Positions 1-64,000 of a DNA stretch of 64,000 bases are shown piece by piece. The notes beneath the pieces are model-generated. The model did no database searches. It had not been told where the DNA came from and saw only the letters and a program-made list of their open reading frames with translations. Within the stretch, counting starts at the first letter, position 1. The number at the start of each line of letters is the position of its first letter. Both the position numbers and the translations under genes were made by a program. The DNA is from Pseudovibrio sp. Alg231-02 (lineage in GTDB: Bacteria > Pseudomonadota > Alphaproteobacteria > Rhizobiales > Stappiaceae), in contig NZ_FREX01000005.1 of the NCBI RefSeq assembly GCF_900143565.1, positions 1-64,000 of the forward strand, read 5' to 3'.

Positions 1-197
1 CATCTCATGGCGATAAATCTTTCCCCCATAGGGCTCATAGGGTATTAGCAGTCGTTTCCAACTGTTGTCCCCTACCACAAGGTAGCTTCCCACGCGTTAC
101 TCACCCGTCTGCCACTAATCCCGAAGGATCCGTTCGACTTGCATGTGTTAGGCCTGCCGCCAGCGTTCGTTCTGAGCCAGGATCAAACTCTCAGGTT
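1..197 (-). rRNA. rrs: 16S ribosomal RNA, 5' end (partial)
   Basis: The reverse strand carries the universal 5' segment of bacterial 16S rRNA: the 27F primer region (AGAGTTTGATCCTGGCTCAG) lies close to the right end, followed by the conserved stretch that runs through the 'TGGCGGCAGGCCTAACACATG' type motif and 'GTGAGTAACGCGTGGGAA'. The gene runs off the left edge of the window. The mature 5' end is placed near 197 by analogy with other 16S genes; the precise base is inferred. The sequence has an alphaproteobacterial look. Confidence 0.97.
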
Positions 198-551
198 CTA
201 CTGAATATTAATCCCAACTTAAATCACGTTTCTGTACTCAAATCTAACCGACCATAAATGGCCAATTAATAGACGAGGAACACGCAAATAATTAAGACCG
301 AAGCCTCAATCTTTGGTGTTCTGAAAAACGTAAACTAAGTCAGCTATTCCGTAACAGTGGCTTGTTACCAAACCACTCGCGAATAACCGCCGTCCACGTT
401 TCTCTTTCTTCTTCCGTATTCAATTGTCAATGAACGGAGACTTTCGCCTCAATATCCAGACTTACAAGACCTCTTAAAAACCCCGTAAATCCTTCTGTTT
501 TTGTGCCTCCGAACCGGCGCCTCAGTGGCCCGCCCCGGTGGCGTGAAGCGG
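198..551 (-). promoter_or_regulatory. rrn transcript leader (5' external spacer)
   Basis: This is the roughly 350-base transcribed leader between the rrn promoter and the 16S 5' end. On the minus strand it contains a segment around 400-440 reading TTGACAATTGAATACGG followed by AAGAAAGAGAAACGTGGAC, a type of sequence that I recall from alphaproteobacterial 16S leaders, where antitermination (boxA-like) and RNase III signals sit. No open reading frame or tRNA is visible in it. Exact processing sites cannot be assigned by eye. Confidence 0.6.
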
Positions 552-580
552 GTTATAGGGATACCAGACCGACCCGTCAA
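552..580 (-). promoter_or_regulatory. rrn operon sigma-70 promoter
   Basis: On the minus strand a -35 box TTGACG (575-580) is separated by exactly 17 bases from a -10 box TATAAC (552-557), so transcription should start near 545. Upstream (higher coordinates, about 585-780) the DNA is very AT-rich with A/C on the plus strand, as expected of an UP-element region. The position, about 350 bases before the 16S 5' end, fits the main rRNA promoter. Confidence 0.8.
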
Positions 581-1100
581 CACGCAAACTCCAAAAAAAC
601 AAAACAATCGGGCAAAAACTAAAATTCAAACAATTCAATAACTTCATATATCAACACATACACCACCACCAGACACCCAAAAACCCCAGAAACAAGCCAA
701 TAACAACCAGCCAAAACACCAAAAATTAACAAAAACAAAATTTGCACAAACGGGGATATCCAACTTTTTCAAACGAAACCCACACCCCCAACACACCCAA
801 ACCACCGCAAACGTCCCTCTGATACTTCAGCGAGTCGCTCAACCGCTGCAAACCGCCCTTCACCGAGTTTGCGTTCTTATGCGTTAGTCTGCGTTATTTC
901 GGTGTGAGACGCGCGATCTTGCGTTCCTATGTCCGCAAACACGGCAAAAGCCCGATCCAGCCGCCCGCGCCCACAGCTCCAACCGATCCCAACTTATGCC
1001 CCTCACCGTCAGGCCCGAGCCAGCCAGCCCAAACTCGACTTATGCCCGCCTCACCAAATCCTACCGCAAACCATGACAGCCTGTCCCAGCTAGACCAGCC
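581..1100. other. Non-coding region upstream of the rrn promoter
   Basis: No convincing gene. From about 585 to 780 the plus strand is almost free of G (A/C-rich), consistent with an UP element and flanking bent DNA. At 871, 881, 891 and 921 a GCGTT motif recurs in exact 10-base register. A proline-rich open frame at 904-1149 has no Shine-Dalgarno sequence and no plausible domain, and I do not call it a gene. Confidence 0.5.
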
Positions 1101-1466
1101 TCACCGCCCCGGCAGGTCCACGGTTACCGTCTCACCGCCATATCCATGAAAACTGTCTCTTGCACGAACAACCACCCGCGACATCCCTTCTGGAATCTGC
1201 ACACCGCTTAAAGACCGCGTGAACGGCTGCTCCTCCACATGCGGATGGGCCAGCACCCGCACGGCCAGCACCTTGCCGTCTTCAGAAAGCACCTCCCACG
1301 CATCTGCATAATGGTCCCACCCTTCATCGCTGTGGCGCACACTCACCTCAAACCGATAGGAGCCTTCCGCCTGCGGGGTCACATTCACGTTGACCACATC
1401 AGCCTCCCCCGCCAAAACCGGGGTCACCAACAAACTGAGGAATAGTCCAGAAACAAAAGCACGCAT
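1101..1466 (-). CDS. Small secreted hypothetical protein
   Basis: A 121-residue protein that starts MRAFVSGLFLSLLVTPVLAG, a clear Sec signal peptide with a cleavage site near residue 19. The mature part is a single small domain rich in beta-strand patterns (SYRFEVSVRHSDEGWDHYAD, then VVVRARDSFHGYGGETVTVD). I chose the ATG at 1466 because GGAGG ends five bases before it; an in-frame ATG four codons upstream has no such site. Its 5' end abuts a degenerate copy of the R1 repeat. I do not recognise the family; a periplasmic location is inferred from the signal peptide. Confidence 0.75.
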   Translation of the reverse strand: MRAFVSGLFLSLLVTPVLAGEADVVNVNVTPQAEGSYRFEVSVRHSDEGWDHYADAWEVLSEDGKVLAVRVLAHPHVEEQPFTRSLSGVQIPEGMSRVVVRARDSFHGYGGETVTVDLPGR

Positions 1467-1478
1467 AAAAGCCTCCAT

Positions 1479-1575
1479 AAGAGCGTGATCCGTTTGATCC
1501 TATGCAATCAAACCCAATAAAACCGCTCCACCAAATATGTGAGAGCACAATGCGTGACCGTAAAGAGACGCATCA
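1479..1575. repeat. R1 intergenic repeat, degenerate copy
   Basis: About 95 bases match the two better copies at 13181-13284 and 18388-18491 (shared words AGAGCG, CCGTTTGAT, AATCAAAC, CGCTCCACCAAA, GAGAGCACAATGCGTGA). The internal hairpin is kept as GTTTGAT / ATCAAAC with an eight-base loop, but the right terminal part has decayed. Confidence 0.6.
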
Positions 1576-1664
1576 AACTCCAGGTTAGCTGAAAGGCTAG
1601 CGCACCAACCCCGCCCCGCAACCCACAAAACATCAAAATGTCTTGAGCAAACCAGCCGCTCCAC

Positions 1665-3041
1665 TCACTCATGCATATAGATGGAAGATTTCGGCATGGA
1701 GAGGAACACAACCAGATTGGCAAGCACACCAATCACCAGTCCGGGCAGATCAAAAGGCGAGTCGAGCCCGCTTTGCCACAACACCGTCGCAACAACACCC
1801 GTCACCGCCCCGGCCAAAAACGCAGGTGTTCCACGGCGAGCGCCATAGATCGCCGCAACCAGCGGCACCAGCACAATCGGCGCCCAATAATTGTAGGCGT
1901 AAATCAGAATATCCAGAATGCTCTCTATAGAGACGGCAAACACAATAGAAAGCAGCCCCACAACCAGCGTCACCAGCTTGGCGATGAACAGCAGGTCCTC
2001 TTCCCGCATCTCTTTGCGCCGCAAAGGCCGCAACACATCATTCACAAACGCAATACTGGCGGAATTGAGATAGGAATCTGCCGAGGACATCACAATCGCA
2101 ATCACACCGGAAAACACCAGCCCCTTCAGCACAGGCGGCATAACGCTCACAATCACAAAGGCCATGGCATTATTAGGGTTCAGGTCCGGGTCCAGCGCAA
2201 AGGCCACCAAACCAATGGCTCCGGTGATTGCAAAGAAGAGAAAAGAGAACAGCCCGGAATAGAGTGTACCGCGCGCCGCAGCAGACGCGGTCTTCCCCGC
2301 CAGCAAGCGCTGCATATAAGGAGGCACCAAAGTCTCCCCAAACATAAAGACAAGAATAAGCCCGATCAGCCCCATCCAGCCAAAGTCCGGCCCGGGCAGG
2401 CTTAGATGATCTGGCGGCACCGCCGCAAACAGCGCATCAACACCGCCAATTTGATAAATGCCAAAGCCCAGCACCAGCGGCATGCCAATCGCAAGAATAA
2501 CGAATTGCACCACATCGGTGTAAACCACAGCCCGCATACCGCCCAGCGTCGTATAAAGAATAACAATGCCGCAGCCGATCCCGATGCCCCAGAACCGGTC
2601 CAACCCAAAAAACACGTTGAAGATGACGCCAATCGCCCCAACCTGCGCGCCCACAATACCGCAGCACAACAATAAACCGCAGACACCCGTGGTCAGTCTG
2701 GCCAGCTTGCCATAGGCCTTGCCCATAACATCCCCAACAGACACCGCATCAGGAAACGCCTTCATCTTGGGTGCAATCAGCGTGGCAACCGCAATTTCCT
2801 TACAGCTGAAGCCCCACAGCGCCACAATGTTGGCAACGCCATATAAAAACACCTTCTCTGCATTGCCGGTAGAAAAGCCCCCGCCGATAAAAGAGGCGGA
2901 CATGGTGGCGAAGATAACAAGAGCCCCAAACTCACGCCCCGCCGTCGCATAATCCTTCAGCCCCCGCTGAATCCGACCACCCCACAACCCCACCACAAGT
3001 ATGCCAACCAAATAGCCAGCCACGATAATCATGTCGATCAT
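1665..3041 (-). CDS. Sodium:solute symporter family (SSS) transporter
   Basis: A 458-residue, highly hydrophobic protein with about twelve to thirteen membrane segments spread over its whole length. It has the layout of the SSS/SLC5 family: an N-terminal helix, then a glycine-rich unwound segment (ATMSASFIGGGFSTGNAEK, about residues 46-64), a conserved LYTTLGGMRAVVYTDVVQF stretch near 164-182 that resembles the family signature, and a late EDLLFIAKLVT segment. The substrate cannot be read; relatives carry sugars, amino acids, proline or organic acids with sodium. It stands alone with no operon partner. It is a little shorter than the usual 500-550 residues. Family call secure, substrate unknown. 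Confidence 0.88.
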   Translation of the reverse strand: MIDMIIVAGYLVGILVVGLWGGRIQRGLKDYATAGREFGALVIFATMSASFIGGGFSTGNAEKVFLYGVANIVALWGFSCKEIAVATLIAPKMKAFPDAVSVGDVMGKAYGKLARLTTGVCGLLLCCGIVGAQVGAIGVIFNVFFGLDRFWGIGIGCGIVILYTTLGGMRAVVYTDVVQFVILAIGMPLVLGFGIYQIGGVDALFAAVPPDHLSLPGPDFGWMGLIGLILVFMFGETLVPPYMQRLLAGKTASAAARGTLYSGLFSFLFFAITGAIGLVAFALDPDLNPNNAMAFVIVSVMPPVLKGLVFSGVIAIVMSSADSYLNSASIAFVNDVLRPLRRKEMREEDLLFIAKLVTLVVGLLSIVFAVSIESILDILIYAYNYWAPIVLVPLVAAIYGARRGTPAFLAGAVTGVVATVLWQSGLDSPFDLPGLVIGVLANLVVFLSMPKSSIYMHE

Positions 3042-3505
3042 CAGCAGGGGTTCCTTTTAGACAACAACAAACGCAAGCGCGCCGTACCTCTATCAGGAAG
3101 ACATTACACGACAGTGAGACAGACCATTAAAAGGCGGGGCTTGGGAGATGGGGATAACGACGCATTACTCATTAAAAATGCAAGAGAAACCTAAGCTCTC
3201 GAACACAGCAGTAACGCATTACCAAGTTTACATCTCAAGCATTCACACAAACTCTGGGCACTTCCCAATAAAGTTATGTTTTAGCTCATAAAATACTATC
3301 TAACTTGCTACTTAGAGCAGAAATTACAAGGCACAGACATTCTTATGAATGTCTGTGCCAACCAAAATATTAAGTACACATATCCTTATTAGAGTTTCCA
3401 AAAGGAACAGTACTATAGAGATTACCTGAACAGGTGAAATCGTCTGATAGATGCCAGAAAATCTACGCATAACACGGCCTGTTATTCTGCTCACAATCTA
3501 TCAGC
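3042..3505. other. Intergenic region with a perfect 13-bp hairpin
   Basis: A 460-base stretch between the symporter and the accessory patch. No gene is supported. The main element is the inverted repeat at 3330-3359. The right half is noticeably AT-rich, which marks the start of the low-GC patch. Confidence 0.5.
3330..3359. terminator. Perfect inverted repeat, possible terminator of the HNH/ATPase operon
   Basis: The 13-base arm GGCACAGACATTC and its exact complement GAATGTCTGTGCC flank a four-base loop (TTAT). It lies about 150 bases downstream of the HNH gene on the minus strand. There is no T-run on either side, so Rho-independent termination is uncertain; it could also be a protein-binding palindrome or a mobile-element scar. 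Confidence 0.4.
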
Positions 3506-4168
3506 TCAGCCCACAACCTCATCTTCTAGTCGTTTTTTCAAATCAAGTAATTTTCTATCATCTTGGAGCTGCCAATACCAAAAAGCAGAGTATTCATAAT
3601 TTGGATCTGCCATTTCAAGAATTGCCGCTAAAGCATCCTTTCGCTCATTAGGAGTGCTGCGTTGGCTAACCGCTTTATTTCGATGCTCCATGTAAATTGC
3701 GAACTTATCCCAAATATCATCAAGCATATTTTCATTATGTATTTGACGAACCCCAGTATCTTTTAAATTATAACAATCCTCCAATAATTTTGCTGTATTA
3801 TTAGATTTATCGCAATTAAGCATATCAACAACTTTAACTTTACCTTTTAAAGTATTAGGCGGCTCTAATCTGATTGCTTGCTGAACATCCGTATTAGTAT
3901 CACTACAATCAAGTAGATTTGTGTGTTTAGTGGACTTTATTTTATTGCAATGAGAACAACCCAAAAAAAGATTAGTCCAGGTATGTATGAGATTTTTGTT
4001 TTTGGCTTGCGGTTCAAAATGCTCAACCTCAGGACTGGCAATCAGCTGCTCACATAAATAGCATTTTCTATAAAAAATCTTATTTATCTCATTAACCACT
4101 TCAGGGTGACCATATTTTTTCCCTTTTAATTGCTCAGGAAGCTCTTGAGGTCGTTTAACATTAAACAT
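3506..4168 (-). CDS. HNH endonuclease, PtuB-like (Septu-type defence)
   Basis: A 220-residue protein with an HNH nuclease core in its first 80 residues: a zinc-knuckle pair CYLC (36-39) and CSHC (71-74), the catalytic EH of PEVEHFEP (49-50), and NLFLGCSHCNKIKS, the NxxxxC..CN..K arrangement of HNH nucleases paired with ATPases in Septu (PtuB) and in some retrons. The rest is helical. Its ATG follows the stop of the ATPase gene directly, with GGAGG inside the end of that gene, so translation is coupled and the two proteins are expected to form a complex. Known Septu pairs restrict phage, probably by nucleic-acid cleavage. The region is AT-rich compared with neighbours, which suggests transfer. 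Function in this organism is inferred. Confidence 0.8.
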   Translation of the reverse strand: MFNVKRPQELPEQLKGKKYGHPEVVNEINKIFYRKCYLCEQLIASPEVEHFEPQAKNKNLIHTWTNLFLGCSHCNKIKSTKHTNLLDCSDTNTDVQQAIRLEPPNTLKGKVKVVDMLNCDKSNNTAKLLEDCYNLKDTGVRQIHNENMLDDIWDKFAIYMEHRNKAVSQRSTPNERKDALAAILEMADPNYEYSAFWYWQLQDDRKLLDLKKRLEDEVVG

Positions 4169-5401
4169 TCAGCCCTCCGAATCCAGAAGGGCATTCTCAC
4201 CTTTTAGAAGGAAAGCTCTTGATCTCTTATCAAGATTGCTCTCAGCACTTTTCAAAATGCTAGTAACTTCCTTAAGGCGCTCAAAATCAATCGACTCCGA
4301 GTTTAAGATCGAGGTTAGTTCTTCAACTAAATCGACCAAACGGTTAGATATCGATGGAACTTGGAGCAACCCCTGTAGAATAGCAGAGTACGAGTACAAT
4401 GATAAATCTTCAGAAATCAGCTCCTTACTACTAAGATCATATATTACAGCATTTTGCATAGACATAATCACGAATGGAGAGTGTGTCGTGACTATGAATT
4501 GTACATTGGGGAATGACGTAGTCAGAAAAGGAAGGATAAGCCGTTGTAATGAAACGTGCAAATGAACATCAATTTCATCGATGAACACTACTCCACTTAG
4601 TTCACCTGGAGCAATCTCAAAATATTCTGAGTGTAGTAGCAACTCTAGATAAATCTTGAAGATGCTTTGGTATCCAGAAGACAAATTCTGAAATGTGAAA
4701 TCAGGTTTCCCATTTTGCGAAATTGAAAAACTCAGATGGTTTTTGTCAAATGTAAGATCGGTGGTTTCATCTTCAAACAAAATCCGAAGTTTCTCTATGA
4801 AATCTTCAAACCACAGTTCGAGCTTCTCAGCTACTATATCTTTATCTCCATTTTCTTTGCCAAGAGCTATTCGAGTCCTCATGTTAACAAGGTGCTGTTC
4901 GAGAGTGGCGCTATGTTGCGCGTGTCGAGCTAGACTTCTTGCATTCTCCTTTTGCGTATCCACTCCGGTTGCACTTGAGGTTTGCGCAATCTCAGCCTTC
5001 CGATCTGCAGTCAAATAGAGTAAAATCGCTGTCCTTTCATCCAGCCTATCAGCAAAATCCAGTGGATCAGCGATCTCTATAAGAACAGCACTCTCAAGAT
5101 CGGCCAATTCTCTATGAAAGCTTTTGATTGATGCTAAGACACGATTGTACTGCTGTGTCCCTTTTTTTAAACTTGGCAACGCCTTTTCCAGGCGCATCAG
5201 CTCGTTGTAAACTTCTTCCTCGCGATTGTGTTGCTTCTGACGAATGCGTTTATCAAGTCTCTGGTAGAGCTCTGTTAGCAGGCATGTCTTTCCAGTCCCA
5301 TTACTCCCTGTAATCAGAAGATTTTTGCCATACAGTTTTATCTCTATGTCAGTATGTGTGTTCGGTATCGTTCCACTTATGCGATCGATATAACTAGTCA
5401 C
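4169..5401 (-). CDS. AAA/ABC-type ATPase, PtuA-like (Septu-type defence)
   Basis: A 410-residue ATPase of the SMC/OLD/ABC-like class. Visible are a Walker A GSNGTGKT (32-39), a coiled-coil insertion (about 50-105 and 135-215), an ABC signature LSSGYQS (240-246), Walker B VVFIDEID (271-278) and a switch histidine in TTHSPF (305-310). This architecture with an adjacent HNH gene matches PtuA of Septu. The start codon is GTG at 5401 and overlaps the end of a 99-codon upstream frame by eight bases. It is shorter than many PtuA proteins. It could alternatively belong to another ATPase-HNH defence pair without a retron; I see no reverse transcriptase or msr/msd nearby. Confidence 0.8.
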   Translation of the reverse strand: MTSYIDRISGTIPNTHTDIEIKLYGKNLLITGSNGTGKTCLLTELYQRLDKRIRQKQHNREEEVYNELMRLEKALPSLKKGTQQYNRVLASIKSFHRELADLESAVLIEIADPLDFADRLDERTAILLYLTADRKAEIAQTSSATGVDTQKENARSLARHAQHSATLEQHLVNMRTRIALGKENGDKDIVAEKLELWFEDFIEKLRILFEDETTDLTFDKNHLSFSISQNGKPDFTFQNLSSGYQSIFKIYLELLLHSEYFEIAPGELSGVVFIDEIDVHLHVSLQRLILPFLTTSFPNVQFIVTTHSPFVIMSMQNAVIYDLSSKELISEDLSLYSYSAILQGLLQVPSISNRLVDLVEELTSILNSESIDFERLKEVTSILKSAESNLDKRSRAFLLKGENALLDSEG

Positions 5402-5693
5402 GAAAATTCCAATCAGTTTTGCTCTGTTTCAAAAATGAACCTTTGAACATAGCTTTCATAACGTACCACTCAAAATCAACAACTACTGATTGAAGTTCAA
5501 CTTTAAAGTAATTTACAGAGGAATATTCGACCATTTTAACCAGGTGCCGAGATTGCTTAGCCCTAAGCAGGTTTAATACAACAAACAAACTTGTTCTCCG
5601 AACAAAACCGTTTGTAAGTGGTAATAAACTACCACAAGAAACTGCTATGATGGCCACGAAGTAAGGCGCTTTCCAATCTGTTGGAATGTACAA
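5394..5693 (-). CDS. Small hypothetical protein upstream of the ATPase
   Basis: A 99-residue frame that starts MYIPTDWKAPYFVAIIAV and holds one possible membrane segment (about residues 11-28), then a basic, hydrophobic C-terminal half. Its last eight bases overlap the GTG of the ATPase gene, the arrangement expected of an operon partner. There is no strong Shine-Dalgarno sequence and I recognise no family, so it may be a chance frame. If real it could be a third component of the defence locus. Confidence 0.35.
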   Translation of the reverse strand: MYIPTDWKAPYFVAIIAVSCGSLLPLTNGFVRRTSLFVVLNLLRAKQSRHLVKMVEYSSVNYFKVELQSVVVDFEWYVMKAMFKGSFLKQSKTDWNFRD

Positions 5694-5708
5694 ATGACGG
5701 CGCGCTTA

Positions 5709-5880
5709 TCAGGCAAGCATGCCGTCTGGTGAGTGACCGCATTTTGTGGGTACGATCAACACCTGATCCCGAATGGCTGGCTCGAGTTCATCAAACCAGC
5801 CGAACAGGGAACCAGATTAAGTCATCCGGGCATCAAACCAGTCCAGCAACAATTCCGGGTTTTCAGAAAAGTATTTGCAG
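5709..5880 (-). pseudogene. Possible degraded coding remnants
   Basis: On the minus strand two short stop-bounded peptides look protein-like: one at about 5817-5880 reads KYFSENPELLLDWFDARMT, and one at about 5709-5814 contains FGWFDELEPAIRDQVLIVP. Both lack starts and are separated by a stop. The D/G-W-F-D motif occurs in both. This suggests the tail of a lost gene at the edge of the accessory patch, but the stretch is short and the case is weak. Confidence 0.2.
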
Positions 5881-5905
5881 GTAGCTAAGCCACAACACCG
5901 CCATC

Positions 5906-6328
5906 TCACACAGCTACCGGGACCGCCTCAACATCATACTTGTTCGGTCCCTTAGTCCCCGCTGCAAAACCAACATTCGCCAGTCCGCCCATTGCCACGA
6001 ATGCAAACACAAGACTGACAACAAGTGAGGCACCATATTCCGGGAGTGTTGGGAGGACGGCGAAGTAGATGGACGGAACAAGGAAATAGAGAACAAACCA
6101 CCAGCCGGATTTTCCCATGTCGTGCAAACGCCTGATCATCAGTGAAAACTGGATATAGTAAAGGGCAATGGACATGAGAATTGCCATGGTCCTTGGGACG
6201 GGGTGAGAAGCGATCGGGAACACTTCAATCATGAACACCAGACCACACATAAACAGGCCAATCCAGAACAGGTTAAACAACCAAAACTTCGCTCTGCCCA
6301 ACCTGCCTTTAATCCCAAGATAGAACAT
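5906..6328 (-). CDS. DUF805 family membrane protein
   Basis: A 140-residue protein with the DUF805 (YhaH-like) pattern: the N-terminal motif GIKGRLGRAKFWLF (5-18), four membrane segments, an RRLHDMGKSGWW motif (about 66-77) and the C-terminal GTKGPNKYD (about 124-132). These are the family's diagnostic motifs. The function is unknown; it is an inner-membrane protein. The ATG at 6328 has a weak GGTGGTGGG upstream. A different-frame ORF overlaps its first 100 bases and could be translationally coupled. Confidence 0.85.
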   Translation of the reverse strand: MFYLGIKGRLGRAKFWLFNLFWIGLFMCGLVFMIEVFPIASHPVPRTMAILMSIALYYIQFSLMIRRLHDMGKSGWWFVLYFLVPSIYFAVLPTLPEYGASLVVSLVFAFVAMGGLANVGFAAGTKGPNKYDVEAVPVAV

Positions 6329-6564
6329 CCCACCACCATATTGCTCATGTGCGCTGAAGTCGGTCTGGCAACTCTAAAGCGCCCCAACTCATCGCAATAT
6401 TCCCAAAATATTGAGGGTCCAGATAACAAACCTGTTTCTGATGCAAAACCGATTGCAGGTGGTAAGAAGCAAACCGTCGCAACTATCATGAGGGTGCGGG
6501 CTGCGAAACGCATTTTTGCTCGTGATAACTGAGACTTCAAAAACCTCCTGAACGCCATAGGCAT
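6229..6564 (-). CDS. Possible small membrane protein overlapping the DUF805 gene
   Basis: A 111-residue frame with a basic N-terminus and one hydrophobic segment (TLMIVATVCFLPPAIGFASE, about 24-43), resembling a signal anchor. Its last third overlaps the DUF805 gene in another frame and is cysteine-rich and less protein-like. The N-terminal two thirds are unexplained otherwise. It may be a real short gene, or an N-terminal piece separated from DUF805 by a frameshift. Confidence 0.3.
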   Translation of the reverse strand: MPMAFRRFLKSQLSRAKMRFAARTLMIVATVCFLPPAIGFASETGLLSGPSIFWEYCDELGRFRVARPTSAHMSNMVVGCSILGLKAGWAERSFGCLTCSGLACLCVVWCS

Positions 6565-6658
6565 CTACTAAATTATATAGGTGCCTGCAGTTGTATACTT
6601 GTCAAATACATCACATAGTATGCATGTCTAAAGCATTCATGCAGCAGGAGGCGAGCCG

Positions 6659-7714
6659 TTGAGTGAGGCAATTCAAACGGAACCGATCGTCGGCCTACCA
6701 AGAAACTCATTCTCACTAAATTCCATCCGGCGAAAAGACAGATTTGCGTTCTGGCGAGAGAGCTTAGCCTGTCTTTGCGAGGCAGAAATTCACCGCGGCG
6801 AGGATCAGCTCGATTTCTTTGGTGAGATCCAGTCAGTGCTGTTCGATTCCCTCATGCTCTCTCAGGTGACAGCACAGGCCCACATCGCCAACCGCACCAA
6901 TGCGGCCATGGCGCGAGATGGCGTAGATCATTATTTGCTGATGGTTCATGATGAGGGCGACGCCGAATTCTATACCGGGCAAAAGAGCGTCAACCTCAAC
7001 AAGGGTGACTGCATTTTTCTGGATTTCTCACAGGAAGGTGGCTCAATCTCGGGCAGTTACAGCAATCGCTCCATTCTGATTGCACGCGAGCAGCTTGCGC
7101 CCCTGCTGCACAGCCCCGATGACAGCAACTTAAAAACACTCCCGGCGGCCCATCCATTAAACGTGATTTTGCGCGAACACCTCTCGTCAGTCAGCGCCCA
7201 GACCAACAAGCTGAACATGCAGCAAGCCCAGCAACTCGTGCCCGCAACCATGGGGTTGATTGCAGCGTGCCTGAATGGAATGCCTCATGAAAGCGAGGCA
7301 GGGCAGGAAGGTGTCAATCTGGCCTTGATGACCCGCGCCCGCCGCATTATCGAGGCAAACCTGACCAACCCCAACCTGTCTCCGGACTATCTCGGCGGCG
7401 CTATAAACGTATCGCGCAGCAAACTCTACGAGTTGTTTCTGTCTTTCGGCGGCGTCAGCAAATACATCCGCGACAGGCGCATGAAGGCCGTCTTGCGCGC
7501 ACTGCTAGACCCGCGCAACGCCTACAGAGCAACCTATCAGGTGGCCTTGGACTTTGGCTTCATGAATGAAAGCAGCTTCAGCCGCATGTTCAAGCAATAC
7601 TTCGGCTTCTCCCCTCGCCAGGTGCGCTCAAAATCCTTTGAGATCACCGCAGCCGCTCAGGGAGAAATCAAGCAAGGCCGACAATACGAAGACTGGATCC
7701 TGAACCTCAGCTAG
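6659..7714 (+). CDS. AraC family transcriptional regulator
   Basis: A 351-residue regulator. The first 200 residues form an AraC-binding-like domain; the last 110 hold the two helix-turn-helix motifs of the AraC/XylS family (LGGAINVSRSKLYELF, then YQVALDFGFMNESSFSRMFKQYFGFSPRQVR). The start is TTG at 6659, chosen because AGGAGG stands seven bases upstream. Its stop codon lies in a CTAG that also contains the stop of the convergent DASS permease, so the two genes overlap by four bases. The inducer and targets are unknown; the permease is one candidate target. Confidence 0.88.
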   Translation: MSEAIQTEPIVGLPRNSFSLNSIRRKDRFAFWRESLACLCEAEIHRGEDQLDFFGEIQSVLFDSLMLSQVTAQAHIANRTNAAMARDGVDHYLLMVHDEGDAEFYTGQKSVNLNKGDCIFLDFSQEGGSISGSYSNRSILIAREQLAPLLHSPDDSNLKTLPAAHPLNVILREHLSSVSAQTNKLNMQQAQQLVPATMGLIAACLNGMPHESEAGQEGVNLALMTRARRIIEANLTNPNLSPDYLGGAINVSRSKLYELFLSFGGVSKYIRDRRMKAVLRALLDPRNAYRATYQVALDFGFMNESSFSRMFKQYFGFSPRQVRSKSFEITAAAQGEIKQGRQYEDWILNLS

Positions 7715-9546
7715 AACGGCAAAAACACCGGAATGAGCAAGGTGGCAATTGCCAGCGCCATGATCTGCAGTGGCACGCCAATCACCACGTAATCCTTGAA
7801 CCGGTAGTTCCCCGGCCCCATCACCAGCGTATTGATGGGCGAGGCCACAGGCGTACAAAACGCCGTCGAAGCCGCAATCGCAACGCTCATCAAAAACGGC
7901 TCAGGCCGCACACCCATAATCGCAGCCACCTCAAACGCAACAGGCGCAATAAGCACCGCCGTCGCCGTGTTCGACGTAAACTGGCTGAAAACAGAGGTGA
8001 GCAAAAACAACGACATCAGCATCACATAAGGCGGACTATCGCCATAAAGCCCAACGATCTGATCCACGATCAACAGCAGCCCACCCGTCTTTTCCAGAGC
8101 GGTGGCCATGGGCATCATCCCCGCAATCAAAATCAGACTGGGCCAGTTGATGGAGGTGTAAGCCCGATTGACCGAAACACACCCCGCACACACCATAGCC
8201 GTCGCCGCCAGCACAACCGCCGTCACACTGGGCACCACGCGGAAAATGATGAGCGCCAGCATGACCGCCAGAATACCAAGCGCGACAGGCGCCAGCTTGC
8301 GCCGCGGCAGATAGTTCTTAATCTCCTCCGGAAACGCCAACAGAAGAAAACTCTCCCGCGCCGCCTGCAGTTTGCTGATGTTCTCCCAGTCCCCAACCAC
8401 AAGCAACTGGTCCCCAAACTTCAGCTCGATGTTCCCAAAGTTCCCGTGCAGAGTTTCCCCCTTACGGATAAGCCCAACAACGCTCAGGTTGTGGTTGGTC
8501 CGAAACCCGGCACCACTGATCTTTCTGCCGATCAGCTTGGAATCCGGCGCCACAATCAAATCCGCCATGCCAAGCTCACGAGCAGAAAGGTGATGCCCCT
8601 CCTCGCCCATCGGCAACAGCTCCAGCCCGATGCAGGCAAACACATCCCCGCTGATAGGCTCCTGCATCACCCCAAACACAATATCACCAGCCTTGAAGGC
8701 ACGGTTTGTCTGGGTCGATGTCACCTTCAGCCGCTTGGTCGTGGTGGAGGTATACTCCAACCCAAACAGTGTAAGCCCAATCCGCCGCCGCAGCTTCGCA
8801 CTCACAACAGTCTGCCCAACCAGCTCCGAATCCTCACGGACCCGCAGACGGACAATCTTGTCTTCAATATCGTAGGCTTCCAAAAACCCCTGCAGCGTCC
8901 GACGCCCCTGCTCCGTCGCTCCTTGAGGCCGCTGCTGACCACGCAAAAACAGGCGGCCATACACCAGCATGTAAATCACGGCCACAATGAGAATAACGAG
9001 CCCGATCGGCGTGAAGATGAAGAAATTGAATGGCTCCATGCCAGCATTTTGCAACTGAGCATTGGCAATCAGGTTGGGTGGTGTCCCGATCAGCGTCAGC
9101 ATCCCCCCAATCAGCGCCCCATAAGCAAGTGGCATAAGCAGCCGCGAAGGAGAAAGGTTGGAGCGGCTCGCAAGGCGGATAGCAACCGGAATAAAGATCG
9201 CCCCTGCCCCGGTCACACTCATAACAGACGCCAGCGCCGCAACTGTCAGCATCAGCAGAACGATCAGTTTCCACTCCTGATCCCCCGCAATCTGAACGAT
9301 CTTGTCTCCAACCGCATAAGAAATCCCGGTTTGAGCCAGCGCTTCACCGACAATGAACAGTCCGGCAATCAGAATAACAACGGTGGATCCGAAACCCGAA
9401 AGCATTTCAGCAGGCGTCAAAATACCAGACAGCCCAAGCGCCAACATCACCATGATCGCAACAAGGTCCAGCCTCAGCTTGTCAGAGACAAACAGGATGA
9501 CAGCTGCAAACAATACGAAGAAGGTGAAAAGCATTTCCCAAGACAT
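7711..9546 (-). CDS. SLC13/DASS family permease with two RCK_C (TrkA-C) domains
   Basis: A 611-residue inner-membrane transporter. An N-terminal bundle of six hydrophobic segments (1-200) is followed by two tandem TrkA-C/RCK_C domains (about 215-300 and 305-395), of which the second ends in NIELKFGDQLLVVGDW, and then a C-terminal membrane half with SFLLTSVFSQFTSNTATAV-type helices. This is the standard layout of the SLC13 permeases that carry sulfate, dicarboxylates or other anions with sodium; the RCK_C domains suggest ligand control. The substrate cannot be assigned. It ends inside the AraC regulator gene by four bases. Confidence 0.88.
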   Translation of the reverse strand: MSWEMLFTFFVLFAAVILFVSDKLRLDLVAIMVMLALGLSGILTPAEMLSGFGSTVVILIAGLFIVGEALAQTGISYAVGDKIVQIAGDQEWKLIVLLMLTVAALASVMSVTGAGAIFIPVAIRLASRSNLSPSRLLMPLAYGALIGGMLTLIGTPPNLIANAQLQNAGMEPFNFFIFTPIGLVILIVAVIYMLVYGRLFLRGQQRPQGATEQGRRTLQGFLEAYDIEDKIVRLRVREDSELVGQTVVSAKLRRRIGLTLFGLEYTSTTTKRLKVTSTQTNRAFKAGDIVFGVMQEPISGDVFACIGLELLPMGEEGHHLSARELGMADLIVAPDSKLIGRKISGAGFRTNHNLSVVGLIRKGETLHGNFGNIELKFGDQLLVVGDWENISKLQAARESFLLLAFPEEIKNYLPRRKLAPVALGILAVMLALIIFRVVPSVTAVVLAATAMVCAGCVSVNRAYTSINWPSLILIAGMMPMATALEKTGGLLLIVDQIVGLYGDSPPYVMLMSLFLLTSVFSQFTSNTATAVLIAPVAFEVAAIMGVRPEPFLMSVAIAASTAFCTPVASPINTLVMGPGNYRFKDYVVIGVPLQIMALAIATLLIPVFLPF

Positions 9547-9921
9547 CGTCTTAGAGTCCTTCGAGAAGTAAATCAGAGAGTTCTGGTCGCAAAATCTGTG
9601 CGATGTATACGAGGCATACTCGGCAGATCTTAATAAGACAGGAAGTCTTATAGGCCACCGCTTAGTTTATCACGAGATATATGTAAACGTTTTGCTATCA
9701 AACCGCGTATTTGTGACTGTGGATATATTATAGGTTATTACCCCTATACTTTATTCAATTTCGCAAAAGAGCATGAATTCCCTTCATCAAGCTGGCATTC
9801 ATCCCACTTTTGTCCTCCACTCTTGGCAAAACAGATGGTTTCGTCACATCCCGGGATATTCTAGAATTATGACCATAGGGCACAGAATACCACGCGCCTG
9901 ACTTCCACAATGAGGAACGTC
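9547..9921. other. Divergent intergenic region
   Basis: A 375-base spacer between the divergent permease and DUF4336 genes. It must hold both promoters. It contains a dyad AAGACAGGAAGTCTT near 9635 and an AT-rich stretch at 9660-9760. No gene is visible. Confidence 0.4.
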
Positions 9922-10629
9922 ATGTCAACGCTTTACTCATTCGCTCCGGAAATATGGTTGGCAAGTGGACCAGTCATCACAGCCGCACTTGGCTTTCGTT
10001 ACTCAACCCGCATGGCGGTCATCCGCCTGCAAAATGGCGAGCTCTTCATCTGGTCTCCCATAGCTTTGTCAGACAAGTTGAAAGACCAAATAGATGCGCT
10101 CGGCCCCGTTCGCCACATCATCGCACCAAACCATCTGCACGACAGCTTCCTTGCGGAATGGGCCACGGCTTATCCTCAGGCCCAACTCCATGCCGCCCCT
10201 GGTCTGGCTGAAAAGAGACCAGATCTGTCCTTCAGCTCTACCCTGAGCAACACGCCTCAGGCAGATTGGCAAACAGAGATTACCCAGTCTGTCGTGGGTG
10301 GCAACTCCATTACAACAGAGGTGGTGTTCTTTCACAAAGCCAGTAGAACCACGCTGTTCACAGACCTGTTGCAGCAGTTTCCTAAAGGATGGTTCAGAGG
10401 ATGGCGGGCCCTCGTTGCACGGCTCGATTTGATGACAGAACCAACACCAAGTGTGCCACGCAAGTTCCGCCTCGCCTTCCGCGATAAGACAACAGCCCGA
10501 AAAGCACTCAAAAAAATTCTCGGCTGGCCGACAAAAGCGGTCGTAGTCGCACACGGTGATCCTGTAACCACTGACGGTGCTGCTTACCTTGACCAAGCCT
10601 TCCGCTGGTTGAAGATCAGGTCACGCTAG
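9922..10629 (+). CDS. DUF4336 domain protein, metallo-beta-lactamase-like fold
   Basis: A 235-residue protein matching DUF4336: it opens with an aromatic-rich start (YSFAPEIWLASGPV), then TRMAVIRLQNGELFIWSPIA, PVRHIIAPNHLHD (about 69-81), a FHKASRTTLFTDLLQQFP stretch and a final VVAHGDPV. The family resembles MBL-fold hydrolases but with a reduced metal site: NHLHD stands where HxHxDH would be, and AHGDP near the end could supply a late histidine. Activity is unknown. I start at the ATG at 9922, which has GAGGAA five bases upstream, rather than at the ATG four codons earlier. Confidence 0.8.
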   Translation: MSTLYSFAPEIWLASGPVITAALGFRYSTRMAVIRLQNGELFIWSPIALSDKLKDQIDALGPVRHIIAPNHLHDSFLAEWATAYPQAQLHAAPGLAEKRPDLSFSSTLSNTPQADWQTEITQSVVGGNSITTEVVFFHKASRTTLFTDLLQQFPKGWFRGWRALVARLDLMTEPTPSVPRKFRLAFRDKTTARKALKKILGWPTKAVVVAHGDPVTTDGAAYLDQAFRWLKIRSR

Positions 10630-10644
10630 CTTATCGACGCATTA

Positions 10645-10684
10645 GAAAAAACAAAACGGCGGAGAACTCTGGTTCCCCACCGCC
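10645..10684 (-). terminator. Intrinsic terminator between convergent genes
   Basis: On the minus strand GGCGGTGGGGAAC, a CAGA loop and GTTCTCCGCC form a GC-rich hairpin followed by GTTTTGTTTTTT. It follows the stop of the DUF4345 gene and faces the 3' end of the DUF4336 gene. Confidence 0.75.
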
Positions 10685-10719
10685 TAAAACTCCCAGCCCT
10701 TAAAGGAGCATTGATCCTC

Positions 10720-11091
10720 TTAGAAGGGCCGTAAGAAAGCACCAAGCAAAGCTGCGATAAGAACGAGCTCAACAATAAGCGGCGGAACAACTTCTTTTAC
10801 AAATCCATCTGCCAGCAAGCCGACAACACGGCCCAGCGCAACAACACCCAGCAAAATGGCAACAACGACATAGGCTTGCGGCTGCGCCGTCACAAACCCA
10901 ATAATCAAAAGCGCAACACTTGATAAGAACAGCCCACCAATCACAGATCGGATCGTGCTCAGACCGGCAACACCAACGGGCTCAAGCGCAAAGTTCTTCG
11001 TCATGCGCGACGGAGCAAACATTGAGACGGTCCCCAGACCGAGAAGCATAAGTGTCGGGGCGCCAACCATAATGAGATAGATAAGATCCAT
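10720..11091 (-). CDS. DUF4345-like four-helix membrane protein
   Basis: A 123-residue protein with four membrane segments (about 5-25, 45-65, 72-92, 100-120). The motif LSTIRSVIGGLFLSS between helices one and two resembles the conserved stretch of DUF4345 small membrane proteins. The function is unknown. It is monocistronic, with its own terminator downstream and a repeat element directly upstream. Confidence 0.7.
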   Translation of the reverse strand: MDLIYLIMVGAPTLMLLGLGTVSMFAPSRMTKNFALEPVGVAGLSTIRSVIGGLFLSSVALLIIGFVTAQPQAYVVVAILLGVVALGRVVGLLADGFVKEVVPPLIVELVLIAALLGAFLRPF

Positions 11092-11116
11092 AGGTTCTCT
11101 CCAGATTAAATAACTA

Positions 11117-11218
11117 CAGCGTATCTCCGAAAAGTGGAAACCGGTTTTCGGATAAAGAAACGCAAAAACAAAGACGAAAGCAGTTCAGGTGTTTCAGCTT
11201 AAATGCGGACTGCTTTAG
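11117..11218. repeat. R2 interspersed repeat (Rhizobiales-type), long copy
   Basis: About 100 bases starting AGCGTATCTCCGAAAAGTGG, with the inner dyad CCGAAAAGTGGAAACCGGTTTTCGG, then a GGATAAAGAAACGCAAAAAC tail and GCGGACTGCTTTA at the end. The same core recurs in shortened form at 23311, 30004 and 39665. Repeats of this kind are common in rhizobial genomes; the dyad would fold in RNA. Confidence 0.7.
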
Positions 11219-11222
11219 GGAA

Positions 11223-12146
11223 TTAGATGAGTTGATGGACAGCCTGATTGGCGTTGTCCTGAAAACTGTGATTGTTGAGAGCAGAAAAGAGAGAGGCCTG
11301 ATCAGTCAGCTTGCCGATAGCACCTTCACCAGCACTGGCGTAGAAAACACCGCTCTTGAACTTCGGGTCCAGAATACCATCCACATAGCGCTTCGCACCA
11401 TCTTCAACGCCATGCATCATGCCCAGCAAAGGCATCAGAACGCCGCCCACATGCTTGAACAAAAGCCTCTTAACGAAGGGCATATCATCAAACCCGTTGG
11501 TGCCAGTGGTACCGCCCGGGCTCATGGTCACAAAGCGAATATGCGGGTGCTGACGAGCCATGGAAGACATCCATAGAGCGCCAATAAGCTTCACGCTCGC
11601 ATAGGCATCCATTGGATCACTCTTTTTAGTAAACGTGCGCCCATCCACCATAGCGCGGAACTCATCCACAGACGCTTCTTTCAGCACGGGGCGGGCAACA
11701 CCCATCTTAGGAATGCCACGCGCTGCTTCAGAACCTGCATAAAGCACGGTAGAGGTGATCAGTTGACGTTCAAGCATCTCGTCCACCAACACCACATGAC
11801 CCAGCAGGTTCACGGCATAAATGTTGGTTACACCATGTGCAGTCATGCCATTGGGCGACCGGCCACCCACCCCGCCTGCATTAAGAATGAGAGCGTCCAC
11901 CGGTGCCGCCATCTGCCTAATGGCCTGACGCACAGACTCCGGATCCATCACGTCCATCAGGATAATTTCAAAAATTGCGCGTTTGGCCTCAGCTTCAAGC
12001 GCAGCTTTTGCTGCCAAAGCTTTGGCTTCATTGCGACAGGCGAGGTAAATCCTCTCAATACTGCTGGTCTTTGCAAGTTGTCGTGCCGCCTCACGGCCTA
12101 ACCCTGCATTCGCACCGGTAATCAAAACAGATCTGATCGGAGACAT
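11223..12146 (-). CDS. Short-chain dehydrogenase/reductase (SDR)
   Basis: A 307-residue NAD(P)-binding oxidoreductase. It shows the Rossmann glycine motif TGANAGLG (about 9-16), the NAG motif of ALILNAGG (about 88-95) and the catalytic YASVK (about 172-176). It is longer than minimal SDRs and close to the retinol dehydrogenase-like type. I start at the ATG at 12146, with AGGAAA seven bases upstream; an open extension of 35 codons overlaps the divergent LysR promoter and is unlikely. The substrate is unknown. The divergent LysR gene is its probable regulator. Confidence 0.85.
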   Translation of the reverse strand: MSPIRSVLITGANAGLGREAARQLAKTSSIERIYLACRNEAKALAAKAALEAEAKRAIFEIILMDVMDPESVRQAIRQMAAPVDALILNAGGVGGRSPNGMTAHGVTNIYAVNLLGHVVLVDEMLERQLITSTVLYAGSEAARGIPKMGVARPVLKEASVDEFRAMVDGRTFTKKSDPMDAYASVKLIGALWMSSMARQHPHIRFVTMSPGGTTGTNGFDDMPFVKRLLFKHVGGVLMPLLGMMHGVEDGAKRYVDGILDPKFKSGVFYASAGEGAIGKLTDQASLFSALNNHSFQDNANQAVHQLI

Positions 12147-12268
12147 TGCTGCGTTTCCTGTTGAAGTATGTTCGATGAAGGAAACGTACGCTGGTTGAAA
12201 TTTGAAGTGTAGATAGGTAAAAATGGACGTTGTGTTCCAAATTTGAACCACTGGATATAGGCCTGATC

Positions 12269-13183
12269 ATGCAAGAAAACTACGCTCTGAACTGGGATGA
12301 TCTAAAGTACTTTCTGGCCGTGGCCCGCAGCGGAACACTGAGAGGCGGCGCAAACCTGATCCGCGTCAACCACACAACTCTTGCCCGACGACTGGAAGTT
12401 TTGGAAGAACGTGTTGGCAGCCGCTTGTTTGACCGCTCCAAGACAGGACTTGTTTTAACAGAACTGGGCGAAGCGCTTTTTCCCTACGCAGAGCGGGTTG
12501 AAGACGAGATGACGGCAGCCTCACGCATCATCGTCGGGCGAGATGCAGAGCCGCACGGCACCATCTACGTCACCATGCCCCATGGTCTGGCCATGACGTC
12601 CATCATGGATGATCTGGTCTTGTTCGCTGAAAAGTATCCGGAAATCGAGTTAAACCTGAACTTCACAAACAATGTCGCTGACCTGACCAGACGAGAAGCA
12701 GACGTTGGCTTTCGCATCGCTGACGAGGTGACACAAGACGTTGTAGGCCGGAAGCTCGTGCAGATGTCACAAGCAGCATATTGCACACGGGAATACGCTG
12801 AAAAGATCAAAGACAACAACGGCGAAGGCCTGAGTTTCATCGGCTGGCATGAAGCGGAAGGCGAGACAACGGCTCCATGGATCAAAAGTGGCTGCTACCC
12901 AAAAGCGCTCCTGAAGCACAGGGTCTCAGAACTGGTGCCGCTCATTTCTCTGGCCGCCGCAGGTTTAGGCATGGCTTACCTTGCCTGCAATTTGGGCGAC
13001 AGGCATCCCTTGCTTATCCGCGCACCCTTCCAAAAGCCAATGCCCTACCGCAGCCTCTGGCTCCTCCTCCACCGAGACCTCCGCAACACCGCCCGCGTCC
13101 GCCTCTTCGTCGACTTCATAGCGCAACGCATCACCACCCGCCGCAACGAATTCTGGGTCGCTGGAACGACATCTGACAGCTAG
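12269..13183 (+). CDS. LysR family transcriptional regulator
   Basis: A 304-residue LysR protein: N-terminal winged helix-turn-helix (WDDLKYFLAVARSGTLRGGA, then NHTTLARRLEVLEERVG, about 7-50) and a periplasmic-binding-protein-like effector domain. The start at 12269 gives the usual short leader before WDDLKYF. It is divergent from the SDR gene with about 120 bases between, the classical arrangement for control of the neighbour. Its stop codon is the first triplet of an R1 repeat copy, so the repeat sits directly at the 3' end. Confidence 0.88.
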   Translation: MQENYALNWDDLKYFLAVARSGTLRGGANLIRVNHTTLARRLEVLEERVGSRLFDRSKTGLVLTELGEALFPYAERVEDEMTAASRIIVGRDAEPHGTIYVTMPHGLAMTSIMDDLVLFAEKYPEIELNLNFTNNVADLTRREADVGFRIADEVTQDVVGRKLVQMSQAAYCTREYAEKIKDNNGEGLSFIGWHEAEGETTAPWIKSGCYPKALLKHRVSELVPLISLAAAGLGMAYLACNLGDRHPLLIRAPFQKPMPYRSLWLLLHRDLRNTARVRLFVDFIAQRITTRRNEFWVAGTTSDS

Positions 13184-13284
13184 AGCGCGTTCCGTTTGAT
13201 TGGATTCAATCAAACGAGAAGAATTCGCTCCACCAAAGATGTCAGAGCACGATGCGTGAATGCTAATGAACGCGACGTGCTCTA
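13181..13284. repeat. R1 intergenic repeat, full copy
   Basis: A 104-base element bounded by TAGAGC and GCTCTA. It contains a nine-pair hairpin CGTTTGATT / AATCAAACG with a six-base loop, and a GAACGCG-type inner repeat of the left end (GCGCGTTC). It is the same length as the copy at 18388. The LysR stop codon lies in its first three bases. Confidence 0.75.
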
Positions 13285-13347
13285 ATGCTTGGAAAGGTAA
13301 GAGTGGCTTGCCAAAGCAAGAAACTCACTCTTGCCTACCATTCACAA

Positions 13348-14394
13348 TCACTTTCCGTATGTCCCCTTCTCCGGAAAGTGCTTCACACCATCGGCAGCCA
13401 GTTGGAAGCCAGTCATGTAGGGGTCACGATCGTCAAGGAAGAGGGTATTGTAGCCTGTTTTGCGAGCCCAGCCTTCGATGGTTGGGATGATGCCGTCATG
13501 CCCGCCCACTTTGGTTGTTTCCTTCACACCACCCACAAACACAGACCCGATGATGGATTCATGGCGCATGGTGTCGCCAACCTTCAGCTCGCCCTTGGCA
13601 TAAAGGTGCGCAAGGCGGGCAGAAGTGCCGGTGCCACATGGGCTGCGGTCCAGTGCCTTATCGCCATAAAACACCGCATTGCGCCGATCAGCAGCATCCG
13701 AGGTCGGCTTGCCAGTCCATTGAATGTGGCTGATACCGTGGATGCGTTCATCTTCGGCATGGGTCACGGAGTACTTCTCATTCAATGCAGCCCGCAATCG
13801 TGGGCTCCAGTCGAGCAGCTGTGAGACACCTACCTTTTCAAGGCCCGGAAAGTTCTCCTGCTCTTCAACAATGGCGTAGAAGTTGCCGCCATACGCCACA
13901 TCAACGCTGATCTCACCCACACCCGGCAGGTCAACGCTCAAACCAGTCTCTGCCAGATAGCTTGGCACGTTGGTCAGACGAACACTCTCAACATATCCGT
14001 CTTTTTCAAAATACTCAGCAACCACAAGACCAGCAGGCGTATCCAAATACACCTTGCCCGGCTCTCGAGGCTCAATAAGCCCCTCTTCCAGCGCCATAGT
14101 AATCGTACCGATGGTGCCATGCCCACACATGGGCAAACAGCCGGATGTCTCAATAAACAGCACTGCCACATCACAGTCAGGCCGTGTTGGAGGAAACAGC
14201 ATGGAGCCGGACATCATGTCATGCCCACGCGGCTCAAACATCAATCCGGTTCTGATCCAGTCATAGCGCTTGAGAAAATCCGCCCTCCGCTCCAGCATAT
14301 CATTGCCGCGCAAGGCTGGCGTGCCGCCCGCAACCAGTCGCACGGGGTTACCGCAGGTATGCCCATCAACACAGAAAAAACTCTTGGAGACCAA
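13348..14394 (-). CDS. 4-hydroxyproline 2-epimerase (proline racemase family)
   Basis: A 348-residue protein of the proline racemase superfamily with both catalytic cysteines: MCGHGT (about 92-97) and the late DRSPCGTGTSAR (about 257-268). Cys/Cys members next to a D-amino acid oxidoreductase and a DapA homologue are typically 4-hydroxyproline 2-epimerases, converting trans-4-hydroxy-L-proline to the cis-D form. The proposed start is TTG at 14394 behind GGAGGGGAGC. It is last in the three-gene operon. A proline racemase role is the alternative; the context favours hydroxyproline. Confidence 0.85.
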   Translation of the reverse strand: MVSKSFFCVDGHTCGNPVRLVAGGTPALRGNDMLERRADFLKRYDWIRTGLMFEPRGHDMMSGSMLFPPTRPDCDVAVLFIETSGCLPMCGHGTIGTITMALEEGLIEPREPGKVYLDTPAGLVVAEYFEKDGYVESVRLTNVPSYLAETGLSVDLPGVGEISVDVAYGGNFYAIVEEQENFPGLEKVGVSQLLDWSPRLRAALNEKYSVTHAEDERIHGISHIQWTGKPTSDAADRRNAVFYGDKALDRSPCGTGTSARLAHLYAKGELKVGDTMRHESIIGSVFVGGVKETTKVGGHDGIIPTIEGWARKTGYNTLFLDDRDPYMTGFQLAADGVKHFPEKGTYGK

Positions 14395-14480
14395 GCTCCC
14401 CTCCCCTTATTCCATGGCATCAATACAGGATGCCGGCAGTCAACCGATGGAGCCCTCACTCTCCCCCGGCAGAACCGCGC

Positions 14481-15716
14481 TTAAAATCGTTGAGCACTGT
14501 AAAGTGTGCAATCTATTTTTGATGTTTCACCGCAAATCAGGTCACTGACCAACTCAGCCGTAATAGCTGCCTGTGTGAGCCCATGATGACCATGCCCAAA
14601 CGCATAAGTCACGCGGTCGCTTTGTTTAGAATGTCCGATCACCGGCAAAGTATCCGGCATAGAAGGCCGATGCCCCATCCAGCGAATGCCGTTTTCACGG
14701 TTCAGGCCGGGTAACAAACGAGATGCCTTCTCGGCCATCGCGTCAGCCCGCTTCCAGTTGGCTTCCATCTCCAGTCCGCCAAACTCAACAGCACCGCCAA
14801 CCCGCAATCCGTGAGAAAGCTGCGTCACTGCAAAGCCAAGTCCTGGCACCATAACAGCATGCTTCAAAGCAACATTCGGCTCGGAAAATGTGGTGTTGTA
14901 TCCGCGCTCCGTTTCCAGCGGCACCTTGTCTCCCAACTGAGCCGCCAGTGTTTTGGACCAGGCCCCACAGGCAATCACCGCATGATCGCTGAGGATTTGC
15001 TCTTCACCTTCCAGATGCAGAACAATGTGATCACCCTGCGGCTGAACATGGGAAACCGAGGACTTGAGGATCTTACCGCCGTTGCGCTCAAAAGCCTCTG
15101 CAAGGCTCAGGCACAGGGCATGCGGATCATCAACACTCATCCATCCCGGCACCAGTGCTCCACCAACAACATTTTCAGAAAAATCAGGTTCTAACTCACG
15201 GATCTGGTTGCCATTGAGCTCTTCAACCTCAATGCCATGCTCACGTTGCTCCTGCCAGCCCTTACGAACACCCTCAATCTGACTGTGCTCGGTATAAACC
15301 TCAAGACAGCCCTTCATAAACACATGATGTCGCGTGCCTGAGGATTGCCACAGCCGTTCCCATGCAGGCAACGAAGCCTTGTTGATCGCAGCTTTGCCAA
15401 GAACGCTGTGTTTCAGTTTGTCAGGAAGCGATGCCCGCGAGAACCTCAGCATCCATGGTAGGATCTTGAGTGCATAAGCAGGGCGCACAGAAAGTGGCCC
15501 CAGCGGGTCTAACAGCCAGCCGGGTATTTTCCGCCAAATGCCCTTGGATGCCAAAGGCGCAACGTCGGTCCATGCAATGCCAGCCGCGTTGCCACGGCTA
15601 GCCATTTCACCCGGACCATTGCGGTCAATCAGAGCAACCTTATGGCCTTCTTGCTGAAGGCGCAGGGCTGTTGCCAATCCAACAACCCCGGCTCCGATTA
15701 CATGGATGTGTCGCAT
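14481..15716 (-). CDS. FAD-dependent D-amino acid oxidoreductase (D-hydroxyproline dehydrogenase)
   Basis: A 411-residue DAO/DadA-type flavoprotein. It starts with the dinucleotide-binding motif HVIGAGVVGLATALRLQQ (4-21) and ends with a FAD-contacting GHGHHGLTQA (about 379-388). With the epimerase and the deaminase it forms the middle step of hydroxyproline breakdown: oxidation of cis-4-hydroxy-D-proline to 1-pyrroline-4-hydroxy-2-carboxylate. Its start overlaps the deaminase gene by 19 bases, which indicates translational coupling. The alternative is a general D-amino acid dehydrogenase. Confidence 0.82.
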   Translation of the reverse strand: MRHIHVIGAGVVGLATALRLQQEGHKVALIDRNGPGEMASRGNAAGIAWTDVAPLASKGIWRKIPGWLLDPLGPLSVRPAYALKILPWMLRFSRASLPDKLKHSVLGKAAINKASLPAWERLWQSSGTRHHVFMKGCLEVYTEHSQIEGVRKGWQEQREHGIEVEELNGNQIRELEPDFSENVVGGALVPGWMSVDDPHALCLSLAEAFERNGGKILKSSVSHVQPQGDHIVLHLEGEEQILSDHAVIACGAWSKTLAAQLGDKVPLETERGYNTTFSEPNVALKHAVMVPGLGFAVTQLSHGLRVGGAVEFGGLEMEANWKRADAMAEKASRLLPGLNRENGIRWMGHRPSMPDTLPVIGHSKQSDRVTYAFGHGHHGLTQAAITAELVSDLICGETSKIDCTLYSAQRF

Positions 15717-16615
15717 AGCTCTTTAAGCTCCGGCAGTTCCGGGCGGCATGCAACAGCATCTTCCACCACCTTGATGACACGCGCACGCTCCGCACCGGAC
15801 AAAGCCAGACGTGGCGCACGAACACGGTCATTAGAGCCGATAGCGACCATCTCTGCCAACTTGATATTTTGGACTAGATTGGTGGAGACATCCAGATCGA
15901 GAAGCGGGCGGAACCAACGGTAGATCTCAAGCGCTTCCTGATAACGCCCAGCTTTTGCCAGCTTGTAGATAGCAACAGTTTCGCGTGGGAAAGCCACAAC
16001 AAGGCCAGCAACCCAGCCATCAACGCCCATCATCAGGCTTTCAAGCGCAAGGTTATCAACGCCGGTCAGCACCTTGAAACGATCGCCAAAGCGGTTGATC
16101 ACTTCTGTTGCGCGGCGAATGTCATCGGTGGACTCTTTCATCGCCACGATAAGCGGCTCGTCTGCCAGCTCAGCGAACATATCCAATGTCACATCAACAC
16201 CGTAAGCAACCGGGTTGTTGTAAACCATCACCGGAACACCGCCAGCTTTGGCAACTGCCTTGATATGCACCACAGTCTCATGCGGTGCAGAGCGGTAGGG
16301 AACGCCCGGCAGAACCATCAGACCATTTGCACCAGCTGCCGCTGCATCCGCCGCTGCTTTCATCGCGCGGCGTGTGGAGCTTTCGCACACAGTCATGATA
16401 ACGTGTTTGGACCCACAAACCTTTTTGGCGAGCTTGAGAATTTCGATTTTCTCTTCTGGCTCCAGCGCCATCGCTTCACCAAGAGAACCACAAACAATGA
16501 TGCCATCGCAGCCAGCGTCCATCTGCAGTTGGAAGCAACGCTCCATCTCTGCAAAATCAAGCTCATCGTTCTCTGTAAACTTTGTTGTGACAGCCGGGTA
16601 AACACCAGTCCACAT
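15698..16615 (-). CDS. DapA family lyase/deaminase (1-pyrroline-4-hydroxy-2-carboxylate deaminase)
   Basis: A 305-residue DHDPS-family TIM barrel. Family marks are the GSLGE loop (about 43-47), the tyrosine of VMVYNNPVAYG (about 131-141) and the Schiff-base lysine of IVAMKEST (about 160-167). Genuine lysine biosynthesis is unlikely in this operon; the expected reaction is deamination of 1-pyrroline-4-hydroxy-2-carboxylate to 2-oxoglutarate semialdehyde. I start at the ATG at 16615, nine bases after GAGG. It is the first gene of the operon and lies next to a palindromic operator. Confidence 0.82.
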   Translation of the reverse strand: MWTGVYPAVTTKFTENDELDFAEMERCFQLQMDAGCDGIIVCGSLGEAMALEPEEKIEILKLAKKVCGSKHVIMTVCESSTRRAMKAAADAAAAGANGLMVLPGVPYRSAPHETVVHIKAVAKAGGVPVMVYNNPVAYGVDVTLDMFAELADEPLIVAMKESTDDIRRATEVINRFGDRFKVLTGVDNLALESLMMGVDGWVAGLVVAFPRETVAIYKLAKAGRYQEALEIYRWFRPLLDLDVSTNLVQNIKLAEMVAIGSNDRVRAPRLALSGAERARVIKVVEDAVACRPELPELKELCDTSM

Positions 16616-16630
16616 TTTGATTATCCTCAC

Positions 16631-16692
16631 CTGTGATATATTACAGGCAATATGACCTTCAATCCTTCAAAGGTCAATACTGTGATATATCT
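16631..16692. promoter_or_regulatory. Palindromic operator pair of the hydroxyproline operon
   Basis: Upstream of the operon stands CTGTGATATATTACAG (16631-16646), a near-perfect palindrome, and 48 bases further a second TGTGATATATC (about 16680-16690). Between them is a dyad GACCTTCAATCCTTCAAAGGTC. A duplicated TGTGATATAT motif in this position fits a GntR/FCD-type repressor, a class known to control hydroxyproline genes in rhizobia. The regulator itself is not in the window. Confidence 0.6.
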
Positions 16693-16808
16693 GAAAACAA
16701 ATAAATCCAGCACCACAGTGGAAAAGCAATAAATTCAGCAAGTTAATAACGCTGCGGAAAGTGTGTAACCGGCAATCCGACACCTCCCGCAGCTTAATAT
16801 CACCCAGT

Positions 16809-18308
16809 TCAGGAGGCCTGAGAACGGGTCCGGGAAACAGCATCATGCCAACCGGAGAGTCGCTTCTCACGCTCGGTCGTGTCCATGTTCGGCTCAAAAC
16901 GACGGTCCAGATGCCAGCGCTTAGAGAATTCTTCCATGCTCGGCCACACACCCGCTTTCATACCAGCAAGCCACGCAACGCCAAGCGCCGTGGTTTCCTG
17001 CACAACAGGGCGATCCACCGGACGGCCAAGAATGTCCGCAAGGAACTGCATGGTCCAGTCAGAAGCAACCATACCGCCATCAACGCGCAGCACGGTATCG
17101 CCGTTGAGTGGAGAGCCCATATCGGATGATTTAGAGTTGATCAGATCAACAGTCTGGTAGCCAACACTTTCCAGTGCTGCCCGTGCAATCTCGTCCTGCC
17201 CAGTGGAACGGGTCATACCAAAAATAGCCGCGCGTGCTTCTGGGTCCCAGTAAGGAGCACCCAAACCAACAAACGCCGGAACCAGATAAACATGGCTTTC
17301 CGGATCTGCATTTTCCGCCATCAACTGCGTCTGCGCAGCAGTCTCGATAATCTTCAGCCCATCACGCAGCCACTGCACAGCAGCACCGGCAATAAAAATG
17401 GAGCCTTCAAGCGCATAGGTCGTTTTGCCGTTAAGGCGATACGCGATCGTGGAGAGCAACCGGTTCTTGGAATAAACCAGCTCTTCACCAGTGTTCAGCA
17501 ATGCAAAGCAACCAGTGCCATAGGTGGACTTCACCATGCCCTGCTTAAAGCATGCCTGCCCAACCGTTGCCGCTTGCTGGTCGCCAGCCACGCCATAAAT
17601 CGGCAGCTCGGCACCAAACAAATCAGCTGTGATTGTGCCGAAGTCATCCGCACAGTCTTTCACGTCCGGCAGCAGGCTCTTCGGGATGTTCAGCAGAGCC
17701 AGCAGCTCGTCATCCCAACGGTTTTCGCCGATGTTATAGAGAAGAGTACGTGAAGCGTTGGTCGCATCAGTCACATGGGACTTGCCGCCTGTCAAACGCC
17801 AGATCAGCCAGGTATCAACGGTACCAAACGCCAGTTCACCAGCTTCTGCCCGCGCACGCACGCCCTCGACATTGTCTAAAATCCAGGCAACCTTGGTGCC
17901 GGAGAAATAAGGATCAAGCAGCAAACCAGTCTTGCTGGTGAACAGCTCCTCATGACCCGCCGCTTTCAATGTGCTGCAGAAGGCAGAGGTTCGGCGGTCC
18001 TGCCAGACAATCGCGTTATAAACCGGCTCACCGGTCTTGCGGTCCCAGATCAGCGTTGTCTCACGCTGGTTGGTAATGCCTACCCCGATAATCTGCCCTG
18101 CAGCAAGGTCAGCGCCAGACAAAGCCTCACGACATGTCTCAACAGTCGTCGACCAGAGGTCTTCAGGATCGTGCTCTACCCAGCCTTCATGCGGAAAGTG
18201 CTGCGGAAACTCCCGTTGCCCAACACCCACACTTTCGAAACTGTCATTGAAAACGATCGCACGCGTTGACGTCGTCCCCTGATCAATGGAGAGCACCCAC
18301 CCTGTCAT
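16809..18308 (-). CDS. glpK: Glycerol kinase
   Basis: A 499-residue FGGY-family kinase. It opens with [15 protein letters not shown] (6-20), the ATP/phosphate-1 motif, has [20 protein letters not shown] (about 76-95) and [13 protein letters not shown] (about 239-251), and a late [17 protein letters not shown], all as in GlpK. It phosphorylates glycerol in the cytoplasm to glycerol-3-phosphate, the substrate of the GlpD encoded upstream in the same direction. The intergenic gap to glpD is 306 bases and holds an R1 repeat, so separate expression is possible. The ribosome site GGAGG is directly preceded by a perfect hairpin. Confidence 0.95.
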
Positions 18309-18320
18309 TTATTCCTCCCG

Positions 18321-18339
18321 GAAGAGGGTTCCCCTCTTC
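18321..18339 (-). promoter_or_regulatory. Perfect hairpin just before the glpK ribosome-binding site
   Basis: Minus-strand GAAGAGGG and CCCTCTTC pair perfectly (eight base pairs, three-base loop). The hairpin ends two bases before the GGGAGG of glpK, so it could affect ribosome access, protect the mRNA 5' end, or be what remains of an attenuator. Confidence 0.5.
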
Positions 18340-18387
18340 GAAAATCCAAATTGGCACCAGCTATTTTTCTGAGGCGCCGAAACAATC

Positions 18388-18491
18388 TACAGCGCGTTCC
18401 GCTTGATTACTCACAATCAAGCGATAAGAATTCGCTTAAGCAAACAAATTAGAGCACGGCACGTAAGTGAGAATGCACGTGATGTGCTCTA
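18388..18491. repeat. R1 intergenic repeat, full copy
   Basis: A 104-base copy between glpD and glpK. The internal stem is CGCTTGATT / AATCAAGCG, nine pairs with a six-base loop; compared with the copy at 13181 a T-A pair has become C-G on both sides. The right end is GTGCTCTA as in the other full copy. Confidence 0.75.
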
Positions 18492-18614
18492 ATGATGAAC
18501 CTAGAATGTCACGTGCCAAAATACAAAGGTCAACCTTTGCGTATACCATCCCATACAAGGCGCCATGACATAAAACAGGCTCTGCCTTTCACCAGGAAAA
18601 ACAGAGCCTGAAAC

Positions 18615-20150
18615 TTAACCAGCCATGCGGCTCGCTTCAAAGTAGCTGACAAGGTAATGCTCAAGCACACCTGCAGCTTCCTTCGGCAGATGCAATCCCA
18701 GCTTGGAACGCCGCCACAAAACATCATCAGCCGTGACCGCCCATTCCTGCTCAACCAGCCAGTTCACTTCGCAGGCATAAAGATCACCGCCAATATGCGC
18801 GCCCATCTCAGCAGTGGTTTTCGCATACCCGAGGATCTTCATGGCATCAGAACCATAAGAGCGCACCAGACGATAAGCATGGTCATGCTCAAGGAACGGA
18901 TAAGCTGATTTCAAAGAAGCAACCTTCGCACCAAAGTCACCCGGCTCAAAGTCACCACCTGGCAAAACGCTGTCCTTGGTCCAGCTGTTCTTCTTGGCAG
19001 CCTGCGGCAGATAATCCACCAGCTTCTCCAACGCATGCTCCGCCAGACGGCGGTATGTGGTGATCTTGCCACCAAATACGCTCAGTAGCGGAGCCTTGCT
19101 CTCACCCTCATCCATCTCAAGAACATAATCACGAGTCGCCGCACGCGCTTCGCTCGCACCGTCATCATAAAGAGGACGCACACCGGAATAGGTTCGCACA
19201 ACCATGTCCGGGGTCACTTCTTTAGAGAAGTACTCACTCACCGCGCTGCACAGATACGCAACTTCATCATCAGAACAGGAAACCCCTGCCGGATCATCCT
19301 GATAATCAACATCTGTGGTGCCGATCAGCGTAAAGTCATCCTCATAAGGGATCGCGAAGACAATACGGCCATCCGCATTCTGGAAAATGAAGCTGCGATC
19401 ATGGCCAAACATCTTCGGTACAATGATATGGCTGCCCTTCACCAGACGCACATTCGCCTGACTGTTCAGCCCAATCGCACCTTTTAGAACGTTAGACACC
19501 CAGGGCCCAGCCGCATTCACCAGCGCTTTCGCCTGCACCAGCTCGCTCTTGCCGCTCACGCTATCACGAATTTCAATCTCCCAACCACCAGCGGTGCGGG
19601 AGGCGCGGACAACTTCAGTGTTACGACGAATTTCAGCACCACGTGCAGCAGCATCACGCGCGTTCAGCACAACCAGACGCGCATCATTCACCCAGCAATC
19701 GGAGTATTCAAAACCGCGCGTGAAAAGAGACTTCAAGCCATCATTAAACGGAGCGCTGTCCAGCGGCACAGTCTTTGTTGCTGGCAAAAGCTTACGACCA
19801 CCCAGATGGTCATACATGAACAGACCAAGACGCAGGAACCACGCCGGACGCAAGCCTTTATGGTGCGGAAGAATAAAGCGAAGCGGCCAGATGATATGCG
19901 GCGCCATATTCAAAAGAACTTCGCGTTCCTTCAAAGCTTCACGAACAAGACGGAACTCATAATATTCCAGATACCGCAATCCGCCATGGATCAGCTTGGT
20001 CGAGGCCGAAGAAGTCGCGCTTGCAAAATCAGTCTTTTCCGCCAAAAAAACTGAAAGTCCGCGACCAGAGGCATCCCGAGCAATGCCGCAGCCGTTGATC
20101 CCGCCCCCTATGACAAATAGATCATAGCTCTTACTCATGGTCTTGCTCAT
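18615..20150 (-). CDS. glpD: Aerobic glycerol-3-phosphate dehydrogenase
   Basis: A 511-residue FAD enzyme. N-terminal FAD motif DLFVIGGGINGCGIARDASG (about 10-29), then ASTKLIHGGLRYLEYYEF (about 50-67), the FAD-GPO signature region, and a C-terminal DAO_C domain. It oxidises glycerol-3-phosphate to dihydroxyacetone phosphate at the inner membrane and passes electrons to quinone. The start at 20150 has GAGGGG six bases upstream. It precedes glpK in the same direction. Repeated CGAAA motifs upstream look like GlpR operators. Confidence 0.95.
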   Translation of the reverse strand: MSKTMSKSYDLFVIGGGINGCGIARDASGRGLSVFLAEKTDFASATSSASTKLIHGGLRYLEYYEFRLVREALKEREVLLNMAPHIIWPLRFILPHHKGLRPAWFLRLGLFMYDHLGGRKLLPATKTVPLDSAPFNDGLKSLFTRGFEYSDCWVNDARLVVLNARDAAARGAEIRRNTEVVRASRTAGGWEIEIRDSVSGKSELVQAKALVNAAGPWVSNVLKGAIGLNSQANVRLVKGSHIIVPKMFGHDRSFIFQNADGRIVFAIPYEDDFTLIGTTDVDYQDDPAGVSCSDDEVAYLCSAVSEYFSKEVTPDMVVRTYSGVRPLYDDGASEARAATRDYVLEMDEGESKAPLLSVFGGKITTYRRLAEHALEKLVDYLPQAAKKNSWTKDSVLPGGDFEPGDFGAKVASLKSAYPFLEHDHAYRLVRSYGSDAMKILGYAKTTAEMGAHIGGDLYACEVNWLVEQEWAVTADDVLWRRSKLGLHLPKEAAGVLEHYLVSYFEASRMAG

Positions 20151-20221
20151 GACTGGCCCCTCAATGTCACGGTTCTCGCCAGTGAATCCGTGATAGCACG
20201 CATATTCATTACGCCGAACCT

Positions 20222-20281
20222 ATTCGAATATTTTCGAAAGTCAACGAAACCTATTATCATATATATGTATTAAAACGAAAC
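20222..20281. promoter_or_regulatory. Candidate GlpR operator cluster upstream of glpD
   Basis: In 60 bases stand TTCGAA (20223), TTTTCGAAA (20231), ACGAAAC (20244) and ACGAAAC (20275), around an AT-rich core that can serve as the promoter. DeoR-type GlpR repressors bind repeats of TTCG/CGAA-like half-sites. A DeoR/GlpR homologue is encoded at 39760-40572. The link is inference. Confidence 0.45.
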
Positions 20282-20352
20282 TCCCATAAGCAAGCAAAAA
20301 AATCGTCTGTTTGGCTTATTTCTCTCGTCAATTTGTTTAACACTGGGCAACA

Positions 20353-20393
20353 ACAAAAAGGCGCGTTCGTGATCAAAACGAACGCGCCTTTTT
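20353..20393. terminator. Strong bidirectional intrinsic terminator
   Basis: GGCGCGTTCGT (20360-20370) and ACGAACGCGCC (20378-20388) form an 11-pair stem with T-runs on both strands. It ends the mscS transcript on the minus strand. Two further small hairpins follow (20403-20423 and 20424-20442). Confidence 0.85.
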
Positions 20394-20445
20394 CATATGA
20401 AACCGAAACTGCGTGGTTTCGGTATCTGATTCAATTCAGATTACA

Positions 20446-22719
20446 TCAGCTCTGACCATCCTCTTCCGAGGTATTGTCACCTTCACTGCCCGCAGCCTTG
20501 GACCCACGACCTTTCGCTGGCGCAGCTTTCTGCTCAACCTGAGGAACCTCCTCTGGCTTGCTGTCGCCTGCCACATGGTAGGTCACTTGCGGGAATGGAA
20601 TATCGATGCCGCGCTCGTCAAACACGACCTTCAGATACTCATTATAAGCCCGCCCGATTGCCCACTGGCTGCCCGGCAAGGTCTTAATGCGGGCCCGGAT
20701 GTTGATGGCAGAGTCACCAAACGCCGTAACACCATGCATTTCCAACTCACCAAGGATCGCAACATTGTGCGGTGTCTCTTCCAACCGGCGGAAGGCTTCC
20801 TGCATGGCCTCTTTGGCCACCTCAATATCCGTGTCATATCCAACACCCATAACCGAAACCGCATAAGCAAAGTCGCGGGTGGAGTTAGAAACACTCGTCA
20901 CAGAAGAGAACGGAATGATGTGTGACGTACCATTGAGATCACGCAGTCTGACACTGCGAATGCTTAAGCGCTCAACGGTGCCACTAATACCGCCAACCTC
21001 AACAAAGTCCCCTTCGTTCATTGCATTTTCAAGCTGAATGAAGGCCCCTGTAATCACATCTTGCACCAGCTTTTGCGAGCCAAATGAGACCGCCAGACCA
21101 ACAACACCAGCACCTGCAATCAGTGGCGCAATCTGAATGCCAAGCTCTGACAGTGCCAGAAGCGTGAACATCACGATCATCAGGATTGAGAGTGCATTGC
21201 TGAACAGCTGGAACAGCGTCTTGGTGCGGCTGGACACTGTCTTGCCTTCCCGCTCCAGAATGCGAAGGTCGATCCAGGACATGATCGTCAGCCAGAGAGC
21301 AAAGCCGATCAGAATAACAATAACCGCAGACATCAGGGAGTTCGCAAAGGAGATCCCGTCACCCGCCCAGATCCACTGCCAGAAATTGCCAACACCCCAG
21401 ACTTCCAGAACACCAATGATCACACAAAGACCTACGATAACTCGCAGCACCATGCAGACAGTCGGCAGGAAGGAGTTCAGGCGTTTTTCAAACGTCGGCA
21501 ACACATGGTCCAGCGCATCGTGAAGGTCGACACCCTTACGAATAACCCGTGTCAGCAACATCATAATGCCCAGCCCGATGAAGATCACAAGCAAGGACAT
21601 TGCGCTGGTTCTGGCAATATAGTTGATGGCATCAAGCGGCGTACGCAGCCAAGCGACCATGATCGCAAACACATAAAGCAGTGCCAACAGGTGCCAGACA
21701 AAGCCCAGCCCTTTGAAGAGCTGAACAGAGAAATTGGCTCCGGTAAAGCTCTCAGCATACTTGCGAATGGCATGGCGCACCCGCAGTCGTGATCGGAAAA
21801 TAATCGCAACAAGATAGATAAGACAGACCAGCACAACGGTGACACGCACACTGCCCGCCAGCTGCGAAGAAAAGTTCACCCCAACCATAGGCACGGCCAG
21901 ACGAACACCAAACCCAAGGATGCCGACAATCAGGATCAGATGTCGGGCCCAAAAAACAGCCTCCGGATCTGAGAATGGCAGCAGACGGAAGGAAGGCCTG
22001 TGCGGTGCAAATACAAACCGGATCACAACACGCGACATTTCAATCAAGAAGAAGGCATTGATGGCAAACAGCTCAACATTGTTGATGCTCTGCACCGTTG
22101 GGTCTGTCGAGAAAATGTAGGCCGATAAATAACCGACACCAGACGCAATACCGACAAAGGCAGCATCAAAGACAGACGTCACCGCCAGCAACCCAACACG
22201 GAAGAAAAGGGAATGAGCCTCTGGCCCTTTCTCATGCCGCCGCATGTAGGCTGTTGATGCCTTATGTAAGATAATCAAGACGAGATAAGCAGGCAGCAGC
22301 ACGCGAATAATGCTGAAAATACCATCCCACAATCGCGAATGGTCCACCTTTGACTGGCCGTCCAGCAAGTCCTCATAACCAGATAGCCCTGAGATGATGA
22401 GTGTGCCAAAGTCATAAAAACTGGAAACACCATCCTGCACATAAGTCCCGATCTGCGCCGCAATCGTTGCTTTGGCAGCCGGGCTTGCTGTGCCCGTGGA
22501 TGCCTCGGAACCAGTCGAGCCATTGGGCTGCTGCTCCTGCAAAATTTTGACAAGCGCCTCACGCCCTTTCGGGTCTTCAAGCACCTTGATCAGGGCTTGC
22601 TTGGCTTGCTGCACATCAGCCCCACCCTCAGCAGAAGTGGACGAGTTTTGAGCCTGCGCAGCACTGGCAAAACTGAGAAAGACCGCAGCAAACGCTGCGA
22701 TTAGAAACCGGAAAAGCAT
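20446..22719 (-). CDS. Large MscS family mechanosensitive channel
   Basis: A 757-residue inner-membrane protein. It starts with a Sec signal peptide (MLFRFLIAAFAAVFLSFASA), followed by a roughly 120-residue periplasmic part that is Gly/Ser/Gln-rich, about ten membrane segments (150-530), then the MscS core: the pore helix region GAGVVGLAVSFGSQKLVQDV (about 537-556) and the beta domain with ENAMNEGDFVEVGGISGTVE (about 565-584). The C-terminal 40 residues are Lys/Glu/Ala-rich and disordered. It resembles the YbdG/YnaI/MscK-like extended channels that release solutes on hypo-osmotic shock. Monocistronic, with a strong terminator. Confidence 0.9.
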   Translation of the reverse strand: MLFRFLIAAFAAVFLSFASAAQAQNSSTSAEGGADVQQAKQALIKVLEDPKGREALVKILQEQQPNGSTGSEASTGTASPAAKATIAAQIGTYVQDGVSSFYDFGTLIISGLSGYEDLLDGQSKVDHSRLWDGIFSIIRVLLPAYLVLIILHKASTAYMRRHEKGPEAHSLFFRVGLLAVTSVFDAAFVGIASGVGYLSAYIFSTDPTVQSINNVELFAINAFFLIEMSRVVIRFVFAPHRPSFRLLPFSDPEAVFWARHLILIVGILGFGVRLAVPMVGVNFSSQLAGSVRVTVVLVCLIYLVAIIFRSRLRVRHAIRKYAESFTGANFSVQLFKGLGFVWHLLALLYVFAIMVAWLRTPLDAINYIARTSAMSLLVIFIGLGIMMLLTRVIRKGVDLHDALDHVLPTFEKRLNSFLPTVCMVLRVIVGLCVIIGVLEVWGVGNFWQWIWAGDGISFANSLMSAVIVILIGFALWLTIMSWIDLRILEREGKTVSSRTKTLFQLFSNALSILMIVMFTLLALSELGIQIAPLIAGAGVVGLAVSFGSQKLVQDVITGAFIQLENAMNEGDFVEVGGISGTVERLSIRSVRLRDLNGTSHIIPFSSVTSVSNSTRDFAYAVSVMGVGYDTDIEVAKEAMQEAFRRLEETPHNVAILGELEMHGVTAFGDSAINIRARIKTLPGSQWAIGRAYNEYLKVVFDERGIDIPFPQVTYHVAGDSKPEEVPQVEQKAAPAKGRGSKAAGSEGDNTSEEDGQS

Positions 22720-22857
22720 GGATCACCCAGAATGGAAACGAGCAAAATTCAAGCGAACACTATCGCTTTACACCATAAACGAGAAGATCCTGTGAAGACA
22801 AACCGACAAAATAACCCTGCGCAATCAGAGTTTTTGACAGATGAAAGCATGCATGGG

Positions 22858-23298
22858 TTATCTGGCAACCCGCCCAACCATGAATGCAGCAGTCGCCGTT
22901 GAAAGGGTCGCAGCAGCGTAAAACCACAATCCCGGCAAAACCTGAGCACTGGCAAGCCCGCTTGTCTTGGCTGCAAAAATCACCAAGGCCACCAGCATCA
23001 CATCCATCATGGACCACTTCCCAAGATAGCTGAGCGCCCGAAGCCACTTGCTGGATGACCGATGCAATGCGGAAATACCGAGTACGAGAATCTTCAGGGC
23101 AGGTAGAAAAACAGAAAACACAAAGACAAGCCCGGCAATTGAAACCTCACCTTCGTCATAGAGCCCACCAATCACCTGCAACAGGCTTGGCGTATCCTCC
23201 AAAAAATAAAGGCGCTCCATACTTAAGAGTGGCAATGTCAGCCCCAGACCGAACGAAAACGCGGCAAGTGGAATTAAAAACCCAAGTAAAACAGGCAT
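22858..23298 (-). CDS. PqiA-like (paraquat-inducible protein A family) membrane protein
   Basis: A 146-residue protein with four membrane segments and the PqiA-domain pattern: a first helix with FSFGLGLTLPLLSM (about 14-27), a FVFSVFLPALKILVLGIS segment in helix two (about 58-75) and LGKWSMMDVMLVALVIFAA (about 92-110). I start at the ATG at 23298, five bases after AGGAG, rather than twelve codons earlier. It is a single-domain version, about one third of a full PqiA. The role in envelope lipid transport is known for complete Pqi systems; here no MCE partner is adjacent. Confidence 0.75.
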   Translation of the reverse strand: MPVLLGFLIPLAAFSFGLGLTLPLLSMERLYFLEDTPSLLQVIGGLYDEGEVSIAGLVFVFSVFLPALKILVLGISALHRSSSKWLRALSYLGKWSMMDVMLVALVIFAAKTSGLASAQVLPGLWFYAAATLSTATAAFMVGRVAR

Positions 23299-23310
23299 AA
23301 AGGCTCCTGA

Positions 23311-23336
23311 AGCGTCTTCCCGAAAAGTGGACACTG
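23311..23336. repeat. R2 repeat fragment
   Basis: GCGTCTTCCCGAAAAGTGG corresponds to the left end of the R2 copy at 11117 (GCGTATCTCCGAAAAGTGG). Only this end is kept. It lies 12 bases upstream of the PqiA-like start codon, within its 5' untranslated region. Confidence 0.45.
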
Positions 23337-23535
23337 TTCAGACCTCAGCGCGAGACCTGGACGCAACAGCCTATAAATAAACATTGGTGAAATGAAAGCA
23401 ACCACGAGGTATCGCACCGCGAACAGGCGCAGTGCGATCAATAAAGGATTATGAAGAGGTTAAGACCAGTTCGGGTTATCAGAGTATCAGGTCATTCCGT
23501 CTAAGAACGAGAGACACCCTCAACCTCGGGAAGAA

Positions 23536-23943
23536 TTAGCGACGCGCCATCCGCCCCGCAATGTCGTCCATTCCGTCTTGTTCAATCGCATCCATGGCAG
23601 CGCGTTGACGCATTTGGTCACGCTCATCCATCAACTCGATCTTTTTCAACTCGGAAACAGCGTCAGTCAGCTCGTCCTGCGCTTTCTCAAGCTGAGACTT
23701 CAATTCCTCAGTCGAGTGCTTCAGGTTATCTCGGCGCTGTGCAGCCGCGCGAGCGAAAGTCGGATACGCAAAATGGCTGATATCATCAATACCAACACGC
23801 TTTTGCTCCTGAACAATCTGGTTCTCCAGATCTTCAGCCATTCGATCAAAATCACTCAACATCGTTTCAATCTGAGTCACCTGACGGCGCTTCTCATCAA
23901 CATTGAACTTCTTAAGCTTCAAAAGGCCTTCACGATTCTTCAT
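23536..23943 (-). CDS. fliJ: Flagellar export protein FliJ
   Basis: A 135-residue all-helical protein with heptad-like coiled coil over most of its length (about 10-115), rich in Lys, Glu, Gln and Arg. It follows fliI directly by 30 bases, the usual place of fliJ in alphaproteobacteria. FliJ forms the central stalk of the FliI ATPase ring and carries export chaperones. I start at the ATG at 23943; a TTG two codons upstream is also open. Sequence alone would be weak because FliJ diverges; synteny makes the call firm. Confidence 0.85.
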   Translation of the reverse strand: MKNREGLLKLKKFNVDEKRRQVTQIETMLSDFDRMAEDLENQIVQEQKRVGIDDISHFAYPTFARAAAQRRDNLKHSTEELKSQLEKAQDELTDAVSELKKIELMDERDQMRQRAAMDAIEQDGMDDIAGRMARR

Positions 23944-23973
23944 ACGCAATACTCCCTTTACCGGAGAGTGAGC

Positions 23974-25320
23974 TTACGCCTGAGTCATTTCCAAAAGATG
24001 AGCAAGCTGGAAATATCCCTCTTCAATTGTAGTTTTTTCCCCCTTCATTTGCCCCAAATACGCTTCAAGGGCGTCATTTTTGGCAATTGCCTCATCAACA
24101 AGGGGGTCTGCACCTTCTTTATAGGCACCCAGACGGATCAGTTCTTCCATGTCCGCATAAGCAGACATCAACTGCTTGGCACGCCGAAGAATCGGTAAGG
24201 CTTCTTCAGGCACGCAACGCGGCATGGTTCGACTGACGGATTTTAGCACGTTAATAGCCGGGTAGCGACCACGCTCTGCAATCCCACGCTCCATAACAAT
24301 ATGCCCATCCAGAATACCGCGAACAGCATCGGCCACAGGCTCATTATGGTTGTCGCCTTCTACCAACACAGTAAAGAGAGCCGTCACTGCGCCTTTGCCA
24401 ACAGCGCCTGGTCCAGCGCGCTCCAGCAATTTCGGCAATTCAGTAAAGACGGTTGGCGTATACCCTTTAGAGGTCGGTGGCTCACCAACAGAAAGACCAA
24501 TCTCACGCTGCGCCATGGCAAAGCGCGTAACAGAGTCCATCATACAAAGAACATTCTTGCCCTCATCACGGAAATATTCAGAGAGAGTAAGAGTGAGATA
24601 AGCCGCTTCCCGACGCATCAAAACGCTTTCATCAGACGTTGCAACAACAACAACAGATTTCGCCAGCCCCTCTTCGCCCAGATCATCCTCGATGAATTCC
24701 TGAACCTCACGTCCACGTTCACCAATAAGACCGATAACAGACACTTCTGTTTCCGCATTACGTGCAAGCATGGACATAAGGACCGATTTACCCACGCCAG
24801 ACCCGGCAAAAATACCGAGGCGCTGCCCCTGACAACACGTTACAAAACTATTAAGGGATCTCACACCCAAGTCGATCGGGCTCCCAACACGGGCTCGTTC
24901 TGCAGCCGGAGGTGGTGAATCACGTAATTTTCTCGGGATCGAACCGAATGGAAGAGGCCCTTTTCCATCGATCGGCTCGCCTAAAGCGTTAACAACACGC
25001 CCTAGCCAGGCACTCGATGGATGGACGATACTCTCGCGTGAAATCAGCTTCGCCTTGCTACCATGACGCACACCATCGAGCTCACCAAATGGCATACAAA
25101 GCGCTCTTCCGTCTCGAAACCCGACGACTTCAGCTTGAATTGACGCTGCGTTCTCCCCTATTTCTATTAGTAGACGCGCGCCGACGCTCATGGCGTAAAC
25201 AGGCCCTGCAACTTCAATCAGAAGTCCCTTAACTGCTTCTACTCTCCCGTAAATTTCGGTTGGGAGGCATGATTCGATTTCTGCAAAAAGCGAGTCCAAA
25301 ACAGATTCCCTATTAATCAT
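23974..25320 (-). CDS. fliI: Flagellum-specific ATP synthase FliI
   Basis: A 448-residue type III secretion ATPase related to the F1 beta subunit. Walker A is FAGSGVGKS (about 169-177), Walker B is [18 protein letters not shown] (about 251-268), followed by [25 protein letters not shown] (in part, about 272-296), typical of FliI/YscN. It forms a hexamer at the export gate and drives export of flagellar substrates. It is divergent from ctrA with a 352-base regulatory region between, and is followed by fliJ. Confidence 0.95.
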
Positions 25321-25672
25321 TTTCGTCGTTGGTAACCGATCGTTTACGCTTCTGCTTAATGTTATTGGGGAGACTTTGAATGGCGTATAGCCCTTTCAAG
25401 GAAACGAAGCGTCTAAACATGGCTTTCAGTAGCACTTGATTCGATTGAAAGCCAACCGGTCTCAAATTGGTGAACAGGAAAGGTTACACCCTTGAATTCT
25501 AGGTTGTACCCAGAGAACTGTTCTACGTGAGAGTAAAACGCTTGCGGTAGCGATTCGAGTTCTGTTAACCATAAACTCATTCAATTGAGTCGGGTTTATA
25601 GTATTCCTTCGCAACGGTTTGTGTTTTTGGGCCGGCGCGACTGCCCAGGAAAGGCAACACGAGGGGATTAAC
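25321..25672. promoter_or_regulatory. Shared fliI/ctrA regulatory region
   Basis: A 352-base divergent spacer. It contains three GANTC sites for a CcrM-type methylase (GATTC at 25438 and 25552, GAGTC at 25587) and the exact CtrA half-site TTAACCAT at 25565-25572. In Caulobacter, ctrA transcription depends on GANTC methylation state and on CtrA itself, so the same logic is likely. The ctrA ribosome site AGGGG is at about 25662. Confidence 0.65.
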
Positions 25673-26362
25673 ATGCGTGTATTGTTGATCGAGGACGATA
25701 GTGCTACTGCACAAAGCATTGAACTGATGCTCAAATCCGAGAACTTTAATGTCTACACGACAGATCTCGGCGAAGAAGGCATCGACCTCGGCAAACTGTA
25801 TGATTATGATATTATCATGCTGGATCTGAACCTGCCGGACATGTCCGGTTATGAGGTACTGCGCACACTGCGAGTATCCAAGGTGAAGACACCTATTCTT
25901 ATTCTGTCCGGTTTGGCTGGCATTGAAGACAAGGTCCGTGGCCTTGGGTTCGGCGCTGACGATTATATGACAAAGCCATTCCACAAGGACGAGCTGATTG
26001 CACGTATTCATGCAATTGTGCGTCGTTCTAAAGGTCATGCCCAGTCTGTTATTGTTACCGGCGACCTCACTGTAAACCTCGACACCAAAACTGTCGAAGT
26101 TGCAGGTCAGCGCGTACATCTGACTGGTAAAGAATATCAGATGCTAGAGCTTCTTTCCCTTCGTAAGGGCACAACCCTCACTAAGGAAATGTTCCTCAAC
26201 CACCTCTACGGTGGTATGGACGAACCAGAGCTCAAAATTATCGATGTGTTTATTTGTAAGCTGCGCAAGAAGCTCGCTTCCGCAACAGCTGGCAAAAACT
26301 ACATCGAAACAGTATGGGGCCGCGGATACGTTCTGCGCGAACCAGAAGAGAAAGCAGCTTAA
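25673..26362 (+). CDS. ctrA: Cell cycle response regulator CtrA
   Basis: A 229-residue OmpR/PhoB-type regulator nearly textbook for CtrA. The receiver domain opens with [20 protein letters not shown] (1-20), has the phospho-acceptor in [17 protein letters not shown] (about 47-63) and the switch lysine in DDYMTKPF (about 98-105). The C-terminal winged helix ends KLRKKL...[13 protein letters not shown]. The start at 25673 has AGGGG seven bases before it; an upstream 18-codon extension is not conserved-looking. CtrA controls cell division, flagella and chemotaxis genes in alphaproteobacteria. ChpT, which passes phosphate to CtrA, is encoded at 36119. Confidence 0.97.
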
Positions 26363-26401
26363 TAGCTTTATCAGCTGACTTTCAAAGAGTTTCAGTAGAA
26401 G

Positions 26402-26436
26402 CCCCCTTACAACCCTGATTGTAAGGGGGTTTTTTA
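26402..26436 (+). terminator. Intrinsic terminator of ctrA
   Basis: CCCCCTTACAA and TTGTAAGGGGG (11 pairs, loop CCCTGA) followed by TTTTTT, about 40 bases after the ctrA stop. Confidence 0.9.
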
Positions 26437-26497
26437 TGTGCGCTCCCCTTCGCATTATGCATCGGCAACACTTCCACTGTTTCAAGGAACAAGCCAG

Positions 26498-27232
26498 ATG
26501 CAACCGTATGACGAAGGTTTCTACGACAACCAACAGGATGGCTCGCTGGCTTCAGCTAAAGAAATCCTTCCCATCGTCTTCCAACATCTGTCGCCAGAGA
26601 GCGTCATAGATTTTGGATGCGGTACCGGCAGCTGGCTTCTGGCAGCTACACAACTCGGTGCAAAAGAAATCCTCGGTTTGGACGGCGCATGGGTACCTCA
26701 ACCTTCCCTCCGCATACCCTCGGAAAACTTTGTTCAGGTTAATCTGGAAAAGCCGGAGAGCATTCAAACAAAAAGACATTTTGACTTGGCCATGAGCCTT
26801 GAAGTGCTTGAACATCTGTCAAGCTCTGCAGCGCATACAGTCCTGGAGAAGATGACTGAAAGCGCAGACAATGTCTTGCTTTCCGTTGCCGTCCCAGAGC
26901 AAGGCGGTATCCATCATATCAACGAGCAACGGCAAAGCTATTGGGCGAAACTGATGGAGGAGAAAGAATTCTTCCCGATAGATATTGTCAGACCAGCGAT
27001 ATGGAACAACCCTAATGTGAGCGTCTGGTACAAGCAGAACGTCCTGCTGTACTCCAAAACCAATCATAAAGCGGCACAATCGACTTCCCCGCTCCCCCTC
27101 GATATCATTCACCCCGATCTTTACGAGAATACTGTCGCAGACCTAAGAGGCCGTGTAACAAAACTCAGATCAAAGCAGATCAAGAACAGGATCCGCAGAG
27201 CACTCGGAATGAAACCAAAACTCCCGCATTAA
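26498..27232 (+). CDS. Class I SAM-dependent methyltransferase
   Basis: A 244-residue methyltransferase. The SAM-binding motif I is VIDFGCGTGSWLLAA (about 36-50), followed by the acidic LGLDG loop (about 58-62) and MSLEVLEHL (about 98-106). The N-terminal YDEGFYDNQQDGSLASA resembles the FYD/GSxxSA start of methyltransferases in polysaccharide or lipid clusters. The C-terminus is basic. The start at 26498 is chosen because the upstream 20 codons are not protein-like. The substrate is unknown and the neighbours give no hint. Confidence 0.8.
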   Translation: MQPYDEGFYDNQQDGSLASAKEILPIVFQHLSPESVIDFGCGTGSWLLAATQLGAKEILGLDGAWVPQPSLRIPSENFVQVNLEKPESIQTKRHFDLAMSLEVLEHLSSSAAHTVLEKMTESADNVLLSVAVPEQGGIHHINEQRQSYWAKLMEEKEFFPIDIVRPAIWNNPNVSVWYKQNVLLYSKTNHKAAQSTSPLPLDIIHPDLYENTVADLRGRVTKLRSKQIKNRIRRALGMKPKLPH

Positions 27233-27385
27233 CCCGAAAGAAGACACCTTCTGATTCTTCTGTAACCATCTGAATTCAAAAGCACTTCCTCCTCAAATCG
27301 GCCAAAGCTTGCACTTTTGTGAAAGTAAGCGGAGGGTAGGTTCATCAAGCTTGATGACTTCCGAAACACATATGAGGATACGAAG

Positions 27386-27862
27386 ATGCAATCTCTTGCA
27401 GACCTGAGATCTATCGGGATCATCACAGCAACCAACGGGCAGTTCCAACTCAATATCCACCCGGAGTACACGCCAGCCCTTCTGCACCTGTCAGACTTTA
27501 GCCACGCACTCATCCTGTGGTGGGCAGATCAGGCAGCAACAGCACATGACCGGAGCACTCTGCAGTTCCCAGCTCCATATGCCAAAGCAAGTCATGAGAT
27601 CGGCACGTTTGCCTCAAGGTCCCCTGCTCGTCCGAACCCAATCGGCCTCTCTTCGGTTTCGCTTCTAAACATGGATGAGCAAAATGGTCTCATCACCGTC
27701 CCTTACATTGATGCAGAACCCGGTACACCGCTGCTGGACATAAAGCCCTACTTCCCTGCCTCAGACAGGGTAGAAACCAGTCATGGACCAAACTGGTGCA
27801 AACACTGGCCGCAATCCTATGAAGCTTCAGCCGACTTCAACTGGGCAGCTGAGTTCACATAG
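27386..27862 (+). CDS. trmO: tRNA (N6-threonylcarbamoyladenosine-37 N6)-methyltransferase TrmO family
   Basis: A 158-residue protein of the TrmO/YaeB/TsaA family. Its signature is FASRSPARPNPIGLSSVSLL (about 72-91), with an N-terminal beta-barrel strand GIITATNGQFQLNIHPEY and a late ILDIKPY-type motif (LLDIKPYFP, about 119-127). TrmO methylates t6A37 in some tRNAs using SAM. Bacterial TrmO proteins are about 235 residues; this one is a short single-domain form, so some relatives may have other roles. A long stem-loop follows the stop. Confidence 0.8.
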   Translation: MQSLADLRSIGIITATNGQFQLNIHPEYTPALLHLSDFSHALILWWADQAATAHDRSTLQFPAPYAKASHEIGTFASRSPARPNPIGLSSVSLLNMDEQNGLITVPYIDAEPGTPLLDIKPYFPASDRVETSHGPNWCKHWPQSYEASADFNWAAEFT

Positions 27863-27873
27863 TAAAGCCAACC

Positions 27874-27904
27874 GTTAGCCTCTGCGGTCTTCGTGGAGGC
27901 TAAC
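27874..27904 (+). terminator. Stem-loop after the TrmO-family gene
   Basis: GTTAGCCTC and GAGGCTAAC form nine perfect pairs around a 13-base loop, 12 bases after the stop. There is no T-run, so termination is uncertain. Confidence 0.45.
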
Positions 27905-27972
27905 TGGTAAAACACCTTCAATAACGCCTAAGTGTATTGCCCATGGCCTGTCTTTGTTGCCATGGTGCGGCC

Positions 27973-28818
27973 ATGAGGCTTTTTATTCTTACATCTATTG
28001 TCATGGTCGCATTTGCCGCCAACTCAGTTCTGAATCGTCTGGCATTGGCAGACGGAGAGATTGGCCCATCTGCATTTGCCAGTATTCGCATTGTCGCTGG
28101 CGCACTCATGCTTCTGGCACTCATCTTCTTTCGAGGCGGCAACAAGCTGTCATTCTCAAAGCCCAACGTCACAGCAGTCCTTGCGCTGTGTGCCTACATT
28201 CTTGGCTTCTCGCATGCTTACATCTCACTTGATGCTGGCTTCGGTGCGCTTTTGCTCTTCGGCGCTGTGCAAATCACCATGTTCATCGGTGCATTCATTC
28301 AGCGTGAAAACCTGACACTCCAGAAGTGGATCGGCGCAGCGCTTGCATTCTCTGGCCTCATTTACCTTCTCTCCCCTTCAAACGCAGGCATAGATCCGCT
28401 TGGAGCAGGATTGATGACAATTGCCGCCATAGGCTGGGGAATTTATTCCATCATCGGCAGAGGCGCAGCAAACCCGCTCAAAGACACAGGAATGAACTTT
28501 CTCTACGGTGTGCCAATCATCTCATTGGCACTGTTTCTGTTTCCGGACACAACCACCATCACAGCTTCAGGCGTTCTCCTCGCCATCATCTCCGGTGCCA
28601 TAACCTCCGGCCTTGGCTATGCTCTCTGGTACGCAATCATCCCGCAGTTACAGACAAGCACCGCAGCAGTTGCTCAGCTCACCGTGCCAATCATCGCAAC
28701 AGCCGGTGGAATTGTTTTCCTTGCAGAAGCCATCGATAGCCGCTTCATCATCGCCACCACATTGGTGCTCTGCGGTGTTGGGATTTCCGCCTACCGGAGA
28801 AAACCCAACACACCCTGA
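27973..28818 (+). CDS. DMT superfamily (EamA) transporter
   Basis: A 281-residue protein with ten membrane segments in two EamA repeats (about 1-135 and 145-275). Features include the NSVLNRLALADGEIGPSAFA start with a small polar motif in helix one and QKWIGAALAFSGLIYLL at the end of repeat one. The family exports metabolites such as amino acids or nucleosides; the substrate is unknown. The chosen ATG at 27973 removes a twelve-codon cysteine-rich extension. It ends four bases before the convergent metallo-hydrolase gene. Confidence 0.85.
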   Translation: MRLFILTSIVMVAFAANSVLNRLALADGEIGPSAFASIRIVAGALMLLALIFFRGGNKLSFSKPNVTAVLALCAYILGFSHAYISLDAGFGALLLFGAVQITMFIGAFIQRENLTLQKWIGAALAFSGLIYLLSPSNAGIDPLGAGLMTIAAIGWGIYSIIGRGAANPLKDTGMNFLYGVPIISLALFLFPDTTTITASGVLLAIISGAITSGLGYALWYAIIPQLQTSTAAVAQLTVPIIATAGGIVFLAEAIDSRFIIATTLVLCGVGISAYRRKPNTP

Positions 28819-28821
28819 CAA

Positions 28822-29829
28822 TTACTCAGGCCTGTTCTGCTCATCCTCATGGCCAAGCTGCAGCTGGTAAGTTGCGGGGACAAATCGAAAGCCCTCTCCC
28901 ACGGCTTCAACAAAGCCCATGGCAGGGAACGGCATGTGGTAACCAATAAACGGAATGCGTTCTTCCGCGATCATCCCAAAGATACGCCGACGCGTTTCCG
29001 CCGCACGCGCTTTATCGATGTCAAACACGACACGCCAATCAGGATAGGCCAGTGACCATACAAAGTGGTTGGCTGTATCAGCGGTGAGCATCAGCTTGCG
29101 TCCATTGGCTTCAACCAAATACGCCATATGCCCCGGTGTATGGCCATAAGCCTCAACGGCAGTGATACCGGGAACAACTTCTCTGCCCGGATCAATAAAA
29201 TCGAATTTATCTTTCAGAGGCAGCACATTTTCAGCAAAAACGCGAGCGCTTCCATTGGCGGCTGGACCAAGCTTTTCCCAGTAATTGAACTCAATCGGGC
29301 TCGTGACATACTTCGCATTTGCAAAAGTCGGGACACCGTTTTGCATCAAACCGCCCGTATGGTCTGCATGCATGTGCGTCAGCACAACCACATCAATATC
29401 AGCTGGCCGGATGCCTGCAGTCGCAAGCGCCTTCAGTAAATTCCCACTTTGCGGCTGAGAAAGGACGCCTCGTCCAGTATCAAACAAAACGAGTTTATCG
29501 CCTGTATTCACCAGAACCGGTGTGAAGAAGCCTCGGAACTTGTTGGAGGAGATGAAGTGATCCTGGCTCGCTTTTTCAAACACCTCACTCGTCTGCTCCA
29601 TACCAAACGTATCCTGCGGGTGCTCAGCAATAAAGGTGCCATCGAGCAAAGCGTAGACCTTGAACTCACCAAGCTGAAATTCAGTTGCTGGCGCACGCTG
29701 ATTGGAGCTTTCTATCGGAGTTTCTGCAGCTGCCTCCAAACTCCGCATCCCTGTGGCAAGCAATCCACCAGCACCCAGAGCAAGGGCACCTCGTCGGCTT
29801 AATTTCAAGAAATCACGAGAACTCATCAC
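28822..29829 (-). CDS. Tat-exported metallo-beta-lactamase fold hydrolase
   Basis: A 335-residue protein. The N-terminus FLKLSRRGALALGAGGLLAT holds a Tat-like twin-arginine signal (SRRGAL), so it should be exported folded to the periplasm. The MBL metal site is visible: LTHMHADHTGG (about 150-160), an aspartate in LFDTGRG earlier, a histidine in YGHTPGHMAYL (about 228-238), the aspartate in LTADTANH, and a late IGYHMPFP histidine (about 298-305). Hence a complete dinuclear site. Substrate unknown; relatives include lactonases and quinol-type hydrolases. Confidence 0.85.
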   Translation of the reverse strand: MMSSRDFLKLSRRGALALGAGGLLATGMRSLEAAAETPIESSNQRAPATEFQLGEFKVYALLDGTFIAEHPQDTFGMEQTSEVFEKASQDHFISSNKFRGFFTPVLVNTGDKLVLFDTGRGVLSQPQSGNLLKALATAGIRPADIDVVVLTHMHADHTGGLMQNGVPTFANAKYVTSPIEFNYWEKLGPAANGSARVFAENVLPLKDKFDFIDPGREVVPGITAVEAYGHTPGHMAYLVEANGRKLMLTADTANHFVWSLAYPDWRVVFDIDKARAAETRRRIFGMIAEERIPFIGYHMPFPAMGFVEAVGEGFRFVPATYQLQLGHEDEQNRPE

Positions 29830-30003
29830 TCACACTCCATTAGCCTGACACACCACAAACAAAGGTGGTCAACAGTCACAAACTATCGGGAAACTCTAAG
29901 TATCGTTTGGAGAAATTTACTCGCATTGAACTTGAATTGCGACTGACGACAACCAGCCAAATAGTAAATCTTCGTTCAATAAAATGAGAGAGTCAGCTCG
30001 TAC

Positions 30004-30075
30004 TTCCAAAAAACGGCTCCGATTTTCGGATTAGAATACGCATAAAATAAAAAGTGAGAGTTTGGGGTTTGAATG
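30004..30075. repeat. R2 interspersed repeat, short copy
   Basis: TTCCAAAAAACGGCTCCGATTTTCGG and TTAGAATACGCATAAAATAA correspond to the dyad and tail of the copy at 11117, and the part up to 30075 resembles the copy at 39665. Confidence 0.55.
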
Positions 30076-30095
30076 TATATGAACGCAGCAAAGCC

Positions 30096-30125
30096 TAAAG
30101 AAAAGGCCAGCAAATCTGCTGGCCT
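30096..30125 (-). terminator. Intrinsic terminator of the che operon
   Basis: AGGCCAGCA (30104-30112) and TGCTGGCCT (30117-30125) form a nine-pair stem with four-base loop; on the minus strand TTTTCTTT follows. It stands 17 bases after the cheR stop. Confidence 0.85.
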
Positions 30126-30141
30126 GTTTCATTTTTCATCC

Positions 30142-31068
30142 CTAAAACCGGGAACCACTTGCTAAGGCCTGAATGGTGGGCCGCGTTTTGGAAGGTGTGG
30201 TCGAAGGCTTCGCCGTAGAGCGTGAGAAGCTGGAGGAACCAGCCGGGCGGCTTGCAGCCTGCTTTTTGCGGTATACACCACGCAGATTTGGATAGGGCTC
30301 AAAGCCATCCGTCAAACCAACCACAGTTTCCGCAGCACCAAGCACGAGGAAACCATCATCCGGCAACTGCCGATAGATGCGGTTGAGCACATCAATCTTC
30401 GTTTGCTGATCGAAGTAGATCAGCACGTTACGGCAGAAGACAACGTCAAACTCACCAAGGTGGCTGAAGTTTTCCAGCAGGTTCAGCTTGCGCCACTGCA
30501 CCATAGCCCGGATTTCCGGAGCCATCTGCCACAGTTCGCCCTGCTGCGAGAAGTACTTCAACAGCATCTGAATAGGCAGACCACGCTGAACCTCGAACTG
30601 GCTGTAGATACCAGTACGAGCTTTTTCCAGCACTTCAGTGGAAATGTCAGTTCCCAGAATTTCGAAACGGAATGTACCGATCTTGGCCTTGTCTTCTTTC
30701 AGATACATGCTGAGAGAATAAGGCTCCTGACCCGTAGACGCCGCCGCACACCAGATGCGCGCACTCCGGCGTGTTTTGCGTGCCTCAAGCAAATGAGGAA
30801 GCATCACATTCCGGAAGTTCTCGAAAGGGCTCTTGTCACGGAAGAAGAATGACTCATTGGTTGTCATAGCTTCAACCACATCATTCTGCATAGACATGGA
30901 GCCCGGCTTGCTGATCGCAAGAATAAGCTCACTCAGTCCATTCAGGTTGTGACGTCGAGCAACCGGCATCAGTCGGCTTTCGACCAGATACTGCTTTTCA
31001 TCGGAAAGAACGAGGCCGCTACGGGATTTCAGAAATTTCTTCAAGAAATCATATTCAGAAGTCATCAT
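30142..31068 (-). CDS. cheR: Chemotaxis protein methyltransferase CheR
   Basis: A 308-residue CheR. The N-terminal helical domain (1-75) is followed by the SAM-binding core: FFFRDKSPFENF (about 73-84), IWCAAASTGQEPYSLSMYL (about 103-121) and VVFCRNVLIYFDQQTK (about 206-221). It methylates glutamates of chemoreceptors using SAM. The last 45 residues are Ser/Thr/Arg-rich and disordered, an extension beyond the usual 270-280 residues. Its start overlaps the cheB stop by four bases (ATGA), so it is coupled to cheB. Confidence 0.95.
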   Translation of the reverse strand: MMTSEYDFLKKFLKSRSGLVLSDEKQYLVESRLMPVARRHNLNGLSELILAISKPGSMSMQNDVVEAMTTNESFFFRDKSPFENFRNVMLPHLLEARKTRRSARIWCAAASTGQEPYSLSMYLKEDKAKIGTFRFEILGTDISTEVLEKARTGIYSQFEVQRGLPIQMLLKYFSQQGELWQMAPEIRAMVQWRKLNLLENFSHLGEFDVVFCRNVLIYFDQQTKIDVLNRIYRQLPDDGFLVLGAAETVVGLTDGFEPYPNLRGVYRKKQAASRPAGSSSFSRSTAKPSTTPSKTRPTIQALASGSRF

Positions 31069-32321
31069 CGCGCGGCTCCTTTTAAGATACGCTTGACATG
31101 TGCACCAATCTGATCGAGAGGCACGATACCGCTGCAGTTCCCTGTACGGGCAGCAGCACCTGGCATTCCCCAGACAACACTGGAGGCCTCATCCTGCGCG
31201 ATGACGCTACCGCCTTTACCAGCAATGACATTGACGCCACTTGCGCCATCACTACCCATGCCGGTTAAAACGAGTGCCAAACACGCGGTACCGAAAACTT
31301 CGGCTGCACTTTCAAAAAGTGGATCCACAGATGGCTTACAGAAGTTGACGGGAGCTCCGTCTTCGAGCAACGAAACCGCCTGCCCGTTCTGCTTGCCGAT
31401 TTTCAAATGAATTCCGCCTGGAGCGATATAAACGTGCCCAGGTTTCAATACATCCATGTGCTCAGCTTCTTTTGAAGGAAGCTGAAGTTGTTTATGTAAA
31501 TGCTCTGCCAGAATCGTCGTGAACGTACGCGGCATATGCTGCGTAATCACAACAGGCACCTTCAGCAAACCATCGCGTGCATCTGTCAGCACACGCTGGA
31601 GCGCTTGAGGCCCTCCGGTAGAGCTGCCGATCACAAGAGCCCGCGGCACGACCGAAGAATACGGCTTGAGCGTTATCTCCTGCTTTCCAGCAGCATTTAC
31701 CCCTGTCCCGCGAGGACGTCGCAACGCGGCGCGCGCTTCAGTTCTCTCAGTAAGGGCATCATTCCGTTTTTTGTGCGGATCATTGACGATCTCAGCACGC
31801 ATTCTGCGAACAGGTTCTGCTGTGGTTCTGGTCCGCTTAACGCGCTTCCCACCGCGCCCAAGCAACCGCAATTTTTCCAGCAATTCTCTCTGAAACTCAA
31901 CCGCACCAGCTGTTTGGCCAGTCGTTTCAGGCTTGGCGACATAATCGGTGGCACCAAGAGAAAGAGCCTTCAAACTCACTTCAGCATTCCGGCGCGTCAG
32001 CGTGGACGCCATCACAATGATAAGATCGCGTTTTTTCTCAAGAAGTTTAGGAAGAGCTGTCAGGCCATCCATCACGGGCATTTCAACATCCAGCACAACC
32101 ACATCAGGGTTGCTGCGTTCAATGTCTTTTACAGCCAATTCACCATTACGATGGGTTGCAGCAACTTCCAGCTCAGGATCAGCTTCAATCCACCTGCTGA
32201 AAAGCCCACGAATAACAACGGAATCGTCTACGACCATGACCCGGATAGGTGCCATCTGACCAGATCTCTCTGACTTCGGCTCCTCAACTTTTGCATACAT
32301 GCCCAGCCGGCCCATATCCAT
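31065..32321 (-). CDS. cheB: Chemotaxis response regulator protein-glutamate methylesterase CheB
   Basis: A 418-residue CheB. The receiver domain carries VMVVDDSVVIRGLF (about 28-41) and the acceptor in VVVLDVEMPVMDGL. A basic linker (about 150-225) is longer than usual. The esterase domain has the triad serine in VIGSSTGGPQAL (about 235-246), histidine in ITQHMPRTFT and aspartate in LTGMGSDGASG (about 358-368). It demethylates and deamidates chemoreceptors. The long ORF start at 32321 is given; an ATG 22 codons later (MAPIRVMVVDD) would match the usual CheB N-terminus and is a real alternative. Confidence 0.94.
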   Translation of the reverse strand: MDMGRLGMYAKVEEPKSERSGQMAPIRVMVVDDSVVIRGLFSRWIEADPELEVAATHRNGELAVKDIERSNPDVVVLDVEMPVMDGLTALPKLLEKKRDLIIVMASTLTRRNAEVSLKALSLGATDYVAKPETTGQTAGAVEFQRELLEKLRLLGRGGKRVKRTRTTAEPVRRMRAEIVNDPHKKRNDALTERTEARAALRRPRGTGVNAAGKQEITLKPYSSVVPRALVIGSSTGGPQALQRVLTDARDGLLKVPVVITQHMPRTFTTILAEHLHKQLQLPSKEAEHMDVLKPGHVYIAPGGIHLKIGKQNGQAVSLLEDGAPVNFCKPSVDPLFESAAEVFGTACLALVLTGMGSDGASGVNVIAGKGGSVIAQDEASSVVWGMPGAAARTGNCSGIVPLDQIGAHVKRILKGAAR

Positions 32322-32324
32322 TAC

Positions 32325-32690
32325 TTAGACCAATCCAACTTCCTGAAATTTCGCTGAAAGAATCTCCCGATCAAACGGTTTCATAATGTATTCGTTCGCA
32401 CCAGCCCGGATAGCCTTGGTGATATGAGCAACGTCGTTCTCTGTCGTACAGAAAACAACAATTGGGTCTTCCCCACCGTCTTCCTCACGAAGCTTGGCCA
32501 AAAACTCCAGCCCGTCCATGACAGGCATATTCCAGTCCAACAGAACCGCATCCGGCATTGACGCTTTACAAGCATCAAGTGCCTTCTGTCCGTCCTCGGC
32601 CTCGGTGATTTCAAATCCAATGTCCTCCAGAATGCGGCGGGCCACTTTGCGGATTACGCTGGAATCGTCAACAACCAGACACTTTTTCAT
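32325..32690 (-). CDS. cheY: Chemotaxis response regulator CheY
   Basis: A 121-residue single receiver domain: KKCLVVDDSSVIRKVARRIL (2-21) with the acidic pair, the acceptor in AVLLDWNMPVMDGLEF (about 49-64), a TT pair at FCTTENDVA and the switch lysine in YIMKPFDRE (about 102-110). I start at the ATG at 32690, preceded by GAGAG; the open 17-codon extension lacks similarity. It lies between cheW and cheB in the operon, with three bases before the cheB ATG, and should signal to the flagellar motor or act as a phosphate sink. Confidence 0.94.
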   Translation of the reverse strand: MKKCLVVDDSSVIRKVARRILEDIGFEITEAEDGQKALDACKASMPDAVLLDWNMPVMDGLEFLAKLREEDGGEDPIVVFCTTENDVAHITKAIRAGANEYIMKPFDREILSAKFQEVGLV

Positions 32691-32721
32691 TAAATCGGCT
32701 CTCTCGCTTCGAAGGTATGCT

Positions 32722-33219
32722 TTACGCAGCTTTAGGTTCAATCAGGGAGCTGAGCAGACGGTCCACGTCAAGAACCACCATCAATCGCCCGTCCAGACGA
32801 TGAACCCCGCCAGAAATTTCGGCCCAACGGAAATCAAGGTTGGATGGGTTTGCTTCCATCTCGTTTCTTGGCAAGTTGAGTACCTCTCCTACGGCATCAA
32901 TAACAAGGCCATAGGACTCCCCTTTGTACTCAATACCAACAGCCATCATGCCTTGGTCAGCATCATTTGGCTTGAGATGAAGCTTACGACGCATATTGAT
33001 AGCAGTTACAATGCGTCCACGCAGGTTCAACACCCCTTCCACTTCAGGCGGAGCCAAAGGAACCTGCGTTACTTTTTCAGGCACAAAAACATCATGCACC
33101 TGTGAAATTGGCAGACCAAACAACTGGCTGCCAATCACAACAGTCACATACTGGATGTGATCGGCACTGCCCTGACGGTTGTCATCACCGTCGACTGTGG
33201 TGAGTTTATGAGCGGTCAT
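32722..33219 (-). CDS. cheW: Chemotaxis coupling protein CheW
   Basis: A 165-residue CheW: an SH3-like double beta-barrel with QYVTVVIGSQLFGLPISQV (about 23-41), VEGVLNLRGRIVTAINMR (about 60-77) and a late WAEISGGVHRLDGRLMVVLDVDRLL. It bridges chemoreceptors and CheA. It overlaps cheA by four bases and precedes cheY by 31 bases. Confidence 0.95.
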   Translation of the reverse strand: MTAHKLTTVDGDDNRQGSADHIQYVTVVIGSQLFGLPISQVHDVFVPEKVTQVPLAPPEVEGVLNLRGRIVTAINMRRKLHLKPNDADQGMMAVGIEYKGESYGLVIDAVGEVLNLPRNEMEANPSNLDFRWAEISGGVHRLDGRLMVVLDVDRLLSSLIEPKAA

Positions 33220-35969
33220 GCTGCAACCCCGAATTCATTGGTCAAAACATCTTTGAGCGCTGCCAACAGACCCGGACGGTCAAACTTGGCCACATAGTCA
33301 TCGAACCCGGCCTGACGGCCTTTTTCGATAGAAGCCGGCGTCACAACAGCAGAAAGCGCGATGATTGGCATATGACGGAAGCGGGTATCACGGCGCAGGC
33401 TCTCACAGAACTCATAGCCACTGATGTCCGGCATTTCGATATCAGTCACGATCGCAGCAAAGTCGGTGCCTTTTTCCATCAACTCGTAGCCACTTTGGGC
33501 ACTGGAGCAAACAGTGACATCGTAACCGGCAGCTTTCAGAACAGGTGTCAGCATATTGCGGAAGAAGGCACTGTCATCGAGGAAGAGAAGTTTTCTCACC
33601 TTTGTGGTCGTATCGATTTCCTTGCGCATGAACCAGTCATCAAAGGCCAATGGCAGATAATAGCCAAGGTCGATCACTTCAGTCGCACGCTCACGAATAA
33701 TCGCAGAACCAAGCACACCCTGGCGCTCAGAAACCACTTCAATCGTCATCCGGTCTTCAACAATGTCTACGATCTGGTCAACAACCAGACCCATTGAGCG
33801 ACCATTGTCAGAGAACACCAGCATCGGCTGAGTACCCTCAGACTTATGACGATCGCCTTCATTCACGTAAACCAGAGGCATCAGCGAACCGCGGTACTGC
33901 ACCAGATCACGGCCATTGGAGTGTTCGATCTTGTTGACATCAAACTCTTCAAGGCGTGTCACCAGCGACAGCGGCACAGCTTTCGGCTCTTCAGAACCAG
34001 CACGGAACAGCAGCAATGAAATTGGAGCATCAGCATCAATCACATGATCCTCCGCGTTTTCGTACTCATCTTCAGCTGTATCGGTCAGAGTACCGGAAGC
34101 ATGGCTTGCCATTGCACTTGCAACACCGTTCGGGTCAATGATCATGATCACAGAACCATCACCGAGAATGGTGTTACCGGAGAACATATTGATGTTGCGG
34201 AGCATGGAAGACATAGGCTTCACAACGATCTCTTCGGTGTGGAACACACCATCAACAACAACACCGAAGGACTGGCTACCAACCTGCATCACCACGATAA
34301 AGCCGTTGTCTTCATCAAGGTCAGCCTCTTCAGTCTGACCAAGCAGTTCCGACATATGCACCAGTGGCAACAGCTTACTGCGCAGGCGCAGGACAGGCCG
34401 GTCTTTAAGCCGCTCGATGCGATGTTCAGAGTTGGACTGAACACGAACCAATTCAACAACGGACAGCTGTGGGATCGCATAACGGTCACCACCAGCTTCC
34501 ACGATCAGTGTGGAGACGATGGCAAGCGTCAGCGGGATCTTGATGATGAAGCTGGAACCGCGACCTGGTGTCGAGCGCAGATCAATAGAGCCACCAATCA
34601 GCTCAACGTTGTTGCGCACAACATCCATACCAACGCCACGACCAGACACACTGGTCACGTTAGTCGCGGTAGAGAAGCCAGCAGCAAAGATGAACTTGTA
34701 GATCTGATGATCTACCATCTTTTCAAGTTCAGCTTCGGTGGTCACACCATTCTTAAGCGCTTTTTCCTTGATCTTCTCAAGGTTCAGACCACGACCATCA
34801 TCCTTCACTTCGATGATGATATGTCCGCCTTCATGATAAGCAGAAAGGGTGATGTTACCCTTCTCAGGCTTACCAGCAGCCACACGATCTGCAGGATCTT
34901 CCAGACCGTGGTCGGCAGAGTTACGGATCATATGTGTCAGCGGATCTTTGATGAGTTCCAGAACCTGACGATCAAGCTCTGTTTCCGCACCAATCATCTC
35001 AAGACCGATAGGCTTATCGAGTTCCTGAGAGAGATCGCGAACAATACGTGGAAGCTTCTGCCATGCATTCCCAATTGGCTGCATGCGGGTCTTCATGACC
35101 CCTTCCTGCAACTCACCGGTAACGTTGGACAGTCGCTGAAGTGGAACTTTGAATTCGCTGTCTTCATGACGACGAACAATTTCCAGAAGCTGGTTGCGTG
35201 TCAGCACCAGTTCAGAAACCATCGTCATCAGGTGTTCCAAAGTCTCAACATTCACACGAATGGACTGGTTGGAAACACCCTGACTGGATGCCTTACCCTT
35301 AGCGCTTGGATTCTTCGGCTTGGCAACTTCTTTCTGAGAAGTCTTCGCTTCCGAAAAATTAGGAGCAGCAACGCCAACTGGCTCGCCATCTTCCTCAGTT
35401 TCTTCTTCAACTGCAGGCAGCTCAATCTCAACTTCAGCTTCCTGGAAAGCACGTTCAAGATCATCAAGAGAAACTTCACCAGGACGCAGAGGCCGCTCCA
35501 GCACCTGATAAATGTCGGTACCGACTTCTTCCTCAGCTGCTTTTTCTTCCGCCATCGCTGCCGCCATTTCGTCAGCCATGTCGTCATTGTCAGCGCTTAA
35601 GGAAAGGCGTTCCAGCTCATCAATCAAATCACGGTCCGTGCCATCAGGCTCAGCACCATTAGCAGCCTCAAGATCCGCAAGAATATCTTTAATGCGATCA
35701 ATAGAAGCGAGGACAAGTGTTACCGCTTCGTGTGTCACAGGAACACCGTCGCGGAACTTGCCCATCAGGGTTTCAGCAGCATGAGCAATCGCTTCCAGAC
35801 GCGGCAGGCCCAAAAACCCACAGGTGCCTTTGATTGTATGCACTAACCTGAAAATGTTATTTAGAATGGTGGCGTTATTCGGCTCTTGCTCGAACTTCAC
35901 CAACTCAACATCTACAACATCCAGGCTTTCATTGGTCTCAGTGAGAAACTCTCTGAGAAGATCGTCCAT
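33216..35969 (-). CDS. cheA: Hybrid chemotaxis histidine kinase CheA with C-terminal receiver
   Basis: A 917-residue CheA. The P1 domain has the phosphorylation site in RLVHTIKGTCGFLG (histidine about 44). After an acidic linker (about 105-235) come the P3 dimerisation helices and the P4 kinase domain with N box HMIRNSADHGLE, G1 VKDDGRGL and G2 GRGVGMDVVRNN. Then follow two CheW-like domains (about 490-640 and 675-785), and a C-terminal receiver domain (about 795-915) with LLFLDDSAFFRNML and IVTDIEMPDISGYEF. The receiver fusion makes it a CheA-REC hybrid, as in several alphaproteobacterial clusters. I prefer the ATG at 35969 over a GTG three codons upstream. First gene of the operon. Confidence 0.95.
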   Translation of the reverse strand: MDDLLREFLTETNESLDVVDVELVKFEQEPNNATILNNIFRLVHTIKGTCGFLGLPRLEAIAHAAETLMGKFRDGVPVTHEAVTLVLASIDRIKDILADLEAANGAEPDGTDRDLIDELERLSLSADNDDMADEMAAAMAEEKAAEEEVGTDIYQVLERPLRPGEVSLDDLERAFQEAEVEIELPAVEEETEEDGEPVGVAAPNFSEAKTSQKEVAKPKNPSAKGKASSQGVSNQSIRVNVETLEHLMTMVSELVLTRNQLLEIVRRHEDSEFKVPLQRLSNVTGELQEGVMKTRMQPIGNAWQKLPRIVRDLSQELDKPIGLEMIGAETELDRQVLELIKDPLTHMIRNSADHGLEDPADRVAAGKPEKGNITLSAYHEGGHIIIEVKDDGRGLNLEKIKEKALKNGVTTEAELEKMVDHQIYKFIFAAGFSTATNVTSVSGRGVGMDVVRNNVELIGGSIDLRSTPGRGSSFIIKIPLTLAIVSTLIVEAGGDRYAIPQLSVVELVRVQSNSEHRIERLKDRPVLRLRSKLLPLVHMSELLGQTEEADLDEDNGFIVVMQVGSQSFGVVVDGVFHTEEIVVKPMSSMLRNINMFSGNTILGDGSVIMIIDPNGVASAMASHASGTLTDTAEDEYENAEDHVIDADAPISLLLFRAGSEEPKAVPLSLVTRLEEFDVNKIEHSNGRDLVQYRGSLMPLVYVNEGDRHKSEGTQPMLVFSDNGRSMGLVVDQIVDIVEDRMTIEVVSERQGVLGSAIIRERATEVIDLGYYLPLAFDDWFMRKEIDTTTKVRKLLFLDDSAFFRNMLTPVLKAAGYDVTVCSSAQSGYELMEKGTDFAAIVTDIEMPDISGYEFCESLRRDTRFRHMPIIALSAVVTPASIEKGRQAGFDDYVAKFDRPGLLAALKDVLTNEFGVAA

Positions 35970-36038
35970 GGCCCGCACCCACTCAATGCTTAGGGGAGCC
36001 TCAAAAACCGAGACTCCTAAATTTCACTAAGGTTGAGT

Positions 36039-36057
36039 GTTAAGCGAAACGGTTAAC
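36039..36057. promoter_or_regulatory. Paired CtrA-like half-sites upstream of cheA
   Basis: On the minus strand GTTAACC (36051-36057) and TTAAC (36039-36043) are separated by seven bases, i.e. TTAACC-N7-TTAAC. CtrA recognises TTAA-containing direct repeats; the TTAACC half-site is its best-known form. The position, about 70 bases before the cheA start, suits promoter control. Binding is inferred. Confidence 0.4.
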
Positions 36058-36118
36058 ATAGGTTGAAAGATTGTAAGATTCATCCAACCTACAATAACTG
36101 GTTGTTTTTGACAGAGGA

Positions 36119-36775
36119 TCAGACAGACTCTGAAACTTGAGTATTTGCCTTGCATATGACGGCATCACCGTCTTTCAGGAGCTCGATATTTAGACCCGCT
36201 TCACCTGCCAACAAAACCGCATAGATCGGTTGAACAGTGTGGGCATCAATGCGTTCTGGCTCCTGACCGGAAAGAATCTCACTTACAACCTGAGGGATTC
36301 GCGCATTCGTTCCTTCAGCTTTAAGGAGAAAGTTCGGAGCACCCTCATCCCCTTCCATACTGATGGTAATGGTACCACCCCGTGGAACACACTGATTCAT
36401 GAGCAGCAGCAGGTTCAAAATCAGTTTGACCTGATTCTTAGGCAGAAGCAGGCGTGGCATGGTCCACTCCAGATTCGCCTTTTCATTGCTCATGTATCCA
36501 GTCGCTACTTCTTGCGCATCGCCCAGATCGATTGAAGCACCGGCAGATCCGGCAGCACCAAAAGCAAGACGGGCAAACTGAAGTTTTGCAGAAGCCTGAC
36601 GCGCTGACTTACGGATGAGATCCATCGCAAAGTCTGCCATGTCCTCATTGCCTTCTTCATCCAGCACTTCCAGACCGTTCGTGATCGCCCCGACTGGTGA
36701 AATGATGTCGTGGCACACACGGCTTGCGACGAGTGCGGCAAGATCAAGAGATGACAAATCTTTAAATACTGACAT
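36119..36775 (-). CDS. chpT: Histidine phosphotransferase ChpT
   Basis: A 218-residue protein of the ChpT (HPTransfase/DUF2328) family: a histidine-kinase-like dimerisation helix with SRVCHDIISPVGAITNGLEVL (phospho-histidine about residue 22) and a degenerate, ATP-less CA-like domain. In alphaproteobacteria ChpT carries phosphate from CckA to CtrA and CpdR. It lies 140 bases upstream of cheA in the same direction and may be expressed separately. With ctrA in the same window two of the central phosphorelay proteins are present; CckA is not. Confidence 0.9.
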   Translation of the reverse strand: MSVFKDLSSLDLAALVASRVCHDIISPVGAITNGLEVLDEEGNEDMADFAMDLIRKSARQASAKLQFARLAFGAAGSAGASIDLGDAQEVATGYMSNEKANLEWTMPRLLLPKNQVKLILNLLLLMNQCVPRGGTITISMEGDEGAPNFLLKAEGTNARIPQVVSEILSGQEPERIDAHTVQPIYAVLLAGEAGLNIELLKDGDAVICKANTQVSESV

Positions 36776-36868
36776 AACCGCTCCAGAACTTTGGCCAATA
36801 GGCCCTATGATTGATTCGAGATGTGGCGAAAAAGGTACAATCCTGCTGGTTTAATTCCAAGCTGGACA

Positions 36869-37354
36869 TCATTGATATGGACCGCATTTTACATCGCGTG
36901 CACGACTTTGTGCCTTCGCGAGCAAACTCTCTGGTGCTGTCAGAAACAAAGCCCGGTGTTCACGGCTCTGAAACAGCAATAATCGCTGGTTATAAACAAG
37001 GTAGATTTTCGCCAATCCCTCAGCTCGGTAGCCTTGCGCAAGTGAGAGTACGTCGCATCCCTGAAATAATGGGGCATAGACCTCCGGAGCATGCCGAAAA
37101 GCGTCTCGGTTGCCCTCATTGGAAAATGCCCAAACCCGTCCACCCCAGGACAGCGTCAGGTCTTCACGCCCCTTTTCAGGAGTTTCCGAGACCTGATAGG
37201 TCACGGGATCACACATGGAGAGCGTGTAGGTGAACCGCTCTTGCGCACCTGCAAAAACTGAGGTGGCACACAAAAAAACGATAGAACTCCATAGAATTTT
37301 GCCCGTTTGCGCAAATTTTCTGTAGAAAACCTCAGAAATCATGGGAATGTCCAT
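36869..37354 (-). CDS. Secreted YHS-domain protein
   Basis: A 161-residue protein with an N-terminal hydrophobic segment (ILWSSIVFLCATSVFAGAQ, about 20-38) that works as a signal peptide, and a mature part that resembles YHS proteins: MCDPVTYQVSETPEKG, then RVWAFSNEGNRDAFRHAPEVYAPLF (in part, about 73-97). A second half-motif LLLFQSREHRALFLTAPE (about 125-142) looks like an internal repeat of the same fold. YHS domains bind metals such as copper in some proteins. The start codon is uncertain between residues 1 and 5. Confidence 0.7.
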   Translation of the reverse strand: MDIPMISEVFYRKFAQTGKILWSSIVFLCATSVFAGAQERFTYTLSMCDPVTYQVSETPEKGREDLTLSWGGRVWAFSNEGNRDAFRHAPEVYAPLFQGCDVLSLAQGYRAEGLAKIYLVYNQRLLLFQSREHRALFLTAPESLLAKAQSRARDVKCGPYQ

Positions 37355-37463
37355 CCAGAGTCCGAATCACCTGCATTAACTAAACGAGCAAGTTCGACAA
37401 CTGATACAAAATTCATGACTGCAGGCCAACGGGATGTACATCATTTACCCAGCTATACCATGA

Positions 37464-37470
37464 TTAACCA
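37464..37470. promoter_or_regulatory. CtrA half-site upstream of the eipA-like gene
   Basis: TTAACCA at 37464-37470, about 120 bases before the start of the DUF1134 gene. The Brucella orthologue eipA is known as a CtrA target. A second TTAAC word lies at 37375. Assignment is inferred. Confidence 0.35.
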
Positions 37471-37585
37471 CTAGGTAGATGTAAGACACTATAACTTGTT
37501 GTACCTAAAAGTTGCACAATGCCCTTAACATTTGAATTGCTCTGAACAATCCAAATTCTCGGGTTTCTTAGAAGGAGACGTTGGC

Positions 37586-38182
37586 ATGATGACGAGCCTG
37601 TTCGCCAATCTGCGCAACAAAGCTGCAATCGTCCTTTGCGCCAGTTTCGCACTGCTGGCGCTCAATACACATTCATTTGCGCAATCATCCGTTGATCAGT
37701 CGCGATACCACCAAAAAGATATCATCACGGCAGGTGGCGAATTTTTCGGTTCCATCTCCACCGGCCTCGCAAAGGTTGTTGAGCGCGCAGTTCAGCAGTA
37801 CGGCGAACCAAACGGTTATATCCTGGGGCAGGAAGGCTCAGCAGCGTTCTTCGCAGGCGCTGCTTATGGCGAAGGTACACTGTACACCCGCAACGCTGGC
37901 AACCATCAGATCTTCTGGCAAGGTCCATCCCTGGGCTTTGATGTTGGCGGTGACGGCGCCCGCGTTATGATGCTGGTCTACGATCTGCCAAGTGTCGATG
38001 CCATCTATCGCCGCTATGTTGGTGCGAAGGGGTCTGCCTACCTTGTCGGCGGCTTCGGCATGCAGGTTCTGTCCAACAACGATATCTTCGTTGTGCCTGT
38101 TCGCGCAGGCGTTGGTGCTCGCCTTGGCCTCAACATGGGCTATTTGAAATTTACTAGGAAGCCAACATGGAATCCTTTCTGA
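37586..38182 (+). CDS. eipA: DUF1134 protein, EipA-like envelope integrity factor
   Basis: A 198-residue protein with a signal peptide (AAIVLCASFALLALNTHSFA, about 13-32) and a DUF1134 domain with the Gly-rich stretch GPSLGFDVGGDGARVMMLVYDL (in part) and VGGFGMQVLSNNDIFVVPVRAGVG. In Brucella abortus the DUF1134 protein EipA is a periplasmic small beta-barrel needed for envelope integrity and controlled by CtrA. The start at 37586 has AAGGAG eight bases upstream; an 18-codon upstream extension is not protein-like. A stem-loop begins at the stop codon. Confidence 0.85.
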   Translation: MMTSLFANLRNKAAIVLCASFALLALNTHSFAQSSVDQSRYHQKDIITAGGEFFGSISTGLAKVVERAVQQYGEPNGYILGQEGSAAFFAGAAYGEGTLYTRNAGNHQIFWQGPSLGFDVGGDGARVMMLVYDLPSVDAIYRRYVGAKGSAYLVGGFGMQVLSNNDIFVVPVRAGVGARLGLNMGYLKFTRKPTWNPF

Positions 38183-38212
38183 TATAACTAACCCTGCGTT
38201 AGTTATATTTTG
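38182..38212 (+). terminator. Terminator directly after the eipA-like gene
   Basis: ATATAACTAAC and GTTAGTTATAT pair over 11 bases (loop CCTGC) and TTTTGG follows. The left arm starts at the last base of the stop codon. Confidence 0.75.
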
Positions 38213-38287
38213 GCAAGTTAGTGTGTGAGAGAATGCGCTTAAGTCTGCAGCAGTCCCTCACACCGTTCAACAGATCAGGCATAGTTT

Positions 38288-39607
38288 GTGATTGAAATTG
38301 CACTATACATTGCACTGGGTTTCTTCCTCGCGAGCATTCTAGCGCTCGCCGCCCTCCCCTTTATATGGGGCCGTGCTGTACGTCTCACGCGGAAAGCGAT
38401 TGAGACGTCCAACCCCATAAGCTATGCCCGTGCCACAATGGCAAAAGACGCGTTACGCGCCCAACATGCCATTGCGATCCGTCAGATGGAGGTGCGCCTC
38501 GAAGGGATGACGGAAAAACTCGCTGAGAACGCATCTGCCCGTTCAGCAGCTGAAGCCCAACTTGCAGAGCTCAAAGAAGAGCTCAGCGTTGTTCAGCTCA
38601 AATCAGCCCGCGAGCGGAAGAACATGGCTCAAAAAGCAACACGCTTCCTCCGCCGTAGAAATCCATCCGAGCCGATCCCGTTCTCTGCAGATGATCGCAT
38701 CACGACAGAACCCGAAGCAGAAGTTCAGGATGAAGCTGCAGCACAAACTGCAGATCAGACCACGTCCGCTGAGATCATCCAACTCAGCAAACAGGCTGCT
38801 GCGGATAAAACACGTGAGCTGGATGCAGAGCTGAAAGAGGAAGAAGTTGCAACCAAACCGATAGGCCCAATCGATACCTCGGACCTACAGGACATGGACA
38901 ACCCGCTGGCAGAACTGGCAACGCAGATCTCCCAGCAAGTTTCGGAAATGACTGCTGAGTCTGAAACCAAACATCAGCCAACATCTCCAGCAGAAGCCGC
39001 CGAACTGGCCTCACGGTCTTTCACAAAACTAAAGAGCCGTTATGGTTCGCTGGAACGAGAGCGCGATCACCTAAAGCACGCGCTTCAACTCGAAAAAGCG
39101 GCAAATGAAAAAACTGCCAAACGCAGCACCAGGAATCCGAACATTAAAACGCCCGAGCCTATGAAAAGCCTAGAAAACGATCTGGACGAAGCAAAGAAAA
39201 CCATCGAGCAGCTGACAAAGCAGCTTGAGGAAAGAGCAAACAGTTCCTCTAAGATCGAAGACGCCGTCGATCTGCGCAATGAACTGAAAGATCTGGCGGC
39301 TCAGATCACAGCAAAGGCAATCTCGGAGAACCCACCACTCTCTGAAAAGTACGACGAAGTCCTGAACGATCTCAGCACGATCGCCGCAGGTGCTCCAAGG
39401 GCAGACGCACCAAAGCCGAAACCGACACGTGCCAAGCGCGCGCCAGCAAAGCCGCGCACCCGTAAGCCAGCTGCGGCAAGTAAGACAGCCGCGTCAAAAA
39501 GCACTCCAGCTGCAAAGGCCGATGATGCAGCGCCCGCGCCTCAGTCCGATAAAAATCTGGCGGAGCGTATCGCAGACGCTAGAAAAACCGGAAGCTCAAG
39601 CGGTTAA
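38288..39607 (+). CDS. Membrane-anchored coiled-coil protein
   Basis: A 439-residue protein with one N-terminal membrane helix (about 2-27, IEIALYIALGFFLASILALA), then a long cytoplasmic, charged region: coiled coil about 60-120, an acidic linker about 140-240, a second coiled coil about 240-345, and a Lys/Pro/Ala-rich disordered tail (about 365-415). The start is GTG at 38288 with a weak ribosome site. I do not recognise the family; similar anchored coiled-coil proteins occur next to eipA-like genes in this group, but that is from memory. A structural envelope or division-related role is only a guess. Confidence 0.75.
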   Translation: MIEIALYIALGFFLASILALAALPFIWGRAVRLTRKAIETSNPISYARATMAKDALRAQHAIAIRQMEVRLEGMTEKLAENASARSAAEAQLAELKEELSVVQLKSARERKNMAQKATRFLRRRNPSEPIPFSADDRITTEPEAEVQDEAAAQTADQTTSAEIIQLSKQAAADKTRELDAELKEEEVATKPIGPIDTSDLQDMDNPLAELATQISQQVSEMTAESETKHQPTSPAEAAELASRSFTKLKSRYGSLERERDHLKHALQLEKAANEKTAKRSTRNPNIKTPEPMKSLENDLDEAKKTIEQLTKQLEERANSSSKIEDAVDLRNELKDLAAQITAKAISENPPLSEKYDEVLNDLSTIAAGAPRADAPKPKPTRAKRAPAKPRTRKPAAASKTAASKSTPAAKADDAAPAPQSDKNLAERIADARKTGSSSG

Positions 39608-39632
39608 ACCCAAACAACTTGATCCAAAGACA

Positions 39633-39660
39633 AAGGCGCCACAAGGCGCCTTTTTTGTTT
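39633..39660 (+). terminator. Intrinsic terminator
   Basis: GGCGCC (39635-39640), loop ACAA, GGCGCC (39645-39650), then TTTTTTGTTTT. It ends the coiled-coil gene. Confidence 0.85.
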
Positions 39661-39664
39661 TCTT

Positions 39665-39730
39665 GCAGATCGATCCCGGTTTACGGATAAGAATACGAGG
39701 ACAATATAGAGTTGGAGCTTGATGTGTGAC
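39665..39730. repeat. R2 interspersed repeat, short copy
   Basis: GATCCCGGTTTACGGATAAG and AATACGAGGACAATATAGAG match the core and tail of the R2 copies at 30004 and 11117. Confidence 0.5.
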
Positions 39731-39759
39731 TTGCTCTCTATAGAGCTCCAAGCAGAGGC

Positions 39760-40572
39760 TTAAGCCTCTGTTGTACTTCGTGAGCCATTACCCGGCTCAT
39801 TCTGGGCCTTACCAGCCACTTCTACCAGCCTCACCTCATTGTCAGCCAGCAACTGCCGATAGTCCTGCGAAACCAGAGTGTCTGTCACAAACGTATCCAC
39901 CTGAGCAATATGGCCGATGCGGACTGGTGCCGAACGCTCGAACTTTGTCTGATCAGCCACCAGAATAACGTGCCGTGCGTTCTCAATGATCGCCTGTGCC
40001 ACGCGCACCTCACGATAATCATAATCCAGAAGCGCTCCGTCACGATCCAGAGCAGAAACACCGATCACAGCATAATCAACCTTGAACTGGCGAATAAAGT
40101 CCGCCGCAGCTTCACCAACAATGCCGCCGTCAGTCGCACGCACCAGTCCACCAGAAATGATGACCTCATTTTCTGAGAACGGGCGCAGCGTACTCGCTAC
40201 ATTAAGGTTATTGGTAATGATCATCAGGCCACTGCGCTGGATAAGTGCCCGCGCAACCGCCTCTGTGGTCGTTCCGATATTCACGAACAAAGAAGCTCGA
40301 TCCGGGATCAGGTCCGCTGCCGCCTGCCCGATAATCTCTTTTTCTTTACCTGCCAAATCTTTACGAGCAGAGTAGCCAAGGTTTTCAACGCCAAATGCCA
40401 AAAGTGCGCCACCATGCACACGGGTCAGCAATCCTTGGTCACTCAACTCTTTCAGGTCTTTACGTATTGTCTGAGGAGACACAGAAAACCGTGTGGCAAG
40501 TTCATCAACTTCCACCTTCCCGGTCTCTCGGGCAATATCAAGAATAGAGTTGTGGCGCGAAACCAGCATCAT
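39760..40572 (-). CDS. glpR: DeoR family repressor, GlpR-like
   Basis: A 270-residue DeoR-family repressor. The N-terminal winged helix holds FSVSPQTIRKDLKELSDQGL (about 28-47) and RVHGGA, followed by the sugar-phosphate-sensing domain with NIGTTTEAVARAL (about 98-110), ITNNLNVASTLRP and DGGIVGEAAADFIRQF. Remembered E. coli GlpR has almost the same motifs (SVSPQTIRRDLNEL, DIGTTPEAVAHALL, IVTNNLNVANTL, DGGIIGEATLDFISQF), so the assignment to the glycerol-3-phosphate regulator is good. glpD and glpK are 20 kb away in this window, not adjacent. The last ten residues are a Ser/Thr tail. Confidence 0.85.
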   Translation of the reverse strand: MMLVSRHNSILDIARETGKVEVDELATRFSVSPQTIRKDLKELSDQGLLTRVHGGALLAFGVENLGYSARKDLAGKEKEIIGQAAADLIPDRASLFVNIGTTTEAVARALIQRSGLMIITNNLNVASTLRPFSENEVIISGGLVRATDGGIVGEAAADFIRQFKVDYAVIGVSALDRDGALLDYDYREVRVAQAIIENARHVILVADQTKFERSAPVRIGHIAQVDTFVTDTLVSQDYRQLLADNEVRLVEVAGKAQNEPGNGSRSTTEA

Positions 40573-40864
40573 GAAACAAGTCCGATAATTTTTTTGTACA
40601 TTGCCATCAGTCTATAATCTGCGATGTTTCACAGTACTATAGCCAAAAGCACAGAAGCATCCAGACGACTATTAGATGAGTTCAAAACAAAAGTCCTCTT
40701 GCCTCTGCTCCCCTACTCTTAGTACTAATACGTCACAAAAAGGGGACAAGCTGCAACTTTTTCCATCTTTGTCATGATACCGCCCAAAGAAGCCCGTTAA
40801 AGCTCACGCGGATCAATACACTGTCTTATCAAAGTTCAGCTAAAAAAGCGAAGAGGGACAAACT

Positions 40865-41134
40865 GTGACTCGCGTAATGGAACGGCCATACAGTGCCAAT
40901 AGGTTTGCTGGCAAGAAACCGGCTGCACTGAAAAGCAAACTCCAGACTGCTGAGGCTCGCGTCGAAGTTCTTGATGACATCGATGCCCTGAAAGAAATGA
41001 ATGCTCAACTCAGCGAAAGTCTGGCAAAAACCGTTAGCAATGAATCTCAGACAGACGAAAAACTCTGGGCTGATGTTGACGGGGATAAAGAAGACCATCA
41101 CCTGGGTGCAGGCCTAAACGGCCGCTGGTTCTAA
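40865..41134 (+). CDS. Small charged hypothetical protein
   Basis: An 89-residue protein that starts with GTG at 40865, preceded by AGAGGG at good spacing. It is highly charged with a helical, coiled-coil-like middle (LQTAEARVEVLDDIDALKEM, about 26-45) and an acidic segment before the final GLNGRWF. No signal peptide or membrane segment. An opposite-strand frame of similar length is less likely because it lacks a ribosome site. Function unknown. Confidence 0.5.
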   Translation: MTRVMERPYSANRFAGKKPAALKSKLQTAEARVEVLDDIDALKEMNAQLSESLAKTVSNESQTDEKLWADVDGDKEDHHLGAGLNGRWF

Positions 41135-41327
41135 ATCACGTCCCAGGACTGCTTGCTGCAAAACACCAATTCGCAATCTCGAAGTGCTGCATCTCCCCAT
41201 CTAGGGGAACCAAGCCCACATCTTCTTCTTTGCAAAATCGCGGATCATATTGCTCAGATACAACGCATACGTCGTGAGAAAAACTCTTCGCGCAGGTTTA
41301 TCAAAGATGTATTGGGGAGATAAGAAG

Positions 41328-41402
41328 TGGTACGCCCAAGGGGAATCGAACCCCTGTTTCCGCCGTGAAAGGGCGGCGTCCTAACCGCTAGACGATGGGC
41401 GC
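41328..41402 (-). tRNA. tRNA-Glu (UUC), copy 3 of the cluster
   Basis: 75 bases including an encoded CCA. The anticodon loop is CCTTTCAC with anticodon TTC in a five-pair stem CCGCC/GGCGG; the T arm has GGTTCGATTCC; the D arm TCTAGCGGTTAGGA. All canonical stems form. Identical to the other two copies. Confidence 0.97.
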
Positions 41403-41473
41403 TCACAAAGTGAGAGAACTCTTTCAAGCTCTGTCTTCGAGCAGATAACTGCTCGGCATTGAGAAGACAACTA

Positions 41474-41548
41474 TGGTACGCCCAAGGGGAATCGAACCCC
41501 TGTTTCCGCCGTGAAAGGGCGGCGTCCTAACCGCTAGACGATGGGCGC
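41474..41548 (-). tRNA. tRNA-Glu (UUC), copy 2 of the cluster
   Basis: Identical 75-base gene with encoded CCA. The 71-base spacer to copy 3 and the 72-base spacer to copy 1 share the words TCACAnAGTGAGA and CAGATAACTG, so the unit of about 146 bases was duplicated as a whole. Confidence 0.97.
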
Positions 41549-41620
41549 TCACATAGTGAGAAGACTTTTCATAGTCTTGTCTTCAAACAGATAACTGTCT
41601 GGTATCGCAATAAAAGCCTT

Positions 41621-41695
41621 TGGTACGCCCAAGGGGAATCGAACCCCTGTTTCCGCCGTGAAAGGGCGGCGTCCTAACCGCTAGACGATGGGCGC
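41621..41695 (-). tRNA. tRNA-Glu (UUC), copy 1 (promoter-proximal)
   Basis: Identical 75-base gene with encoded CCA, first in the transcript, 28 bases after the -10 box of the promoter at 41723-41751. Confidence 0.97.
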
Positions 41696-41722
41696 CTAGG
41701 CTTCGCTTTCGCGATGGACGGG

Positions 41723-41751
41723 GGTATATTGGCTAATCCCCCGCTTGGCAA
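41723..41751 (-). promoter_or_regulatory. tRNA-Glu cluster promoter
   Basis: Minus-strand -35 TTGCCA (41746-41751), spacer of 17 bases, -10 TATACC (41723-41728), just upstream of the first tRNA. Downstream of the -10 the start region is GC-rich (CCCCGTCC), like a discriminator of a stringently controlled promoter. Confidence 0.75.
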
Positions 41752-41785
41752 GCCCCCTCCTTGAAAGAAAAGGGGGTTTATCCAC

Positions 41786-42142
41786 CTATCTCGCAACAAA
41801 ATCCGTACGTGCGATTTTTCGTCCGGTGACAGGATCAACATAGACAAGAGCCTGCGTCGGACCTTCTTTGATCAGCATCACCAGATTTCCGTCCATCTGA
41901 GTAACAGATATAACCTGTGCTTCAGGGCCAATCGCAATTGTTGCAGCAATACTATCTGCGCTAACATTGGAATTACCGGCGTTAATTTTATAGAAGATAG
42001 CCGCAAAGACAGCTAATAAGCCAAGCACCATGACAAGGCTTGATCCCATCAGGAGGCGACGTAACTTCCCTTGAAGCCTCAAAGCTGCTGGATCAAGTTC
42101 GTTCTGTACAGTCTCATCGCTGTCAGTATTAGGATCACGCAT
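41786..42142 (-). CDS. DUF6476-like small membrane protein
   Basis: A 118-residue protein: an acidic N-terminus, one membrane helix (MGSSLVMVLGLLAVFAAIFY, about 32-51) and a periplasmic beta-rich C-terminal domain ending in LVYVDPVTGRKIARTDFVAR. The type and its position next to rluD fit DUF6476 proteins. Its ATG (42142-42140) and the ATG of rluD (42141-42143) overlap on opposite strands in the word CATG. Its ribosome site AGGAG lies inside rluD codons. Longer upstream extensions run through rluD antisense and are artefacts. Confidence 0.8.
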   Translation of the reverse strand: MRDPNTDSDETVQNELDPAALRLQGKLRRLLMGSSLVMVLGLLAVFAAIFYKINAGNSNVSADSIAATIAIGPEAQVISVTQMDGNLVMLIKEGPTQALVYVDPVTGRKIARTDFVAR

Positions 42143-43190
42143 GAACGATAAATCTCCTGAGGGCACCCAGCCACTCACAAACTCTGTAATTGCCGACGAG
42201 CAGCAACCAACAGTCATCACCCCGGAGCCGGAAGATACCGGTCGCCGCTTGGATGCTGTGCTTGCTGCGCATATAGATGACTTCAGTCGCAACCGACTTC
42301 AAGCCTTGATCCGGGCTGGTCAGGTTCAAATTGGCCAGCGCACGGTGTTGGAGCCTAAATATAGAGTCTGTGCCGGAGATACAATCACTCTTATTGTTCC
42401 AGAGCCGGAAGACGCAGAACCGCAGCCAGAGGACATCCCGCTCAATATCGTTTTTGAGGATGACGACCTGATCGTCATCGACAAACCCGCCGGCCTTGTT
42501 GTACATCCAGGTGCCGGAAACCCAACGGGCACACTGGTCAACGCCTTGATTCACCACTGCGGTTCATCTTTGTCTGGTATTGGCGGCGTCAAGCGCCCTG
42601 GCATCGTTCATCGCATCGATAAAGACACAACAGGTCTGCTCGTTGTTGCTAAAAACGACATGGCCCATCAGGGCCTCGCAGCTCAGTTTGCCGACCATGG
42701 CAAAACCGGCCCACTGGAGCGCGCCTATAAAGCTCTTGTCTGGGGTGCCCCAACAGCACCAAAGGGCACAGTAGACGCCAACCTTGCCCGCTCAACTGCA
42801 AACCGACAGAAAATCTCGGTGCTGAAAACCGGCGGTCGCCACGCCATCACCCACTGGCAGGTGCAGGAACGGTTTGGCCCTCAGGATGCAGCACCCGTTG
42901 CAAGCTTGATCGAGTGCCGTCTGGAAACAGGCAGAACCCACCAGATCCGCGTACACATGTCCCACATCGGAAATCCGCTAATAGGTGATATGGATTACGG
43001 TTCCGGGTTCAGAACTAAATACAATAAATTCCAAGAACCACTGAAAACCCAGTTGGCGGATTTCAAGCGACAGGCCCTGCATGCAGGACTTTTGGCGTTT
43101 GCGCACCCAAGAACACAGGAATTCATGAAGTTTGAATCGGAGTTACCCGCTGATTTTGCTGGTATTCTTCAATCATTACGAAAAATTTAG
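42141..43190 (+). CDS. rluD: 23S rRNA pseudouridine synthase RluD family
   Basis: A 349-residue RluA/RluD-type enzyme. It has an S4-like RNA-binding domain (RRLDAVLAAHIDDFSRNRLQ to about residue 95), then the catalytic domain with VIDKPAGLVVHPG (about 111-123) and the signature GIVHRIDKDTTGLLVVAKN with the catalytic aspartate (about 154-172). The expected targets are U1911/1915/1917 of 23S rRNA. It shares its start region with the divergent DUF6476-like gene and precedes rpoH by 150 bases in the same direction. Confidence 0.93.
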   Translation: MNDKSPEGTQPLTNSVIADEQQPTVITPEPEDTGRRLDAVLAAHIDDFSRNRLQALIRAGQVQIGQRTVLEPKYRVCAGDTITLIVPEPEDAEPQPEDIPLNIVFEDDDLIVIDKPAGLVVHPGAGNPTGTLVNALIHHCGSSLSGIGGVKRPGIVHRIDKDTTGLLVVAKNDMAHQGLAAQFADHGKTGPLERAYKALVWGAPTAPKGTVDANLARSTANRQKISVLKTGGRHAITHWQVQERFGPQDAAPVASLIECRLETGRTHQIRVHMSHIGNPLIGDMDYGSGFRTKYNKFQEPLKTQLADFKRQALHAGLLAFAHPRTQEFMKFESELPADFAGILQSLRKI

Positions 43191-43245
43191 GCCAAAAAGA
43201 TTGCCGATCTGGTAGCGTTTTGGCCACAATGTTCCCATATAGACA

Positions 43246-43334
43246 CTTCAGGTGCGCTTCATCTGAAGGCACCAATGTGTGTTTGCCGAAAAGCCTGATC
43301 CCTCGATCAGGCGGGAACACCAAGCAAGGAGGGG
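43246..43334 (+). promoter_or_regulatory. Structured rpoH leader with SD-complementary hairpin loop
   Basis: Just before rpoH stand two structures. CTTCAG (43246-43251) can pair with CTGAAG (43263-43268), and GGTGC (43251-43255) with GCACC (43269-43273), as alternatives or a pseudoknot. Then GCCTGATC (43293-43300) and GATCAGGC (43305-43312) form a perfect eight-pair hairpin whose loop CCTC is complementary to GAGG in the ribosome site AAGGAGG (43326-43332). This could modulate RpoH translation, as known for other rpoH mRNAs, though by a different structure. Confidence 0.5.
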
Positions 43335-43340
43335 TGCTTT

Positions 43341-44234
43341 ATGGCCCGTAACCTACCAGCCCTCACGGGTGGCGAAGGCGGTTTAAGCCGCTATTTAGAT
43401 GAGATTAGAAAATTCCCGATGCTTCAGCCGCAGGAAGAGTACATGCTCGCCAAGCGCTACCGGGAACACGACGAACCAAAAGCTGCTGAAAGACTTGTAA
43501 ATTCTCACCTGCGCCTCGTTGCAAAAATTGCAATGGGCTACCGTGGCTATGGCTTGCCTCTGGGCGAAGTTATCTCAGAAGGTAACGTTGGTCTGATGCA
43601 GGCTGTAAAACGCTTTGAACCGGACAAAGGCTTCCGCCTGGCAACCTACGCCATGTGGTGGATCAAGGCTTCCATTCAGGAATACATCCTGCGCACATGG
43701 TCGCTCGTTAAAATGGGCACCACAGCAAACCAGAAGCGCCTGTTCTTCAACCTGCGTCGCGTCAAAGGCAAAATTCAGGCGTTTGAAGATGGTGATCTGC
43801 GTCCGGATCAGGTCCAGCACATTGCGACAACTCTCGGTGTAACCGAGAAAGAAGTTGTTTCCATGAACCGCCGTCTGGGTGGCGACTCTTCCCTGAACGC
43901 ACCTCTGCGCTCCAGCGAAGGTGAATCCAGCGAGTGGCAGGATTGGCTCGTGGATGATGCCGAGAGTCAGGAAGCAGTTCTGGCTGAGCAGGAAGAATAC
44001 GATGTACGCCGCGATATGCTGAAAAACGCGATGGGCGTGCTGAACGAGCGCGAGACCCGCATTTTTGAAGCTCGTCGACTTTCTGAAAGCCCGATCACTT
44101 TGGAAGAACTCTCGACCGAGTTTGGCGTAAGCCGCGAGCGTGTACGCCAGATTGAAGTGCGTGCTTTTGAGAAGGTTCAAAAGGCCGTTCAGGAAAGCGC
44201 CATGGCAATGGCAGGTCATGAGGCAGGTGCATAA
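43341..44234 (+). CDS. rpoH: RNA polymerase sigma-32 factor RpoH
   Basis: A 297-residue heat-shock sigma factor. Region 2 has LAKRYREHDEPKAAERLVNS (about 36-55), YGLPLGEVISEGNVGLMQAVKRF and the -10 recognition WWIKASIQEYILRTWSLVK; the RpoH box QKRLFFNLRR follows (about 132-141). Region 4 ends in LEELSTEFGVSRERVRQIEVRAFEKV (in part, about 254-279). The ribosome site AAGGAGG is strong. It directs transcription of chaperone and protease genes such as ftsH. A structured leader precedes it. Confidence 0.96.
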   Translation: MARNLPALTGGEGGLSRYLDEIRKFPMLQPQEEYMLAKRYREHDEPKAAERLVNSHLRLVAKIAMGYRGYGLPLGEVISEGNVGLMQAVKRFEPDKGFRLATYAMWWIKASIQEYILRTWSLVKMGTTANQKRLFFNLRRVKGKIQAFEDGDLRPDQVQHIATTLGVTEKEVVSMNRRLGGDSSLNAPLRSSEGESSEWQDWLVDDAESQEAVLAEQEEYDVRRDMLKNAMGVLNERETRIFEARRLSESPITLEELSTEFGVSRERVRQIEVRAFEKVQKAVQESAMAMAGHEAGA

Positions 44235-44495
44235 AGTGTGCTCCCCTCACGGGGCTACCGATTTCTCAGGTAAGGCTAAAACTTAAAGCAACTCGCGTAG
44301 TCAACATGGCTGCAAAGTGCTTTAAGACGCTCAACTGCATAAAAGTTGAGTTGAATTAACTTAAAATACAAATCAACTGTAGGAACACCCTTTTAAATAA
44401 ACAGCTAAGCTTGTCGTCCCCTCAGAGCTTTCCTAAGGTTAATGATGAGGGGAATTTATGTGAGTTGGGTCACTTCCCCTTTTGGGGGGAATTAC

Positions 44496-46559
44496 ATGTT
44501 CGGCTCTAGCTGGCTGTCACAAACCAACCGTGCACTTGCAGCGGTTGTATCCTGTCTATTCATTGCAATAGCAATACTTGTCCGTACCCTATACCCGCAA
44601 GTACTGGATAACGTCGGATATCTCAGCCAAAACGCGCTGCAATTGGCATGGCCAAACACAACTTCTACGCCGCCAGTTTACACGATCCATCTTACGCCAG
44701 AATCAATCCAGCAAACGCAGGAGCCGATATATCAGCGTCTGGAGCTTGCACAAATCCTTCAAAAACTGGGGGAGTATAATCCCAAGCTTCTGATTATAGA
44801 TGCAGACTTCAGAAAAGCCGATCCGGCCTCCCCCACCCTAAGAAGCCGAATCTACGACGATCTGCAGCCCTCCTTGCGGGCGACTTATCCAAATCACGAC
44901 CTGCTCTTACAAACCATCATCTCTCATTACCCAGTCCTGCTCAGCAGACCGTTGAGCGAAGCCGTAGCTGAAAAACCTCCTCTTTCCAACTACATAAGGT
45001 TCTCGCAAGCCACAGGATATCAAAGCGACACCCAATACGCACACGGTTCAAATGCGCTGTTCTATCCACTTCAACTCCAAAGCGACACAGCGCAGTTGCC
45101 ATCCCTCGCAGTAGCGGCATGGAGCCTGTCCAATCAGACAAACACGCAACCGTTCCAGGTCACGCAAGCAGAAGATGGCTATCAGCTGAAAAGCACTAAT
45201 CTGCAGATTCCTGTCACTGCAGAGACAGAAATGCTGGTGTTCAAAACAAGTAATACCAGCAATTTCATCCTTGCGGCGAGCGATGTCTTGAAGAACAGAG
45301 TATCCTCCAAACTCTGGCCACCAGCTTCTGGGAGTCAGTTCGTCATAGGCACTCAGGACAGAAGTTCAGAACGACATGCACAGGCACTGCAAACACTTCA
45401 GTCTGGCAACTTCCTCAATATACCCACTTGGGCACAATACGCTGAAATCCTGGCACTAATCGGATTTGGCATCGCCATTGCGATCATATCCGCCACGCAA
45501 GGTTTCTGGTTAAGTCTGTCACTTACAGGCGTCGCAGTCTTGGTCATCAACGGAGTTGCATTCCACCAATTCGCTCTGCAAAACACCGTCCTTGAGCCAT
45601 TCTTCCCATCCTTCGTTGTCCTGCTGATATTCGCTTTCTCCTGCACAATCCGGCGTGTGACATTCAAGAGTCACAGAAACCAAACAACTGAACGATTTGC
45701 AGGAATTCTTTCTCCCAAACAAATGCAAAAGGTACTGGCGAAGTCAGAGCAACTCCCTCTGGAGGGTCAGCAACGTGAAATCACGAGCCTCTCGACACGT
45801 TTGAGGCACTTTCACCGGTATTATGAGGGTTTGTCTCCTCAAGATCTCGCAGGCTTCTCCAACGGCTTCCAAACAGCTCATCTCGATGAAGTACATATCC
45901 ACGATGGTACATTGAACACGCTGAGTACATCCGGCTTGAACGCTTACTGGAACGCGCCGCTCGATGATCCATTCCATGCTGCCCATGCCTGCCGAACAGC
46001 GATTGAAATGCAGAAGCAAATGAAGCGCTTCAATCTCAAGGACCGGTTCAACTTCAACCAGAAAAATATGAAGGACCACGCGGTCACAATCGATATCGGC
46101 ATCTCAACCGGTCTGGCAACGCTTGGCGAAACAGGTACACGGCGTCATTTCAGGTACGCCCCACTCGGTAAATGCGTTGATTTAGCAGAAGATTTGGCTC
46201 GACATTGCAAAGATGCCGGTCACAGCGTTCTTATGTGCGAAACGACACGCGGCCAGATGCCTGAACTGGCAGCTTTGGAGACAATTCCGGTCAAAACCAG
46301 CCGTTACCAGATGCGTTCGTTTGCGTTGCTAGGTGATCCATCACTTGCCTTCTCAGAAAACTTCCTCAAGCTCAAGAACGTCCACTGCAACATGGTCTTC
46401 GCGCTGTTTGAGGAGAATGACAAGAAGAAAGCCCTGACGCTGATAGATGAATGCAAATCACTCTCTGAGGGCGAGTACAACACCATCTATGCTGCTTTTG
46501 AGAAATACATCCTCAGCGATCTGGCTCAACACGAGGCGGTCAAGGATGCAGCGCAATAA
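44496..46559 (+). CDS. CHASE2-like membrane protein with a degenerate adenylate cyclase domain
   Basis: A 687-residue protein. One N-terminal membrane helix (about 12-32) is followed by a 280-residue periplasmic CHASE2-type sensor, three membrane helices (about 320-385) and a class III cyclase-like domain (about 420-590). The cyclase fold is recognisable from GLNAYWNAPLDDPFHAAHACR and IGISTGLATLGETGTRRHFRYAPLGKCVDLAEDL (in part), but the catalytic positions are gone: no Asp in the first metal motif (SLSTRLRHF), TSGLNAYW instead of GDxxMAFW, Thr for the base-specifying Lys, GK for GD. So it is expected to be catalytically inactive. A GTG at 44460 behind GAGGGG is an alternative start. Confidence 0.8.
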   Translation: MFGSSWLSQTNRALAAVVSCLFIAIAILVRTLYPQVLDNVGYLSQNALQLAWPNTTSTPPVYTIHLTPESIQQTQEPIYQRLELAQILQKLGEYNPKLLIIDADFRKADPASPTLRSRIYDDLQPSLRATYPNHDLLLQTIISHYPVLLSRPLSEAVAEKPPLSNYIRFSQATGYQSDTQYAHGSNALFYPLQLQSDTAQLPSLAVAAWSLSNQTNTQPFQVTQAEDGYQLKSTNLQIPVTAETEMLVFKTSNTSNFILAASDVLKNRVSSKLWPPASGSQFVIGTQDRSSERHAQALQTLQSGNFLNIPTWAQYAEILALIGFGIAIAIISATQGFWLSLSLTGVAVLVINGVAFHQFALQNTVLEPFFPSFVVLLIFAFSCTIRRVTFKSHRNQTTERFAGILSPKQMQKVLAKSEQLPLEGQQREITSLSTRLRHFHRYYEGLSPQDLAGFSNGFQTAHLDEVHIHDGTLNTLSTSGLNAYWNAPLDDPFHAAHACRTAIEMQKQMKRFNLKDRFNFNQKNMKDHAVTIDIGISTGLATLGETGTRRHFRYAPLGKCVDLAEDLARHCKDAGHSVLMCETTRGQMPELAALETIPVKTSRYQMRSFALLGDPSLAFSENFLKLKNVHCNMVFALFEENDKKKALTLIDECKSLSEGEYNTIYAAFEKYILSDLAQHEAVKDAAQ

Positions 46560-46583
46560 CGGCATTTGGCCTACAAATAAAAA

Positions 46584-46615
46584 GAGCCCCCGAAACTCGG
46601 AGGCTCAAATTTTAG
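46584..46615 (-). terminator. Terminator between convergent genes
   Basis: GAGCCCCCGA and TCGGAGGCTC (one mismatch) around AAC form a hairpin; on the minus strand TTTTTATTT follows. It ends thiY and probably also the convergent cyclase-like gene. Confidence 0.75.
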
Positions 46616-46631
46616 TTTAGACCTATACCGG

Positions 46632-47570
46632 TTAGCGCAGCTCAACCGCGTAGGTTTCAACTGGAGGCGCTGTTTTAATGAGCCCCTGCTCAATCAGAAA
46701 GTTTGCAAACCGTTCATAGCGACCATTGTCCAAAGCAGCTGGACGGCTGGCAAAACGTGGCAAAGTATCCGCCCAGGCACGCTTGTTCAGCTCATCATCC
46801 AGATTTGGATAGACCTCAAGGAAGCTCTTCCAGGAGTCCTGCGGATTATTAAGCAGATAAACAGTAGCCGCCTCAATCGCATTGATGAACTTCTTCAAAC
46901 GCGGATCATCCAGCTTGTCTTTGTGAGCCACATAAATCAGCTCATCATAGACAGGCACACCGTTCTCTTCAGGATAAAACGCGCGGCCTTTCGCACCTTC
47001 AATCTCCATCTGGTTCAGCTCGAAGTTACGATAACCACCAATCACCGCATCAACCTGCCCAGCCATCAGAGATGGTGAGAGCGAGAAGTTCACGTTGATC
47101 AGCTCCACATCGTCAGAACTTAGGCCTGCATTGGAAAGCATCTTCCCAAGCATGGCGTTCTCAAACCCGGATGTGGAATAACCAATACGCTTGCCTTTCA
47201 GGTCTGCAATCTCCTTGATCGGTCCATCTTCCAACACAATCAGTGTGTTCAAAGGCGTAGAGACCAACGTCCCGATCCGCATCAGCGGCATGCCCTCATC
47301 AATTTGCGGGTGCAACGTCTGCTGATAGGAAACTGCAATATCACCCTGCCCTGCTGCAACAAGCTTTGGTGGCATGGAAGGATCAGCAGGCTCAATCAGC
47401 TCAACTTCAAGGCCCTCTTTTTCAAAGAACCCCCGTGCCTTGGCAACCACGATTGGTGCATGGTCTGGATTCGCAAACCAGTCCAGCAACACAGTCAGCT
47501 TGTCGGCTGCTTGCACTTGAAGCGTGCTCGCAAGCATTGCCGCACCAAACAGCATACTTAGTTTTTTCAT
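46632..47570 (-). CDS. thiY: Thiamine pyrimidine precursor ABC transporter, substrate-binding protein ThiY
   Basis: A 312-residue periplasmic binding protein of the NMT1/THI5 family. It has a signal peptide (MKKLSMLFGAAMLASTLQVQ) and the diagnostic LLDWFANPDHAPIVVAKARG (about 28-47), ADPSMPPKLVAAGQGDIAVS (about 62-81) and GGYRNFELNQMEIEG. ThiY binds formylaminopyrimidine (FAMP), a thiamine breakdown product used for salvage. It is cotranscribed with thiX 26 bases upstream and lies under a TPP riboswitch. No ThiZ ATPase follows; a terminator stands there instead. Confidence 0.92.
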   Translation of the reverse strand: MKKLSMLFGAAMLASTLQVQAADKLTVLLDWFANPDHAPIVVAKARGFFEKEGLEVELIEPADPSMPPKLVAAGQGDIAVSYQQTLHPQIDEGMPLMRIGTLVSTPLNTLIVLEDGPIKEIADLKGKRIGYSTSGFENAMLGKMLSNAGLSSDDVELINVNFSLSPSLMAGQVDAVIGGYRNFELNQMEIEGAKGRAFYPEENGVPVYDELIYVAHKDKLDDPRLKKFINAIEAATVYLLNNPQDSWKSFLEVYPNLDDELNKRAWADTLPRFASRPAALDNGRYERFANFLIEQGLIKTAPPVETYAVELR

Positions 47571-47596
47571 AAGGTTACGTCCTCATACTCTGAGAC

Positions 47597-48355
47597 CTAG
47601 ATCTCTTTCTGCCAATAGATCATCCGAGAAGTGGCGAACTCAACAACTGCCCTCAGGCTCAACACCATCACCGCAAGCAAAATCAACGCCGCAAACATAG
47701 TCGCTGTTTGCATGCGGGCATTGGATTGCAACATGATGAAAGCCAGTCCCCCTTTTGCTCCGACCCACTCTCCAACCACCGCTCCAATAGGAGCGAACAC
47801 CGCTGCAATGCGCATACCAGAGGCCAGAGACGGCAAGGCGGCTGGAATTCGAATGTAGCGAAGTGTTTGCCAGCGGTTCAGGCCATGCAGCTTGCCAAGG
47901 TCGAGCAGTGATTGATCAGTCCTGCGCAAACCATCGAAGAAAGTCGAGGTCACAGAAAAGAAGATCACAATCACGGCCATCACAACCTTGGAGGCGAGCC
48001 CAAAGCCGAACCACAGCACCAGAAGCGGTGCAATTGCAAACACAGGAAGAGATTGGGTCGCTGCAATCGGAGGCAGCAGAAACAAGCGTATCCGAGGAGA
48101 CACTGCCATCAAAACAGCCAGCGAAGCTCCAGCACTCACGCCAAAGAGAAAACCGAGAACAGTCTCCCAAGCGGTAATGCCTGCATGATGCAGCAGGAAA
48201 ACACCTTGATTGAGAAAAGCGGAAAAAACCGCCGCCGGACCTGGCAAGAGAAACGGAGGAAACTCTCCAATCTGAACCACACTTTCCCAAATGGCGATAA
48301 AAAGCAAAATCCCGAAAAGACTTTGGAGAATTCGTTTCAAAGCTCGCTTCAGCAT
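47597..48355 (-). CDS. thiX: Thiamine precursor ABC transporter permease ThiX
   Basis: A 252-residue permease of the SsuC/TauC type with about six membrane segments. The ATPase-contact EAA loop reads DLGKLHGLNRWQTLRYIRIPAALP (in part, about 163-186), and the family-typical VGEWVGAKGGLAFIMLQS (about 206-223) is present. The start at 48355 follows GGGAG at seven bases; the longer ORF start five codons upstream lacks this. It is the first gene after the TPP riboswitch. Confidence 0.9.
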   Translation of the reverse strand: MLKRALKRILQSLFGILLFIAIWESVVQIGEFPPFLLPGPAAVFSAFLNQGVFLLHHAGITAWETVLGFLFGVSAGASLAVLMAVSPRIRLFLLPPIAATQSLPVFAIAPLLVLWFGFGLASKVVMAVIVIFFSVTSTFFDGLRRTDQSLLDLGKLHGLNRWQTLRYIRIPAALPSLASGMRIAAVFAPIGAVVGEWVGAKGGLAFIMLQSNARMQTATMFAALILLAVMVLSLRAVVEFATSRMIYWQKEI

Positions 48356-48360
48356 GCAGA

Positions 48361-48378
48361 CTCCCAACAATGGTATTG
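48361..48378 (-). promoter_or_regulatory. Hairpin overlapping the thiX ribosome site
   Basis: On the minus strand CCCAA and TTGGG pair around ACCATTG-type bases, and the right arm runs into the GGGAG ribosome site of thiX. This fits an expression platform of the upstream TPP riboswitch that works on translation. Confidence 0.45.
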
Positions 48379-48497
48379 GGCATCACAAACAGGCGGAAGA
48401 ACGGAGCTACATTAGCTCTCTGGGATGTTTTCAGCACAGGATCTCCCTTTACAGCAAAATGCAAACATGGAGATCCGGGAAGAATGGCTCAGGTCCC

Positions 48498-48584
48498 GTC
48501 CCTTCGCCGGCATTACCCGGATCAGGTTCAAAGGGTTTAGCTCATCGCAATCTCAGCTTTTCGAAAGAAAAGCACCCCTCGGAA
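48498..48584 (-). ncRNA. TPP riboswitch (THI element)
   Basis: The minus strand shows the conserved THI-box words in order: GAGGGGTGC, then a variable hairpin with CTTTTCTTTCGAAAAG, GCTGAGAT, ACCCTTTGAACCTGATC, GGGTAATGCCGGCGAAGGGA. This is a complete class of thiamine pyrophosphate riboswitch. It precedes thiX-thiY, which are known members of the TPP regulon. Confidence 0.97.
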
Positions 48585-48649
48585 TAGCACGGAACATGCG
48601 CGTTTCTGCTGAAGGATGCAAGCAGATTTTACTCTGACGGACGACAGCA

Positions 48650-48690
48650 TAATGAAAAAGGCCTCAGCTCTGAGAGAGCTAAGGCCTTTG
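48650..48690 (-). terminator. Intrinsic terminator
   Basis: AAAGGCCTCAGCTCT (48657-48671) and AGAGCTAAGGCCTTT (48675-48689) form a long stem with one mismatch; on the minus strand TTTTTCATT follows. It ends the gene that stops at 48719. Confidence 0.85.
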
Positions 48691-48718
48691 AAATCTAATC
48701 TAAATATCTGAAACTAGA

Positions 48719-50485
48719 CTACTTCCAGCTCTTGATTGCCTCTGCGATAACTTTGTTGCCGGTTGTACCTTTTTCAAAGGTCAACATTGCACGGCGACCG
48801 CTGTTGTACAGCAGTGGAACATCAATCCACTCACGCTCAGAAAGACGCTTCAGGTTCTTCGCTTTTTCTTCATCACTGTCAGACAGCGCAATCCAGAAGA
48901 GAGTGTCAGAAACCTTCACGGCTGCACCATCAAGCGGGTCACCTGCTTCGGACTCTGTCTTCTTCAGGATCAGGCCAGGCACCTTCTCAACGCCCTTGCC
49001 ATCAAACCCTTCTGGGAAGATGAAGTTCAGCTCAAGCAAGTGACTTGCTGGCAAAGACTGATCGCTATTCGGCTTCAACGTCATCTCAACAGAGAAGTTA
49101 CGAGATGGTAGCGTAGCAACAGCCTTGATAACAGAATCGCCATTAGCTTCATCCAATGACCAAACAACGTTCCCGCGTGATGCAGAACCTGCTGCACCCG
49201 GCGTCAAAGCCTCTTCGTAAAGTATGCTCTGTTGTGCAACAGGAGAAACCGCAGCTTCCGTTCCAATAGTTTCAGCTGGCGGAACAGAATTGGTCTCAAC
49301 TGCAGTACTTTGCTGTGCAGGTTCCGTTACCGGCAAAACCTGCTCAGAAGATGTGTCTTCTGCCGGTGCTGCTGGAGTTTCAACCACACGCACGACTGGA
49401 GGCTCAGTTGTTGTCTCGGTTGGCGCAGCGCTGGACGAATTCCGGGTAATCCGAGTCGTCTGCACCCGTGTCGCATCCGGAGAGACCTTTGCCCCTTCAT
49501 CAGATGGCAACAGGCGGTCAGTGTTCTTCTTCGGCGTACGTTCCGGCTGAACCCGAAGCGGCTCATCTTCATTCGAAGGTGCGCTCTCTGGCGCAACAGT
49601 CTCACCGGTTTCAACTGGAAGAACCAAAGAGAGAATAACATCGCGCAGACTATAGACACCTGCGGTAACGCCCAAGATTATCAGTATGACCACAATTATA
49701 CCGACAATACCCGATGTATTGGAAGGCTTCAGCCCCTCTTCCTGCTCAATCGCATCGCCAACGCGCTGCGCAACGGCTGGCTTGCGGGAGGAAGCAGGTT
49801 TACGGCTTGTCTTTGGCTTAACCTTGGCCGGCTCATCGATCTCAGGACGCGACTTACCTTTTGTTTCCAGCTTAGTGCGACGCGCCTCACCCGGCACCCA
49901 GGAGCGCTCTTCTGCGCTCGTCTCAACAGCACCTTTGGTTGGCAGAGACGCGGCAGGTTCACCCGTCTCTTTGTCATCCATGGAGCCAAGGTCAGGCTCT
50001 TTACGCTCACTGGAAGCTTCAGGCAGCTGATCACGCGCCATCTGATTGGCTTGATGTGCGGCGTTGCCAAGATCCTGCGCAGCACGAACCGCCTCTTTAA
50101 ACACATCTGCTTTAGCAGCAGGTGCTTTCGGCTCATCGCGCGCTGGAGTATCGGGCTTTGCACCTGCCTTAGGCGTATCGCCAGCAGGCGGTGATGCAGC
50201 AGAGATTTCTGGAGCTGCAGGTTTTGGAGCACTTGGAGCTGGGGTGGTTTTAGACCGCCCCAACCCGAGAGACTCACGAGCAGCTTCCGCTTCGACCTTA
50301 CGAATGGCCTCTTCAAGCTTCAGCTGCTCCTCAGTGATCTGGGAGGGAGACAGAGGTGGGTCGTAACTTTTAAGTTGCTTTACAATTGCATTCCGCGCGC
50401 GTTGATAAACTGCCCGCCGTGCAGAACCTGTGTTCTCTTGTAAACCAGCTACCGCTTTTTTTAGAACGGAATTGTAGTCCGCCAT
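48719..50485 (-). CDS. Large disordered membrane protein with C-terminal folded domain
   Basis: A 588-residue protein in three parts. The N-terminal helical segment (1-80; LQENTGSARRAVYQRARNAI) looks folded. A long Pro/Ala/Lys/Glu-rich disordered region (about 80-255) leads to one membrane helix (GIVGIIVVILIILGVTAGVY, about 258-277), then more low-complexity sequence (about 290-420), and a C-terminal domain of about 165 residues with beta-strand patterns (VVWSLDEANGDSVIKAVATL). The N-terminal part is cytoplasmic by charge. It lies upstream of nothing obvious and follows purA in the same direction with 37 bases between. I know it only as a conserved hypothetical type of Rhizobiales; function unknown. 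Confidence 0.8.
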   Translation of the reverse strand: MADYNSVLKKAVAGLQENTGSARRAVYQRARNAIVKQLKSYDPPLSPSQITEEQLKLEEAIRKVEAEAARESLGLGRSKTTPAPSAPKPAAPEISAASPPAGDTPKAGAKPDTPARDEPKAPAAKADVFKEAVRAAQDLGNAAHQANQMARDQLPEASSERKEPDLGSMDDKETGEPAASLPTKGAVETSAEERSWVPGEARRTKLETKGKSRPEIDEPAKVKPKTSRKPASSRKPAVAQRVGDAIEQEEGLKPSNTSGIVGIIVVILIILGVTAGVYSLRDVILSLVLPVETGETVAPESAPSNEDEPLRVQPERTPKKNTDRLLPSDEGAKVSPDATRVQTTRITRNSSSAAPTETTTEPPVVRVVETPAAPAEDTSSEQVLPVTEPAQQSTAVETNSVPPAETIGTEAAVSPVAQQSILYEEALTPGAAGSASRGNVVWSLDEANGDSVIKAVATLPSRNFSVEMTLKPNSDQSLPASHLLELNFIFPEGFDGKGVEKVPGLILKKTESEAGDPLDGAAVKVSDTLFWIALSDSDEEKAKNLKRLSEREWIDVPLLYNSGRRAMLTFEKGTTGNKVIAEAIKSWK

Positions 50486-50522
50486 TTAACTGCCCATTGC
50501 CCCCAGAGCTTCATTTCAAGAC

Positions 50523-51815
50523 TTAATCCTGGAATGGATTCTGAACCAGGATTGTGTCATCACGTTCAGGGCTTGTTGATAACAGAGCAACCGGAGCACC
50601 AATCAGCTCTTCAACATGCCGAACGTATTTCACAGCTTGTGCTGGCAATTCTGCCCAAGTCCGTGCGCCTTTGGTCGTTTCCTTCCAACCAGGCAGGGTC
50701 TCATAAATAGGAACAACCCGCGCCTGAGCACCTTGAGATGCCGGAAGGTAATCGATTCGCTCACCATCTAGCTCATAACCAACACAAATCTTAATTTCAT
50801 CCAGTCCGTCCAAAACGTCAAGCTTTGTCAATGCAATCCCATTGATTCCGCTGGTGCAAACGGTTTGACGGACAATCACTGCATCAAACCAGCCACACCG
50901 ACGACGACGACCAGTGTTCGTTCCAAACTCGTGCCCGCGGGTACCGAGGAACTCACCAACTTCATTCTGCTGTTCGGTTGGGAACGGACCTTCACCTACA
51001 CGAGTGGTGTAAGCTTTGGTAATACCCAGAACGTAATCGATGGAGTTTGGACCCAGACCACTACCAGCAGCAGCCTGACCTGCAACTGTATTGGAGGAGG
51101 TTACAAACGGATAAGTGCCGTGGTCGTTGTCCAGCAGCGCGCCCTGCGCACCTTCAAACAACAAACGCTTACCTTCACGACGCGCTTTGTCCAGCATGTA
51201 CCAGGCTTTATCCATGTACGGCAGGATCTTATCAGCTACGTCTTCCAGCTCTTTGTAGATGGTCTCAGCAGAAATCTCATCGCGACCCAGACCGCGCAGA
51301 ATAGCGTTGTGGTGGGTCAGCAGACGATCAATCTTGGCTGGCAGCGTGCTCATGTTTGCCAGGTCCATCACGCGAATTGCACGACGACCGACTTTATCTT
51401 CATAAGCAGGGCCGATACCGCGTTTGGTGGTACCGATTTTGGTGCCTGCCGGGCTTGCATCTTCACGCAAAGCATCAAGCTCGCGGTGCAGGCTCAGAAT
51501 AAGAGTAGCATTGTCAGCAACACGCAGGATTTCCGGGGAGATCTTAACGCCCTGCTCTTCAAGACGTGCAATCTCAGCAACCAGTGCATGAGGGTCAATC
51601 ACAACGCCATTGCCAATGACAGAGAGTTTCCCACGAACAACACCAGATGGCAGCAGTGCCAGCTTGTAGCTCGTTCCGTCAATTACAAGCGTATGACCTG
51701 CATTGTGTCCGCCTTGGAAGCGTACAACGATGTCGGCTTGCTCTGAGAGCCAATCAACAAGTTTACCCTTACCTTCGTCACCCCATTGTGACCCAACTAC
51801 GACAACGTTGGCCAT
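50523..51815 (-). CDS. purA: Adenylosuccinate synthetase
   Basis: A 430-residue PurA. Diagnostic motifs are [20 protein letters not shown] (8-27), the IMP/GTP loop with QGGHNAGHT (about 34-42), [14 protein letters not shown] (about 132-145) and [14 protein letters not shown] (about 301-314). It condenses IMP and aspartate with GTP in AMP synthesis. The length and motifs are complete. The strong ribosome site GGAGGG lies close to the ATG. Confidence 0.97.
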
Positions 51816-52182
51816 GATTCTTCAGCCCTCCTGCGGCTGCCAGCGTATTCCTAAAATACGCCGTCATTCGATTTGCTATTTCTGTATAAAGTGGCTTGCC
51901 AGCTCAGAATGCAAATCGTGAGAGACAACATAAGAAACCCCGGCGTAAGAGCCGGGGCGCAGTTACAGCGCCTTATAATCTGTCAATCTCTTAAATACGA
52001 GCCCTTTTCCTTCAAAATTAGGCCAAGACTGTAATTTTTGCGATCAGAGTGAACCTCTGTTGATTGTTTTACTCGCAAATCGGGTGGTACAGGCACAACA
52101 GCAAGTGATATTACTAGCGTAAGTTCCAATTTCTCATTTTTTGCAATTCCTGCAAGAAATTTCACTAAGTTGAATACGCTTT
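51816..52182. other. Divergent intergenic region with tandem hairpins
   Basis: A 367-base region upstream of purA and of a DMT gene. CCCCGGC/GCCGGGG (51938-51957, loop GTAAGA) and GGCGC/GCGCC (51956-51972) are two GC-rich adjacent hairpins; on the minus strand TTTCTTATG follows the first. They might terminate a small minus-strand RNA that starts to the right. A 60-codon frame at 51983-52165 has no support. Confidence 0.4.
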
Positions 52183-53103
52183 ATGAACGCACAAAAACTT
52201 GACTGGCTGGGCTGGTCTATTCTTCTATTGCTGGGCACCCTGTGGGGTGGCGCATTTTTCTTTGCCAAAGTCGCGGTTGCAGAATTTAATCCCATCACAC
52301 TTGTCTTTTTAAGAGTAGCAATCGCAGCACTCGCCATGTGGGGCTTCTTACTCATCTCAAAGCAGTCCATACCGCTCTCTACAAAATGGATTGGCAGCTT
52401 CCTCCTGCTGGGCTTCTTAAATAACGTAGTCCCCTTCTCCCTCATCTTTTGGGGGCAGCAATACATTGCCTCCGGATTGGCATCCGTGCTCAACGCCTTC
52501 ACACCCATCTTCACGATGATTGTCATGCAGGTCCTCAGCAATGAGGAGAAGCTGACAGCAACCAAGCTCGTCGCGGCAGTGATCGGGGTTATCGGAGTTG
52601 CCATCATGGTTGGCAGTGATGCTCTAAGCGGTGCCAGCAATCAGGTTTGGCCTCAGCTCGCAGTTCTAGGGGCCGCTCTCTCGTATGCATTCGCCGCGTT
52701 CATCATCATGCGCCTCAAAAAGCTACCACCAGCAGCTCTGGCAACCGGCCAGCTCTCCGCTTCAACAATCTTGCTGATTCCTGCGCTCATTTATACAGCG
52801 CCAACTCAGCAACTGATGGAGGCATCCGTTTCAACATGGGCAAGCGTTCTCGTTCTCGCTCTCGCTTGCACTGCTTTTGCTTACATCCTGTACTTCCAGC
52901 TTTTCAAACTCGCAGGAGCAACCAACGCAGCTTCTGTCACGCTTGTAATACCAGTCAGCGCAATCATTCTGGGCGCAATTTTCCTGAATGAACGCCTCGA
53001 AGCCAACCACTGGATTGGCATGGCAGCAATCTTCATTGCACTGCTACTGATCGATGGCCGCTTAACCAGCAAATGGATAGGCAAGAAACAAGCAATCGCA
53101 TAA
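52183..53103 (+). CDS. DMT superfamily (EamA) transporter
   Basis: A 306-residue protein with ten membrane segments in two EamA repeats (about 10-145 and 155-290). Marks include LLLGTLWGGAFFFAKVAVAEFNPIT (in part, about 15-39) with the WGGxF motif of exporters and LKSLWKY-like end helices. It probably exports an amino acid or metabolite; nothing nearby defines the substrate. It is not closely similar to the other DMT at 27973, to judge from the first helix. A shared terminator follows. Confidence 0.87.
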   Translation: MNAQKLDWLGWSILLLLGTLWGGAFFFAKVAVAEFNPITLVFLRVAIAALAMWGFLLISKQSIPLSTKWIGSFLLLGFLNNVVPFSLIFWGQQYIASGLASVLNAFTPIFTMIVMQVLSNEEKLTATKLVAAVIGVIGVAIMVGSDALSGASNQVWPQLAVLGAALSYAFAAFIIMRLKKLPPAALATGQLSASTILLIPALIYTAPTQQLMEASVSTWASVLVLALACTAFAYILYFQLFKLAGATNAASVTLVIPVSAIILGAIFLNERLEANHWIGMAAIFIALLLIDGRLTSKWIGKKQAIA

Positions 53104-53110
53104 CAAAAAA

Positions 53111-53150
53111 GCCTCCAGCCCTACCGTATGTAGGATCTGGAGGCTTCTTA
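53111..53150. terminator. Bidirectional terminator between convergent genes
   Basis: GCCTCCAG (53111-53118) and CTGGAGGC (53137-53144) with an inner CTAC/GTAG stem; A-run on the left and TTCTTATT on the right, so it can work in both directions. Confidence 0.8.
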
Positions 53151-53170
53151 TTAAGCAACAGCCTGCGGTG

Positions 53171-54217
53171 TCAGCAGCGCTTCAGATAAGCGGCCAGAAT
53201 ATCGCGTGCAGCAAGCAGATCACTCTTATCAATCATCTCGGTAACTGTGTGCACATAACGAGTGCCAACCATAATGCCGACTGCTTTAGCACCAGCAGCA
53301 GCCTGCTGAGCGGCGGCCCCATCCTGTCCGCCACCCTTCAACATGGTGCGCTGGTAGGGAATCTCTTCCTCAATAGCCAGATTTTCGATTTCTTTTACAA
53401 GCTCCAGATCGGCAATGAACCAGCCGTCCTTCACGTGCAGCCCAAACCCCTTGCCTTGCTCAGTCGTTTGATCTTGCTCTGGCACCCCAGGCGTATCGCA
53501 AGCAAGCGTGATATCAACACCAAGGCCGATATCTGGTTTAATGGCATAGGCCGCAGTCTTCGCACCGCGCAGCCCAACCTCTTCCTGACAGGTAAAAGCA
53601 ACATAGATTTCGCAGGTATGATCCGCATCCCCAAGCGCACGCATAGCTTCAATACCAAGCCAGCATGCGACCCGATTATCCATCGCTTTGGAGACAACTT
53701 TTTCGCCCATCTCAATCAGCGGCTCATCAAGAGTGACCATGTCACCTACTTTGACCACCTCCTTGGTCTTCTTACCAAGACCAAGATCGATGATGAACTC
53801 AGTAACTTCAGGGATCTTTTTGCGCTCTTCAGGCGGAGCAATGTGAACTGGTCGCCCAGCTGGATTCATCACCGCCTTCAGATCACCCTTATCTGTGGAG
53901 ACCAACACACGACGGGAGAAGAGATTGCGTGCATCAAAACCGCCGACCGGCTGTACATAGACAAAGCCTTTCTCGGTGATATGCGAAACAAGGAAGCCAA
54001 TCTCATCCATATGGCAGAGCAGCATAACCTTTTTTGGCTTCTCACCATTTTCAGGCGCTTTGCGTGCATCACGGCGGCAGATAAGAGACCCCATGGCATC
54101 CGTTTGAACATCATCAAACAGGCCCTCAATCTCTTTCAGAATAATCTCGCGTACTCGATGCTCATGTCCGGGAACACCAGGAGTTTCACAGAGACGGCGC
54201 AGCAGATCAATATTCAT
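53171..54217 (-). CDS. M42 family metallopeptidase
   Basis: A 348-residue M42 (TET-type) aminopeptidase. Metal ligands are in LLCHMDEIGFLVSHI (histidine about 68), SKAMDNRVACWLGIEA (aspartate about 180), the catalytic EE in TCQEEVGLRGA (about 212-213), the aspartate in LGVDITLACDTPG and the late GTRYVHTVTE histidine. This class forms large dodecameric particles and trims peptides in the cytoplasm. The active site appears complete. It stands alone between two terminators. Confidence 0.9.
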   Translation of the reverse strand: MNIDLLRRLCETPGVPGHEHRVREIILKEIEGLFDDVQTDAMGSLICRRDARKAPENGEKPKKVMLLCHMDEIGFLVSHITEKGFVYVQPVGGFDARNLFSRRVLVSTDKGDLKAVMNPAGRPVHIAPPEERKKIPEVTEFIIDLGLGKKTKEVVKVGDMVTLDEPLIEMGEKVVSKAMDNRVACWLGIEAMRALGDADHTCEIYVAFTCQEEVGLRGAKTAAYAIKPDIGLGVDITLACDTPGVPEQDQTTEQGKGFGLHVKDGWFIADLELVKEIENLAIEEEIPYQRTMLKGGGQDGAAAQQAAAGAKAVGIMVGTRYVHTVTEMIDKSDLLAARDILAAYLKRC

Positions 54218-54311
54218 AATAGCTTTCTACTTCGAAATGGAACCAGCCTGCATCATGGCGCCAAGTTCAAAGATAAGCAATTTCCACTAGTCACATGACC
54301 ACCGGAAAAAG

Positions 54312-54340
54312 AAAAGGCGGCCCGAAGACCGCCTTTTCCT
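54312..54340 (-). terminator. Intrinsic terminator of serA
   Basis: AAAAGGCGG (54312-54320) and CCGCCTTTT (54329-54337) pair over nine bases with an eight-base loop; on the minus strand the TTTT of the arm continues as CTTTTTCC. Confidence 0.85.
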
Positions 54341-54361
54341 AATCTATATCCATAAACTAGC

Positions 54362-55960
54362 TTAGCACTGTTGAGGGAAATGCAGAAGCTTCGCTTGGTT
54401 CACCTGCGCAATCGCAGCGATTTCATCCACGGTCGTCTCAGCAATTTCACCATCAATCTCAACAAGACAGATTGCTTCTTCACCTTCAACCTTCCGGCCA
54501 AGGTTAAACGTCGCAATGTTGATCTTCGCATCACCAAGAATGGAGCCCAGCTGACCAATAAAGCCCGGCTTATCCTGGTTGGTCACATAGAGCATGTTCT
54601 CACCAAGCTCTGCTTCCATGTTGATGCCTTTGATCTGAATGATACGCGGCTTCTGATCACCAAACACCGTACCAGCAACAGAACGTTCCTGACGCTCAGT
54701 GATAACTGTCAGGCGAATATAGTTTTCATAAGCACCATGCTGTTCGCGGCGAACATCTTCAATCACAATGCCGCGCTCTTTAGCAACTTCAGGAGCAGAA
54801 ACCATATTCACAGTTTGCAGCAAAGGACGCAGAACACCTGTGAGCGCAGCGGCGGTCAAAGCCTTGACGTTCATTTCTGCAACATCGCCTTCGTATTCAA
54901 TACGAACCGCTTTGATGCCTGTCTCTGTCGCCTGACCAGCAAAGGAACCAAGCTGCTCCGCCAGCTTCACAAATGGAGCAAGGCGTGGCGCTTCTTCCGC
55001 AGTAATAGACGGCATGTTCAGAGCATTAGAAACAGCGCCATTGACCAGATAGTCAGACATCTGCTCAGCTACCTGCAGCGCAACATTTTCCTGAGCTTCA
55101 GAAGTGGAGGCACCAAGGTGAGGCGTACATACGAGGTTTGGAGCACCAAACAAAACGTTCTCTTTAGCTGGCTCTACAGTGAACACATCAACCGCAGCAC
55201 CCGCAACCTTGCCACTATCCAGCGCAGCACGCAGAGCATCTTCATCAACCAAACCACCACGGGCACAGTTGATGAGGTAGACACCATCTTTCATGGTCTG
55301 GATTGCATCCGCATCAATAATGTTACGGGTACGATCAGTCAGCGGGGTATGCAGTGTAATAAAGTCAGCGCGCTTGAAGAGGTCTTCCAGCTCAACCTTT
55401 TCAACGCCAAGGTCGATAGCACGTTCATGAGACAGGAACGGATCGAACGCAATCACCTTCATTTTCAAACCGATAGCACGGTCTGCAACGATAGAACCAA
55501 TGTTACCGCAGCCAACGAGACCCAGTGTTTTTGAAGTGACTTCGTTACCCATAAAGCGGGATTTTTCCCACTTGCCAGCCTGCGTGGAAACATCAGCAGC
55601 CGGGATCTGACGGGTCACTGCAAACATCATCGCAATCGCATGTTCAGCAGTCGTGATGGCATTACCAAACGGCGTGTTCATCACAACGATACCCTTGGCA
55701 GTCGCTGCCGGAATATCAACGTTATCGACACCAATACCAGCGCGACCGATAACCTTCAGATTAGTCGCCGCTTTGATGATTTTCTCTGTTGCTTTGGTTG
55801 CGGAACGGATCGCCAAACCATCATATTTACCAATGATTTCAGCGAGTTTTTCTTTATCCTTGCCAACGTCTGGCAGGAAGTCGACATCGCAACCGCGTTC
55901 TTTGAAAATCTGAACTGCTTTATCAGAGAGCTTATCGGAAATAAGAACTTTAGGAGCCAT
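54362..55960 (-). CDS. serA: D-3-phosphoglycerate dehydrogenase
   Basis: A 532-residue SerA of the long form. N-terminal substrate domain with GLAIRSATKATEKIIKAA (about 49-66), NAD-binding motif GLVGCGNIGSIVADRA (about 145-160), the catalytic CTPHLGASTSEAQENVA (about 281-297), an intervening domain (about 310-450) and a C-terminal ACT domain (YVTNQDKPGFIGQLGSIL, about 457-474) for serine feedback. It performs the first step of serine synthesis, oxidising 3-phosphoglycerate. It follows serC by 129 bases in the same direction, and the pair is likely a single operon. Confidence 0.97.
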   Translation of the reverse strand: MAPKVLISDKLSDKAVQIFKERGCDVDFLPDVGKDKEKLAEIIGKYDGLAIRSATKATEKIIKAATNLKVIGRAGIGVDNVDIPAATAKGIVVMNTPFGNAITTAEHAIAMMFAVTRQIPAADVSTQAGKWEKSRFMGNEVTSKTLGLVGCGNIGSIVADRAIGLKMKVIAFDPFLSHERAIDLGVEKVELEDLFKRADFITLHTPLTDRTRNIIDADAIQTMKDGVYLINCARGGLVDEDALRAALDSGKVAGAAVDVFTVEPAKENVLFGAPNLVCTPHLGASTSEAQENVALQVAEQMSDYLVNGAVSNALNMPSITAEEAPRLAPFVKLAEQLGSFAGQATETGIKAVRIEYEGDVAEMNVKALTAAALTGVLRPLLQTVNMVSAPEVAKERGIVIEDVRREQHGAYENYIRLTVITERQERSVAGTVFGDQKPRIIQIKGINMEAELGENMLYVTNQDKPGFIGQLGSILGDAKINIATFNLGRKVEGEEAICLVEIDGEIAETTVDEIAAIAQVNQAKLLHFPQQC

Positions 55961-56089
55961 CGGGCTAACCTTTCAAGTCAACGAAGGTACCCTCCCATTC
56001 ACATGTTGCGGGAGCCAGATACACTTCTTGCGTCAGGTTAACCGGTCACACAGGGCGACCGGAACTTTTTCGTTCAAAAATAAGGAATT

Positions 56090-57262
56090 TTAAGCAGAAA
56101 CCAGCTTCGCTTTTTCAGCAGAAAAAGCATAATCCAACCAGGGAATAAGCGCTTCTACATTGGCAGTTTCAACCGTCGCACCACACCAGATCCGAAGACC
56201 AGACGGCGCATCACGGTATGCTCCAATATCGAATGCCACTTCTTCTTTGTCGAGCAAGTTCACGATCGCTTTGGCAAATGCAGCTTGCGCTTTGTCATCA
56301 AGCTTCGTGATTTCCGGATCAACAATCTTCAGACAAACAGAAGTATTGGAACGGGTTGCCGGGTCTACTGCCAGGAAGTCAACCCAATCGGTTTTCTCAG
56401 CCCAAGTGGTGATTGCGGCAGTGTTGGCATCGGCTCGAGCGATCAATGCTTTCAGACCACCCAGCTCTTTGGCCCAACCCAAAGCATCCAGATAATCTTC
56501 AACGCACAGCATGCTCGGTGTGTTGATGGTGGCACCAGAGAAAATACCATCGATCAGCTTGCCACCTTTGGTCAGGCGGAAGATCTTCGGCATCGGCCAT
56601 GCAGGCGTATAGCTCTCAAGGCGCTCAACAGCACGAGGTGACAGGATCAGAATGCCGTGAGCAGCTTCACCACCCAGCACCTTCTGCCAAGAGTAAGTCA
56701 CAACATCCAGCTTATCGAATTCCAGCTCCTGCGCAAAAGCAGCAGAAGTCGCATCGCAGATGGTCAGGCCTTTACGGTCTGCCGGAATAAAATCACCATT
56801 CGGCACTCGCACACCAGAGGTGGTACCGTTCCAGGTGAAGACCACATCGTGGTCGAAATTTATAGAGTTGAGGTCTGGCAGTTCGCCATAACCAGCTTCA
56901 ATCTTGCGTGCATCTGCAAGCTTGAGCTGCTTCATGACATCGCTAACCCAACCGGAACCGAAGCTTTCCCAGGCAACCATATCAACTGGGCGCGCACCAA
57001 GCAGCGACCAGAGTGCCATTTCAACGGCACCAGTATCAGAAGCAGGAACAATTCCGATTTTGTAATCAGCAGGCACTTCGAGGACTTCACGAGTCAGCTC
57101 GATAGCTTCTTTCAGCTTTGCCTTACCAATCTTTGCACGGTGAGATCTGCCAAGAGGCGCATCTGCAAGGATTGCAGGTGTCCAGCCCGGACGCTTGGCA
57201 CATGGACCCGAAGAAAAGTTCGGGTTTACCGGTTTTGTGGCCGGCATTGTCGTATTCGTCAT
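56090..57262 (-). CDS. serC: Phosphoserine aminotransferase
   Basis: A 390-residue class V PLP aminotransferase of the alphaproteobacterial type. Marks are [17 protein letters not shown] (about 13-29), [16 protein letters not shown] (about 139-154) and the PLP lysine in [17 protein letters not shown] (about 188-204). It converts 3-phosphohydroxypyruvate and glutamate to phosphoserine. It is first in serC-serA and is preceded by a leader RNA of the serC type. Confidence 0.96.
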
Positions 57263-57317
57263 AATGACTACCCTTTCAGATAGGTGCCCCTCGTTGGGGA
57301 GGGGTGTCCCACCGACG
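57263..57317 (-). ncRNA. serC leader RNA motif
   Basis: The minus-strand leader reads GTCGGTGGGACACCCCTCCC, then CAACGAGGGGCACCTATC and TGAAAGGGTAGTC up to the ATG. It has a CCCCTC/GAGGGG hairpin followed by a conserved stretch that contains the ribosome site AAAGGG. This agrees with what I remember of the serC motif described upstream of serC in alphaproteobacteria. The position directly at serC supports it. The ligand of that motif is not known. Confidence 0.7.
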
Positions 57318-57346
57318 GGTCTATGCGAAACGACTTATCTCGTCAA
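57318..57346 (-). promoter_or_regulatory. serC promoter
   Basis: Minus-strand -35 TTGACG (57341-57346), 17 bases, -10 TAGACC (57318-57323). Transcription would begin near 57311 at the left edge of the serC leader RNA. Confidence 0.55.
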
Positions 57347-57468
57347 CAAATGTTTTCTCAAAGCGCAACATTCAATCAATTAAACGCTGCGTACGATTAG
57401 ATATATTTTGTATATCTACCCAGTGGATAACCAATCTTTCAATTCCGCCTATCCTCTGGTTTTGCTCA

Positions 57469-57496
57469 AAAAAAGAGCCTGTCTCAGGACAGGCTC
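57469..57496 (-). terminator. Intrinsic terminator of the outer membrane protein gene
   Basis: GAGCCTGTC (57475-57483) and GACAGGCTC (57488-57496) pair over nine bases; on the minus strand TTTTTTTGAGC follows. It lies 49 bases after the stop. Confidence 0.9.
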
Positions 57497-57544
57497 TGGA
57501 ACGTTTTGATCAGAAGTTAAACTGGAGACGCTCCAGTCTGTGAC

Positions 57545-58336
57545 CTAATATTTTGTGACGATCGGCTGGTCATATCCACCACTGGAAGACCCACCAAATT
57601 CATAACGCAATCCAACACGCACTTCATGCGCAGCAAGATTGTCATACTTGATACCGGAGGTCTTACCATTGCTGGAGAACGACTTTGTCTTCACCGCACC
57701 AATGTTCAGATAGCGGTAACCTGCATCAATTTTCCAATTATCGTCAATCTCATAGGACGTACCCGCCATAAGAGCCCATGAGAAGTTCCACCAATGTCCT
57801 TTTGGATATTTGACTCTGGTACCATCTGGATTGATCGCGCGTACATTCTTTGCGTTCACGTAAGATGCGCCAACACCAGCCCCAACATATGGTGTGAAGC
57901 CATTGTAATACCCTAGGTCAGCATAAACATTCCAAAGAACAGTCCAGACATCGAGTGTCGCAAACTCATCTGAAGTGCCGGAGGTACTACAAGTACCAAT
58001 ACACTCAGCTTTTGCTGTAAAGTCAGCATCCCATTCATAGTCCAGTGTCACATCTGTGCGAATGAAATCATTCACACGATAACCAACACCAACACCAACA
58101 ATTCCCGTTGGCTCTAATTCTTCATCATTGAATTTGATATGGGAGAATTTCGCTTTTGGATTCTGATAGACTTTGTAGCCGATATCACCACGCAGATACC
58201 ACCCACCACCGATTTCCACTTGTGGGAGCTCTGGCTCTTCTACGAATACAGGTGCTGGGAGGTCGGCTGCATAAGCAACACCAGCCGAAACCAGCGCAGC
58301 TGCGCTCAATGTCAGCACCTTACTAAAATACTTCAT
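57545..58336 (-). CDS. Outer membrane beta-barrel (porin-like) protein
   Basis: A 263-residue protein with a signal peptide (KVLTLSAAALVSAGVAYA, cleaved near 23) and an eight-stranded-type barrel of the alphaproteobacterial opacity/Omp25 class: GGGWYLRGDIGYKVYQNP, IVGVGVGYRVNDFIRTDVTLDYEW (in part), ADLGYYNGFTPYVGAGVG and LAAHEVRVGLRYEF (about 237-250). After the last strand an unusual Gly/Ser tail of 13 residues follows (ending QPIVTKY), so the C-terminus does not end on an aromatic strand signal. A cysteine pair is present (CIGTC). TTAACC direct repeats lie upstream. Confidence 0.88.
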   Translation of the reverse strand: MKYFSKVLTLSAAALVSAGVAYAADLPAPVFVEEPELPQVEIGGGWYLRGDIGYKVYQNPKAKFSHIKFNDEELEPTGIVGVGVGYRVNDFIRTDVTLDYEWDADFTAKAECIGTCSTSGTSDEFATLDVWTVLWNVYADLGYYNGFTPYVGAGVGASYVNAKNVRAINPDGTRVKYPKGHWWNFSWALMAGTSYEIDDNWKIDAGYRYLNIGAVKTKSFSSNGKTSGIKYDNLAAHEVRVGLRYEFGGSSSGGYDQPIVTKY

Positions 58337-58428
58337 GCTTATGTCCCCTCAAACGGCACCTGTCACGCGAGATGATTGCCCTTGATTAAAACCTAAGCAC
58401 TTTCTACAGAGAAAGAATTACCTATAAA

Positions 58429-58447
58429 TTAACCAGTATTCTTAACC
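58429..58447. promoter_or_regulatory. Paired TTAACC sites upstream of the outer membrane protein gene
   Basis: TTAACC (58429-58434) and TTAACC (58442-58447) as direct repeats with seven bases between, in an AT-rich promoter region about 100 bases before the start. The same spacing occurs upstream of cheA at 36039. CtrA half-sites are TTAACC; binding is inferred. Confidence 0.4.
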
Positions 58448-58539
58448 CTAATATTTATTATTAACAAACAACTAACAGGCACAAATCAAGCAAATGCTAG
58501 AAAGTTAATTTACATTTACTTATGCACCCCTCAGATTTC

Positions 58540-58574
58540 AAATCAAAGAAAGCGGACATCCGAAGATACCCGCT
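58540..58574 (-). terminator. Intrinsic terminator of glmM
   Basis: On the minus strand AGCGGGTATC, a TTCG tetraloop and GATGTCCGCT form a ten-pair hairpin, followed by TTCTTTGATTTG. It stands 31 bases after the glmM stop. Confidence 0.8.
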
Positions 58575-58604
58575 CTCAAAACTCGATAAATTAAATAGTT
58601 TCAG

Positions 58605-59954
58605 CTAGCTAGCTGCAGCCTTTTTAACTGCGTCAACAATGCTATCAACCACCTTGTTCAGAAGATTTGCATCATCAGCCTCACCCATCACACGAATGAG
58701 CGGCTCAGTACCAGAAGCGCGAATAACAAGGCGACCCTGTTTACCAAGCTTCTCTTCTCCAGCCTTAATAACCGCCTTAACAGCCTTATCTTCGAGAGGT
58801 TTACCACTCGCATAGCGCACATTCTTAAGGACCTGAGGCACTGGCACGAATCGGTTACAAACCTCTGAGACCGGCTTCTTCATCTTCTTCACGCAAGCAA
58901 GAATCTGTAACGCAGCGACGAGGCCATCGCCAGTCGTGCCAAAGTCAGACATCACAATGTGGCCAGACTGTTCACCGCCAACATTGAAGCCACCTTCACG
59001 CATCCGCTCAACAACATAGCGATCACCAACCTTGGTACGTTCAAGAGAAAGGCCAAGCCCTTTCAGGAAACGCTCCAAACCTAGATTCGACATCACGGTC
59101 GCAACGATGCCTGGCGCCGAGAGACGGCCATCTGCTTTCCAGGATTCAGCAATCACGGCCATCAGCTGATCTCCATCAACCACCTTGCTGTTTTCATCCA
59201 CGATGATCACACGGTCTGCATCACCGTCCAGCGCAATCCCGATATCCGCCCGGACTTCGTGAACCTTCTTGGCAAGCGCTTCAGGAGCAGTAGAACCGCA
59301 GTCCTTGTTGATATTGAACCCATCTGGATCAACACCCAATGGGAACACTTCTGCACCCAACTCCCAAAGGATCTCTGGAGCAACCTTATAGGCAGCACCG
59401 TTTGCACAATCGATCACGATGCGCATGCCATTCAAGTTCAGATCCCGCGGCAAGGTGCGCTTTGCAAACTCAATGTAGCGATCCTTCATGCTGTCGATAC
59501 GCGTTGCTCGACCCAGAGTGTCCGGTGCCGGCAAGCTTTGGCTCATGTCACTATCGATGAGACGTTCAATTTGAAGCTCAACTTCATCAGACAGCTTGAA
59601 CCCATCTGGACCAAAGAACTTGATGCCGTTGTCTTCGAATGGATTATGGCTCGCAGAAATCATGACACCAATGTCAGCACGCAACGAACGCGTCAACATT
59701 GCAACCGCTGGGGTTGGCATCGGGCCAAGCACAAAAACATCCATTCCCATCGCAGTAAAGCCAGCGACGAGAGCATTTTCAAACATGTAACCAGAAAGGC
59801 GCGTATCTTTGCCGATAACCACACGGTGCCGGTATTTGCCACGGCGGAACACCACACCAGCAGCCATTCCAACCTTCAGCGCAACTTCCGCGGTCATTGG
59901 CCACTTGTTTGCAGTACCGCGCATTCCATCGGTGCCAAAGTATTTTCGCGACAT
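58605..59954 (-). CDS. glmM: Phosphoglucosamine mutase
   Basis: A 449-residue phosphohexomutase. The N-terminal [20 protein letters not shown] (3-22) is typical, the phosphoserine loop is [17 protein letters not shown] (about 99-115), the metal loop is LDGDADR (about 241-247), the sugar loop GGEQSGHIV (about 328-336) and the phosphate loop [14 protein letters not shown] (about 410-423). It interconverts glucosamine-6- and glucosamine-1-phosphate for peptidoglycan and LPS. The order ftsH-glmM is conserved in the group; the gap is 253 bases. Confidence 0.97.
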
Positions 59955-60146
59955 TTAATGTTTCCCTGAACTCTCAAATGCGGAGCGTATCGCTCACGAT
60001 AAATCTAATTGAAATGGTGATACACGCTTGCCCTTGCCTGGTCCTGTCAAATGATGTGTCCAAATATTACGTTTCACCCGCAATTTGCCGCAGCAGCAAA
60101 GGTGAATTCTCATCAATACAAAGCCAAACAATTGAGCCTCAATAGC

Positions 60147-60174
60147 AAATGCCCGACTGAACAGCCGGGCATTT
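60147..60174 (-). terminator. Stem-loop after ftsH
   Basis: AAATGCCCG and CGGGCATTT pair over nine bases, continued by CTG/CAG after a mismatch. On the minus strand the arm ends TTT and GCTATTG follows, so the T-run is short. It lies 34 bases after the ftsH stop and may only partly stop transcription into glmM. Confidence 0.6.
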
Positions 60175-60207
60175 AATACTTTAAAGCGCCATCAAGAAGA
60201 CTGGCTG

Positions 60208-62136
60208 TTAGCTCTGCGGCTGTGGGTTAAGCCCATCAGAAGCTTCACCTTCACCGCCATGCTTTTTTCCGCCTGCAGTAGGCACGCCAGTGGAGCGTGG
60301 AGTAGATGGACTATCATCACCGGTATCACGCACAGGCTGCTCACCATCAAGCATCTTGCGAATTTCATCACCGGAGAGAGTTTCATACTCCAACAAGCCT
60401 TGAGCAATCAGATGCAGCTGATCTTCATGCTCTTTCAGAACCTTATTCGCGGTCTCGTAGCCCTGATTAACGAAGCTTTTTATTTCCGCATCAACCATTT
60501 TCTGGGTTTCATCAGAAACATTCTGACTCTTCGCAACAGAGTGACCAAGGAAGACCTCTTCCTGATTTTCTCCGTAAAGCAATGGGCCAAGCTTATCGGA
60601 CATGCCAAACTGCGTCGCCATGGCTTTTGCAAGCTTGGTTGCCATCTGGATATCGCCGGAAGCGCCAGAAGTAACCTTCTCATAACCGAAGATCATTTCT
60701 TCAGCCACACGGCCACCCATAGCAACAGCAAGGTCAGCTTTACACTTCGCACGGGTCAGAGAAACCTGATCTTTCTCAGGCAACCTCATCACCATACCCA
60801 GCGCACGACCACGAGGAATAATCGTTGCTTTGTGTACCGGATCAGACGCAGGCATATGCATCGCAACCAGCGCATGACCAGCTTCATGATAAGCAGTCAG
60901 CTTCTTCTCTTCTTCGGTCATGACAAGCGTACGGCGTTCCGCACCCATCATCACCTTGTCTTTAGCATCTTCAAACTCAGCCATGGTGACCAGACGCTTG
61001 GAGCGGCGCGCAGCTAGAAGCGCAGCCTCGTTCACAAGGTTCATCAAGTCAGCACCAGAAAAACCAGGCGTTCCGCGAGCAAGTGTATGCACGTTTACAT
61101 CTGGAGCCAATGGCACTTTACGCATGTGAACTTTGAGGATCTTTTCGCGGCCAGTGACATCTGGATTTGGCACAACAATCTGACGGTCAAAACGACCTGG
61201 ACGCAGAAGCGCAGGATCAAGCACGTCAGGACGGTTAGTCGCTGCGATGATGATCACACCTTCATTAGCTTCAAAACCATCCATCTCAACAAGGAGCTGG
61301 TTGAGGGTCTGCTCGCGTTCGTCGTTACCACCGCCAAGGCCTGCACCACGGTGACGGCCAACAGCATCGATCTCATCGATGAAGATAATGCATGGGGAGT
61401 TCTTCTTCGCCTGTTCGAACATGTCACGAACACGAGAAGCACCAACACCAACAAACATTTCAACGAAGTCAGAACCGGAAATAGTGAAGAACGGTACGTT
61501 TGCTTCACCTGCCACTGCACGAGCGGTCAAGGTTTTACCAGTACCAGGTGGGCCAACGAGCAGCACACCGCGAGGAATACGACCACCAAGACGCTGGAAT
61601 TTCTGCGGGTCACGCAGGAACTCAACAATCTCCTGAAGATCTTCCTTCGCTTCATCAATGCCTGCGACGTCTTCAAACGTCACACGGCCAGACGATTCGG
61701 TCAGCAGTTTCGCTTTAGACTTACCAAAGCCCATAGCTTTGCCACCACCACCTTGCATCTGACGCATCACAAAGATCCAGATACCAAGGATCAACAGCAT
61801 CGGTAGCCATGAAATCAAGGCTCCAAAGAGAGAGAAACTCTCGGAAGGTGGCTTCGCGTTAATCAAAACGCCTTTGGTTTGCAGCACATCAACATATTTG
61901 GCATCACTAGGCGCATAGGTCTGGAAAGTACCGCCATTGCTGTATTTGCCGGTAATCTGTTGTTGTTGAATCGTGACCTCACGCACATCACCCTGCTCAG
62001 CTTGATTGATAAACTGAGAATAAGCGATTTCATTTGTATTGCTTCGTGAGGTCGGATTCTGAAAGAGCTGGAACAGCGCTATCAGCAACAGACCGATAAT
62101 CACCCAGAGGGCAAAATTCCGGAAATTGGTGTTCAT
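60208..62136 (-). CDS. ftsH: ATP-dependent zinc metalloprotease FtsH
   Basis: A 642-residue membrane AAA protease. Two membrane segments (about 6-26 and 103-123) enclose a periplasmic domain. The AAA module has Walker A GPPGTGKT (about 195-202), Walker [12 protein letters not shown] (about 249-259) and the second region of homology [20 protein letters not shown] (about 298-317). The zinc site is HEAGH (about 419-423). The C-terminal 45 residues are Gly/Ser/Pro-rich. It degrades membrane proteins and, in other bacteria, RpoH and LpxC. The start at 62136 follows AGGGA; 13 upstream codons are not conserved-looking. Confidence 0.97.
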
Positions 62137-62406
62137 TTCGATCCCTTTACCGCAAGGTGGCGGCGATCCTCGCACGTGTCTCTGTCAAGATCATAGCGAG
62201 CCCTAATGGGCTTTCTACGTTTTCCTGAGAATGACACAGATTCTTTCTCAGTTTTCTTAAGGCCAACGGAATTTTGCCGGTTACCCCTGAAAATTCAGGA
62301 TTGATGCTCCGTTAATTCCGACTTTACCAGCCCAGACGTTCAAGTTGCATTCCTCTAAAGCATAAATGCATAGATTTAACAGAACGCCAGCAAAACTAAG
62401 ATTCAC

Positions 62407-63732
62407 TCAAAATGTTCTGCTCACTGGGACCATCGAAATCCCGTAGGTCCTCGATCTTACATCAGCATCAGCTGTTGTTCGACCAATCTTCTTCCAAGGC
62501 ATGTAGGATACCCCACCAGCAAAAACAATAAGCGGAGCTGTCAGAAATGCTGTTTTCAGCCAGTTAGCAGGAATTTCTAGCTCAAAATCTCCACAAAGCT
62601 CTTTTTGAACATAAGTGATTTTGAAGCTTTCTGCAGAATGCGCCGCTTTATAACGCCAGCGATCATCCCATATTCCTTCATCTCCCGGCTTAACTTCAAT
62701 CTCCGGCAAGCCAGCCCTACCGGCCTCTCGAAAACAAAACCAGGTAGATTCGTCATGCGGTTTCGCCAGCGCAAACCTGACCCCGCCTAGAGTGGCCGCC
62801 CTGCTCCCATCTTCTGTTTTCAGAGTTTCATAAAGCCCCTCAAGCTTGGCAAGGCGCGGCATATAAGGCGCGCCAGAAATGTAGCGGACGAGCCGTCCAA
62901 CCAGCCTCAAGCCAATCTCATCGGGAATGTACTCCAGACACGAACTGTCAAAACGGACGGGTCCGGCACTATGAAACGTACAGGATTTCTCAGCTACTTC
63001 ATCCACCCAAACATCAATGGCATCAGCAGCACGGGCCATGCGTCGCGCCGTGTCGGAAAGCTTCGCCGCAGTCAACCCAAGTTCGTCGAGCTCTTGCTGC
63101 GCTTGTCGAAATTTTACACGCGTAAACTGCTCATCTTCATTAGAGGGATCTTCAAACCATGGCACCTGGGCAGAATGCAAAAGCGACTTGAGCCGAACCT
63201 TGCTGATTTCGAGTAGTGGACGGCAAATCTGAAATCCATCCAACTCGCGGTCCTTACGAATACACGCAAGACCATAAACCCCACTGCCCCGCGCCAGACG
63301 TGTCAAAAACGTTTCTGCCTGATCTTCCAGATGATGACCTAGAAAGAGCCCCTCACATCCGTGGTCTTCAGCAGCCTGTCGCAAAAGAGCATGGCGCGCA
63401 TCTCGGGCTTCCGATTGGATGTTTGAAGACGGTTTCTCACCAAGCCAATGTAAGGTCTCATGTGGCACGTCAATGCGCCGGCAATACTGCGCAACGCCTG
63501 CAGCTTCGCTGGCAGCCTCAGCACGCAAACCATGATCGACTGTGAAAGCATAAAGTTCAGGAGCAGAAAACCCCAGTTCCTGCGTCCACTGCTTCAACAG
63601 GTAAAGCAGAGCCATAGAATCAGCACCGCCGGACACACCAACGGCGATCCGGCGGAAAGACTTATACTCTCCGAAAAGCTCATTCAGCTCGTCGGAAGAA
63701 AAGAGAGCAACTTGATTAGAGGCAGTTGTCAC
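62407..63732 (-). CDS. tilS: tRNA(Ile)-lysidine synthetase TilS
   Basis: A TilS protein of about 441 residues from the proposed start. The PP-loop RIAVGVSGGADSMALLYLL (about 28-46) binds ATP; then AFTVDHGLRAEAASEA (about 63-78) and HHLEDQAETFLTRLARGSGVYGL (in part) follow, all typical. The C-terminal domain is diverged. It makes lysidine at the wobble position of the AUA-reading tRNA-Ile. The frame is open to 63828, deep inside cpoB; the GTG at 63732, 17 bases before the cpoB stop, is the most economical start, but no strong ribosome site supports it. Confidence 0.93.
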   Translation of the reverse strand: MTTASNQVALFSSDELNELFGEYKSFRRIAVGVSGGADSMALLYLLKQWTQELGFSAPELYAFTVDHGLRAEAASEAAGVAQYCRRIDVPHETLHWLGEKPSSNIQSEARDARHALLRQAAEDHGCEGLFLGHHLEDQAETFLTRLARGSGVYGLACIRKDRELDGFQICRPLLEISKVRLKSLLHSAQVPWFEDPSNEDEQFTRVKFRQAQQELDELGLTAAKLSDTARRMARAADAIDVWVDEVAEKSCTFHSAGPVRFDSSCLEYIPDEIGLRLVGRLVRYISGAPYMPRLAKLEGLYETLKTEDGSRAATLGGVRFALAKPHDESTWFCFREAGRAGLPEIEVKPGDEGIWDDRWRYKAAHSAESFKITYVQKELCGDFELEIPANWLKTAFLTAPLIVFAGGVSYMPWKKIGRTTADADVRSRTYGISMVPVSRTF

Positions 63733-64000
63733 GTTTTTGTTGAACCTTGGCCTGCTCCAGCACAGCAGGGGCTGCAAACTGGAAATTGGCGAGAAGCTGC
63801 TCATAAGTCTCACAAGCAGCGGGCGCATTCCCCATACCTGTAAGGGCAGTCCCCAATTTCAGCAAGCTTTCAGGAGCCAGTTCACTCTCAGGAAAATCAG
63901 TATAGCTTTTTAGAAAAGCTTGTGCAGCGTTCTCATACTGACGCTGAGCCAGCAGGCTTTCGCCAAGCCAGTGCTGCGCATTTGCAGTCAGCTCATGATC
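63716..64000 (-). CDS. cpoB: Cell division coordinator CpoB / Tol-Pal protein YbgF (3' end)
   Basis: The minus strand at the right edge encodes the last 94 residues of a TPR protein: NAQHWLGESLLAQRQYENAA, then LAPESLLKLGTALTGMG and a final AAPAVLEQAKVQQKRDNCL before TAA at 63716-63718. The WLGESLLAQRQY, LLKLG and CETYEQLLANF pattern is that of YbgF/CpoB tetratricopeptide repeats. Next to tilS and ftsH this is the expected tol-pal neighbour. The 5' part lies outside the window. Confidence 0.88.
   Translation of the reverse strand, partial: DHELTANAQHWLGESLLAQRQYENAAQAFLKSYTDFPESELAPESLLKLGTALTGMGNAPAACETYEQLLANFQFAAPAVLEQAKVQQKRDNCL

Follow-up and report, generated by a model that had tools for sequence, protein, structure and literature searches.

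A probable Septu type I gene pair at a variable chromosomal site of Pseudovibrio sp. Alg231-02

Two adjacent genes of Pseudovibrio sp. Alg231-02, one coding for an ABC-type ATPase (ptuA) and the other for an HNH nuclease (ptuB), were presented in a preliminary description, made from the letters of the DNA and its open reading frames, as a PtuAB-like defence pair with a possible third small gene. The locus raises the question of whether this pair is a Septu system, the effector of a retron or a housekeeping ATPase/HNH pair, and whether the 99-codon frame that overlaps the start of ptuA belongs to it. We addressed this question in the window, i.e., the whole stretch of 64,000 nucleotides that was analysed (contig NZ_FREX01000005.1, positions 1 to 64,000), and the features concerned are collected in Table 1. 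We consider it very probable that an intact two-gene Septu type I system was acquired here into a variable site, and that the 99-codon frame next to it is open by chance.

Table 1. Features of the ptuA/ptuB locus, in coordinates of the window
Feature	Position	Strand	Description	Basis
ptuA	5401..4169	minus	410-aa ABC-type ATPase, GTG start	PADLOC PDLC00268, 8ee4_A profile match, alignment
ptuB	4168..3506	minus	220-aa HNH nuclease, two CxxC pairs, ATG start	PADLOC PDLC00331, invariant residues
13-bp perfect hairpin	3330..3359	minus	3' of ptuB; may be a transcription terminator, though with a weak T run	
99-codon TTG frame	5394..5693	minus	8-base overlap with ptuA; considered open by chance rather than a gene	
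Strain-specific segment	3149..5895		2747 bp, GC 0.394, conserved flanks on either side	
45-nt stretch	5584..5628		inside the 99-codon frame; 80% identity with 6425-6468, which precedes the DUF805 gene	
51-nt stretch	5821..5871		82% identical (E 0.12) to L032:5610-5660 (relative G003, same locus)	

The family to which the two proteins belong was established by searches against specific models. The ATPase matched the PADLOC PtuA1 model PDLC00268 over its full length (residues 1-409 on positions 1-407 of 411; 435 bits, E 7.4e-131), and its partner matched the PtuB1 model PDLC00331 in the same way (residues 1-215 on positions 1-219 of 222; 223 bits, E 1.1e-66), Pfam assigning AAA_21/AAA_15 domains to the former and an HNH domain to the latter. 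The two genes follow each other on one strand, the TGA of ptuA and the ATG of ptuB being in direct contact at 4168/4169 with zero spacer. GGAGG precedes ptuB and only GGAA precedes ptuA, whose homologues begin, in the alignment, at or close to the position of its GTG start. Terminator-like sites number three across the region, compared with a shuffle mean of 2.4.

The catalytic residues of both proteins are intact. PtuA carries a Walker A motif (GSNGTGKT, with K38), an ABC signature (LSSG, 240-243), a Walker B motif (FIDE, with D275/E276) and a THSPF motif providing the switch histidine H307. Among 44 sequences picked from 121 (window included), K38, G243, D275, E276, H280, H282 and T306-H307-S308-P309 are invariant, and G32, N34, G35, G37, T39, L240 and S241 are conserved in at least 90%. 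In PtuB, H50 and N66 are invariant among 39 sequences (window included), as are the four cysteines of the two CxxC pairs (C36, C39, C71 and C74). The earlier reading of a PtuAB-like pair, directly joined from stop to ATG, with an intact ATPase core (Walker A, ABC signature, Walker B and switch histidine) and an intact HNH with zinc knuckle, is confirmed in each of these parts. What we looked for in a Septu type I system, i.e., matches to the PtuA and PtuB models, adjacency on the same strand, and the Walker A/B and H-N-H residues, was found in full.

Compared with known Septu type I systems (PADLOC PtuA1/PtuB1, no reverse transcriptase), the pair is alike in gene order, direct join, full-length model matches and intact motifs, and it is unlike them in sequence only: identity reaches no more than 44% among the 120 homologues compared, and no added component withstood our tests. 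A PtuA profile built from 41 sequences aligned, over positions 5-378, with residues 3-433 of the solved PtuA chain 8ee4_A, which we take to be the Septu of E. coli ATCC 25922; this PtuA (465 aa) differs from the present one in being 55 aa longer and is remote in sequence. The same profile matched retron-type PtuA chains across the ATPase half, and a PtuB profile of 36 sequences matched retron I-A PtuB chains across the HNH part. Both proteins also matched PHROGs of unknown function (phrog_9802 for PtuA, E 2e-67; phrog_16204 for PtuB, E 3e-48), so phages carry relatives of the pair. The residues mutated in Septu Ec-B88, as described in PMC13096335 (K43/D316 and H75/N91), are of the same kind as K38/D275 and H50/N66 here, whereas the Walker A to Walker B spacing differs from that of the present PtuA, the two being compared by residue numbers and not by alignment.

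We then considered the pair among its homologues. An earlier scan of genome contigs with a single protein found no relative. An alignment-based scan found 332 relatives on genome contigs and 85 on viral contigs, and the 167 loci studied comprise the best 80 of the former, 80 of the latter and seven found earlier, this set being picked by ATPase similarity, so that rare variants may be missed. The ATPase match is on the plus strand in all 167 loci as extracted. In 138 of them the PtuA frame measures 380-480 aa, with a median of 410, the other 29 (frame below 380 aa, above 480 aa, or none) being left out. The present ATPase, which had been called short for a PtuA, has exactly this median length, so it is of the usual size for its subfamily. 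PtuB is matched (E below 0.01) in 125 of the 138 loci with a full PtuA and is without a match in 13; the ptuA-ptuB gap ranges from -17 to +68 bases in the 124 loci where it was measured (one gap was not), and lies within 20 bases in 115 of them. Relatives of the pair occur in viral contigs as well, and in E. coli M7424 the pair is located in a P2-family prophage, with tail genes on both sides. According to PMC9122126, hotspots of anti-phage systems occur in P2-like phages and P4-like satellites; Septu is named for the P4 spot. The HNH frame of this M7424 prophage (L015:6435-7087) measures only 111 aa, and a second, small frame comes after it, an arrangement that may represent a broken ptuB. 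In Persicobacter, the pair stands beside frames that resemble a restriction specificity subunit and an ATP-binding protein, as judged from reading the frames and not from a family search.

Homologues of PtuAB serve as effectors in retrons, among them Ec78 and Ec83, from which the best PDB matches come, and a Septu with a reverse transcriptase (RT) ahead of ptuA corresponds, according to PMC8565338, to Septu type II or retron I-A. The pair could in principle be such a retron whose RT and msr-msd RNA are lost or hidden. However, no RT gene was found beside it among the eight frames of the neighbourhood that were searched with Pfam, the pair being flanked by symporter, DUF805 and AraC genes; Rfam gave a single match in positions 1-12000, the 16S rRNA, and no retron RNA; and the folding of the 299 nt upstream of ptuA does not surpass that of shuffled sequences (z -1.05). 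The PADLOC model of the retron I-A ATPase (ATPase_I-A) gives 91 bits, compared with 435 for PtuA1, and the NCBIfam models made for retron Ec78 stay far under their cut-offs (85.8 of 500 for PtuA, 22.3 of 150 for PtuB), which places the pair at a distance from the Ec78 effector. Across 125 loci, no YxDD motif was found in the complete upstream same-strand frames of at least 200 aa; the test is a crude one and does not cover frames truncated at the ends of the loci. We rejected the retron reading on the flanks, the RNA search and the upstream fold, and regard it as very unlikely. Since neither an RT gene beside the pair nor a retron RNA signal was found, we assign the locus to Septu type I; the pair differs in this from the PtuAB of retron-Eco7 (PMC11555353), being without RT.

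The 99-codon frame is the point on which the locus could have departed from a standard Septu. It starts with a TTG at 5693 and ends 8 bases inside ptuA, and this open, operon-like overlap with the ATPase start is real; its status as a gene, on the other hand, is not supported, with neither a family nor a conserved neighbour behind it. As a third, membrane-associated component it would have one moderately hydrophobic stretch to offer, but a 19-residue stretch as hydrophobic occurs in 282 of 1000 random frames of the same composition, and the proposed membrane association is left with a hydrophobicity that is unremarkable. No ribosome site is visible by eye ahead of the TTG. The island-model codon score is -0.001, which is inside the range of real 100-codon ptuA/ptuB segments (-0.31 to 0.04), a range overlapping that of out-of-frame ptuA (-0.38 to -0.08), yet two of the five other frames, at -0.133 to 0.011, score higher; with the host model, the frame scores -0.304 against -0.560 to -0.285 in other frames. 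Since the ranges overlap, the codon score discriminates poorly and is compatible with both coding and chance. Frames as long arise in 89 of 2000 shuffles on that strand and in 179 of 2000 on either strand.

The search for relatives of the frame gave a similar picture. PADLOC, Pfam and NCBIfam contain nothing that matches it, nor did the collections of plasmids and phages at E 1; in its favour stands a weak match to a single PHROG (phrog_8500, residues 2-34, E 0.021). By tblastn in the 167 loci, seven matches fell below E 10, the best at E 0.16 in L162; this one and that in L099 lie antisense within ptuA, the sole match on the right strand less than 1 kb from ptuA is in L069 (about 360 nt upstream, E 8.9), and the remaining ones are further off. 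None of them is a credible relative: conservation beside homologous pairs, on which the preliminary description had made its third gene depend, was not found. Among 61 genomes, 18 rows fall outside the own genome (16 of the 60 others, E 0.005 to 0.85), and several of them cover residues 7-55 in genus relatives, which could speak for a gene, but 11 of the 18, the best one (E 0.005) included, contain internal stops.

We also asked for any upstream partner, defined as a same-strand frame of at least 50 aa whose end lies at most 60 bases inside ptuA or 100 bases ahead of it, in 124 usable loci (window included; two of 126 were dropped for too little upstream sequence). Such a frame is present in 60 loci and absent in 64, and the 60 frames form no family, one cluster of 13 standing beside groups that are at most pairs; the annotated case of this cluster (L015) runs antisense to the baseplate V gene of a phage. 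In a stricter window, a frame of at least 80 aa is found in 9 of 123 loci. Moreover, 45 nt of the 99-codon frame resemble the intergenic stretch 6425-6468. The pattern shared by 5603-5627 and 6444-6468 has no other site in the own genome and was found in one of 16 genus genomes, i.e., the own one, and no second strong match to a 161-nt stretch turned up in that genome; for these reasons 5584-5628 looks like a local copy, and a dispersed genome-wide repeat under the frame was rejected. Taking both sides together, it is highly improbable that the locus is a Septu variant in which this frame codes for a third, small and membrane-associated component. We give as little credit to the idea that the frame, or an RNA covering it, is a lineage-specific regulator of PtuAB (a leader peptide or inhibitor) that would have arisen in this strain and hence have no relatives. 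Most likely, as judged from sequence, it is open by chance, in an upstream stretch that has partly decayed.

How the pair came to its present place can be approached by comparing the site among related genomes. The strain-specific segment 3149-5895 has a GC content of 0.394, compared with 0.509 in 9001-64000. The symporter flank is matched in 9 of 16 genus genomes and the DUF805/AraC flank in 5 of 16, the own genome being counted in both. Eight relatives were fetched, and four of them (G003, G005, G009 and G015) keep both flanks; all four match the symporter flank up to 3145-3148 and then diverge, similarity resuming at 5896-5901 in three of them and at 6561 in G003. Between the flanks, G003 carries a molybdopterin oxidoreductase, G005 a candidate defence protein, a KAP NTPase whose best PADLOC match is the candidate PDC-S20, and G009 and G015 a DUF6630 protein with different neighbours, 871 nt being shared at 92%. 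The segment of the window showed no similarity to these four inserts (blastn and tblastx, E 1e-3). In the five related genomes compared, the site holds different genes, with one gene shared by two. In the loci L032, L033, L034 and L035 and in the window, this turnover site lies between a sodium:solute symporter near a 16S rRNA gene and DUF805/AraC. Elsewhere in the window, three successive tRNA-Glu (ttc) genes occupy 41328-41695 on the minus strand.

No orthologue of PtuA was found in any of the 15 genus relatives searched, the ATPase match in G014 being a distant one (28% across some 120 residues), and PDLC00268 at 1e-50 was matched in 4 of 398 genomes drawn from the phylum, the own genome included. 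The AAA_21/AAA_15 and HNH domains are broad, and could also suit a housekeeping or DNA-repair pair of the genus, which the preliminary description had allowed for as a family present in all relatives at this locus; but this absence, the low GC, the different genes at the site in four relatives and the matches to specific PtuA and PtuB models make that explanation extremely improbable. Horizontal acquisition of the pair is supported by the sequence comparison. The earlier description had already pointed to transfer from the low GC and from degraded fragments at the edge, and both observations stand, short decayed-looking stretches being present at the right edge; the missing orthologue and the other genes in all four relatives keeping both flanks agree with them. 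The 51-nt stretch of Table 1 may be a decayed remnant of an older gene. The DUF805 flank of G003 did not match at the L032 locus that holds this similarity. End repeats are short and imperfect only, and a mobile element bounded by a clear repeat pair, none being seen at the two ends of the segment, was rejected.

As for the way in which a Septu type I system of this kind would act, PtuA and PtuB are reportedly, following Li et al. 2024, assembled into an oligomer. By analogy, we infer that the present PtuA would assemble through its ATPase head into a complex under the control of ATP, and would keep the HNH nuclease PtuB in check before infection. Upon infection, PtuB would cut a nucleic acid, i.e., phage or nicked DNA, or host tRNA, and this cutting would stop the phage and often kill the cell too. 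The described systems provide examples of each: in Septu Ec-B88, the ATPase and HNH residues are stated to be both required for defence, and tRNA-Tyr is cleaved (PMC13096335), a loss of tRNA-Tyr is described for the PtuAB of retron-Eco7, and the Septu of ATCC 25922 is reported as acting on nicked DNA (both in PMC11555353). As judged from its sequence, the present pair may cut either DNA or tRNA.

In conclusion, the pair appears to be one more well-formed member of Septu, of the 410-aa PtuA class, differing from the known ones in sequence only. Because the 12 PtuA-type PDB chains found by the PtuA profile measure 456-552 aa, this shorter class, to which the pair adds a member, is apparently without a solved structure of its own. 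The site itself illustrates, in a modest way, chromosomal turnover at a spot where defence genes are occasionally present.
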